From Oryzias latipes (lineage: Eukaryota > Chordata > Actinopteri > Beloniformes > Adrianichthyidae): DNA of 64,000 nt. The stretch is taken from NCBI RefSeq assembly GCF_002234675.1, contig NC_019859.2:30847434-30911433 (forward strand). The letters run 5' to 3'. Every line of letters starts with the position of its first letter. The stretch's first letter is position 1. The position numbers were made by a program, and so were the translations under genes. Shown here piece by piece: positions 1-64,000 of this stretch. Below the pieces are notes generated by a model. The model was not told where the DNA came from and did no database searches. It worked only from the letters and a program-made list of their open reading frames with translations.

Positions 1-879
1 TTCTCACAACGTTTTCCCAACAATCTATGTCATAAACACTTAGCGTACTGTCATACCCGACATCTCCTCATCACTGCAGTTTCTAGCAACCTCTGAGTTA
101 AAGCACAAACGGCACGTCTCCTTGACAGTAACTGCCTTGCAGCATGCCTCCACCATACCAAAGTAACAAGTAAAAAGCTTTGTTCCGGACGTTCAAAACT
201 GGTAATCGGAATATAAAGTTTTAAAATGTTTACTGTGCCAATAAGAACTGCAAAGCGCAGCACGTCCATCTTTCTCTTGTTCTTTTGACCTGCCCTTGTA
301 GTACCAGGCCAATGACTGAAGAGAACTTAAGTCACGTGCTTGTGCTTACAAGCTTTGGTCCATAACAGGATGGTCTGCCTGACGGCAGTCTGAATACAGA
401 CCAAACGCAAGGTTCCGGACTCGATCCGGAACAAATAAAGCAGACTCCATCCGGAACAGAGGAGTTTTCCAGTCTGAATACACCCTGAGTCCCAGATTCC
501 AGATGTCTGCTGCAGGAAATAATTATTGGCAAGGACACAAGCAGCAGCAGGCTTGAAAGATATCAAACTGCTGCAACTAGAAAAACAGACATAGGGGAGA
601 CACATTGTTTGTCTCTTTTCTTTGAGACACTTGGTCTGGACCACAAATCTGAGTATGAGCCAAGCTAGGGATGTTTGAAGAACAGCTAGACCTGCTTACA
701 TAACCACCAGGTTGCAATTCAGCGACCACTGTGTTCATTTTGTACTTTATAAAAGCCGCACAGCGCTCTCCAATAATGGAATATTTGAATTTGAGGTTTA
801 AAAAGCAGAAGTAGACGAGCAGACAGGACCATATCAGGCACAGTGATACACACAGAGGAAATTTTAAAGCAAGACTTAC
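1..879 (-). other. SMURF2: SMURF2 intron 4, left-edge part
   Basis: This stretch lies downstream of the donor of SMURF2 exon 4 and runs off the left edge. I see no further SMURF2 exon: nothing encodes the expected continuation after the C2 core. Around 390-500 there is a fragment ending in a GAATACACC-type terminus that resembles the right end of the repeat at 16541-17850. Otherwise it is AT-rich intron sequence. Confidence 0.6.
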
Positions 880-3800
880 AGCCTGTGTCTTTAAGTCTGT
901 TGATTGTGTTGGACAGGAGGCGGACACAGCCAAGAAAACCTGCACCTTGCTTTTTGTGAATCTTCTTATGGTTCCATACACTGATGGTGATGGAGTCTGC
1001 CTTTCCAATGTAACTAAAAAAGGAAAAGTGGGGGGAAAAAAATCATTTATTTCCTGTACATAATCTTGCCTACAGCACAAATGACTGACTTTAAAAAAAG
1101 GTAACAATTGATCTCTGGATGTGATAAACATTTAAATAACAAGCAAGCAACAGTTCTTCCTAAGAGTTTGAATGCACTGACAAAGGTAAAGTTCGTACAT
1201 CAGTTCTGCATTTGCAGATTTCTAAGAAATGTGTGTTTGAGCAAGTTCATGGGAGCAGCACAGCCAGAGCGAGTCTAGTCGCGGTTGAAGACAGAGGAAG
1301 TCCCCTTAATGTGCTCTACCGCTGTCTGAGGCCGAGTCGGCTCTTGTCGTAAACACGGTTCACACAATAGTGCACAACCACATACTTGCTGACATAAATG
1401 TAATCATAGTCTGGCAGTTTGTCCAAATCTAAATTCTATTACACAATATATGATTCACAGTGGGGCTTTCTTACTGAGCACTTTGTTTGATTAAACAAAA
1501 CTACAAATGCTGATAAACCGTTTTCTGGCATACTCACAGCAAAAGAAAAAAATCAGTTTTATTTAAAAATATTTTTTATGTTTGTTTTAAAAATGCTGCA
1601 AGATATCTAGGAGTTGACTGTCACAAATTGATGGCACTCCGGTCACTCCAATTTCATTCAAACAAAATCAGCTTTCTTCGTCTATAAATTCCTACATGGT
1701 GAAAATGTAGTGTTTAAAAAAAAATGCTGCTTTTGGAGTTTTTGGCATAGTCCAATTTTACAATAAACATCTTTTGAGATGCATTGTTGCAGATGTGACA
1801 TTTTCATTTTTGTATTTAATATTGCTCAACTTTTAACAGATTTCCATGAATGAGGTAATGTTAACGAATGTAAACGTTTTCATATTTCAAGGGTTGTTTT
1901 GTCATTCTTGTTTGACTGTGTGGTTAAAAACACATTATTGTCTGGTCCATAACATGCCAGACGCTAGCACACAAACCACTACGAGTTTGGTGTGTTTGTT
2001 TTAAAAATGGTGGTTGTGTTTAAATTAAACGCATTGTTAATAAACACGTTGTTATAATAGTTGGTTTAAAATCAGAAAAAGAAACTTAGGGTGTTTATGA
2101 CACTTTATGGTGAGTTAGGTCCACAGGGGAAAGACCCCACCCCCCAAAAGCTGTAGGCTGCTAATGGAGGTGTGGTGAGGTGGAAATTTGCCAAGCCCAC
2201 TATCCCATATGCTTTCTGTGGCATGTTAGCCATTTCCTGAACCAAAGGAAGAGGCCAAATGTTTGGGAAAAGGCTCCTCTTAGTATCTGGACCGCTCAAA
2301 CAGGAAAGAGTTACCAAAAGGGGTTAGAGGCTCATGTCTAAATACTTTTAAAAAAGGGGGTCAAAGGTTGTAACAAAAAATGTATTCTAAAAGATAAAAG
2401 GTTTTCACTAAAAACGCTAAACTTTTGAATTTTTTGTAAGAATTTACCATTTTCCTTCTTTGAGCCTTATGATCTTCATCTTTGGAGTAAACAGTCATCT
2501 TCAGAATTTTTCTCTGACACCTACAAATCAGTTGAGGAATCTAAATCTATGAACTCTGACAAGAACTTCATTAATCACATTAAATAACATAATCAGAATG
2601 TTACTGTCTCCGTAAAAAGAGAGATCCTGTCTAAAGACACGTATTCATCTCCAGCAGGTTAAAAAGCTGCTGTGGTCTGTGGACTTAGTCAACTTGCTGT
2701 AAGGCAGATGCAGTTCATCCAGATTGCTGCTACTTGGATCCTTAATGAAACCGGGAAGTACGATCACATCAGATCAGCACTCCCCTCTGATCTTTGCCCT
2801 GGCTTCATGTCACTCAGAAAATAGAATTTCTACTCTTCTTGTGTGCAAGTCTCTTCACTAAAGTACACCTCTGACATCTTAGTCCTATGAGAAGCACCTG
2901 GGACTCGGAGGAGCTCAGGGACAGACCCTCTGCTGGGTCAGGACTAAACACAGAAAAGTTTCCGCTTTATTTAGATAAAACCTGGAACAGTCTAACAGTC
3001 TTCCTGATGATCTTAGACAATCTTTAAGTTCAGAGTCAGAAAGAAACTATACTTTTCACTCGGTGCACAGAAGCACAATCTAGACCTGGACTCTTACTTT
3101 TGTTATTCTGTGATTTTACCAGTAGTTTAGGATTTGACGTTTTGGTCATTATAATTTTCCTGACCAGACAATTTTTGTTTATGTGCTTTCAGTTTGTTTT
3201 ACTAAAATCTGACAAAATAGAAAACTGTTATCCTTTTTTTAATGAATTTTCCTTTGCCCCACATTTTCCAGGAGTCGGCCCAGCCTACAAATATCCTGTA
3301 GACTGAAACATGTAGATCAAAACACATCCCCGTATAAGAACACTATTTTTTTTTTTTCAATTGCATAAAGGGAGGACAATAACATGCCAGACATCTCAGA
3401 GCTCTTTTGAAGACTTACAGATCATAATGTTGATTCCACTTTGGGTCAAGAGTATTTCTCACAGTGTCTGTAGAGTGACATTGTCCTGAGCCATCCACAA
3501 CCACTTTGGCAAAGGGATCTGGCAACCCTGTGGAAACAAATGCAAAAGGAGAGAAAAGGCTGACTTTGACATAGAAGTTTTTAAAAAGACAAATAAAGGC
3601 TAATATGTTACAATTACTCAAATTCTTTAACTTACTTCATGCAAAATATTATTGCAAAAAAGGGAACAATTTATATACATCTACTAAAAGTTCTCTCATG
3701 CCAGCTTTATTTTAAAGAAAGCTTTACACACCACCACCATATGATTTACCGGTATGTTGAAGAGAAGTATGGTATGAAAGATTGTATCTAGTTTATCTGG

Positions 3801-6800
3801 AAATACAACTCATGCTTCTCGGAGTTGGTATTTGCTCCTGTCAGTTGGTTTGTGTGGGAGTGTTTGAGTGAGAGCATTTTGAAAGGTAGACATACTCTGA
3901 ATACATAAGCTTCAAAAAGAAGTTAAACTTGTTCAGTCACATTTAAAAGGTTTTTGCAATGTACAAGTCTGTTTGTGTAAATGCATCTGTGATTCTCACA
4001 AAAATATATCTATCTATAATCCAAAAACTATTATTAGTATTTACAGTGTTGCCTCACTATAATAGACAGACGGCCCCAAAGAAACTTTAACAGCATTGCT
4101 TCTAAAAGACTTAGAAAGCATCAAAAAACACCACGAAAAAATCTTTAATTTAATCTGTGTGTCATTTAGTATTTCCTAAAATACATTTAAAATACAACTA
4201 AATTCATTTTTGAAATTATTTGGACTAAATTGTATTATACATTCCTAATAGTCACAATGAATTAAAATGCAACACAAAATACTTACGAAAGAAGTCTTTC
4301 TTTGCCAGGTTCTTTGCACACAACACTAGAAAAGGAGAAAAGAACATTTTTTAGCAGCTGTTTATATTGGCTCAATACAAATCAGTCTACAAAATGAAAG
4401 AAAAAAAAAACAAAAACACATACTGACACTTAAATTGATGAACTCCAATAACACACAAAATACTATGTTTAGTTTAAATGTGTTGCTGGGTCAAGTTTCT
4501 AGATGCTAAGTTCCAGAAAGGTTTTTGCAGTGCCAGAAAAACAGATGATAGTTTTTACAAGTGAATAAAACAAGGAGATTAACCTAAATGCACCACGGCA
4601 TGACAGCTTTAACCGATTTATGTGCTAGGCATTTTATTTTACATAAATGAAAACCTTCCTGTATTCTATATTATTTAAAATTAAGGGAGAACTTAGGGCT
4701 TCAGGATGTCATGTTGGACATTGAAGAGGTCTTTGAAGCAGGCCAAGGACTAAAAGAAGTGGGAAAGGTTCTGCAGGATTTGAGTGAATTTACTTATTCC
4801 CCCCTAACAACTCAGACACTTTCAGAGGTTGAAGTTTCCTCTTTTAAAAAACTTCTTAGCCTGTCGGATCTGCGAAGGTTTGTAAATACTAGGTAGGCCT
4901 GCACAATATACCGCAAATTTATCGTTATCCCAATATCCAGCTCTGCAATATGCATATCGCAAAAGACGGCGAATATCGCAATAAATCGCAAACCCAAAAT
5001 GTGTTAAAACAATCTTCTAGCAGCTTGAAGCATTTAACGAATCAAATAAATCCCTTTATGCTTTGACCAATCAGATGGACGCCTTCCCATTGTTGACCAA
5101 TCAGATGGAGGCCTATTATGTTAACCCTGGTCCTGAAGAGCCTCAACCCTGCCTGTTTTCCAGCTCTCCTTAACCAGCTTGCTGTTGATTGGCTGACTTG
5201 AGTGATTTCACATCCTGATTGACTGAACACACCTGATTTTGGTTATCATTATCGAGCAGTCTAGGGAGAATTGGAAAACAGACAGGGTTGAGGCTCTTGA
5301 GGACCAGGGTTAGCCACCCTGACGTTTGTCCCCCATGTCGATGAGGGTCATTTGGAGTATAATTTTTAAACTGTTGCAATGAAATGGGAATGATGTTTTT
5401 GTTTATTTTTCTATTTGTTTATTTACCGCAAATTTATCGTTATCGCAATATTGATCACTAATATCGCATATCGCAAGTTTTCCTCATATCGTGCAGCCCT
5501 AATACTAGGCATTGTGACATGGTCCAGGTGAATACTTGATTCTGATTGGCTGCTGGGTGTGGATTAAAAAGTGATAGATAACTCACAGCGATAAAGCACA
5601 CAAGAAAATGAATGTTCGGTCACGTATCACTGCGCTGGTACAAAACTCAAAACATACGTTGAGATGCATTACTCCACAGTTTGTAACAACAGCAAGACAG
5701 CAGAAAAGGCATGGGTGATTTTATTGTTTCCTTTAACATTCTCGGTGAATTTGATAATTTTGAAGACTGGGATGCAGCAGAGGAGAAAGAGAGAAGAGAA
5801 GAAAAAAAGGGGAGATGAGATACAACCAAGTGACACTGGAAGAATTAAACTATTTAGAGGATGAAGAGGACGAGATAAACACAAAGCAAATCACAAAACG
5901 GGCAGTTAATATATTTAGAGACGTCCTAGCTCAAAAAAACGTGGACTTTGAAAACTACACTCTCCATGACAGTCAATCAGATGACAGGATGATCAGATCT
6001 CAATGACAGTTTGCTGCTTTTTTATGCGTCTGTTCAGTCCAAAAAGGAAGAAGGACAATACAGTGTTACCACTCAGAGGAGCTTGAGAGCCAGCATTAAT
6101 CGCCACATAAGACACGCCAACATCAGTAGCGACACTGTTTTCAAGAGCAGCAATGCGGTTTTTAAGGCAATAATGAAGTGCTACAGAATGAGTGGGAAAG
6201 ACACCATCTCCCACCATTCGGACCTTGAGAAAATCAGATGCTCATCTGCGCCGTCTCCCCGACACTCCCCATGGCCTAGTAAGAAAAATGAGGTTTGACA
6301 TCCAGGCGGGTTTCGCTCAACGTGAGCGGACCATGGCATCTTTTAGGATCAACAGAGACAAGTTAGAATCCAAACAACCCACAAAAGTAAAACCTAAGAG
6401 GATTTATGCAAGGCCCGGGGATCCTCTGTGACCAGTAAAAGGTTTCAAGAAGTACATATCTAAATGGCGCAAAATATTTTTATCGTACCCAAAGGGCTCA
6501 ATCACCGCAGCATCTGAGGATTGGTAAATGGTAAAGACTTGCATAGCGCTTTTCTACCTTCCTCGAAGGCCCATGATACTTTACAGTCCCCTTCACCCAT
6601 TCACACCCTGATGGCGGTTCTGCTGCCGAACGCTGGCACCAACCTTCCACCAGAGGCAAGATAGGGTTCAGTGTCTTGCCCAAGGACACTTCAGCAGGGC
6701 GGGCAAGGCAGGTTTTGAACCTGCAGTTTTCCGATCAGAGGTCGACCGCCCCACCGCTGCCCCAAAGTACTCCAGGGAGCCGATGGGTGTCAACCACCTG

Positions 6801-9746
6801 GGAGAAATTCATAGTAAAATAAGTGAAGCATAGCACTATGTTTTGCCTAACCTCTCTTCTGCTCTTTTTAAGAGCCTGTGTGTTTATTATGGTTTCTTTA
6901 AGGTCTGATTTACACTCTCTCAGAAGCCTGTCTGGAACCACGCCAGATCATGTCTGTGACAAGGCACCGCTATGAAAGCAGTATGCAGGCTTACTGGGCT
7001 CCATTTGATAATGGTAAAGACTTGTATAGCGCTTTTTGTCCTCGAAGGGGGAAAACCAGCAGTGGTCAGTGTCCACAAAGTTAAATCTCTGTCCTTCAAA
7101 CAAAAATATGATGGACATGCCAGTATCTCTTTCAAATTTTACCATTAATAGCAATATTTAATTTAAAATAAATATCTCTGTCTTTAAGGCCAACTTTATT
7201 TGCTCTATACAAAATTAGTGGGATAGATGTTAAATAATTTTTGTATTAATTGATAAAAATTTGTTTTTTGTTAATTGTTGATATTTCCGAGAATAAAATC
7301 TAGGAAACTACTTGTGGTTTTTTTTTCTTTGAAACAAACTTTGCTTCATCATCTGGACAACAACAAGTGGTAAGAGGTGCACAATGATGCTTTGTTTAAT
7401 CATGACCATCAGCACATGATCCCACTTCCCTCCGCTACAGTGCACTGGTTGCCATGACAACATGCCACACCACGTAACACATATTCCACGTTTTGTGAAA
7501 AAGTGATCTAAACTGGAAAAAGCCACAAGAATAAAGCACTAAAAACTGTTTCAATATTAATTTCTTTTGTAAATGATCATGGTATAAGTGGGATACTGGC
7601 ATTCAAAGTGTCCATATGTAAGGGTTACTGGCCAACAAAGTATGCATTAACAGAAATGGAAGCCTGAATCATCTGACGCGAAGAGGAGGACGGTTCAGGA
7701 TTCCACAGCGTGCGTTAATTTATCTCTTATTTGGCAAAATAATCATTAATTACTATTTGACCTTTTTCTTTAAAATAATACTGTTTTAATTGCAGGTCAT
7801 TTGTAAAAGCCATTGTTTGTCAACCAACTGCATTAGTCTTATTGATTGTAAAGGATGTTTTAAAACCCAATCCAGTCGTGTTTTTGATCAGTTGTTTAAG
7901 TGTTCCCACTGGTCTTTTAATTATGATTATGCCGTTTTTAGGCAAAATCCAAAAATTGGTGTCGTTTTCTATGACAGTTTCTGCAAAGCGCCAGCAGTTC
8001 ATCAGAACTGAATTGACTCTGTGTTTACTATTTTGATTTTATTTTAAGCTCTATTAACAAAGTTAATGTTGAAATTTTTATCGTTCAGAGTATTACTGGT
8101 GAGAAACTGAATGCTGACATAAGTGTTGTACTAATGGATATGAAAATAAGCTAAATGGTTTTTATATTACATTTCACATTTTCTTTCCAAGACCAAGATC
8201 AAGTTTGTTTGCCTGTTTTTTGACAGCCATTGTTTTATTGAATAAATGTAAAATAATAAAAATCAAATAAATAAATTTACATTAAGCCTTTCCTCACATA
8301 TTTGTCACGTCTGTAAATGTTTTTTTTTATTAATCCAAGCCTAGAACAATATTCGTTGTCTTTGCTTAAAACAAGATGTAAGACGCAAAATCTTCTGCCT
8401 CCGAGCGGCAGAGCCTGATGGTAACGTTGTGTTAAAGTTAGCTATCCTATCCCGGCCTCTCGTGGGCGAGGGAAGGGGGAACCCTGGACAGGTCCCCAGT
8501 CTGTCGCAGGGCAACAGTCACACACCCCTGCACACTCACATTCACTAGGGGAAATCACTTAATCTGATGTTATTTGTCTGGCAGAGACCTTACTTATTCT
8601 GCCTTTATCTGCACCAATCTGTGTATTCTGAATCAGCTACAAATCTATCAACAGTATGATGATTCCACTTACGTTGAATATCCATGGTTTTCATTCCTTG
8701 TCCAAGGGATTTAACTATTTGAATGAATAATGGACATACATTGTAAGCGCATTGAGCATCTGGAAAAGCGCAGAAAAATCCAATCCATCATTATTATTAT
8801 TATTTTAATAGATACATTGCACCACACATTTAACCCAGAAAAAAAACACAAATTAAAAGGTTTATTAAAATAGGAAAATCTTTCATTAAAGATGTTAATG
8901 TTTTTGTGATGTGAGAATGCCCCACAACTAATAACGTGAAAGTATACAGCAATGGGTGACATATTCATGCTTTCAGATGTAGTGATGCAATGCAAAAAAA
9001 AAAATAATGCAGCAGGAGAGGATGCATTGGACATAAATGCTTCCACATGATGTAAAAACCGTTTCAGTGCCAAACAAACGTATTAAACCTGTGCAGCTTG
9101 TGTGTCCAAGTTACATGCCAGAGATGCAGACTAAACAGAGCTGGAGGAAGTTTGGGTAAAGTGCTCTGTGCTGCATGACAAGATCTAACCACAACACAGG
9201 GAACCAAGATGCCAAAGACCAAATAAAGTAGACCTATAGAACTAAGACACAAAACAGCAGAAACCTACGTTGACACACAAACACCAACCTATAGAACTAA
9301 ATATTTTCTCTTAGAGAACCAAATTTCTCATATTCACTAAAAAATGCCATAACAGAATTTATAAACTTAACCAACTGTATTGTAACATCATTAATTCTTA
9401 CACATCATTTGTCCTGAGGCTAATAAAGAATATATTTTTATTGAATTTATTATTTTAGAAATTGCGGCCAAGATGCATTAAATGCATTACTCTTTTTTCT
9501 TTAAGCAATATTTTTATTTTTTTGTATGCACAAAAAAAAGAAAGAATTAATTTTAATGACAATTCTGAAAATTTTCAGGTTAAAACAATGGCTGTCAAAA
9601 AACAGGTAAACAAACTTGATCTTGGTCTCGGAAAGAAAATGTGAAAATATTTGTAAACAAACTGCATCAGAATAAAATTTTAATTCAAGAGTGAAATTCA
9701 AAATAAAATTAAAATTGATTCAGTATTTTGGTTGTTACACCCGGTC

Positions 9747-9826
<80 letters not shown>

Positions 9827-12800
9827 CCAATCAATCAATCAAGGCTTCATTGTCACTTGCCCTTGATACAGCTGCATTACAGAGTGAAATAGCGTTTCCG
9901 GGAAGCATGTGATTGAAGGGTAAAACCGAACAAAATACTAATAGGCACCTATAAACTTGGGAATAAATACTGATAAATAAAAGAAGCAACCACCACACTA
10001 TCCTAACCCCCCACCCCACCCCCCAACTACCGCCCATCCTCACTTTTAATTCCACTCGTTTATATTTCTATACAGCCAAAAAATATTAAAAAGATTGCAT
10101 ATTGGTGTTATACGTCCAACCAATCAACAGGTCCCGTTTATAAAATGTCCAATTTCACATGGAAACAAGAACATTGTAACCGTTGATCCAGGTTTAGCTG
10201 TTTAGTAGGTGTGTAATAATCAATCATTGAGTCGATGAATAAATTTATCCAACCAAATCAATCTGTTTGAGGAAAGTTGTTAATGGAATCAATATACAGT
10301 GGGGTAAAGTATTTAGTCAGCCAGCATTAGTGCAATTCATCCACTTAAGATGAGAGAATCCTGTAATTTTTGATAAGTATACATACAACTATGAGAGACA
10401 AAATGAGAAAGAAATCCAGAAAATCACAATAGGTAAGCAGCTTGGTGCGAAGAAATAAAAAATTGGAGCAATTATTAGGAAATGGAAGACATAGAACATC
10501 ACTGATGTACTATGGTCAGATTAAACCAAAATAGAACTTTTAAGTAAGAACTCTACTCGTCTTGTTTGGAGGCGAAAGAATGCTGAATTGCATACAGCAA
10601 TCCTTCTCCTCCAAACAAGACAAGTAGAAAGAATGTTGAATTGCATACAAAAACACCATACCTGCTGTAAAGCATGAGGGTGGAAACATCATGCTCTGGG
10701 GCTGTCTTCCAGCAAAGGGACGACTGATCCGTGAAAAAAAAACGGACGAATGGGGCCATGTATCATCATATTTTGAGTAAAAACAAAGGCATTGAAGATT
10801 ACACGTGGCTGGGTCTTTCAGAATGACAACGATCCCAAGCACACTGCCCAGGTAATGAAGGAGTGGCTTTGTAAGAACCATTTCAAGTTCCTAGAGTTGT
10901 CTATCAAGTCTCCAAATCTTAACCCCATAGAAACTCTTTAGAGGGAGTTGATAGTCTGTGTTGCCCTGCGACAGCCCCAAAACAAAAAAAAAAAAAAAAA
11001 AAAACAAACAAAAAAAAAAAATCGCTGCTTTAGAGGAGAACTGAATGGAGGAATGGGCCAAAAATACCAGCAACAGTTTATGAAAACCTTGTAAAGAATA
11101 GCACAAGGGTGGCGAACACACGGCTCTCGGCGAATAAGCCTGCGTCTTTTTGCATCTCATCATATTTTCTATATAATGTGCCTCATTTCATGGTTTTTTC
11201 ACTCTTAAACCACACTCAAATCCATCAGAGTATTAAAAATAAACAATAATAAAAGTAATTTGGCAGTGTGTGTGTTTTGATGCTGCTGTCGACACATAAG
11301 TGACTGCCAATCATTTGCGCGGGTTACGCCCAATGCCGGAAAAAATTACTAAACATTTGATGTGCGTGCAGAATGTTACCCTCATGGTCAAAATGACGAA
11401 ATTCAGAGTATAAAGATAAACACAGGACGTTTCTGGAAGAATGGGAAGATTCTCACTTTTTCACTGAGTGAAAAGGCAAGTCACTATGTTTATTATTATG
11501 AGCTTTTAGAAGCAGTAAAATTGTTCATGGCTGAAGAACAAAAGGTATTCCGGAGAAAATGAAAAACTCTTCCTGATCTGAGACAAACTGTCTCCTTTAT
11601 TAACAAGTGGAAGCTTTTCGGAGTGCACATTGAAAACGGCAATCTGTCCAACTTTCCTTCTTTGCGGAGCTCACAGCAGAAGGCTGCAATCAAAATGAAT
11701 AAAGCGCAGAACGTGACGCTGCTTGTGCAACTGGACGGAAACTTTACTTTGCGGTTTGAGGACCTGCAGCAGAAACGACCACAGATCACTTTTCTCATCG
11801 GTCCTTTAATGCAGAGACTGACTGCCTGAGATCCCCGCTTGTCACTGATGAGGCAGCGAGCAAACCGGAAATGATTGAGCTGAAATCTCTTTGAAAGAAG
11901 GCCCTGTTACGTTTTGGAGAACGGAAAAATACCCGTGTCTGCTGTTGATTTTCTCCTCAATAAATGTCTGCCAGTCCCTGTCTATTACATTGAAACACGT
12001 GAAATCAAGGCATCGGTCCGTTCTGACCGACATTCACGTAAAGGAACTGCTCAGAGAAGCTACAACTGGCCTGGGGGTTAGCCCCGCCTTTAGCCCCCAA
12101 GACTCATGGGAAGTGGGGAAACTTTGGTGTAAAACCATGAGTGAGGGGGCTGTGAGCAGAAGTGACCGCCATGCTGTTTGTGCAACGTTGATGAATGAGC
12201 TGAGTCATTGCAATTTTTTTATTATTCCATCAATTATCAGCTTTTCATGCAAAAAGTCTATTAATAAATTTTAAATTAAAAAAAGTTATAAAAGCAATTT
12301 TTTTCAATGAAGGTCAAAATTAATGTATGCTACACACAACTGAAATGTAATGTATTTAATGTGTCTATTGTGAATATGGATTACTTAGACACCAGAAGGA
12401 TGCTCTAACCTTATGTTTGCGCATTTGTTTGTGTAAGGGTCATTGAAAGAGGAATATTGATTAGTTATAAAGAATTACCAATTAAATATTGTTGGATGAA
12501 CGGTGAAATACTCAGTTTTTATCATCATAAATCTGACTTCAGAGGAGTCAGTGCCTCACCAGCCATCAACCTAACCGCACGTCACTGAGTAGTTGTGTGT
12601 GTCAGAGAGAGGCAGAGAAAAGAGTGAGATAGAGAGTGTGTGTGTGTTGTGTTGTGTGTGTGTATGAGATGAGAGAAAGGTGCCTGTGTGTGTGGAGGGG
12701 GTATCTGACCTCCAAAGTAGTCGCCGTGTTATCTCTGGCTAAGCAGCATTTGTGTATTGAGGGTGGACCATTTCCTTCAAATAAACAAAAGTGCAATACT

Positions 12801-13223
12801 TGCTGTTGTATTGTAGGGAGAGGAGTGTTTCATGGAAAATAATATGGCTCTAATTGCGTGTTTGTGTGTGTAAGTCTTGGCAGGTCAGTGCCTGGTGTGG
12901 CTCTTTGACTCTCACAGTGAAATAATTTGGCTCTTGGTGTCAACGCCACCCCTGGACTAGCAGAAAACTTTTGGTTGCTGTCATTGTTACATACCCTTTT
13001 TTGGCAAAGTATAAAGTTGAATTTTTGTCATTGACCAAATACATTTTTTCCACTATAATTTACAAATAAATTCTTTAAAATTCTGATTGTGATTTTCTTT
13101 TTTTTCTGATTTTGTGTCTCATAGTTGAGGTATTCCTATGATGAAAATTACAGGCCTCTTTCATCTTTTTAAGGGGGAGAACTTGCACAATTAGTGGCTG
13201 ACTAAATACCTTTTTTTTGCCAC

Positions 13224-13294
<71 letters not shown>

Positions 13295-16200
13295 ATATAT
13301 ATTTATTTATAATATATAAAGTTTATCTTCAGAAGCTATTTCAATAAAATTAACTTTAATCTCTTTTCTTATTTTGAATCTACGAAAAACAGGGCGAAAA
13401 AAACTGGGCGATATGGTCTAAAAATAAAATCTCCGATTTTATTGTTTTTAATCCGATATCTGTTTTTTTCCCCGACGCCCCCCCCTACCTAAGGAAAGCA
13501 ATACGTACAAATGGCAGACAACTTAAAAGCAAATTTTGCTATTATTTAATCAAATGCAAGACAAATGTACCCCCCATTTCTGGGATGAATAATAAATAAA
13601 TGAACACAACCTTGGAAACAAAGTCCCAGCTGTGTTTTAAGTCTCACTTTGTAGTCTAGACTAAAAGGAGACAAACATTCACCTTGAGAGTAGCACCATT
13701 TTCTAAAAGGATTAACGATACAGCTCATATCTGGGGTCTAAGGTTTTAATTAAATTAATAAACCCCGTCTTCTCCACGGTATATATGGGTACCATGTCTT
13801 TGGCTATATGCAAAGCGACCGCTTCGGTGATTGTTCTCCACCGTGCCCCTTTCAAAGGGATGGGTACCGAGCCCCGTATTGAAGGAGATCCGGGACAACA
13901 TTCTTCAAGACTGCAGTATCCGTAAGATCCGACCTCAACAGTTCTGCTATGCTATGGAGAAGTCGCATTTTTTTGTGTCCCACAAGATATAAACTAGAGC
14001 TGTGACGGTACGGGATTTTTGATCACCGCGCTGATGAAGCAGCAAGAGTCGCGGTCAAAGTCGCGGTGGCAGCAAACCCATACCAGTTCCAAACAACAGA
14101 TGATTTTGTTCCTTTCTCGGGAACAAACTTCCCACTCTCACCGGCAGCCTTGCTGTCGCTTGCCGTTTCATGTGTGCTATGATATTGTTGTCTGTTGCTT
14201 GCCATACCGCCATGTGAAACTAACGCTACGGAAGCTCTGGTGAGCCAAAAATGCGCCAATACACAAAAACCAGATTTAGCTATTTTTTTAAGTCGGCCAT
14301 AACAAAAAATTCGAATTCATTCATTCAATCCATTTTTCGCCCAGGCCTACCTGAATTGTATTTTTACTACACTCCATTAAATGTATTTAAATCGAGAATC
14401 AGCCATCAAGAACTTTGCAAATATTTATCAGTCCTTACAGCCCTAGTCATAAAGGCAGAAGAAAACTGGTTTATTTGCCACTGGTACAATGAAGGATGTT
14501 TTAAAGCATTTTTGGACAGTTGCCTGGCTGAGTCAGAGGATGAAGAAATACCTCAATACCTAAGCCAGCTCACCAGCAGTCTTTCAGCACACATCCTGGG
14601 ATGTTGTCTGAGCACACTGCTTTTGTTTAATCTTCTTCGTGATTTTCCACATGTCGGTTATACTGATGGTGTTAGATTTTGGGCTTCAAAGCGCTCAAAG
14701 AAGTTGTTGAGTCTGTCAGGAAAGGAAGTTCCCCCATCTTTGACCCTCTGTCTGGGCTAATATTCTGTCAGCAACTGGACTCCCTGCCAAATTTGTTGAC
14801 TTGACTATCGAGATATTTTCCGTGAATTTGGCAATGTAGCAAGTGACCACTTCTGTATACATGTCAGTGTTTATATAGCCTTCTGGGAGGCTACTACCTT
14901 GAAAATCTCCTAATAAGTGTCCTTAAAGCAGTCCTGAAGTGCAGAGAAAGCCCATAATGTCCACATGTGTTTTATCTATGATCCACAGCGCTTCAGAAAT
15001 GGTTTCTGTGCCGGTACCAGCACAATGGCAGATGATCAGAGCAACCTGAAGGGGCTTGCTCTATATGCATCAGGAGCGTTTTGCCAAATCCTAATTCTTC
15101 CCCTACCCCTACAGCTTCTCCCTACCCCTACATTTAGCCCTCCAAATGGAGTTTTTTTCTTCTTCTTTTTTAAATAGCGTATTTTAATTCAGACATAACT
15201 CCCACTCGATCACGTCATCAATACTCGCAGTCATCCACATTAGTGACTGGCTGCCGGCACTCTGAAAATGCAGAGTTGCAAAGTTTTATCACTTTAAAAA
15301 GGTCATGCTAAAACAAAAAGTCATTACTTACATTTATATGTAAACTTCTGTGCTTCAGAGCACACCCACATGAAGAAATGGCAAGGCAAGTTTATTTGTA
15401 TAGCACAATTCGTACACAAAGTAATTCAAGGTGCTTCTCTGAGGAGAAATGCGTTTCTCCTCTGCGGCACAGAGCAACGCGGATTACCCTCGTGGCAGAA
15501 GGATACAAACCCCTTTGCTGTAAGGTTTTCCCATTCAATCGTCTATAATTGAAAGGATAGGGAGAAGCCGGAGGAGTAGGGGAAGAATTTGAATTCTGCC
15601 TTTGTGTACATCAAGATCAACAATTTCTCTCCTCTGGTTTTAACGTCAACACATTGTTTAAACTGGGGGTCTTTAAATTGGTACAATTGTAATCCTCTGC
15701 AATTCACTACAGAGCTGCCCAGGTGTTTTGACAACAGTTCACTAATGACATCATGCAACTCTCTGATTGCCTCGTTAACGTTAGCACCTGGTGGTACGTA
15801 AACAATGGCTATGAACTTTTTGTTTAATTCCCTCTGCAGATATAATGGTCGGCATTTCATAATAAGGAACAGGGAGCAATGTTTGATGGCTAATGTGAAG
15901 TTGATGCACCAGTTACTGTTGATGCGTTTACATCAATGCCGGGCGTTGACGTAAACGCCCGGCGCTGTTGTACGGCCATGTCTGGAATGTTGTCCTGGAG
16001 CCGCGTCCACGTGAACCCAAACCAAATCTATTCACTCCCTACAGGTTGTCCTCAGCAATTGAAGCTTGTTGTGAAGGGAGCAAACCTCAAAGAAGTGCCA
16101 TCATTGCTGGTCTTGTGGGATTATTCTATAGTCTTGCGCATATCCCAGCTCTCTTTCCCTTCTTTTGTTTATGTTGACATTGCTTACGCTTCCTCTTCCT

Positions 16201-19200
16201 CCAAACGATGTTAGCGTAGTGTTCGTAGCACCAGGATTTTACCAGCGCATCCAACTCTGACACATAGCAGAATCTTTCAACCATAAAATATGGCTGATAG
16301 ACTTCTTACGGAGGAAAGGGAACTAACTTCACAAACTTTACTCTTTTGAACCCCAGAGAAGCCGCTGTGTTCAGGTGTGCCGCCATCAAGTGAAACAGAT
16401 GTGTCCATGTATTTGAAGCTTCTTTAAAGATCATTTAAATGTAATGCTCCTACTCAAGATTGGTAAATTATTTTACATATGTTTGTTCTTAACTTCTTTG
16501 GCCAGACCACTCTTAAATAAGATATAATACATGTTTTTAAGGGTGTATTCAAACTGGAACGGTCTATTCTGTTGCAAACCAAAGCTTGCAAACAGAAGCA
16601 TGTGACTAAAGAACTCTTCAATCACTTGCCAGGAACTTTAAGGGTGGGGTAAAAACTACAGAAAGCAATCCTTGTCGGGATAGTCCACTTATTCCACCTT
16701 CGCCGAACAATTCTTAATGTCTGTATGAAGGTCTGGTGAAACACTTTTTACTTGCTACTTTGGTACCGTGGAGCCATGCTGCAGGGCGGTTCCTGAGGAG
16801 ACGACGGCTAAGAAGGTATGCTGAGAAGTACATACCGTATTTTCCGGACTATAAGTCGCTCCGGAGTATAAGTCGCACCAGCCCAAAATGGCATTATAAA
16901 GTAGAAAAAAACACAGATAAGTCGCACTGGACTATAAGTCGCATTTTGAAGGGGAAATTTATTTGACAAAATCTGTGACCAAGAACTAATAACTTGCACA
17001 ACCTCATATGACACAATCATAGCAGACTGTTTATCTCATAATTTCACAGTAATTCTTTCTCATACTTATTTATTTATTCCTTTCATGAAGCATCATTGGC
17101 CAACTAATACTCTGTTTTTATTCTGTATTTGTAAAAACAGTTGTCATTTTTATTGCATTTCTGAATCTATGAAATCATTGGAAAATAGTATATTGTGTTT
17201 TTAGCCTTCAAGATCTTATTGTAAAAAAAAGTTTGCTGATTCTCTGAGTCACTTAACATACTCTTAACACTTAACATACCTCATACATCAAATTCACCCA
17301 GGAACATCATCTCTGTTCCTCACAAATGAACATAACAGGAGGGTTAACAATGTATTTATTTCAATTTATTTCTAATATAAGTCGCTGCGGAGTATAAGTC
17401 GCACCCCTTGCCAAACTATGAAAAAAAGGGTGACTTATAGTCCGGAAAATACGGTATATGACATATAGAGTGTCAGAAAACAGTGTGTATCACGTTACAC
17501 ATTGTTTTAATGAAGTTGAATTCATCTGACCACATTTCAATGAGTTGCTGTCTCTCATCGTCATGGTTACTACCTATCTACTCTGTTTACATACCATAAT
17601 GCCCAGCTATGGTGGCTATTTGGTCCAGTTGTTCTGTTCTGAACATGGAGCCTAATCAGACTGATGAAACTCAGAGCGAACCAGAGCTCAGTCCAATTGG
17701 AAACTAACTGAGACCACCCAGAGAGGCGTTCCTGGTCCCGGACCAGGGTCTGTTTGGGTGTATTCAGACTGAAAATGTGTTCCGGATTATCAGGGGAAAC
17801 GAACTCAAGTTCATTTTCAGTGAACCAAATGTGTCCAGTCAGAATACACCATTAGCGATGAACAACAAAAATTTAACAGTGCAAATGTGTGGATTTGCAT
17901 TTTTCTTAACTAAGGATTGCAACACTATGCCTTTAAGGTTAGACTTTAGGTATAAAACTGATGACCGGCCACTTTCTTCTTCTCTCCATTTAAAATCAGG
18001 CGGCACTTGACTCAAATGATTAACAGAGATTATTGTTGTTCTGAACTGACAGGTGAGTGTTCAATGAACCTCTGAGTGAGAGCAGTAACTGAGAGTAACA
18101 GTTCGAAAACAAGTTTACAACTAGGATGTTTATCATACCAATAAATCCAGATTTTAAGAAAGCAGAATAATTTGAATGACAGGTCCTTTACCTTTGACAA
18201 GCTCCAAGTACCAGACAGGGCGGACAACAAATAAAATACACCCTACTAGTAACAACACATGGAGCAATAAATAGATAACTTGAGTTTGAATAAACATTGT
18301 TGCAACGAAAAGAAAAACGCACAACTTTCTTCCAAAAAAAAAAAAAAAACACTTCACCTACAGTAAAATCAGAAATATATAGCAATAGCCTTAATGAAGA
18401 TGGCAGAAATGTTCATTGTTTGATCCCAAAGATCAAACTTGGTTTTGCAGGAAAATAGCCAGATCAACACAAGAGATTTTATTTAGTATTTGCTCAGACA
18501 AACGTTACATGAAATGTACTGTTCTTAGGCTATGGTGTTTAAACTATAACGTGAAAATAAAGCCAAAAACTTGAAATCCCTCAACTGATTTTCACTCTGA
18601 TACAAGAAAACCAAACACGGTTGTTACAAAGCCACAGAGCAGACAGTAAAACTGCCATGGTTTTCTATATTAAGTCTAAATGAAGATCGTCTCGGGCATT
18701 AATCAAACTCAAAATTAAACTCAATTTTCAAGCAACAATAAATGGTGGAATTAATTAAGACTTTTCATTTTCTTAGCACCAACAATATTTACTGTATGAA
18801 CAGAACTGTTGGTCATTATAAATGTTGTATTCCATTTCCAACAAGTCTATGAGAAAAGAAGTCTCACATTCCTGAGATTCCATCAAGAAACTACTGAAGC
18901 CCCTTTTAAAAGCATGCTCAATAAGGGGGACCTCTGGCAGTTAAAGAGGACATGCATCCTGAAATGATACCCTTCAAAAATGTTATAATAATACAAAAAA
19001 TTATACAATATTTGGATATAAGAAAGGGCAAAATCTTTAAATATTTGGTCCATGGGGAGGCTAAGAAGAAAACTACATTTATCACCTCTAAAGATTTAAC
19101 TCAGAAAAACTTGAGTAATGTGTGGAAAAAGTGAGTTCAGCTTGTGCACTTCAGCAACAAAAGCATGAAAACGTTGAACTTGAAAGTCACGTGTAAATAA

Positions 19201-19549
19201 GAATATGAAAGACCATCGTTCAGCCTCCGAAATAGCCAGGAAGATCGTCTATATTACGTCAACACAACAAAGTTGTTGCCACAGCTAAGCTCTGCCCGTG
19301 TGAAAACCCCTGTGGATAAGAAAGGTTTAATACTTCTTTGTGATTTTATCCACACGTTCGAGTCAACCCAACTTTGTGTAGTGGGTAAATAAAGTAGTTG
19401 TAGGTCACAGGTGCTCAACAATCTGCATTCTCCCAGAGAATGATTAGCATCCAAGCTAACCTGCTAGCATGACTGAACGCCGTGCAAGTTCGCTTACCTG
19501 TCAACCGCACCTTCACTGGGCCATTTCTCCGGACTCCTTGGTTCGACAT
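880..19549 (-). CDS. SMURF2: SMURF2 E3 ubiquitin ligase, N-terminal part (exons 1-4)
   Basis: SMURF2 is a NEDD4-family HECT ubiquitin ligase that targets SMADs and TGF-beta/BMP receptors; its C2 domain binds membrane and restrains the HECT domain. Coding exons on the minus strand are 19498-19549, 4287-4325, 3419-3527 and 880-1013, with phases that join exactly (17 codons+1, 13+1, 36+2, 45+1). They give residues 1-111: [17 protein letters not shown], then [13 protein letters not shown], then the [15 protein letters not shown] core with WNQHYDLYIG, then [17 protein letters not shown], all C2 domain. The start is the ATG at 19547-19549. The N-terminus [11 protein letters not shown] lacks the extra residues I recall after RRNG in SMURF1, so SMURF2 is preferred. 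WW and HECT domains lie beyond the left edge. Intron 1 is about 15.2 kb and packed with transposons; introns 2 and 3 are 0.76 and 2.4 kb. Confidence 0.95.
1014..3418 (-). other. SMURF2 intron 3 with possible LINE tail
   Basis: AT-rich intron without exons. Between about 2650 and 3100 the plus strand has a decayed reading that resembles the C-terminal end of L2-type reverse transcriptase ORFs: a [15 protein letters not shown]-like stretch followed by a [12 protein letters not shown]-like stretch, with several stops. I infer an old non-LTR retrotransposon fragment. The rest shows nothing I can name. Confidence 0.4.
3528..4286 (-). other. SMURF2 intron 2
   Basis: A 759 bp AT-rich intron between C2 exons 3 and 2. 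No repeat, RNA gene or regulatory element is recognised. Confidence 0.6.
4893..5500. mobile_element. hAT-type MITE with 8-bp target duplication
   Basis: The element starts GTAGGCCTGCACAATATA and ends ATATCGTGCAGCCCT, so the two ends are imperfect inverted repeats of the AGGGCTGCACGATAT type common in fish hAT elements. It is flanked by the 8-bp duplication AATACTAG at 4885-4892 and 5501-5508. CGCAATATCG-rich subterminal sequence appears on both sides. It has no coding capacity and carries a second repeat inside (5117-5325). A related copy is at 27377-27752. Confidence 0.85.
5117..5325. repeat. Palindromic dispersed repeat (copy 1)
   Basis: A roughly 210 bp repeat whose left arm ACCCTGGTCCTGAAGAGCC is repeated inverted on the right as GGCTCTTGAGGACCAGGGTT (one base skipped in the stem). 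The middle holds a GATTGACTGAACACACCTG motif. A second copy lies at 56625-56822. It looks like a short inverted-repeat transposon inserted in the hAT MITE around it. Confidence 0.7.
5520..7660 (+). pseudogene. Crypton (tyrosine recombinase) transposon relic
   Basis: Open but frameshifted plus-strand frames at 5740-6430 look like a Crypton-type protein (DUF3504/tyrosine-recombinase family). They show an acidic start ([12 protein letters not shown]), a helical segment [20 protein letters not shown], then [53 protein letters not shown] and, in another frame, [20 protein letters not shown]. At least two frame changes make it non-functional. The outer parts, about 5535-5640 and 7320-7640, resemble the two halves of a short element at 51365-51800, which suggests where this element ends. 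Family assignment is from memory of Crypton, ZMYM and KCTD1-like recombinase sequences. Confidence 0.65.
6523..6764. repeat. Dispersed fish repeat inside the Crypton relic
   Basis: A 240 bp block starts GGTAAATGGTAAAGACTTGC, carries ATAGCGCTTTTCTACC and ends with the motif TGTCTTGCCCAAGGACACTT followed by a GGTCGACCGC...CACCGCTGCC tail. A short second piece of the same family is at 7004-7055, and an interrupted copy is at 33861-34754. It is a multicopy noncoding repeat; its class is unknown to me. Confidence 0.65.
7700..9740. other. SMURF2 intron 1, LINE/SINE tails
   Basis: No exon is seen. At about 8450-8560 the sequence GGAACCCTGGACAGGTC with CAGTCTGTCGCAGGG matches a tail common to fish retroposons. 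At about 8735-8815 the sequence GTAAGCGCATTGAGCATCTG followed by AAAGCGC and a (TTA)n run looks like an L2/V-SINE 3' end. The remainder is AT-rich. Confidence 0.45.
9749..9842. repeat. (CAAT)n simple repeat
   Basis: Tetranucleotide array of about 23 CAAT units with one interrupting C. Translation gives a meaningless NQSI repeat. Confidence 0.98.
10650..10985 (+). pseudogene. Tc1 transposase C-terminal remnant
   Basis: Plus-strand translation in shifting frames gives [16 protein letters not shown], then [18 protein letters not shown], then [11 protein letters not shown] followed by a stop and [12 protein letters not shown]. These are the DDE-type Tc1 transposase signatures (the NDPKHTA and PNLNPIE blocks). 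Frameshifts and stops show it is dead, and an A-rich run follows at 10985-11021. Confidence 0.85.
11104..12954. mobile_element. hAT transposon inserted in the Tc1 element
   Basis: Ends are CAAGGGTGGCGAAC on the left and CGCCACCCCTG on the right, inverted copies of CA(A/G)GGGTGGCG. The flanks are GAATAGCA (11096-11103) and GACTAGCA (12955-12962), an 8-bp duplication with one mismatch, as expected for hAT. Removing it restores the Tc1 sequence GAAAACCTTGT...GAAAACTTTTGG seen in the other copy near 44010. It carries a decayed transposase frame at 11362-11890. Confidence 0.85.
11362..11890 (+). pseudogene. hAT transposase remnant (ZBED5/GTF2IRD2-like)
   Basis: Plus-strand frames give [19 protein letters not shown], then after a break [19 protein letters not shown] and [18 protein letters not shown]. 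These resemble the hAT transposases that also gave rise to ZBED5-, SCAND3- and GTF2IRD2-type proteins. Stops after KMKNSS and elsewhere show it is inactive. The call rests on recalled family motifs. Confidence 0.7.
13222..13310. repeat. (GT)n microsatellite with AT tail
   Basis: About 30 GT units followed by GTATATATATATTTATTTAT. It abuts the right end of the Tc1 element. Confidence 0.97.
13390..14445. repeat. Possible hAT-like element pair
   Basis: A left edge GGGCGATATGGTCTAAAAAT (13406-13425) and a second start AGAGCTGTGACGGTACGGG (13994-14012) look like fish hAT termini, and CCTTACAGCCCTAG at 14434-14447 looks like a right terminus. I cannot pair ends or find a target duplication with confidence. 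Confidence 0.35.
14437..14757 (+). other. Unexplained open frame, about 105 codons
   Basis: Inside a longer plus-strand open frame, the part from [15 protein letters not shown] through [14 protein letters not shown] to [19 protein letters not shown] has protein-like composition. It has no splice context in a neighbouring gene and lies inside a repeat-rich SMURF2 intron. I do not recognise the family. A retroposed gene fragment or an unknown transposon ORF are both possible. Confidence 0.25.
15550..16230 (-). pseudogene. LINE ORF2 fragment (endonuclease region)
   Basis: On the minus strand the upstream part reads a [12 protein letters not shown] stop pattern and the downstream part reads [20 protein letters not shown], then [19 protein letters not shown]. 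This is the start and apurinic-type endonuclease region of a fish non-LTR retrotransposon. Stops and the missing reverse transcriptase mark it as a truncated relic. A GGCAAGTTTATTTGTATAGC repeat piece lies beside it at 15384-15403. Confidence 0.75.
16541..17850. mobile_element. MITE with GGTGTATTC ends, interrupted
   Basis: The left end GGGTGTATTCAAACTGGAAC and the right end GTCCAGTCAGAATACACC form an inverted pair. A related GGGTGTATTCAGACTG motif occurs inside at 17756-17771. I could not find a clear target duplication. A second element is nested at 16833-17456. Confidence 0.6.
16833..17456. mobile_element. MITE with CCGTATTTTCCGGAC inverted repeats
   Basis: The left end TACCGTATTTTCCGGACTAT and right end ATAGTCCGGAAAATACGGTA are perfect inverted copies for 20 bases and are bounded by TA. 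Internal ATAAGTCGC units repeat several times at both ends. A widespread vertebrate nonautonomous DNA element type; superfamily not assigned. Confidence 0.85.
17860..19497. other. SMURF2 intron 1, proximal part
   Basis: AT-rich intron next to exon 1. I see no exon, RNA gene or clear repeat here apart from short A/T runs. Confidence 0.5.
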
Positions 19550-20050
19550 TCCCTTTAGTATTCCACCCTAAAGAAAATCCACCACAAGTATCTAATTCAT
19601 GGGTCGAAGCGGAAGTGTTCTGAGCCGATATCTCCTAAAAGAATCCGCGGGCTAGCTTCGAGTTAGCCTGTTGTAATATCACCATAGCAAATCACCCTGA
19701 CTGTACTTGTAACAGAACAGTGTCGCTAAGCTGCGAACGCGTTTCGCCTGTAAACCCATGTTTTTTTTCCCTTTGACAGAAACGGTACAGAACTGCGCTC
19801 CCGCGTGCCACCGGGAATCAAACCAACGGCTGCTCCTCCATTCGGACGTGCGCTTGTGCTGCTCGGGCTGCTGAAACTGAAGTTGGTCGCCGCGGTGGTG
19901 AAGGCTGAGCTTCTGCACGCGGACGAGGCGCAGGCACATCCGGCACAGCAGGCAAAACAAAATACAGAAGAAACGACATCACAAACAAATAATCTCCATA
20001 GAAATGACTCTATAAATAAGTGGTTCACAAATTAACTGTGAATACGACTC
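19550..20050 (-). promoter_or_regulatory. SMURF2: SMURF2 5' flank, GC- and CpG-rich
   Basis: The base composition changes sharply upstream of the SMURF2 ATG; 19790-19945 is the most CpG-dense part. This fits a CpG promoter and 5' UTR for SMURF2. Frames are open on both strands here, but none starts convincingly or matches a known protein to me. No TATA box is seen. Confidence 0.5.
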
Positions 20051-20606
20051 TCTATACGGTCTGCATAGGTGTAACACAAACATTTGTGACCCACTGCATG
20101 TCGTGACTCAATTTTTAAACACGTTTCGCTTTTATTTTGAAATCTTACCTACATGATTTGAGTAAACTATTAACATTTATGCACATAAAATATGAATAAG
20201 ATTAAATTATTAGCAATAGTTATTGTTGTTTCGGTGCAGGAAAATCCAGTGATTGTAATTATTTTTACAGTAAAACCCACAATATTTGGTGTTTACACCA
20301 TTGTTATTGCGGTAATTTATAGTAAACACCCTTCATGTAAAAAGTTAAAAAGAAAAATGTAATGGTTATTAGAAATATTACAAATAGTATTCTAAATATT
20401 AAAAATAATATCTCTCCATATTATGGTCTCTGTGGGGTAAAACTTGAAATCTCTTATAAAGACAGGTATTACAAAAATAAAGACATTGTCGCCACCTAGG
20501 GGTGATTTAGTAGAATGGCATTTCATACATTGACGATAAGTTTTCCGTGTTAATAAACTTACTTATGTGATGCAACAAGAGAAAAAAACCCATGTAAAGA
20601 ATGCAT

Positions 20607-20612
20607 TTTATT
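20607..20612 (-). terminator. KPNA2: KPNA2 poly(A) signal
   Basis: TTTATT on the plus strand is AATAAA on the minus strand, about 140 bases past the KPNA2 stop codon. It is the first canonical signal downstream of the gene. Confidence 0.65.
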
Positions 20613-20752
20613 TAAAAACATTTCATGGAAATGTGGATATATTGCTGTTTTAATAGAAATTAGAAAGAAAAAAAAACAAGCATTGTCAGGTTCATTAAAA
20701 ATATAAAAAAAGTCTATAAAGAAATCATTTTACATAAAGAAAACAAAAAGTT

Positions 20753-23700
20753 TTAAAACAGAAAAGATCCATGACCCTCTGGGATATGGAAGGCAATGAA
20801 ATCTGCCTCCGATTCAGGAATCTTGTCGTCGTTCTGGAAAACAAAGGGTCAGGAAGAAAAAATTATTTTGAAAAAAGTTGCCTGGCAAACAAAAGACAAA
20901 CTGCAAACAGTTTATACTAGACGTTTAAACACCACAGGATTCGTGGAAGGTCAGTCAAAAAATATAGGGAAAAAAACATTGAAAATGTCAAAAAGATTAA
21001 TTCCATCCATCTCCTTTCACTTATCAGGGTCGCAGGGGCAGCAGTCTTAACTAAGATTCCCAGACTTCCCTCTCCCTGGCCACTTCCTCCAGCTCCTCTG
21101 GAGGGGGCCCGTGGCGTTTCCAGGCCGAACCAGATGCCCGTGCCACCTCAACTGGCTCCTCTAAATGTGGAGGAGCAGTGGCTCTACTCCGACCTCTCTC
21201 TCCGAGCTTCTCACCCTATTTCTAAGGGAGCGGCCAGCCACCCTACAGAGGAAGCACATTTCAGCCGCTTGTTTTCAGGACCTTACGCTCCAATCTTCCA
21301 TCACTTGTGAAAAATGACCCCAAAGTATTTAAACTCCGCCCCCTGGGGCCGGAAGCACCCCACCCATCAGAAGAGGACAAAACTACGTATCTACGGTCGA
21401 GAACCGTGGCCCGGGTGAGCCTGTATTCAAAAAGTTGAATTCCTTTTTCAAAATATACAAGAATCCTCCAGATTCCCTTTTAAAGAAACATCTGGTAAAT
21501 CTTTGACGCAATTACATTCTGGTAAATGTTCTGTAAAGTCATCTGACTATAAGCAAATTACATGTATTTACAAAACTTTTTTTCCATATTGTTTATACCT
21601 GAACGTATCATGGATTCACTTAGCAGCAGAGGGCTGTTCAAAAGCCTTTCCAGGAAAGTTTACCCATCTGTGGGCGACTTTGATGCCGTCATCCTTCTCT
21701 GAAGTTTGTCTGATGCTTAATCCTTTTTTTTTTCTTAGTCATGTTTATGTCCTTCAGTTAGGTGGAAAACCTGAGCAAAACTCACCTCCTGAGAGAAGTA
21801 TTTGTCTATGATGTTAAGGGAGGACTTGTAAACGGCTTCGTTGTCGTGGGACTGCAATGCCTCCAGTGTGTCTAAGCCTCCCAGACCTTCAATCAAAAGG
21901 CGCACTTTCTCAACTTCACCGGTATCTTTTGACATCTGTGCAAAAAAGAAAAGAACAAAAACTAAATAACCTGGTGCCTCATTTATAAACGTTGCGTACG
22001 CACAAAAGAAGGCGTACGCCACTCTCTACGCAATAGTTCAATTCAATTTAATTTGTATAGCCCAAAATCACAACTACAGTCGTCTCGATGGGCTTCGAAG
22101 TAAAACATGAACTCAAAAGGATCACGAATACAAAGAGTTCAATAGGAAAATACTAAAATGAACTAACAAACTGACTAAGCTATACTGGCATCCCTGCCCT
22201 TAGACCCCCCTTTGCGGTAAGGAAAAACTCCCAAGTAGTTGATATTTATAAAAAGCAAACTTGACGGGAAAATGTGCGGTCCTTCACGCAAACTCTGACC
22301 CAGGGGTACGCACAAAAACGGGTGAAATGAGAAATGGCGACACCGTCGGCAGATGGACGAAACACGTGAAAGTGACACTGTGTGCCAAATCGCTCTGGCA
22401 TGTGCTGTGCTACACAATGTGGCACAGCTTAAAAACGTGCTTCTACCCCCTGGTGCCGATTGCTGTGTTGGCCCCGACCCTGAACCCCATCCCCACGCAT
22501 TTGAGCCAAATGCTGCTGCTGTGCGCCAGCGTTTGGAAGTGGTGCATCTGGCGCGTCGGTGTCCCCCTCCGACTCTGTCTCCACCCGGGGTCCCCTTTCC
22601 CCCACCCGTGGCAGACACACTCTGGCGATGCAGCGCTAGAAGTTTTTTTGCCTCCACTTTGATGTGTGACCATTTCTTTTTTATTTCGGCCACGGTCCAA
22701 GGTTGTGAGGCTGCAGCATTTACACCGTCTGCCACCGTTTGCCGCTCACGTGCCTTTTTGGCATTAGTAATGCCCACACTGTGCCCTCCAAACAACACTT
22801 TTCTCCTCTTTTCCACCTCGCCAACGATAACTTCTACTTCAGATTGAGTGATGTTACGTTTTTTTTGATTTTCTCTCCGTGTTTGGCATGATTTCGCAAT
22901 CAATGAATATTCATTTGTGGGCGTTTCACGGACTATTTATGGGCAACTATGGGCGTGTCATGAAGCCGCAAAAGCTGCGCTGCATTTAGAATTGATTGTG
23001 ATTTATTAAGGGAAAGATGCGTAGGATGTGCGTGCGCACGGTTTTATAAATCCGAATATTTCTGTGCGTACGCACGTCCTATGTTTCATCCGTACGCCAC
23101 TTCTGACGCAAATGCTGCGCAAAGTTTTATAAATGAGGCCCCTGGGCTTCCAGTGATTGGAAGACGGATCAGTGGTTCAACTTTGGACAAGAAACCCCAA
23201 CGGCCTTCAGCAAAACTCATGTTGATCATTACATAAAAAAGGGTTCAACTCCAAAAAAAAAAAAAAAAAAAAAACAGTCCTTAATTGGGCTCATTTCTTA
23301 ATGTGAATTTTACAGTTAAAATATTTCTGGAAACAGGAATATATATATATATATTTTCCATCATAAACAGTCCAGAAATGTATGCTCCTTTTCTAACCAG
23401 CTAGATCAAGGCTGTCAAACTCAAGAGCACAGGAAGCCGAAATCCAAAACAAACTTTAGGCTGTAGGCTGAACAGGATAGACATTCACTGAACACTAAAA
23501 CTAAACTTTTAAAACTTAACTTTTTGGACATAAATACAGTGGTGGACAAAATTGTTGGTACCCCTCAGTTAAAGAAAGAAAGTCCACAATGCTCACTGAA
23601 ATGACTTGAAACGTTCCAAAGTAACAATAAATCAAAATGTATTGAAAATTAAATAATCAAAACCAGCCATTACTTTTGAGTTGTTCATTAAAAGAATTAT

Positions 23701-26700
23701 TTAATTATTTATTTAGAAACCGGATATTGATAAATCATGTAATAAAAATGGTTACGGTAGAACTGGGGTGGGATTATATAAATTCGCTTCCTTCCACTCC
23801 CTTTCAAGCAATCTTTAATTTAATGTCTAATTATCCTAAATTTGATACGTCTTTGTATGAATGTATAACTGCTGATTGTATTGTTCTGTGCACTATTCTT
23901 ATTTGATTGCTTGAAATAAACCATTTAAAATCAAAATCAAATCAAAAAGGACAGGTAATAAAAATATTATTGAGAATCCCAGCGATGCAAATACAACATG
24001 CTCACACATGTCTGACAATGTGTTACTTGTTTCACAGAATGCATGAAAAGTAAGCAGACAGAGTCAACAGTATGTGGTTAAATACCTGCAAAATATTGTC
24101 GATTGCGTCCAGGATGACCAAGATCACCCTGCTGTCTTTGATATGCAACAGTTGGATCAAAGGCTCCAAAGCGTTGCAATGGACTAAATAGGCTACTTGA
24201 TCCACAGTTCCCCCGCTGGTGTAATTGGTGACAGCCCACACCGCCTCCCTCTGGGTCTTGTAATCTCCCTGTAAAATAAGACAACACAAATATTTACAGT
24301 GATGTCCATTTCTCCATCACAGAAACAGTTTAGGGTACCATTTGACATACAGGCTATACGTTTCTATGTGCTGTTGAGTTCTGACCTGCTGAAGAATGTC
24401 CACCAGCATGGGTACCAGGCCTGCATTAATGACTTCCTGGATCTGGCTGCTCTTGCCAGCAGTGATGTTAGAAACTGCCCACGCTGCTTCTTTCTGGATG
24501 TTGGGGTTGGGGTATCCCAGCAGGACGGGGAACACTGCCAGCGCACCTGCATTCAGCACACACTGGGTCTGCTCATCAGTTCCAGTCACGATGTTGCCGA
24601 TGGTTCTCAAAGCTGGGGTCTGAGAAAAGGAAAAAGAGCAGCATCCTCACTTCTTCAACACCACAGACAGCACCACAACGTACGGACAGATTACGATTTT
24701 ATGCTATATTCATGCATTAGACTAGAGATAACCAAAACAAAGTTTGTATACAGAATTGCTGCTTTCCTTAACCTAAAGCTACATACCACGATGGAGACGT
24801 CCTCACAGGAGAGAAGCTGGACGAGACGGGGCACGCAGTCGGTGTCCACTACCATTTCTATCCTCTCGTTTGCCCCATCAGTCAGATGAGACAAAGCGCG
24901 ACAGGTGTCAGCCAGGACCTCCCTGTCATCATGGTGCAGGAGGTGCGCCAGGACAGGAAGCATCTGACGCACCGATGCCAGGGGAGGTGCTGGATTCTTG
25001 TGCCGACACAGGTTTGAGAGCGCCCAGGTGACATTGCGGAGGTAGGATGACTGGAAAATTAGGTTAGGAGTAGACTCATTTACAAAAGATTTATCAAAAG
25101 ACAAGGACTTACCATGACCTGACATGGGTAGAAAAAATAAATAACTAATAAACTAATAAATAATTAATGTAATATTCTGATATACATCTATCCTGCTGAA
25201 CAGGGGTGTAACAGTGCACTATAATCTCCATTCGGTTCGGTTCAAAATTTCATAGGGCTCGGTTCGATACATTTTCTGGGTCTTTTTTTAGCTACAAAAA
25301 GGCAGAAAAGATTTCTTGCAAAATGCATTTACTGGTTTTAAATAACATTAATAACATTAACCTACGTAGGTGATCTGCTATATAAAATAATACAACTATT
25401 AACTGCCAGGAACCAAAAACTTTGGAACATTAAGACTGGCCTGAAAAACAAAGATTTTAACTTGCACATTTTTTTTCTTGTAGACCCGATTTTTACATTT
25501 GGGTGATGCCGTTTTAAGTTTGTTAACAGATTAGATGTGTTATCTGTGACATATTCTATCTTGGTGTAACAATAAAATGTGGAAACACACCATTTGACTT
25601 ATCTAATTGTCTTTTCCTTTCATCCAAACAAATCCAAAGTTTTCCTACAAAGGAGAGCGTAAGGAGATGGGGGTGGGGGGGGGGTTCCTTCAGCTCTGGC
25701 CTATCGTCTGCATAATAACTGTTGACATGCTCACTGTCTCCTCCGTCACCTAATATCTGTTGGAAAACGCAGAGGAGATCCTCTCCGCCCAAGGCGCGTC
25801 TTCCTTCGGGGTTCACTTCCCCGTTCGGACCCTCAGAGCCTCCAGAGTGGGTTAATAAAAGAACCAGTCTCGGTTTGTTTGGAGGAAACCGTTTTTATTA
25901 CTGTTCCGGCGAACTGAGCAGCACACCCTAAACGTGTGCTCACACACACACTCTTGCGCTGCACGCTGCCACGCCCTGCCCCCCCTCCTTCCTAAACGCC
26001 CGCGACCGCAGACACCATTGAGCGTCTTGCCGGAAACTTCCGGTTAACATTAGTTCCGCCTCGGCGCAAAGATAATACATTTGAGGGGGAAAAATAAGCA
26101 AACAAAAAAACAGAAAAACCAAAACAGTACAAAAGTGATCCGAACTGAAATTGCCGTACCGAAACAGTTCGGTCCAACTACGTGTACCATTACACCCTAC
26201 TGTTGAATTTAAATGCACCTCAGTTACAGCAACACGTTGATTGGTCAAGATGGGATATGTGTGATGCATGATGGAATACGTACAAATAATGTAGCCTTTG
26301 GATGTAAAGTAACTGCTAACGAGTATGTTAATAAATGATAAGTTACCTCAGCGCGGCCTGAATATTATTACTCCTGTTCGACCCTTAAGTACAACATCCC
26401 ATACCGCAGCGGCTGTCCGTCTTAAGATATTTATCTTATTTTCATCGAGACGATAATAAATAGATCCCCTAGTTTGATTCCTGTTTTTGTTTTTCCCCTC
26501 TTGAATTAATTTGGGTTTCAAAGACACGGAAGTAGCGGCTGAAAGTGGCTTTTGTGGCAGGACGGAGAGCGTACCGGAAGAGACTGTGAATGAATGAGAG
26601 ACTGTGAACGAACCCAGACACGGAGACGATATTCCCGATGCTTTTGTAGAGCTTTTTAAAATGAATAAATCCGATCTCTAAACATCCTCCGTGTCTTCCA

Positions 26701-29700
26701 CACATTGTAATGAGACACACACAGACAGATATGTGAAGGTATCTGCTGTAAATTCAAGTATTGCTCACATCTGTGTTTATAAATGACTTATCACGTGAAT
26801 TATTACTTCGTGGGAACAAAAACGTTTTTTTTAACCCATGTCAGGTCACGTTATAATTCATTAAGAAAAAAATCATAAAAAACAAGGCATCAAGATCATC
26901 ACATGCCGTATTTTTCAACTAAGAACTGCAACATTCTATATTAAGTTTAACCTTACTTTTTACAACCCTTTTGCAAGAAAATAGACGCATGAATATTTAG
27001 GAAATACTCACACCAAAAACAGACAAGTCGGAGGTTTCCAACAAAGCCAGGAGGGGCTGAAGCCCACCATGGTGGATAACCAAATCCCTGCTATCCGCTC
27101 CATCTCCTACACCACAGGGAAAGACGTGAACATCATGGGATCTGTCAATAATGCAATCTGAGATCCAATGATAGGAGATAACGCTTACTTTATGATAACA
27201 GCAACTTAATTTAGGCATTAACCGTAAAATATGGAAGTGTTTCATTCAAAAAGTGAGATCACAAAGACAAGAAGCAACTTTCATAGTGTGAAAGTGTTCA
27301 AAAGGACGCTGTCTCCATGTGTCAATCTAAACCCATTTAAAAAAAACACAAATAAGTCAGAATTCAAGCAACCCACTAGGCCTGCACAATAAATCGAAAA
27401 TGTATCTTTAATGCAATATCAAGCTGTGCAAAAGCCGGCTAATTGTGATAAATGGTTTCCTTAAATGTGCTTAAACAGTCTTTTGGCAGCTTGAAATATT
27501 AAATGAATGAGATAAATCAATTTATGCATTTGACCAATCGGATGGAGGCCTTTGATGTTAGATGTCTGCCTGCTATGTAGACGAGGGTCATTTGGAGTGT
27601 GATTTAAGTTATCTTTTATTTAATGTAAACAGTTGCAGTGAAATGGAAATTATGTATTTAGTTGTTTTCCTATTTGTTCATATATCGCAACCTTATAACG
27701 TCACCGCAATATTGATCACTAATATCGCATATTGCGAGTTTGTGCAGCCCTCCAACCCACCAACCTGTGAATTAAACACAAAACTGCACATCTGAAGCAT
27801 CCAGAAGATCGAAGAAGGAATTTAGAGGAGAAAAAAAAACGGTGTTTTGCATTTTCAGAACAAAAACAAGAACCACAAATTAATTAAAATATATGCAATC
27901 CCAAAAAAAACGACAAGGAGAAAGTTTCTCTGTAATTAGCATGAATCATTACATGATAATAAGTCACTAATGTTGTTGTTTATTTAATTTCTTTGTGATT
28001 TTTTGTCTTCCCTGTTGGTGCATGTTCAGGGCAGTAACATTTTAGACTATTTGACTGAACCCGATCCATCCACGCGTGGAACTATTCATCTGTAAACCTC
28101 TGGGGTCACTAATCTCTGACAATCGGATGCAAAGAGGGGCTGACTTCAACAGTACCTGCAATATTTCCCAGGGCCCAAATGGCTTGTTGAGAGATGTGCT
28201 GGTGGGGCGACGATATCAGTGAGACGAAGGCTGGAACGGCTCCCCCCGCGATGACGGACTTCGTCTGGTGTGAGGTGCCTGAGGCGATGTTGGTCAGGGC
28301 CCATGCTGCCTCAAACTGGATAGGAGGGTTTTCAGAGAGAGCCAGAAAACCTACGAGCGTTGGAATGAGTCCAGCAGCAATGATGCCGTCAACAGGTGGA
28401 CTCTTTTCTCTGGACAGAAACGCTCTAGTAGAAACCGAGGAATAAACAAAAAACAAAGAAAATCAGTCCTGACAAACTCTCAGGAGATGCCCAACTATAA
28501 CCATATTTTAAATTTGTCTTTGTTTTTACAGCAATAGGTGAGCTAAGACAAAGCACTTCAGGAAGAATTATGCTGGTATTTTTTTAGCACTGAAAGGACA
28601 GGACAGGTGTTGTTTTGTACTGTAATTTTTCATTTTTAACATCTGTAACATATATGAAATAACACTTCTAGCCCACTCAAAAAAGCAGAGAAATTATTGC
28701 CATTTTTGATAATGTATAAACCTGAAAACTGATTTTCTTTTAAACAATCACTAGTGACAATGATCATACTTTCCTTTTCCTACATTTAACAGTTGTAATT
28801 TAAAAAAATTTTTTATAATAATATATTTATTGATCAGGCACTTTTCTCTGACGTCAAAGTCGCTGAATAGGGATAAGAGTACACATTTAAAAACACAAAT
28901 GATAAGTTTGAAACGTTTAAAAAAGACAATCAGGAAGAGATTAACGTCTGACAAACTTTCAGTTTATCAGATGAGAAGTTCCAACCCCTGAGCGTAATAA
29001 TAAAACAAAATAAAAAAATTAAAAAAGAATGCTATGATGTATTTTTTAGGATAAAATTTAAAACATTTTTTAATCACCTGGCAGCCTGCACTGCTTGTAC
29101 CTGATGTTCTAAATTCTGACTGTTCACAGCTCCAACTATCTCCTCCACAGACCAACACTGTAAAAAATAAAAACAATTAAGAAAAAAGACTAATTATTAA
29201 CTTCAACCTAAAAATTTTACAAATAGTGGGGGAAAACGCGTTTTAGTGTCAAGAACATAAATACATTTATACAGCATAAAAACTTGTGTGAGAAATATTG
29301 ATAAATACATTCAACATTTTTTTAGAACTTTACACCTCGATTTTATGCAGCAATAATTCAGGAAGCACGCGGCCTGTTGGAGCTTTTGCTATGACAAAAC
29401 AAAGAAGGTGTGGACCACCTGTCCTCTGTAGTTTTTGTCATGAAGAAGGGACGCTGGGTCGTCCTGTTGGATGGCTCTTCTCTTAAAAATCTGCTCATCT
29501 TTCTTTGCTTTTCTCAGTTCCACCTTCACTTCCGCTCTCCTGCGCAGAGACTCCTAGAAGTACAGGTGGACAACGACGACGCGTCAAACGTGCTTCTCAA
29601 CATTTAGGAGGGTGTAAATATTATTAGTGGTATTTAGGTTATAACCCACCAAAGCACATTTTCCCTTGTTTTTGAACAAGTGGATTCGAGCGGGGTTGTC

Positions 29701-29718
29701 GGTGCCGCCAGCTGACAT
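20753..29718 (-). CDS. KPNA2: KPNA2, importin subunit alpha, complete
   Basis: Importin alpha binds classical nuclear localisation signals and, through its N-terminal IBB domain, importin beta. Ten coding exons: 29650-29718, 29419-29553, 29078-29157, 28156-28424, 27012-27106, 24787-25050, 24386-24619, 24086-24268, 21786-21935 and 20753-20833. They total 1560 nt, 519 residues plus stop (human, as I recall, about 529). IBB is residues 1-68 ([27 protein letters not shown]). ARM repeats span about 69-490, with typical NLS-groove blocks [41 protein letters not shown] and [12 protein letters not shown]. The last exon encodes an acidic, CSE1L-binding-type tail ending GHGSFLF. The first donor (TTG|GTGGGT) gives KGKCAL|ESLRRR where relatives have an acidic/Thr linker; it is the only in-frame choice I found. 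KPNA2 rather than another importin alpha is chosen from sequence and synteny. Confidence 0.96.
21005..21400. repeat. LINE 3' tail repeat in KPNA2 intron 9
   Basis: Starts TCCATCTCCTTTCACTTATC, with GGGTCGCAGGGGCAGCAG, CCAGACTTCCCTCTCC, CACCTCAACTGGCTCCTCT and GAGCTTCTCACCC. These phrases are typical of a very common fish non-LTR retrotransposon 3' region. No coding frame remains. Confidence 0.65.
22040..22262. repeat. Fish dispersed repeat nested in Harbinger element
   Basis: Begins TTCAATTCAATTTAATTTGT and continues ATAGCCCAAAATCACAAC, then CAGTCGTCTCGATGGGCTTC and GGTAAGGAAAAACTCCCAAG. This phrase set is one of the commonest teleost interspersed repeats. Another piece is at 44878-45000. 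Confidence 0.75.
22353..22600 (+). pseudogene. Harbinger transposase C-terminal fragment
   Basis: The plus frame reads [19 protein letters not shown], the characteristic final helix of DDE_4 Harbinger transposases (Cys-x-Ile-x-x-Ala-Cys-x-x-Leu-His-Asn). No catalytic DDE residues remain. Confidence 0.65.
22600..22903 (-). pseudogene. Harbinger Myb/SANT-like DNA-binding protein remnant
   Basis: The minus-strand frame starting at 22903 reads [20 protein letters not shown], then [20 protein letters not shown] and [20 protein letters not shown]. This is the Myb_DNA-bind_5/NAIF1-type domain that Harbinger elements encode as their second protein. The downstream part shifts into low-complexity sequence, so the ORF is broken. 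Confidence 0.75.
23538..23690. repeat. Tc1-like terminal fragment
   Basis: ACAGTGGTGGACAAAATTGT followed by TGGTACCCCTCAG and GAAAGTCCACAATG is the terminus of another fish Tc1 family. Only one end is present; a retroposon-like AT-rich stretch follows. An A-run lies upstream at 23254-23274. Confidence 0.65.
25201..26199. mobile_element. hAT-type nonautonomous element
   Basis: Left end CAGGGGTGTAACAGTGCAC and right end GTGTACCATTACACCCTA are inverted. Flanks CTGCTGAA (25193-25200) and CTGTTGAA (26200-26207) form an 8-bp duplication with one mismatch. Subterminal GTTCGGTTC/GAACCGAAC-type repeats occur. The core (25560-26030) is unlike the ends and does not encode a transposase. It sits in a KPNA2 intron. 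Confidence 0.75.
27377..27752. mobile_element. hAT-type MITE, second copy
   Basis: Starts TAGGCCTGCACAATAAATCG and ends GTTTGTGCAGCCCTC. Perfect 8-bp duplication CAACCCAC at 27369-27376 and 27753-27760. Shares the ATGGAGGCC...CATTTGGAGTGTGAT core with the copy at 4893-5500 but lacks the palindromic insert, so that insert came after the family spread. Confidence 0.85.
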
Positions 29719-30088
29719 TCCTCGCCGTTGAGCAACGGAACCGACGTCCGTGAAATCATGCAGAATTCCTGCAATGGTGAATGGTTTTTAGATTTTTACA
29801 CGATTGTTGTGAGCAAACACGAGGTGAGTTAGTGAACTGAACTACCTTAAGACAAGCCAGTAAGCTAGTTATACCGTGGCATGTCATGTGTGAACTAACT
29901 GTCGTGCATGCTTGCTACCCCAGCGTCAAACTAGAGATTTAAACTAATGTGAGTAATGATAAACCATCAAATTGAAAACAAATCATCGACTTTCAGGAAT
30001 TAGGGTGAAAAAAAATCAGCCGACAGAACATTTATATCGCCCTTACCTTAGGTAGATTTTCTCTTTTTTCAAACTCGACTAATCCATG

Positions 30089-30096
30089 TGACGTCA
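30089..30096. promoter_or_regulatory. CRE/ATF palindrome upstream of KPNA2
   Basis: A full TGACGTCA site, about 370 bases upstream of the KPNA2 ATG and 270 before the tRNA gene. It is a plausible promoter element for KPNA2 because it is in the divergent spacer; function is inferred only. Confidence 0.4.
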
Positions 30097-30368
30097 TTAG
30101 CATAGGATACAGCATTCTTTTTCCTATTGCTGACTGGTCCGTCTCGTCTGATGGTCTGTAAGCGCCGCCTAGTTCCGGAAACTTGAGGAAAAACGCTTTC
30201 ATTACAAGCAAGTACAGATCGCCCCCGTCTGCGGGCTCAGTTTAGGGATTACTGCCGTTTAAGATGAAATAGCGAACTACGAGAAACGATTCCCCACAGA
30301 CCATCAAAAGGCACGTTCACCCTATTGGTAGTATAATACGATTTTGTTTCTCCTGGCATGTGTACGAT

Positions 30369-30441
30369 GACCCAGTGGCCTAATGGATAAGGCATCAGCC
30401 TCCGGAGCTGGGGATTGTGGGTTCGAGTCCCATCTGGGTCG
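30369..30441 (+). tRNA. tRNA-Arg (CCG anticodon)
   Basis: A 73-nt cloverleaf: acceptor stem GACCCAG pairs with CTGGGTC followed by discriminator G. The D arm GGCCTAATGGATAAGGCA contains the A box, and the anticodon arm CAGCCTCCGGAGCTG has a CCG anticodon. The T arm GTGGGTTCGAGTCCCAT contains the B box. No intron and no encoded CCA. It is intact at every stem and, as I recall, essentially identical to the human tRNA-Arg-CCG. It lies in the spacer between KPNA2 and C17orf58, in the C17orf58 direction. Confidence 0.97.
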
Positions 30442-30455
30442 ATGTTATCGGAACC

Positions 30456-30459
30456 TTTT
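30456..30459 (+). terminator. Pol III terminator of tRNA-Arg
   Basis: TTTT run 14 bases after the tRNA 3' end; the first T4 downstream, as expected for RNA polymerase III termination. Confidence 0.8.
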
Positions 30460-30469
30460 AATCTTAAAT

Positions 30470-31190
30470 TGAACACTTGTTTCATTTTTGAGAAAAAAAA
30501 GACTTTTAACAAACACTCAAAAATTACATCTACTTTTATGAGAAATAACCATTTGGATGTGTGAACCTTTTTGCAATATTCCGATACTTTGTAAAGCTGA
30601 CATATTTCATTTAAAACTATAACCTCTCCGGAAAAAGCTTTGACATTGATTTAACATGTTGCCATGTTAACAAAGAAATCTGATAAAGTATATAAAATAT
30701 CTTCATCAACGTTTTATCCACCTTCATTCCCAGTATGGCAGAAAGTCAAAATCAAATAGTCCAGCCACAAAATATACAAAGAATAATTTGGATGCTCCCC
30801 TCTTTTACACTTTTTGGTCTATTATCTTTATGAATGATTAAACATGTCTAATGACAAATATTTGTATACCATTGTCGTAATGTTATTACTACTTTCATTA
30901 TTGGTGTGTTTTGGTCCAGGGGGCAGACAGAGCATTACCTAATATCACCACAGGAAGGCAGTAAACACCAAGCATGCAAACACCCGGACTTTGCTGAGAA
31001 CAAACACCTTCACATTAAAACTACTTTCTTTCATAACATCAAACAAAATCCCCCACCACAGAAATTTGCCTCAACTAGCTGGCAACTTTGGTGCATTTAC
31101 AGCAGCTACATAAACAAAACTTGAGAGAGGTAGAGGGGTTTGGGTTTGGCACGTCCCACCGTCTCCTTTTCCATCCCATCCCCTCTTGCA
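30470..31190. other. Spacer between tRNA and C17orf58
   Basis: AT-rich sequence. I see no gene or named repeat; the C17orf58 promoter starts at its right end. Confidence 0.5.
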
Positions 31191-31197
31191 GCAGTCC

Positions 31198-31205
31198 TAT
31201 AAAAA
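31198..31205 (+). promoter_or_regulatory. TATA box of C17orf58
   Basis: TATAAAAA, 67 bases before the C17orf58 ATG. A start site about 30 bases downstream (near 31230) would leave a 5' UTR of roughly 35 nt. Confidence 0.65.
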
Positions 31206-31264
31206 CCCAAGGAATCCCAGTCTTCCAGCACACCGTACAGAGCTCCCAACACTGGACATCTAGG

Positions 31265-35715
<4,451 letters not shown>

Positions 35716-36003
35716 ACAAAAACGACCGCCCCCTGCTGTCAGAGACAGGACACTGCAGCTGCAACCAACCAGACTGAGGACACGGCACAGAGGACAAAGG
35801 TGGACCCTCACACGGACAGGTGTTATGTATCCAAAAATAACGTCCCAGAAGCTGCAACTTCTATGAAACAACTTTGATGGGGATCGGTCTGCTTCTTTTA
35901 AACTCTTCATTCAATCATGGCTGGTTCATGAGTTGACAGCGAATCCCACGTTCTGAGTTTAATCTTCTTCAATGGGCAGAAGAGGAGAAAATGACAAATT
36001 TGA

Positions 36004-36009
36004 AATAAA
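36004..36009 (+). terminator. C17orf58 poly(A) signal
   Basis: AATAAA 289 bases after the stop codon, the first canonical signal in the plus direction. Confidence 0.75.
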
Positions 36010-36029
36010 TCATGACTGTTATAATGATT

Positions 36030-38260
36030 TCTTTTTTTTACATTAATCGTGTATACAACATAATGTGTGCATGAGCTGGGAAAGGATGAGGTTTGGATTT
36101 CTTACGGGGGTAATTCTTGGATCCAAGTGCAGGAATCTGATCTTCCACACACCTGGGCTTTAACAGAAGGGTCTTCGTCATAGCTCTTCTTTTCAGGACG
36201 GGCCGTTTCTTGCCAGCTTGCTCTCAGTGCCAGTGAGCCATAGCTCACATATTTGAACTATGCTGCCAGGTTCAGGAGAAAAAAACAGGAGGCGAGGGGA
36301 GGATAGAAAAAAGGAAGCTGTATCAATGACAGGAGGAACCAGAAGCAGCACAGACTCCATCCGTCTGAAGGGTCAGCGTCTCGCAGTACCACCCTGAACG
36401 CCTCATCCTTCATATTCAGGGCATGACGGCCTCTACTAGTATCAGAACTGTCAATTTCTGAAAGGCCTGCAAGGCAAAAACCAAAAACATGCATGAGTCG
36501 TGCAGCCATGAGCATCTGCTCACTGACTGATGCCCCGGTCCTGCCTCAAACCCCCCATGTAAGACACCCCCAACCCCTTTGCACGTCTTTCAGCTCTGGT
36601 CAGTTCCCAGCCTCTATCTGAGATCAGCGCTGGAGGGAACAGATGCATGCGGGCAGGAAGCATGAGGTCACATTGCACTGCGGTCCCTGTCGCAGCGAGG
36701 GGGGGCATTCCTCAGCGCAATGGATGTAAGATGGGAAAAAGAAGATGAGCAGTGGGGGGTATTTGGAAGTCGTTTCCTGTGGGAAAGCTCCTGAATGACT
36801 TTGGGCTTGTGGTGATCTGTGGAGCTCTCAGCTTCCGTGATGGTCTCTGGATCCATTTAGCGCCGTGGTTTTAGGGACAGAGCTGGAGGCCAGTGAGGGT
36901 GGGGCTCGGGGTAACATTAAGGTGTCTCCATGAGTCATTTGGGTTTTTTTTTTAATATGTATTTGTGTGTGTACAAAGGTCGTGACCCTCAGCGCTGACA
37001 TCTGAAGGTTCATCATCACCTTCAGTCCTCGCTCTGTCGCCAACTTTTTTAGGGCGGAGCCTCACTTCTGTCTGTTACAATGATTCAAACCTGGTTGAGT
37101 GTAAATATACAACACTCATGTCAGATTGTGGGGATAATTGTTTCTTCCCCCAATTCTCTACAAAGTTATTAACCCTAGAACACTTCCGCTATAAAAAGTT
37201 ACACCATCACTTTTGCCGGGTAATTTTTACCAGATACGCAACAAAAACTACTCTTCATTAAAAAACAGATCAAAACATGACAACACATGATACATTTGAG
37301 TGGTTTTCTTTTATTTTCACCTGTAGTATGCATAACAAAATGAAAAACATAAGTTCCTAAAAACATGCTCAAAAATTCCTGAAAAAAATTGGGAATTTGA
37401 GAACAAAAAATTCCTAAAAAACAATAAAATGATGCTAGAAACTTGGTCTTTGGTCCACCCATTCCTGGGACATGTGAGACTTTCCTGGTGAAGGCACAGA
37501 CTCCTCGACACGTGACATATTGAGATCCATGAAATGAGTTTTGCACGGGTGAAAATCACCCGGCAACAGTGCTCTAGGGTTAAGGACTGCTCCTTTCAAG
37601 CTAATCCCACGTTTAACCCTTTCAGACGTCTGCACGGCGGCCTCCACTCAAACTAGTGCAGCTCTGTTTAACAAACTGCCTGTTTCATTTGGTGCTGGTG
37701 GGAGTTTGGTTTTTGTGGCCTTGCTGACCTATCCAAGACACATTCCACCAAACCTGCACGTGTGACACATTTGGCTCCAGAACATCCCTAAATCTTAAAG
37801 CGCTCATTGAGTTCAAGCTGCAGAAGAAATGGTTTATTTGATGGGAGGCCAATTTCTGCAATGCACAGACAGAAAACCAGCATTTGGTTTTCTCGCTCCT
37901 TTTATTCTAAAATCTGAAGCTGGAAATGTGATTTTTTTGATGCAGGATCTTCTAATTACAGTTCATCAATAAGTCAAAAATGGGATACAATGGACACCAT
38001 TTATGCCCCTTTTGTTATGTAGACGTACATATATATCCCTGTTATATTTCTCGTTTGTTCAAATCAATTAAAGTATTGTCCCATTTTTTAGGGTGTACTT
38101 TCTTTTCTTTATTATTATTATTTTCTTGCTGGTTTATTAGCATTAATTCTAAACCTAGACGTGTTTCATTTCAGCAAATATCACCATTTATTGTAGAGTT
38201 AAATATAAGAGATTGAAAAACTAAAAGCTGTAACAAACCTATAAAATGTTAAAGAATGAA
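36030..38260. other. Convergent spacer, C17orf58 to BPTF
   Basis: Between the two convergent 3' ends. The only named content is the piggyBac MITE at 37173-37579; GC-richer sequence at 36260-36920 has no supported exon on either strand. Confidence 0.5.
37173..37579. mobile_element. piggyBac-type MITE with TTAA duplication
   Basis: Starts CCCTAGAACACTT and ends AGTGCTCTAGGG, inverted copies over about 13 bases. TTAA flanks both sides (37169-37172, 37580-37583), the piggyBac signature. 407 bp, noncoding. Confidence 0.88.
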
Positions 38261-38284
38261 TGAAAACAAAATCTAAAAGATGAC

Positions 38285-38290
38285 TTTATT
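38285..38290 (-). terminator. BPTF: Candidate BPTF poly(A) signal
   Basis: TTTATT on the plus strand reads AATAAA on the minus strand, about 1.23 kb past the BPTF stop. It implies a 3' UTR over 38270-39516, and no convincing coding frame lies there. Confidence 0.5.
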
Positions 38291-39516
38291 ATCTAGGAGG
38301 AAAAGTCCCATCAAGTACAAAAGGAGAACCTCTTTTTTCTTCTTTTTTTTTGTCTGCAAGTCACATTCCTCAACTTTACCTGAAATAAAAACTGAGAACG
38401 TTTTGTTGAAATGAATAAATAGAAGAAAAGCGATATAGAAGAAGTTATGCTGAACAAGTTATGGGAAAAAGAAAAATTAAAAATTTCTGTACAAGTTGCT
38501 GAGTCACTCCACCGAGTTCAAAAATTATATGCAGACTTCAATATATAAAGGGTACTCTTACCTAAATGTATAGATCTTTTCAATTTAAGACTCAAAATAT
38601 ACAGTTTACATTTACAGGAGGGCTGGTGTTGCTGGTTCCAACACAGAAAAATAAGTTTCTGCTGCTTCAAAAGATCTCGACGTTAGGACAGAAATATCAG
38701 ACATCGATAAGAAACGGTTAACGAAGAAGAGCGTCTTTGTTAATAACAAAATGACAAACACGGTGTTAGCTCTCTCTAAAGCCTGCCTTCATTGTACTTT
38801 GATAAAAGTAAAAATGTTGAATTATAAAAGTAGTATCTTTCCAGTCTTCTTGGTGCTTTCCTCTTCCAGAACAGATAAACTTGCAGATATTCTTCTGGAA
38901 ATGCAGCCACTGCGACACGTTTTCACTCCACCACAGACCTGAAGCGAGCCGAGGCTGAGGTGATCTGATCACTTTGGGAGAAAGAGGAAGGCAAGGCTCC
39001 TGCAGAAGCATAAAGAATCCCAGCGGAGGGACGTGGAGCCGCGACGAGTCTTCCCTGCCTTCATTCCCCACAGAGGGGTCAGCAGAGGAGCCGGACGTGG
39101 TCTGTGGGTGGGGTGGGTGGGACAGTCTGTCCGGGATGTTTCCTTTAAGATGTTGGCTTGAAAGCCCCCTTCGGGCAAAATGTGAAGGGAATCGCTAATC
39201 TCGAGCATGGAGATGTTCACATCTTCAATGTGTGTGCGATCTGATCTCAGACACTCGGCGCCCTGCGTGGCTTCCATGAAGGGGCCGCCGCCAGACGTGA
39301 GGCTTTAAAGCTGCAGGCACCACCTCTCTAAAATAAATTTAAAAAAAAGCACACCAGGCTGCATCCAGCTCTGTGTCCTCTTCCATCTCGGTGGGGACAC
39401 CGGTCCTAACGGCGGCTGCAGTGGTGGAGCGTGTCGCCGGAGGGAGGAGCCTGATTGGCTCTGAGCCGTGTCTTTCTGACACCAAGTTTTAGGGAAAGGA
39501 GCTAAGATGCAGCTGA

Positions 39517-39538
39517 TTATAGCTTGTTGTTATGAGAC
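39517..39538 (-). CDS. BPTF: BPTF terminal coding exon
   Basis: The 22-nt coding end reads (ag)G TCT CAT AAC AAC AAG CTA TAA, giving RSHNNKL and stop. The acceptor has a long pyrimidine tract (TCCTCTCTGCCCGTCTCTCTAG). Mammalian BPTF continues with four to five more residues, as I recall. If the preceding intron is retained the frame stops at once after KASR. Confidence 0.88.
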
Positions 39539-42500
39539 CTAGAGAGACGGGCAGAGAGGAGGAAGAAAACTTTTGGAAAACCTTGTTTTCTTTTTCTTTT
39601 TTCTTTTATTTTGCATTATATGGTAGAAATATAACTAGGAAAAGGTTACAAAAAATATATTGGATGCCAGTGAGTCAGAGCACAGCCATGTTGGTTAAAT
39701 GGAACTGAACGGCGTGGTGTGATGGCGGCCTAAACACATTTCTTCAATGGTCTTACCTGAATATGTCCATACATCAAAGGAGCAAACTAAACTAAATGTT
39801 GTTGTTTTTTTCTATTAATCTGTACATTTTCTAACATTTTTTCCTGCAAAACATAAAAATAGTCCTTCTCTAAAAGATCAAATGTACACATAAAATAACA
39901 TCGGTACAACAAACATGCGCATTTTTCCTTTCTTTTTGGGATAAGAAATGAGGTAAAAAGCTGCAGCTTATGAACAGGTGGAGTTTAACTGGGTTTTTAC
40001 AGCCAAAGCCAGTGTGGGTTTTTTTCTTCTTCTTTATTTTAAAAACAGAGAACATCAACCTTAGCTAAACTTTGCTTCATCTCTTCTTCACAATGCATAC
40101 GTCATGAGAATAAGAAAATACATTTCCCTTGGATCCTCTATGTTACCAACATGGCTGCAATTATTACACAGTAGAAATGAGTCTTTTTTTTTCTTTACAT
40201 TTACGATATATAAAAAAAAAAAAAAAGTCATCACACCTAATGTGTGAAAATATTTACTTTCTTACAAAGTTTTTTTTTTCAACGCTGTTTTAAACAAGTG
40301 AAAACAGCAGCGTCCCGGATAGCGAATTATGTTTGTTTAAGAGCGGCACCCAGGAGTTTGACATCACAATCTGCAAGAGAGAGACAGAACGGAGGGAAGT
40401 TAATACATGCGGGGGGTAATGGGGATGGGGGGTGGAGGGGTCGGCACTGTCTCCGGGATCCCAAACACAGGAAGGGGGGGGGGGTCACACGGATACCTTC
40501 GGTGACCCCGGATGATGGACGCTGATGCAGCTCCAGCTGCTCAGGATAAAAAGGGGATTTTTTTTCCAAACTGAAGCTTTTATTTCTTAAATATTTCTTG
40601 TCACCGGTTCATGGAAGTCATTTAAACACCGGTTTAAAGTCCCACTCCAGCTGTATTTTTATCTATTGCAGAATCGTTCTCAGTGTTTGTTAAAATTATG
40701 ATTACTGTATACTGTTTTTAGCCAAATCTAAACACCTGTATCGTTTTTTAAGACATATTTTCTGTGGAGCGGCAGGAGCTCATTAGAAATTCATTGTGGG
40801 CAGGGAAGTAACCCAACGCTGATATCCCATCATGCCTTTTGTTTACACTCTCTCCCGCCAGCTTATACATCCTCGCAACCCCAAGCTAACATTAGCGAAG
40901 CAACAAAACGGCGAGCAATATCAGAGCCATCCAGTCAGTTCTGATCCAAATGCATGAACGGATCGTCTGCAAGCGCAGGATCTGGATTTGGAGCGGAGCA
41001 GGGAGGCTTTGGCTCGCCCAGGGCAGTGTCTGCGTCACAAACCTCACCAAACGTTTTTTTTCCAAACGGCGGGTTTTCTTCCGGTCCTGATCCGATGTGA
41101 TTGGAATATTAAAAAAAATACCCAGAAACTGAGTTTTAATTTTTAAATTAAGAACATGTTAAAAACACCAAGAAGACCATTTTCATTGGAGTGGGTCTTT
41201 AAAACTTTTTTGCCATCTTCTAATGTTGGCTGTTAAAAGCATTTTCTCTATAAAATTCTTAAAAATAAAAAAGGAACACACAGCTCGAGCTTTACAATGA
41301 TCCTATATGCTTCAATATAGTTCTGATGGGCTTAACGTTATGGCCCAACGCAGTGGAAGCATCATTAATAAATACTGCTTTTATGTTTCTTATTAAAAGA
41401 TAAAGTGTCACGGATTTTACTGGTTTGAATTTGCTGCTGTAATTCATAATTTTATGGGTTTAGCTTTATTTTGAAAAGACTTCTGCTGGAGAAGTGCTTT
41501 TCAAATAAAGTAGAAATGAAAATAACAGGTTGAGTTTAATCCAATGTTTCATTAAGGCGTGAGACCACAGCAGACGGGTAAACTTGAAACCCTCTGTGGT
41601 GTCACAAAGCACCTAGAAATGTTTGCATATCTAAAATAATAGAAGACTTGTAGGGCTGGGTTTTAAATAAATCTTGATCTACAAGATTCAGTGTTGATTA
41701 TTGCATTTTTCCCCTGAAAGCTGCTTTGCAAGTCCCACCTTTTTTTTCTTTTTGTCTGTTTTAAAAACTAAACAGCCCCAACCAAGATTGATTTTTGTGC
41801 TAAAAATTAAACAATATATAAATAAAGGCTTCGTAAACAATAAATCCCAGTATAATAACAAGGATTGGAGGGTTCGGCAGTGATACCCAGCCCTCCAGAG
41901 CAGCGGGAAGCTAAAGACAACATGTTGACGCTGGTTGACTCCCAGCCCAGCTGCTCCCTTCCCAGCTTCGTCTCCGCTGACTCCTCCTCTGAGGTTGGAA
42001 TTCAGATTTCTTCCCCTCTCTTCTACTTGAGCTATTCAGTGTTGAATCTCTTCAACCCCATCATCTTCATCACTTTACCTGCTGGCTTTGAAGCTCTTGA
42101 GCTTCTGGACAAAGAAGCTCTCCAGAACCTCGGCACACTGGTAGAAGGGGGAGTCGCTTGGGTTGTAGTATCGGCAGTTGTCAAAGATTTTGGTCATGTC
42201 TGCTACAAACTCTGTCAGCTTCACGTAGGCCCGTTTCAGTAACCTCTCCTCCATGGTGGACAAGTCTAAAGAATCCAACAAACAAAACAAAAAAGGGAAG
42301 TTAAAGATTTTGGACAGCACAGAAAAAATACACAACTTGTTTTTGTGCCAGAAAAAACACAATGCAATAAAACAGAAAAAGCAGACAGATTCTTTCAAAA
42401 ATAAATGCAAAAAAGAGAATTTTATTGTTTTATTATCTTTCTTTGGTTTATTTTTAATGAAATTTCTGCGATTTTAGTATGGCCTGTTGGCCAACATGTA

Positions 42501-45500
42501 TAAATAAATAAGCTGCTTATTTGACAGAAGAGAGGAACTTTACTTTGATCGAATCCTGCATCTATTGTTGGTTTCTCATTAGGGCTGGGGGTCACCGCCA
42601 AAATAACGAGTTTGAGTCACGAGTCGACAATGCAAGTCAGACATATTCTGCCTAACGATTAGGGAAAAACAAATTCTTCAAGGTCAACCTTTTTGGAAAA
42701 TACATAAATTCCAACATTAGTGCTAACAGAAATGTGTTTTTGGATGAAAAATGCAGTCAGATCATTCTTTTTTTGATCAAATGAATACATTTTAAGCGAA
42801 GATCTGTTGCAGATTTCTTTACACTATGGTCTTCCTGAAAGAGCATTATTTCAAAAGGAACAATTTTCATGGAAATCCAGTAGAAGTGTTTGAAAATGCA
42901 ATAAAATCCTGGGGTTAGATTCTCTTGGGAAGCACATTTCAGTTTTGGTGACTTTGTTCCAAAAAGAGTCCAAGCTAAAACTGGAACTGCATTAAGGAGA
43001 AAAGCGACTGGAAGCCGCTAAAGGCTTAATCTAATCTGCTGCTGCCGGTGGGTCGCTCTGCACGCTCTCTCCCTCAGGGTGGCTTTGAAAAAATACATAT
43101 CCGACTTCTAGCTTCTTTCACCCCCACCCAGCCGGCCCGGGGGCTAACAGACCTCATGGTCAAAATCAAAGACCTCCTTCTTCTCTGGCATCAGATTTCG
43201 TCTTAAAACCCTTCATAGTGGACCGACGGCTGCAGCCTCATATTTTCACAAACCAACAGGGTCTTTTACTTGTGGTGGAAAGGGGGGGGGGGGGGGGGGG
43301 GGGGGGGGCAGAGTTTCCAGGACCAGGCTAACAGACGTGAAGTGTACCACCGGTCCCTTTCCAAAAGGAGCCCAGCAGACTCGGAGCAGCTCATTAACGG
43401 CTTTTTTGTGTGGAAGTTCAAAAAGGCCCCGTTGACGCAGGTCCACCTCTACACGGCCGGTTTGATCTGAGTTGGAGGGCTTCCTCCCTGCGGCCTCGCG
43501 GTGGCTCAGATAGAACGTCTAGGCGTAACTTCCAACACTAAAGGCCATCATGAAACAAATCCTTGTGCCTTTTAATCTCCCAAACAAGGTTTGCTCACAA
43601 TCCCAGTGGGAATAATGGAGTATCTGACATTTTGTTTGACTTTTTTTTTTCTTTTTTTAGAACAAGACTGCACAGTAGAGGCAGAAAGCTGGTATCTTAA
43701 TCCATAATATTAATGTACACACATTTAGTTTAAAGAGCTGCACAGACATCTTGGCTTTACAAAAAAGTATTTGATTTCTGGTTGATTTGGTAGGTTTGCC
43801 CGCTTTAGTCAGCCACCAATTGTGCAACTTCCCCCACTTGAAAAGCTGAGAGAGGGCTGTAATTTTCATCATTGGACAACTTCAACTATGAGAGACAAAA
43901 TGAGAAAGAAATCCAAAATAATCACAGTTACATAGAAACTCTTTGGAGAGAGCTGCTCTAGAGGAGATCTGCATGAAGGAATGGGCCAAAATACCAGCAA
44001 CAGTTGGTGAAAACCTTGTTAAGACTTGTGAAGACGGAGAAAACGTTTGACTGGTGTCATTGCCAACAAAGGATATATAACAAAGAATTGAGTTGAACTT
44101 TTATCATTGACCAATTACTTATTTTCCACCATAACTTACAAATAAATTATTTAAAAATCAGACAATTTTCTGGGTATTTTTCTCATTTTGTCTCTTCTAG
44201 TTGAGGCCTCACATCTTTTTAAGGGGGAGAACTTGAACAATCGGTGGCTGAGTAAATACTTTATTGCCCCACTGCATTCTGTTCACAGAGACTCGTCTAA
44301 TCAGTCTGTCACCTGAATTGAAGACACCTGTGAGATATCAGCCTAAAACAACACGGCAGGAGTTAGTTGATGATTTCTAACAGCTGGGACAACCGACACC
44401 AAGAAAACCATTGGGAAAGTTTAAACACCGCAATGGTTTACCATCTTGCAGTGCTTGCATAGTCCCCCCTGCTTAGGAAGTCATGTGAAGTTTACCAATG
44501 AACACCTTCAAGATTTAGAGAGAGATTGGGAGAAGGTGTTGTGATCACATGAGACCAACATTGAGCTCTGTGCCATTAAGTCAACCCGTCATGTTTGGAG
44601 GAAGAAAAATTCTGCTTTTGACCCAATTTTTTAACCATGGAGGTGGAAATATTATGTTGTGGGATGTTTTTCGGCACAGGGCTACATCATGTCGATGGAA
44701 GGATGGGCGGAGCCATGTACAACCTTCTGGCTGAAGAAGAATCCTATCAAGCTCAGTCTATAGAACCTCAATCCTATAGAAAACCTATGGAGAGACCTAA
44801 AGCTCAGAGCTGCTAAGCAACAGCCACCAAATCGGAATGATTTAGAAGTCATTTGCAAAGAAGAGCGGACGGAAAATTCAATTCAATTCAATTGTTTTTT
44901 ATTTGTACAGCCCAAATTCACAACAACAGTCATCTTGATGGGCTTCGTATCGGTAATTGAAAAAGTGAAACATAAAATCAAAAGGATCATAAATATTTCC
45001 ATAATAATAATAATTCCACCTGATTTGTGCAAAAACAAAGACTTTAAATACTTATTTCCCTCATTACAATGCAAACATCTTGATACAAATTCTTTAAAGT
45101 GGATTTCTTGGTTTTCTTCATGATTTTGTATCTCTCTATTCAAATGAACAGTTAAGATGACAGACTGTCAATATCTTTTAGGTGGGCAAACCAATGAAAT
45201 CAGCAAGAGATCAAATACTTGTGACCGCCACTGTAAACTCAATCCTAAGAATTATGGGTGGACAGCAAACATAGTCATTCGTTTAACAAATATCAAACCA
45301 CAACTTATCGTAAGGAAGGTTTTCTTTTTGCCGAAAAAGAAAATTGACATCAAAAATTTGTAGTCACAAAATAATCCAAGAGACTCTGACTGCTGGTTAT
45401 ACGATTTTGATCATCATCATTACAAGACATCTTAGTGCCACTTTTCTGATTATTAAAGTAAAGTAAAGTAAAGTAAAGTAAAGTAAACTTAAGTTAAAGT

Positions 45501-48500
45501 ACTTAAGTCCAAACGAAAACCTCCTTAGAAAAAAGCTCCAAATCAAGCTAATTACGATTATTTTAAGACATATCAAACGGGTTTGGAATTAATTGTAAGT
45601 GAAATATGTTTCAATGCAAAGAAAACATAAATAAATCCTCACTAAAGGAGGAATGGTGAAATAAAAAACCCAACCAAAACAAGCAGAAAGATTCCAAAGC
45701 TGCCACACTCACCCATCGGTTCCTTGATCACCCGGTAATAGTCGGGCGCATCGTTGGTATCCACCGGCTCCAGAAACGGCCAGGCCATCTTATGCGCCTG
45801 CGGGAAGGAGTGAGAGAGAAAACACAGAGCTAGACAAGTGGGAAAGCTGAAACCATAGAAGAAAAACAAACGGGAGCATGAAGATTATACTGAAAACAGG
45901 TGGATCAACACAGATGTTCTCCCAAGCTTTTCTCTCCATCTCTGTCCGTTTCACTCAGCGGTACAGACCGCTGGGCGAGAGGAAGAGAAAAAGAAAGGGA
46001 GGCCGGTTGGGAAAGATTAAAAAAAGAACTGAGGCTAGGCACATTTCCAAAAAGAGGGGGCCAAACCCATCAGATAAGATGAACACAGCGGGCTTTGCTG
46101 TTCTTAGTCTGCAGAGGAACTGCAGTGTTTTCTGTTGGATAGATGAACGGGCAGGTGGGTCTAGCGGCAGCACCAGTTGGTGTTTTTAACTCTGCTGTTG
46201 CTCCCGCTCACCTGTAAAGAACGCAGGATCCTCCGCAGGCCTTCAAAATCCTTCTCAGTGAGCGGCGTGAAGACCGTCATGGCGTCTTCTGTTGACTGAC
46301 ACTGAGGACACACGTACTCGTCAATGTGGTTGGCCTCGCTCTGCAAGATTCCCACACAGCGGCCGTGGTACCAGTTCTGACATCGATCGCAGCCGATGTA
46401 AAACCTGAGGAGGAAAAGAGAAACGCTGACCACAGGAAGACGTGACACTGAAGTGAATGAGAAGTCAGGGATGTGAAGACGATGAACCAATTAACCACGG
46501 ACACGAGCTCTTTCAGCTCCTTACTGGGACTCGTCGTACGGCGTCTGACAGATACAGTACAGCTCCTCCGTGCTGCTCTGCTGGCCTCGTTTACACTCCA
46601 CACAGATGTAATCGTCCATTTTCTTGGCCTCCTTCTCCGTGATACCCACGCAGTCCCCATGGTACCAGTTGGTACAAAGGTCGCAGCCAATGTAGAACCT
46701 TTGGACACAACGAGGACAGAGTTGGTCAACGGATCGGCAGCGTGTAAAAATGAAAGGGCTGAATTTTTCCTGTCTGCTGATTTCAACTGAAAAGCTGTGA
46801 ATGACCGCACGTCCAATGGGGGGTTTGGGATACAGCCGCATTTCCCTCATTTGGAATAATTGATTAACAGGAACGTTAAATGTTTGAATTCAGTCTTGTA
46901 GCAGTTAGGTAGTGTCATGCGATATTCAAGCATGTTTTTACACATTTAAACTTTGTATAGAAGTATAAGAACTTCCCTTTGTAAAGTAAATTCTTGAAGA
47001 TAAAGAAACCCCTCCCCCCCTTAGCCTTTACTTCACAGTGGGGGAGGGGTTTCCGGGATTCAGCCCGGTTTGCACAGTGGTGTTAAGTGGGCGGGGACAG
47101 CACACGGCTTCGGCGCCTCTTACTTTTCTGTCGCAGCTAACAGATCAGCGGTTCTTACGGCCCTCAGCAGCAACCTGGACTGCGAGGACCGTATTGTTTC
47201 CGAAATTCCTCTTTCTTATTTTTTGCTTCAGTACTGCCACATGCACCAAAATTCACCAAAAGTTGAGCGCATCTTGGCACGGTAATGGACCACCACCAGA
47301 AATTTATGACATCACAGCGGGAAAACCAGTCCAAAAATGAATGGGATCAAAACTGTCAAAATCTGCTAATGATGATTCATTTCCTTCGGGAACAATAAAG
47401 TATTGGGTTGTATTGTAACAAAACCAAAATGCATATGTTGGGAATATCAAAAAGGAAGTTTTGAAATTATTATGGGATGGCCACGGGACCTATGGCTTGG
47501 TGGCCATGTTGTACAAAAGTGTGTTTTCGCACATTAAGGGGGGAAAAAAACCCAACAACTTTTATTTAAGCAAGTTCCATCAAATTTGTCCTGCACCCCA
47601 CAAGGTCAACAACCACAACAAAAAGGTTGTTGACCTTTGACTTGGGGAAAAGTTTTGAATTTTTCAACCAAATCACCTTAAGTGCCGGCTAAAAATTTAA
47701 ACTCCTTCAAAGGGTTTCAACGTATCGCCTTCAAATGTATCGCCTCCAAACTCCTCCTTCAGCATCATTTGGAAGCTACTGTTTTGATCTTAAAGGAGCG
47801 TTCCCCTGTTCCCCTTCACATTTTTTGCAGAATATTGCATTTAATTCATAAATCCTTGTGAATGTGGGTGTGGTTAACAAAAATCATCTATTTCCAAGGG
47901 AATCCCAAAAGTTTACTTTTGCAGATTCTTCTAAAAATAAATACATGGAGATAAAACGGAAAAGCCGCCATTTTTTAAATGAATTTATCTAGTGCAGCTC
48001 TGACCAGGGTGGCAGGGGCAGGAGGGGAGGACGAGGGGCATGTAGCAGCTAGTGAAGGCCAGTCAGTCAGAGGGCGTCTAGGGCCATTCAACGCTGCTCT
48101 GGCTTTAATTTGTAATGGAATTTAGTTAAACCTCAGCAGATCTAAAGGGGTCACCCTGACTGAAGGCTCAGCAGAGCTTTGGCGTACTTGGTCTCGTCGT
48201 AGGGCGTCTTGCAGATACAGTACAGCTTGGTGTCCTTCTTGCTCTCCTTTGTGCATTTCGTGGAGATCATCTTCTTCTTCTTGGACTTGGCAGCCATCTC
48301 CCTCTCCTCTTCCCATTTCCTTTTGTGAGAAGTAGAGACGGTGGTGGCGAGGTGGTGCTGGGAGGCGATCCGATGGGAATCTGCCAGAGTTTGCTGCTGC
48401 TGCTGCTGGCGGTGGGCCGCAGCGGCTGCTGCCTGAGCTGCCTGTTGGGCGGCGGCCTGAGCCCGTTCCTTCTCCCGCTGCATCCGCAACAGATCCCTCT

Positions 48501-51500
48501 TTAACTCCTCCTGGGAATGTGAAAATAAAAGGTCAGCTCCAAACAGTCTGCAAATGACCATCTACGTGCCTCACACGGTTTATACCTGAGCCTCAAGCTG
48601 CAGTTCTTTGTCGAGAAGGGCTCGCTTCTTCAGGATCTCCATTTTGAGGCTCTCTTTGTGCCGGTAAAGGAGCGAGGAGAGCTTGCTAGCATTGGCCAAC
48701 CTCCGTTTTGCTTCAACCACCTCTTCCTTCTTCTTCTTTTTGGCCGCCTGCCTTTCATTTTTGTCAATGCGGTCAAGGAGGTACTTCATCACCTGGTTGC
48801 ATGCGATCATCCTGAAAGCAATAAAACATTTAACACAAGAAACTGCTAAAATTACAAATTATAAATCACACTCAACTTCCTTGTTGCATCTGTTGTTATT
48901 CCTTAAAACAAATAACTACGTTTATAGCATGAGATATCTATTTCTAATTAAGTTACAGTCACTTTCTTTTTTTTTCTTATTTTTACAGTCACTTTATTTT
49001 CTCTTTTTATAGTCACTTTACTTTTTTCAGCCTATTGTTTTTTATTTTGTAATTTGAAGTTATATTCCCGGTTAAGACTGGAGCTTGAGAGAAACGGAAG
49101 TTCAATTTCTATGTATGTATAACATTATAGATATTAAAGTTTACTTTGACTTAACTTTGAAGTTAACAGTTTTTGTGCTGGATCCTCAAATGTGTCATAT
49201 ATATTACAACAATTTAAACCCCGGAAAGACGACGCACAGATAGAATCTACACTGTGGACATTTTCTACGGGGCAAATCTGGTCCAATAAATTCACATAAT
49301 CGACGCCCTCCATTCCCCGCACGTTCACTTGTGTTTGCTAATATTCACAACTCGGATCTAAAGTTGGTGTCTCCCTCTGAGTGCATTTCTGCAAATAACA
49401 CGCAAACGCATACAGAGCTGCTGAGGTCAGACGCTGGCCAGGGTTTGTACAGCGAACACGGGAGAAAACAGAAAACTGTGTGGAAGTGCTGCACACCCAA
49501 ATACGAAAAGAGAAGAAATGTCAACTCAAAGTGTGCATGACAGGAATCAGTGAGAGTTTTGGTTAAGGGAGTAAAGGGAGAAAGCAAGAATAAAAAACGG
49601 CCTGAAATGTTTCAAGGAGAAAGCAGACAGAGCCACTGTAATGATGCAGCAGAGAATTTCAGGTCTATGTGAATCAGTAATGTTGACACAACATCTGTGG
49701 ACATAAACATATGGTTGTTAGGGTCACCGATGGGTCAAGAGCGTCTTCTCTCCACAGCTGGTATTACAAAAAAGGGTAAACTTTGAAAAGTTGTGTTTTT
49801 ATTTTAGATTTCAAAATTGCATTAGCCACAGCTTGACCTACAAAATACAGTGGATATAAAAAGTATTTGATCCCCTGCAAATACATTCTTTAAAGCCAAT
49901 TTCTTGAGTTTCTTTGTGATTTTCTATCTCTCACTGTTCAAATCAACCTACCATTAAGATGACAGACTGTCAGTTTCTTTTCAAATGAGCAAACCTACGT
50001 TTACTCCGCTGTGAAACACTTCCAAGTAAAATATTAAGTTTGATGTGTAACAAAACTGGACAAACTTGTCTGAACAAACAGTAAAGACCACAAACACTTG
50101 TGATATAAAAGAATATCTATTTCTACAAACTACACTCTGGAAGTCGGTGCAAGACAAAGAGCTTTGGTAGTTCTTTCGGAGATGAGGGAAAACATTTCAA
50201 GGCAAACGCTTGTTTTTCAGACGGCTAAAACTTGAATTCCTGCAACCAACACGTCAATAAAAACCTGTCCTCTTAGGATCGCAAAAGTGTCGTCTGTCTC
50301 TGATTCTGCAGACTGCTCCACTGTAAGAGATAGAGGTCCGTAATATTCATCATTGAAACACCAACTGTGAGAGGCACAATGTAAAAAAAAAAAAGCAGGT
50401 TTTAATTTTTTAAGAATTTCTTTGTATAATGATGCAGAAAACAAGTATTTGTTCAATAACAAAAGTTGACCTCAATACTTTGTAATGTTGTCTTGGACTG
50501 AGGGAAGAGCTAAATCCTCATTACTGCACCATTATACATATAAATTCTTTAAAAATCCTGAATTGTGATTTACTGAATTCTTGATTTAGATTCTGTTTCT
50601 CAAAGTTGAAGTGCATCTACTTGCAGTATTGGTGACTGACGAATGATGCGGGAAAAGAGACGGTGAAGTCAAACCTCTGGTTTTCTTCTCTCTCTGCAGG
50701 CGTCATGGTCTTCTTCTGCTTCAGGTGCTCGATTACTGCGTTCTGCTTCATGACCACCTGAAACATGGGACCAAGGTGGCAGAAACAGGGTTGAACACTT
50801 TTGAGGTTGTTGGTGCAACAGTTGCAGTGAAACAAAGAACAGAAGCATCCCACTGTAGCGCTCTGGTCCTTCAGGTGCTCTAATTCATTGTCAAGATGAA
50901 TAAAACAAACCTGAATTTGTTTAGCAATCATTTATGATGTGACATCAATAGTAGTGATTATTTTTAACAAGGCCTAATGTGACCAGAGAGTTAAACAAGC
51001 TGCAGTAAACCGAGAGGAGGTCTAATATACGAAAATAAACAGTCTGAGGACATTTTATAGACTGGAAGTGTTTATGAACCGATAGAAAGCAGATGAAGGA
51101 GACCCGACTTTACCGTGCGATGCTCCTGTACACACCTGCTTCTGAATGATGTCGCTCTGGTTGGCTGCATTAAGGGCGAGTTCTTTCTTTGCTTCTGACG
51201 CTTGTCGCTTCTTCTGCTGCTGCTGCTCTCTGAGCTGCTGGATCCTCTGGAGCTGCTCCTGGACCGATGCTGCCTGGATGGTTACTACATTTCCAACCTG
51301 GGCAGAGGTCATCATGTGTCATATTTCACCGGAACGACGTTGTTTCATCTATTTGGGTAAAAATTTGATTCTGACTGGCTGCTGGGTGTGCATTAAAAAG
51401 TGATAATCCACACCTAAAAAAGGATGTTCCTGGTCACATATCCTGAATGTTCTGTATCACTGCGCTGGCTTCTTTAAAACAAACTTTTGCTTCATCATAC

Positions 51501-54500
51501 GGACAAAAACAAGCGGTAAGAAGTCGAGGTCGGTGCTGGTGGTCAGGTTACTGTGTCAAGGCGCCGCACCACATAAAAAATAGTCAGCTTTTTGTAAAAA
51601 TCTAAAATGCGAAAAAACAACAATAAAGTACTAAAAACTGATAGAATATTTATTTCTTTTGCAAGTGACTATGGTATAAGCAAGATAATGGCCTTTGAGG
51701 TGTTCATTACCGGAAATGTACGCACTTCGCTGAAGAAACCGTCCCCCATGTGCGTTCATTTCAGTTTCACGTCAAAAAAAGAACAATTCCAGGAACAAAA
51801 ACCAAGAGAGCTGGTTTTCTCGTGATCTCCATCCGTCTAAGAGCAGAGCTGAGCTTTTTCTCCTAACTATTGTTCTTTCAAAGATCCTGGCTTTTTCCAA
51901 GTCTCTCAGATCTCCTCCGCATTTCCCTCCTGCACGCTCTTGCGTCTCTGTTCACCTGACTGTTCCTCTCGACCTTTGAACCCACTGATCCCTAAACTCC
52001 AGCTTCACCCCCTCTTTTGTAATCCACACAAAACTCATTTGTTTTAGACTGCTCTCAACCCATCACAAATATGTCTCATTTCCTCTACATTTTTGCATAT
52101 TGTTATTGAACTTTTTCTGTATTTGAACATAACTTTTACTCTGTTGCTGAGTGTCAGAAAGAGTGCATGTAAACTGGCCACAGCTTTTCCTGGGTCTGGT
52201 TCTGCTGGAGGGAGCTTTTCCTCGGTAATACACAAAAAACATTTGGGTGGAATTTGTTGGTCATTTATCAAGCCGTTAAAAAAAACAGTAAGACAATCTG
52301 GCTTTATTGGAAAAAGCTTTTCAGAGTTATAATGATGAGAAATGTTTGGAATGAAGTGGACACTTGTTACCAACTTGGCTCAGTTTTCCGTTTTTTGTTG
52401 AGCAGAATTTTAGTTGAGTTTCCTAGTTGAACCGATGCCTTTTAAATGAGCTCAAATTGAAATAAAATGTTTATAATTATGAAACAGTTAAAGCACACCG
52501 TCATCATTAACAGCAAAAATACCGTAAACTGGGGTGAAATGTGCCTGGCATCTCTCTTATACAACCCTCTGCTTTGCACACAGATTCTCTTAAGATCAAT
52601 AAGTGCCTTCTTTCATATCATCAGTCAGATCTAGAGCATGAACAGCTGGAATTCTTCACTGTCAGCTAACAAACGGAACCAATACCTGTCCAGTTTGAGC
52701 TGAGGAGGAGCCACTCTGCTGTATCTGAATGGGAAGTTGCAGTTTGATGTGCTGTGGCAGAGAGCCTCCACTCTGCTGGGCCTGCAACTGGGCCAGTACC
52801 TGCTCAGACAAAAGCCCGACTCAGCACACAGGCCAACGGGGCGGATGATCGCCGGGCGTCTGGTAAATTCTCACCTGCACTGGCTGCTGCAGTCCGGACA
52901 CGCTGATGAGCTGCGGGGTCTGCTGCAGCTGGGTGGTGCCCTCCTGAGCTTTGACCTGCAGCGAGGTGGGAGACTGGATGGGCATATGAGCATGCGTGGG
53001 AGGGGGTAACTGCCCCTGGGGGTTGACTGAGGATGGAGTGCTGGTGGTGGCAAGAGTAGCTGCCCCCGCTTGGACTGGGGCAGCAGCCTTTTGTGCCGGC
53101 TGGGCTGGGGTTCTGTTGGAAGTGGAGTTTGGCTGGCTGGATGCTAAAGACAGAAAAAGCGGATCGTTTAGAGTCTTTTAAATGTGTTCAACAAAACAGC
53201 AATTTGATTTCTTTCTGATTGTGATGGACGCTTTTTTCTCCCATACCGGCAGATGATGGGGTGAAGAGGAAGCGCTGCACCTGGCCATTGGGCAGTGCTG
53301 CTTGCATGAGTTGCTGGCCAGGTCCAGGAATGACGGTGACGCCGTGAGGTATGACCTGCAGCTGGCCTGTGGTCTGACCCTGGCCCTGAACCATCACCGT
53401 CAGAGCCTGCTGACCACCGACTCCAGTCTGTCGATCCACACCGGAACCACCCTGCTGCTTCTGAGGTCGACAGGAAAGAGAAGAAAGGCTTATAATGCGA
53501 ACTCAACAAGAAGCAAAAAGCATGTAAACAGTGAGGATTTTGTTTCTGTAATGAAAAGCGAGTAAGAAACCAAAGAAATTCACTTTTCTAATGCATTTTA
53601 AATGGACTTGTTTGTGAGGGATTAAACGATTTTGTCTGCAAGATAACATTTCTATAAACTTTAGAAGCTGTTTTTTTTTTAAAAGAAATGTAAAAAAGAT
53701 AAAAGGCACAAAGAGAAAAATCATCAACCAACGTTTGCTTGGTTCTCTTTGTGAGGATAATTAGAAACAATATTTGGAGTCCTCTCAGCTGTGCGTGGCC
53801 CATCTGTATGGCCACCTAAGCAGCTACACTAGCTGCCGTTCTCCAGAAGGCCGACTAACATTTTCCGAAATATTGACAGATATACAGAGTGAGAGTTTTG
53901 CTTGAAGTGTCATTTTCTGCATGCATGATGAGTCCTCGAACATGTGCTCGTCGCTCCTGTTTGCTCAGTCACGCATCGTCACAGATCTGCAGATGCTGAT
54001 TTCTGCTCGTTTCAGATGGCATCACCTGAACAGAACCTGACGGGAGAACCCAGCCTTTCCTCTGTTTTTTTCTCTGATTTTACCATTATTTTCTTTGTTT
54101 TGAACAAATAAAAAAATAACGTTCAAATAAAACTAAATATTTTTGTCCATTTTCTTTGTTTCCAACACAAAGTGTTTTGCTTTCTGCAAGCAGAGTTTTG
54201 TTTTTACAGGGGAGGGATTTGTTTCTTAAAGTCACACATGTAGACAAACACACACACACACACACACATTCATGGAGTCTCCCTCACAAACCTGTGTGAG
54301 TTGTGTGAACTGGGCCAGGCTAAGTTTAACCTGGCCCTGGCTCTGTGCTCGTGGGGTGCCGGGTGGTGTTTGGCCTGCTGCCTGTCCTGCTGCATTGGGG
54401 CTGGCTACACCCTGGCCTGTTACCGTGGTGACAGGGTTTGTAGCAGATATCCCCGTGGAAACCGCCTGTCCGCGGATGATCTGTGTCACTACTTGCTGCC

Positions 54501-57500
54501 CGCCCTGACCTAGAGGAGAAAAAATGTCAACAGTTTAGAGCTGCGTTGAGGCCTGTGTAAACACAGCAGACAGCTTTCGCCGCTCACACGGAGGAAGAGC
54601 CGTTACCTTGTTGCACCACAATAGGTGTACGGATTATGGTCTTTCCCATCTGACCCGTCTGCTGGATAGGGGTTCGGATCATTGTCATGCCTGGACGAAT
54701 CTGACCCCCTCCTGCCAGAACCTGGAGGATGGTTTCATAAAGTTACTAAACTGCAGGAGGCTTAGAACCAGCAGGAGCAAAAACACAGAATAACACTCAT
54801 GACTACACAAGCAATGCCCCTCCCAGGTGTGGATCACACAAACACCATGTTAACAGTCCAAATCTAAAGGGAATGAGGAGAAAAGGCCGGCCTCGGCTGT
54901 ACCTGTTGCTGGGAGCCGGGGGTGTTGGCCTTGATGTTGAGTGTGGAAGTGCGTGGCTGGAATGTGGAGTATGTTTGGGCACTGCCTGCTGTACTGGATG
55001 GGATAATTCCCAACACTTTCTGTTGAACTACCCCTGTAGACATAGCAAGAAGAGACACGCGTGTTAGTGATCAGATCACAGGTGCTGATTGACAAAAGGC
55101 AGCTCACATCAAACCTAAACTGAAGAACTCACATCGAAAGTCGGTGAATTAGCAATAAAAAACAACCATCGAACGCTTTTCTTATAACACGTAGCAGTAC
55201 GTAGCACAATGGAACAGTTGTATGGCCGTCTGGTAATAACACACATCAATCCATTATCTGAGAGCATCTCTCTTTACACTTTTTGATGAGAGCCTTCACA
55301 AATATTAGCTCAGCAGGTTATCAAAGCGTCCGAGGGCTCGCTGAAAGCGCAGCTTGTCCTCCACCAACATGCCCAAATCCATCCTGAATTATGCATGGTT
55401 GACATCTCACTTCTGAGCTTTGAGCTGACAAAGAGGGCATTTGCCGTCTGCGCTCACGAGCTCACGTGAAAGCGACGGAGGGAGGAACTGGAAACGAGCA
55501 GCACCGTGGTTCTGCGGCCGCAACCGAGCAGGTAAACCTATACATCAATGGTTTTCCTCTTCAAACAGAGATGTTAGGCCAGGTCGTAAGGCACACACAT
55601 CAAACACTCTTTTCTATGGAAGGACTGTTTGGACAGGCCGTGGGGTTTGGACTCAAGTGAGTGGAGGCTGCAGAGGCACTCCTCCACTGAAAAAGTCTGG
55701 GAGGGAAAAAAGAGAAAGACGGATTGCTACTATAGAGGACTACCTGTCTGGGAAGCCTCCATCTAAGTAAACTTGTTTTCCTGCCTCACTTCCTTTAGCT
55801 TTTCTAAAACAAACAGGGGTCCTCCAGTCACGCTGCATAAATACACACGTCCAGTAAATTGTCACCCTCTGCCTGAACTTGGATTCTCCTTTACAGAGGC
55901 TCCAAAAGAAAACTCCCTCTGTCCAGCGTTTTTGTTTCCTGCAGCAGGTTATTTTCACAGGACATGAAGAAATGTCAGCTTTGCAGTGTGTTTTCAAACC
56001 GCAGGATTTCCTCTGCATCATGTCTCAGAGTAAGCTGTCGTGTAATTCAACAGCCTCTACATTTAGAAAATAAAAACATGAAATAGATGTCAGTCAACAA
56101 CAGTTTCGGTTCGAACCTTAATTTTTGGGCAGGTTTTGTTTGATATGTTATTTGTGGATTACGGAATAACAAAAACTACATATTTAGACAAATCTCTAAT
56201 TTGCTAATAAGCAAGTAAAAAAGACAAAAATACTTTCAGCTGGCTTCTTCTCCACCGGGTGGACGTGGTAGAACATCAAATAAATCCAAAGGCCTGTTTG
56301 ACACAACGTAAACATACTGCTATGCAGTCGGGAGGCAACAATTGATATTCCCCGTGATTCGGTTCAATGGTGTAACATTTGATTCAGTTTAAAATTGTGA
56401 CATCCATTAGCTGCTGCAGGCAGCGGGCTGTGCTTCCAGCAGACAATCGTCCCACCCACCCATCATGATCAATATCCTATTCTGGATTGATGCCGTCATA
56501 CTACACAATTCCATTCCATTCCATAAACAGAAAACTAAACAAGAAGGATCACCACAGGTAAGTGTGCCAGTGGGAAACATCTCTGATGGTGGTACCAAAC
56601 CAAACCACACACGCTAGGACCAGGGCTGGCCAACCCTGGTCCTCAAGAGCCACAATCCTGCCTGGTTTCCAGCTCTCCTTGACCATCTTCTCCTTATTGG
56701 CAGACTCAAGTGATTCCACATCCTGATTGACTGAACACATCTGGCATAGGTAGTCGGCATCAAGCAGGCCAGGGAGATCTAGAAACCAGTCAGGGTTCAG
56801 GCTCTTGAGGCCCAGTGTTGGTCAGGCCAGAACTAGACCAACACCATCGTGGTGAATGCTCCAGTGGGACCAAACCCTTCTGGAATTCTGGTCTCAATTA
56901 CAGACAAACTGTCACTGCTACCATGTTTCACTGTGTCTTTGTGCTTTACACTGCTCAGTAAGTATTTAGGCATTACATTCTCAGACATAACGGACATGCT
57001 TTCTTGCACACAAGTCAACTATTTTCACAATTTCCAGGTTGTCCTTTTACAAACGCCCTCACACATATATGTATGTTTAATGTACGGATCTGTAGTTCAT
57101 CCTTTATCAAATGTACACGTGTGATGAAATGGCGCCAGTAAGGCTCAGTTGTCTGGGCGTAGGACTGGCGCAGGAAACAAGGGTTTGCTTCCCAGAGGGT
57201 GCAATGAGCTTCATCCAGTGCGGGTCCTTGAGCAACACCCTTCGCGCTGCTGCCTAATTATGTAGCCACAAGGAGGCCCAAGTTTGGGTCGTCCTGTGCT
57301 GGTCCCCAGCCCAGATGAAATGCAGAGTTGTGTCAGGAAGGGGATCCGGCATGAATAAAAAAAAATCTCAGCCAGTGGGAATCAGTGAAAGCTGGATCGC
57401 TGTGGCGACCTCTGAAGCGATAGGCCAAAAGGTGAACATGTGTGATGAAATGCATATTAAGTGAACAAAACAACAGCACAGAGTTCATTTATATATCCTC

Positions 57501-60500
57501 GGTTTTTCTCTGACTTAATAATCACAGTGGCCGTACCTCCTTGCGTCGTCGGTACGTTGACAGTGACGATCTTGCTGTTTGCGGGAAGTGGCAGCTTGGT
57601 GGTTAAAACCTTTCCGCTGCTTGTGGTTCCCGTGATGTGCAGAGTGTGTCCACCAGATGTGGCCACAGCTGCCTCTGTGCCCGCTCCTACCAAAGCAAGC
57701 AAAAACTAAATGAGATCAAGCACGAAAACAATTTTTTTCCTCATCTATCTGTAGTCAAAGTAAAGGAGGATTAAAAGGTTGTAATCATCTGGGATGGAAA
57801 AGCTAAGTCTGCTTCAGTCTAGGTGATTTTTGGTCCATTGCTATCATTTCCTATGATTCCATTAGTAGAACAGCTTTAATAGCAAAAGCTTGTCCAAGTC
57901 AAAACGATCACTGGCATGTTCTTTATTACTTTTCTTTGACATCTAAAATGGTTTTACTACATAACTCAGTGGAGAATGTGACTTTGGTCATATGATTTTC
58001 CTTTTTTTGCTTTATTTTAAGGCAAAAACACATGGGGGGTCCTGCCTCCTGCATGGGCTTAATTACCACTCCGATCAAGCGTTACTAGTGGTTTTTAAAT
58101 TATAATAACGCAGTTTTTAGCCAGAATCTATAATTTTTCTAGGACATAGTTTCTGCAGAGCAGCAGGAGTTCATTAGAAATCTGCCTCCGAGTTGAGGGC
58201 TGGACTGGCTTACACCTCCTCCCACCCCCAACCTAACATCATTGGTGCAACGAAAACGACAAGCAGCCGCACAGTTAGGATCCTGATGTCAGCTCAGACG
58301 GGGAAAAAGAAGACGTTGGTGGATCTATTTGTCTGCAGGTGGATGCATGGGAATGGAGCAGAGCAGGGAGCTTGTAGCCTGCCGACTCTAGCTTCTATGT
58401 CACTGTTACGAACTTTTTCCAACTGCATTTTTCCGTCTGTTCCTGATTTACAACGATTTTAGCAACAAAAAACAAATACTTGGAAATGCAATTTTAAGCG
58501 TAGTTTTCTTTCTACATGTCCTCGTTTGTGAGACAATGCCACAAGAACGCTTAGAAACAAAATTCTCATCAAGTTGGGACTTTAACATGTTTCCATTTAA
58601 AGTAATTCAGTGTCTGAATCCCTGAGAAAAAGTCAATTTCACCTGAATTGGACTAACGTATTTCTCTTTTTTGACTTGTTCTGTGCCGTACCTTGACTGC
58701 TTTGGCCCTGCTTGACCCAGGTGGCAAAAGACTGCTGGAAGTTCTTGTTCTGCTGGAATGTCACAGGAGTGCCAATCTTGGTCGATAGTACCACCTTGGC
58801 ACTGGGGGTGCCCTGGCCTGAAATGGAGCCCAGGATGACTTTGGGCGTGGCAGCAGATAGTGAAGGAGTCCCTGTTGGCGTGGCCGTAACCGAACCGGGC
58901 TTCTGTTCGAGGCGCTTCTGAGACAGAAAACCATGCGTTCAACCCAAAAACGAGTGAGAGTTTCCAGTAAAGGTGAATCCCATTAACTATCAATAGCATT
59001 TTCTACTAGCTACAACTACTACTTGTTGTTTTTAGGAAACTCAAAGTGACACGTTATGATCTAAATTGTGAGACTTGTTGATCCACACTCACTTTGGCCT
59101 GTTCTGCTGCTTGGGCTTTCTCTCTTTCCACCCTGCAAAGTGATAACAAGCTTGAGATAAGCAAATAAAAACATGGCTATAAAGACGGTGAAACTGCACA
59201 TGTCAGGCATCAAAAACACCCAACAATCTGTGGGAGGCACAGAACTGAGGAAATGTGTGATCTGAGGTCAGATAATAAATGTTTTGGCAAATTAAAACCA
59301 GCTTTCAAAAGCATACATCTTCATATGTGGATGAAAACGTTGACAGAGCCCGTGGAGTCAGTGATTCACCCCCTGAATGTCTCTGTCAGCAGTTTGACAT
59401 GTCCGTCCGTAGACTGTAGTGACAAACAGGTATGAGTTACATGTGTTCCCCTTTGACCTTTCTGAGAAGGCTCGGATTTCCCACAGATCCAGCTCCTCTT
59501 CAGCCACCCAGGTTTCAATCACCACCGGTCCAGTCTGTTTGGTGGACTCTGGCTTCTTGGGCCGTAAGGCACTGGAGCGCAGACCTTTCCTTTGAGGGGT
59601 GTGCGTTTCTGAAAAGTGTTTTTAGGAGAATAAAATAAAAAACATTTACAAAAGCTAGTTTTATACCATTTTTCCACAATGAAATAAAAAAAAAAGTATC
59701 CTTTATTTTCCTAGAAAAGCATTTAAATATACCACGGCGTACATACCAAGAAAAAGGTGAATTAAATCTGTAACTCAAGACCTGAAAATCTAGTTTACCT
59801 TTTGGAGTATCAGGCACCCCCAAAGGGCAGATGATTTTGCGGATGCAGTACTCTGAGCGAATCCCGTAGGGTCCCACGTCACGGCGCTTTATGATTTCGG
59901 TGGTGGTGATTTCCGTTTCTGATTGTTCTGAAGCAATATTCAAACAATAAAATGAGCATTTTAAATTTGATACAGTTTTTACAGTTCAAACTGATAAGAC
60001 TGTTATAATCCTTCAGCGGATTTTTTTCTGGCTTCCTCTTCTCGAATGAAGACAAAAGGAAGTTGCTATTTTGGAAAGGGAAGAGTCTACCTGTGCGCGT
60101 GGTGCCAACCGCGGCAGACGGCTTCACGGCCATGTCGTCCCATCTCAGACTGGCCCACAGAAGCCTCAGCATGAGGCTCACGCCGGCCAGAGACTTCACG
60201 GTCTGCAGCCGGTACCTGAGCGCCACAACGCAGCACATTTCAGTCAGACATAGGTCAGGACTCCAGGAAAGAACTAAAAGAATTCAACTGCACAGAGTTA
60301 CAGAAAACACTGTGGGCCAGAGAGGGGAAGACACAAGATATACTGCTTTTGTGGGTTTTCCTTCATACTGGTTTCCACAAAACCATAAGAAGCTTTCATA
60401 CATCCTTTCATGCAGTAATCTGGATGTGGAAGCAATATTATTGCTTGCTGCAAAACATGTCAAACAAGTACTTTCATTCACATAGTTCCAAAATCGTGTT

Positions 60501-63500
60501 ACGTTATTTTCGAATAAACCGATTGGCTGCAATTATCCACCAGTAAATTACTGCAAAAAAGAAAGATGTGCATCCATTCCAGCCAGGAACTGTGGTCTGA
60601 CATCGAATGTTTGTGCTCTGACCTGGTTGCTGAAAACATTTAGAGTATTTACAAAAACAAAATCGTTTGAGCCCGTGTAAGGTTTGGTAGGTTTCTCCCT
60701 TTCCCATGTGGAACCACAGGCGGAAAAGTATGCACTGGTTGCAGGGCTTGGTCAGAACACAAAGTGAACATCATGACACCTCTCTGACCACCAGATGATT
60801 CACGCCTGAGGTCTGCTCCGACCTCAGAGCTCCTTGTGCGACAACGGTCTGGGATCGATCGCCGTACCTCGGGCCAAAGCCACAAATGATGGGGGGGGGA
60901 TACGACAACAGATCAACAATAAATCAGTGCAATATGTGACGTCACATGAAAATCCATGAGGATTTAAAGGTGGCACAAAAAGGGCCTTTAGCTGATTTTT
61001 TTTTAAATGCTGATGTTTATCTTTTATGCTTAAACAACTTTGTGTTCCTTATAGCTTATCGAATGACGTGTTTGCAAAAAAATGGAGAATGACTGAGTTT
61101 CTTTAAAGCACCATTGGTTTGCTAGACTCTAACCAACTTGCAGATGCAACAGGTGAGTCTTTTAAAACAGAAATGTTATGAAAGACGGTCGCACCACAGA
61201 CTGTTTAAATCCTGGTGAATGTGCAAAAACTTCCGAGGAGCATTTAGCAGTGACAAAAACAAAAATACAAAAAAAAATACAAAAAGTGACAAGTCAGGTT
61301 ATAGGTACCAGGTATAAGCATCAGACTGTGCACTTTAAAACAAAGGCAACCATTTACCTCGTCAACATTTGGTCATAAAGATATCAATAAACAGCAGTCT
61401 TTGTGACTGAATGATATTTCTACCATCAGTAACCCTTGTGCTATCCTAGGCATTTTAACATTGGGAGTTGGGTCATCTAGACCCACTAAACAGTGCTCTG
61501 AAGCTTTTTTCTTCAATGATTTGTGATCTTCACTGATGTCCATGGATTACATGAAATCTTTCCACCTTTATCCACCTTTGTCATGGTAGGGAGAACACGT
61601 CAATGTAAGGGTGGGGTCATCTAAGATAGCACAAGGGTAAAACAGGTTAAACAGAAAGAAAAGGTAGTGAACTCGCCTCCACGTGATGCCAAAAGTGGGT
61701 CTGGGAGACGGGTATGGCCAGATGTCCGGCGCAGGCTTGGCGTTGTAGCTGAATATGGGAACTTCCCGTAATCCTCCCCGCCTTGCCAAAACCTTCAAAT
61801 CATCGTGCGGTAGAACGAAAATACTCGTCCGTTTGCTTTTGGTGACAAACTTGCAGTATGAAGGAAGAGCGGTGTCGGAGCGCATCTTCTTGGTGCGGCA
61901 AAATTTGAGAAGGTGCACTCGGCCCTTCGTGGATGACGAGGCCTCGAGGCTCACGGTTACAGACGACACCGAGGTTTTACCTCTTTCAGTGTCTGTCTGA
62001 CTGACAAATGCTGAGAGGGTCTGCTGAGTCAATCTTTTGCTCTGGTTGTGTCCCGACTGGCCATCAAGCCCAGAGGAATAGACTTCAGTCAGAGTTGTTT
62101 TGCTCATGCTAGACAGCGTGGACACTGCTCTTCTCTCGGTTGCAATAACAGGAGGTGCCGATTCTCCAAATGCTTTCAGCTGCACATTGGCCACCCTGGT
62201 TTCTGTAGAGACAACAGTGGTGGTGGTGGTGGTAGAGGTAGTGGTTACCTCGGTGATGACGGCCTCGAACGGCTCTGCCGACTCGCTGTTACTGTTCTCC
62301 TCAGCAAAGCCGTCACTCAAACTGGACTCCTCCGCTGAAAGAACCGGAGATGGAGCCGCTCTGATGACTTTCACCCCCATGACCCCAGGAGTGTGTTTGG
62401 TCTCCACAGGATGAAAAGTTGAAGTGTTGTTGTGCAGCAGAGAGTGATCTCCATCCCTATCGGTGTTGTTTTCCAGCCTCGTCATCTTCAGTGAAGGTTT
62501 GTAATCCGGGTCTGGTGTTGACTCGGCTTCAATGCCAGAAACCCGACGCGGCTCTTCACCTTTGACCTCAGCGCTGTCATTCTGTGAGCCCAGATCTCCA
62601 TTCACCAAGGCCTTTGGCTCTGTGCTTTCCTTCAGCGAGACCACTAGCCTTTGATCGTCAACTGTTTCAATGCTGTTCGTCTTGCAATGAGCCGTGTTGG
62701 AGAGAACGCCGTTATTTGAGCTCGACAAAGAGTTACTCAATGTATTTCCACAAGACAAGCCATCGTTACCATTTACCTGATGGGGAGCAAGAGGTGCCTT
62801 GGAAGTGCCGTCACCCATTGTTCTTTCGCACTTGATGCTCTCTATAGTTTCTTGGGTCTCCTGTGACGATAAGCCATTTTTCTCTGTATCTGAATGCACA
62901 GAACTCAACATTTCTGCATCTGGCTTCAAATGAAAAGAGTCCCGACTGTTTTTTTGGTCAACGATATCTGAGAGCGTCCTTACAGAGTCAGACCCTGAGC
63001 TTTCCATTGGTTCAGCTTTGTTTACATCTGATGCAAAACAAGCTGCCAGTTGGTCTGAAGAGCAATTAGTTGACCCATGAGGCGTCTCCTGCAGACCAGA
63101 AAGTTTCTCTGAACAGTTCGAAGTGGTTTCCTTTGGCCCCGCTGTCCTTTCCACCAAGACCTCCTCCATGTTTTCAGAAGTGGAGGTGATTTTATTCTGT
63201 GGTGAATCAGAACCATCACCTGTACCTGTCATGCAGCAGACTGTGGGCGTGGCCTCAGAAGCAGAAGGCAGACTGTTTGACAGTTCAATTCGACTTTCTT
63301 CTTCTTTCTGTGCTGCACCTGGACTTTTCTCCTTTGCTTTCGCGAGCTGTGCCTGTGCAAGAGTGTGCGGCCTGAGGGGTGACCGCGGTCGAACTGGAGT
63401 GCTCAAACCCGCAGCAGAGCAGGACAAAAGTGGGGTAGGACTTTGCGGTATGGATGCTGATGCTTGCTGTCTTTGTCGTTCCTCGACCGCGCTCTGCTTC

Positions 63501-63657
63501 ACTCTGCGCTCCAGCAGGTTGTCCAGTTTGGAAGTCTTTACTTTCTTCTTGTAGGCAACGCGATTGAGGAACCCCTTACTAACATCAACCACGTCATAGT
63601 TGAAGGGGCGCTGAGGATCTTCTGCAGGCTCCTCTTTCAAGGAAGACTCGTCTGCAT
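39517..63657 (-). CDS. BPTF: BPTF (NURF301), C-terminal 22 exons
   Basis: BPTF is the largest subunit of the NURF chromatin remodeller; it reads H3K4me3 and acetylated histones and works with the ISWI ATPase. Coding exons: 61677-63657, 60091-60215, 59799-59927, 59458-59608, 59093-59132, 58692-58917, 57537-57686, 54903-55033, 54607-54721, 54292-54509, 53247-53460, 52875-53143, 52686-52799, 51136-51297, 50675-50757, 48586-48811, 48188-48510, 46525-46698, 46212-46404, 45713-45797, 42079-42265, 39517-39538. They total 5318 nt and every phase joins, giving about 1771 residues. Landmarks in order: [67 protein letters not shown], a Gln/Thr-rich region, coiled charged segments (KKKKMIST), two PHD fingers, bromodomain. 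The protein ends [10 protein letters not shown], shorter than the mammalian end. DDT and the first PHD finger lie past the right edge. Confidence 0.96.
40635..41203. mobile_element. MITE with AAGTCCCACTCC ends
   Basis: Ends TTAAAGTCCCACTCCA and TTGGAGTGGGTCTTTAAA are inverted. The core contains GAGCGGCAGGAGCTCATTAG and GATCGTCTGCAAGCGCAGG. A degraded relative is at 58065-58586 (GAGCAGCAGGAGTTCATTAG, ending GGGACTTTAA). No clean target duplication was found. Confidence 0.65.
41651..41895. mobile_element. Short hAT-like MITE beside a BPTF exon
   Basis: Left end TAGGGCTGGGTTTTAAAT and right end GTGATACCCAGCCCTCC are inverted. 245 bp, noncoding, ending 184 bases downstream of the second bromodomain exon. 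Another AGGGCTGGGGGTCACCGCC start at 42582 may be a related partial copy. Confidence 0.55.
43282..43308. repeat. Poly-G run of 27
   Basis: An uninterrupted run of 27 G on the plus strand, so C on the BPTF sense strand. Length may be affected by sequencing. Such tracts can form quadruplexes. Confidence 0.9.
43740..45236. mobile_element. Composite of Tc1-like remnants
   Basis: 43740-44276 is a deleted Tc1 copy (CAGCCACCAATTGTGCAACT, AACTATGAGAGACAAAATGA, end TTTATTGCCCCACTGCA) of the same family as 10297-13227. 44277-44875 is a second Tc1 family with decayed transposase ([29 protein letters not shown]). 44878-45000 is an inserted fish repeat (TTTGTACAGCCCAAATTCAC). 45001-45236 is the far Tc1 end, finishing GACCGCCACTGTAA. 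Confidence 0.7.
45454..45487. repeat. (AAAGT)n simple repeat
   Basis: Six tandem AAAGT units in a BPTF intron. Confidence 0.95.
46212..46404 (-). other. BPTF: BPTF second tandem PHD finger, C-terminal half and linker
   Basis: The exon encodes [19 protein letters not shown], then EYVCPQCQS, then the linker helix [19 protein letters not shown] that leads into the bromodomain. The first half of this finger ([12 protein letters not shown]) comes from the exon before. The H3K4me3 cage aromatics Tyr, Tyr and Trp are in place. Confidence 0.93.
46525..46698 (-). other. BPTF: BPTF symmetric PHD cassette exon
   Basis: A 174-nt exon (exactly 58 codons) with phase-2 introns on both sides. It holds the second half of one PHD finger ([16 protein letters not shown] to YICVECKR) and the first half of the next ([13 protein letters not shown]). 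Including it gives two complete fingers. Skipping it would join [10 protein letters not shown] to [17 protein letters not shown] and give one complete finger. Whether it is alternatively spliced cannot be seen from DNA. Confidence 0.85.
46860..48187. other. BPTF intron between PHD exons
   Basis: 1.5 kb intron without coding evidence. Around 47040-47400 the sequence resembles dispersed repeats, but I cannot name the family. Confidence 0.4.
48812..50674. other. BPTF intron with Tc1-like ends
   Basis: Holds the Tc1-like piece at 49846-50620 and otherwise AT-rich sequence; no exon found. Confidence 0.5.
49846..50620. mobile_element. Tc1-like nonautonomous remnant
   Basis: Starts TACAGTGGATATAAAAAGTA followed by TTTGATCCCCTGC and AAGATGACAGACTGTCAG, which also occurs at 45145-45180. 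The right boundary is uncertain; a (TATTTGTTCAAT) Tc1-like subterminal motif lies near 50445. No transposase remains. Confidence 0.6.
51365..51800 (+). mobile_element. Internally deleted relative of the Crypton relic
   Basis: The left part (TTGATTCTGACTGGCTGCTG, GCATTAAAAAGTGATA, TATCACTGCGCTGG) matches 5535-5640. The right part (ACAAACTTTTGCTTCATCAT, AAGCGGTAAGAAG, ATTTATTTCTTTTGCAAGTG) matches 7325-7640. The coding middle is missing. It is in a BPTF intron. Confidence 0.65.
51800..52685. other. BPTF intron, no element named
   Basis: Intron sequence before the Q-rich exons. Pyrimidine-rich around 51840-52020, then AT-rich. Nothing is recognised. Confidence 0.45.
53461..54291. other. BPTF intron with CA repeat
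   Basis: Intron without coding evidence. It ends with a (CA)n run at 54245-54269, just before the donor of the adjacent exon. Confidence 0.55.
56625..56822. repeat. Palindromic dispersed repeat (copy 2)
   Basis: Left arm AACCCTGGTCCTCAAGAGCC, right arm GGCTCTTGAGGCCCAGTGTT, with GATTGACTGAACACATCTGG in the middle. Same family as 5117-5325. Confidence 0.75.
57125..57440 (+). repeat. tRNA-derived SINE
   Basis: Head GGCTCAGTTGTCTGGGCGTAG looks like a tRNA 5' half with A box, and GGGTTTGCTTCCC is a B-box-like match. The body has TCATCCAGTGCGGGTCC, GGATCCGGCATGAATAAAA, ATCTCAGCCAG and TCGCTGTGGCGACC. The tail matches, inverted, the repeat at 32820-33075. Confidence 0.7.
58065..58586. repeat. Second copy of the AAGTCCCACTCC MITE family
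   Basis: Shares GAGCAGCAGGAGTTCATTAG, AAATCTGCCTCCGAG and the end AAGTTGGGACTTTAAC with the element at 40635-41203. It is degraded and its left end is unclear. Confidence 0.55.
60216..61676 (-). other. BPTF: BPTF GC-AG intron
   Basis: The large exon ends ...ACG TGG AG and is followed by GCGAGT, not GT. The next exon starts after CGCTCAG with G TAC CGG, so the junction gives TFGITWR|YRLQTV, the known BPTF sequence. No GT donor nearby keeps this frame. A piggyBac-like MITE (61433-61637) lies just 40 bases inside the intron. Confidence 0.85.
61433..61637. mobile_element. piggyBac-like MITE near a BPTF donor site
   Basis: Left CCCTTGTGCTATCCTAG and right CTAAGATAGCACAAGGG are inverted over 17 bases with one mismatch. 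The flanks GTAA and TAAA may be a decayed TTAA duplication. 205 bp, noncoding. Confidence 0.7.
61677..63657 (-). other. BPTF: BPTF large central exon
   Basis: 1981 nt, 660 codons. It starts in phase after TCTGCAG at 63658 and encodes a conserved head ([33 protein letters not shown]), a long Ser/Thr/Glu-rich low-conservation middle, and a conserved end ([54 protein letters not shown]). The middle is much shorter than I recall in human. Confidence 0.93.
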
Positions 63658-64000
63658 CTGCAGACAAAATAAAGATGGAATTCACATTAGCCTTAAACCT
63701 GAGTTTACACTTCTTAAAGAGGCATTGGCCAAAATACGGATGTCGATGGCCCCAATTCGTATTTCCTTAAGACTTTTAAGCTGCATCTCACTGGGTTGAG
63801 CAGCTTGTCCGTCAGTTGGTTGTTAGGGTGCAGCCTTTGTGTCCTTGGGAAAGACACCTAACACCACACTACTCACAGAAAGTACAAAAGCAATCAGTGT
63901 CTTGCTTTGAAGAACAATCTGCTAAAAGCTATGCTATATATGGAGACTATGAATTAAGAATGTATGCAATCAATGATGTTAAAATCTTTCTTTGCACATT
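63658..64000 (-). other. BPTF upstream intron at right edge
   Basis: Intron sequence running off the right edge. No earlier BPTF exon is seen here. A short TTGGGAAAGACACCTAACAC stretch at 63846-63865 may be a repeat fragment. Confidence 0.5.

Follow-up and report, generated by a model that had tools for sequence, protein, structure and literature searches.

The medaka BPTF gene in the window (the whole stretch of 64,000 nucleotides analysed) carries a skippable exon of 174 nucleotides, which was confirmed as genuine and the borders of which are exact. Our best explanation, held with moderate confidence, is that the exon encodes the inner of two C-terminal PHD fingers, that it came from a tandem duplication of a finger, and that it can be skipped in frame to leave a single chimeric finger. 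An interpretation put forward in the preliminary description, according to which splicing toggles BPTF between one and two fingers and so tunes the histone-reading valency of NURF, was partly supported.

Exon structure and splice products

The coordinates of the exons and introns are given in Table 1; finger residues are numbered as in human BPTF. The 174-nt exon comprises 58 codons (phase 2 at both ends) and is delimited by the acceptor ccaaag/GTTCTAC and the donor TCCCA/gtaagg, while the following exon has its acceptor, cctcag/GTTTTAC, at 46404 and its donor, /gtgagc, at 46212. Being symmetric, in frame and bounded by canonical splice sites, the 174-nt exon has the structure of a cassette exon. 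Exons were joined by script, and both resulting products were in frame: inclusion gave two complete PHD fingers (A and B), skipping gave one. The Pfam PHD profile matched two stretches in the inclusion product (E = 8.1e-19) and one in the skip product (E = 1.7e-9); the E values for individual fingers were 1.1e-10 for A, 1.9e-10 for B and 1.3e-10 for finger A of a second BPTF copy on C8 (see below).

The zinc ligands checked (positions 11, 13, 26, 29, 34 and 37, and the closing CxxC) were intact in A, B and the skip finger, and each finger thus combines the ligands and the Pfam PHD match of a C4HC3 PHD finger. Residues Y10, Y17, Y23 and W32, which make up the four-residue aromatic cage of H3K4me3-reading PHD fingers, were likewise intact together with D27 in A, B and the skip finger of both fish copies. 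Fingers A and B are each split between residues 21 and 22. The preliminary description had placed the exon between phase-2 introns at 46525-46698, had both fingers cut at the same place, and had predicted two full fingers with ligands and cage upon inclusion and one full finger upon skipping; all of this was borne out by the borders read from the sequence, the joined products, the Pfam matches and the residue check.

Table 1. Exons and introns of the C-terminal reader region of medaka BPTF (window coordinates).
Feature	Position	Strand	Remarks
Upstream exon, 3' end encoding front half of finger A	48188..48510	-	Ends CCAA/gtacgc, phase 2
Upstream intron, 1489 nt, phase 2	46699..48187	-	82 nt in C8 copy
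Symmetric 174-nt exon, encoding back half of finger A, linker and front half of finger B	46525..46698	-	
Downstream intron, 120 nt, phase 2	46405..46524	-	81 nt in C8 copy
Next exon, encoding back half of finger B and linker to bromodomain	46212..46404	-	
First bromodomain exon	45715..45797	-	Ends approximate
Second bromodomain exon, DLSTMEERL...FKAS	42075..42266	-	Ends approximate; translated

Relation to known BPTF structures

The gene is securely identified as BPTF. Extended into the start of the bromodomain, the skip product aligned without gaps over 106 residues to the BPTF chains 6aze, 2f6j and 2ri7 (E = 1.3e-68), a match that comprises the PHD finger, linker and homologous bromodomain of the BPTF/NURF301 C-terminal reader and to which the second bromodomain exon, which was translated only, did not contribute. 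All four distinct PDB sequences that include the BPTF finger (eight entries) carry the skip-type junction, in agreement with the single-finger form given as the human reference in the preliminary description; in 2ri7, Glu replaces the second cage tyrosine and the junction is unchanged. The front half of the PDB finger (before FYIGCDRC) was identical to the two fish upstream exons at 15 and 16 of 16 residues, relative to 11 of 16 for each fish skippable exon, while its back half was identical to finger B at 33 and 32 of 35 residues and to finger A at 22 and 20 of 35. The PDB front half is thus closest to the upstream exons and the back half to finger B, as a splice chimera predicts. By this comparison, the known single BPTF finger is the product that skipping would yield. 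The human BPTF PHD finger-bromodomain module (2F6J, 2FUI, 2RI7, 6AZE) has the same junction, cage and ligands as the fish skip product, but the human structures hold one C-terminal finger, whereas the medaka exon encodes an additional one.

Skipping would do more than take away a finger, a point absent from the preliminary description: with the front half of A joined to the back half of B, the front half of the reader is replaced and its residue 21 changes from Gln to Lys. In both fish copies, finger B has Q at this position, and finger A and the skip finger have K. At residue 36, finger B has R, whereas finger A has D in the window copy and A in the C8 copy; at residue 46, finger B of both fish copies has N and finger A has K, in contrast to E in the human BPTF PDB chains. 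According to the available text of PMC13191287, K21, R36 and E46 form a second site, through which acetylation of K9 and phosphorylation of S10 enhance the binding of H3K4me3; the substitutions R36E and E46K were used there to disable this site. The same text has human and fly PHD2 both binding the triply marked tail better, with only R36 and E46 termed conserved. Since the enhancement is common to both proteins and only R36 and E46 are termed conserved, Lys21 is probably not essential for second-site reading. With residues 36 and 46 both differing, finger A has charges unlike those of the reader finger at either site. As a separate observation, Asn46 of finger B (46404-46212) replaces, in both fish copies, a Glu reported as important for H3K9acS10p reading.

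Origin and age of the finger pair

Between the two fish copies, the back halves of the fingers (35 residues) were identical at 26 of 35 positions for A versus A and at 34 of 35 for B versus B, compared to 20-22 of 35 for A versus B. As the A-A and B-B identities exceed the A-B identity, fingers A and B were already distinct when the fish copies split. A second C-terminal PHD finger in which all cage residues are kept has been described in fly NURF301 (Kwon et al. 2009, PMC2705796), and by the available text of this source and of PMC13191287, fly NURF301 resembles medaka BPTF in having two C-terminal fingers ahead of the bromodomain, the inner one with an intact cage. The second finger is therefore not a fish novelty, given its presence in fly and an A/B divergence that precedes the fish copy split, and the finger pair probably predates vertebrates, the fly side being known by description rather than by sequence. 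That the skippable exon should instead be a recent exon duplication within fish, for which one might cite the 35 of 41 nucleotides that the two front halves, of A and of B, share in the window, seems to us scarcely credible: these front halves are short and conserved at the protein level, their identity across copies is similar or higher (38/41 for A-A and 36/41 for B-B), both fish copies have the exon, their A-A and B-B identities exceeding A-B, and the fly already has two C-terminal fingers.

The similarity of the skippable exon to its neighbours is confined to the end of the upstream exon and to the start of the next one. Because each neighbour matches only half of the skippable exon, the simplest origin is one in which a complete finger, its internal intron included, was duplicated, and not a ready-made exon. 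The exon duplication that had been proposed as the simple origin was therefore abandoned, and tandem duplication of a whole, intron-split finger, which would yield the exon directly, is suggested to account better for it. In the scheme that we favour, a finger interrupted by a phase-2 intron underwent tandem duplication together with this intron, and the resulting middle exon would comprise the back half of A and the front half of B; it would be skippable in frame since both flanking introns are in phase 2, and would encode the inner C-terminal finger, which putatively corresponds to the second C-terminal one of fly NURF301. Duplication of an intron-split domain would in this way create, in a single step, an exon that has only to be lost for the original domain to be restored.

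Histone reading and valency

In the available text of PMC13191287, NURF301 PHD1 gave weak H3K36 array signals unconfirmed by pull-down (no binding detected), while PHD2 bound H3K4me3. Judging by the naming and by the text of Kwon et al. (PMC2705796), fly PHD1 is presumably the inner C-terminal finger and the counterpart of A. An intact cage is thus no demonstration of H3K4me3 binding, as fly PHD1 is without confirmed binding, and finger A may, as in fly, be a weak or non-H3K4me3 reader. The suggestion that splicing tunes the valency of NURF has consequently to be divided: the one-or-two-finger anatomy stands, but the H3K4me3 valency that it implied is weakened by a fly finger with an intact cage and no confirmed binding. 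A switch in which H3K4me3 is read by each finger, so that inclusion brings twice the contacts, would fit the cage, ligands and D27 being intact in both fingers of both fish copies, as well as the guess by Kwon et al. (PMC2705796, in the text available) that the intact cage of the second fly finger may bind methylated lysine. Such a switch is nonetheless improbable in our estimate, considering that fly PHD1 gave only the unconfirmed H3K36 signals whereas PHD2 binds H3K4me3 (PMC13191287), that finger A has D or A instead of R at residue 36 and a deviating K at residue 46, and that fish B has N for human E46. The fly PHD1 result speaks against H3K4me3 contacts being simply doubled and favours a reader of altered composition and spacing.

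Under the duplication scheme, inclusion would provide finger A, with a cage but with charges at residues 36 and 46 unlike those of the reader, next to finger B, the reader, with Gln21; skipping would provide the single chimeric finger (A front half, B back half, Lys21) in the form found in all four distinct PDB sequences. Fish may use both forms, and the switch would then alter the composition and spacing of the readers more than their valency. If both forms are made, NURF complexes within one animal would differ at their main H3K4me3-reading finger. As the binding and structural data considered here were obtained with one finger, and the junction in the PDB chains is of the skip type, the two-finger form would then be a reader not covered by these data. 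A broader proposal, which we regard as speculative and rather unlikely, is that the single BPTF finger of the textbooks is a chimera spliced from two ancient fingers, and that vertebrate splicing swaps the front half of the reader (Lys21/Gln21, a residue of the second site) and at the same time provides or withholds an adjacent finger of other specificity. What is tuned would then be the combination of H3 marks that NURF reads, and not the number of copies of any one mark.

Skipping or constitutive inclusion

Skipping of the 174-nt exon in fish is predicted from its sequence. Alignments between the window and C8 copies (two old copies) end 2-8 nt into each intron, and no conserved intronic control element, as would be expected of a regulated cassette, was found in these flanks. 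In a rough donor scoring based on approximate frequencies, the upstream exon reached 4.85, the skippable exon 6.18 and the next exon 10.81, with C1 48585 and the next exon of the C8 copy (two of seven rows) left out; with its own donor scoring above the upstream one, the exon is not marked as weak. Both introns of the C8 copy are approximately 80 nt, which is compatible with constitutive inclusion.

It is accordingly conceivable, if somewhat doubtful, that the exon is constitutive in fish, which would then always have two fingers, as fly full-length forms appear to, and that the single-finger form is mammalian. This would be in keeping with the short C8 introns, the lack of intronic conservation around the exon between copies, the intact exon in both fish copies, and the C-terminal PHD fingers, in the plural, of full-length fly isoforms in the available text of PMC2705796 and PMC13191287. 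It is countered by the skip product, which forms a whole finger and shares the K21 junction of the PDB chains; this fits skipping without proving it. A mammalian single-finger form produced by loss of the exon rather than by skipping is possible. The fly NURF301 isoforms described in the text available from these two sources lack either the entire C-terminal reader region or a 60-bp part of exon 6, unlike the skipping proposed for medaka, and skipping of the inner finger alone is not described for fly NURF301 in that text. A further observation concerns the last 13 codons of the upstream exon (48188-48228), in which synonymous changes between the copies affected 2 of about 9 sites, relative to 54 of about 79 sites for the two exons that follow (Fisher p = 0.010), a difference that was noticed post hoc on very few sites and carries no weight.

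Protein-coding alternative splicing of the same gene, as proposed here for medaka, is reported for mouse Bptf in meiosis, but the event in the available text (PMC3905889) is an alternative 5' splice site and the one proposed for medaka a cassette exon. Alternatively spliced exons of mouse Bptf are drawn in a figure of Landry 2008 (PMC2570622, text in part), and CD28-dependent splicing of 'full-length' BPTF is reported in human T cells, the exon being unnamed in the available text (PMC9625086). No description of this cassette exon in vertebrate BPTF was found in the running text of the literature available, and the available text of a tilapia and a mouse-striatum paper held nothing on the exon.

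A second BPTF copy on C8

A PHD profile search of the medaka genome (734,051,031 bases, 25 contigs) returned 83 matches, with 150 of 317 candidates scored. It included a second BPTF copy on C8 with the same three-exon layout, in which the skippable exon is 177 nt and the introns are 82 and 81 nt, and in which the intron phases and the cut between residues 21 and 22 are identical to those of the window copy. The two genes are presumed by us to be copies from the teleost genome duplication. Between them, 42 of 57 aligned residues of the skippable exon were identical (dN 0.15, dS 2.2; the resulting dN/dS of about 0.07 is rough, with dS near saturation), compared to 57 of 63 residues in the next exon (dN 0.05, dS 1.6). 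With dN well below dS, the skippable exon is, as far as can be judged from the two fish copies, under purifying selection in both.

A stretch at C8:20673000-20682900, approximately 25 kb from the C8 BPTF locus, matched this locus over 7906 columns with 0 mismatches and 24 gap openings (15 extra and 10 missing bases), its PHD exons being broken by indels; it has the look of an assembly segment that was duplicated and left unpolished, and not of a true gene copy. Outside the window, a further PHD match was located upstream on the same strand at C1:30930514-30930639, in an open frame of 289 residues, and is probably the N-terminal PHD finger; a similar match was present at C8 20719222, in a frame of 285 residues.
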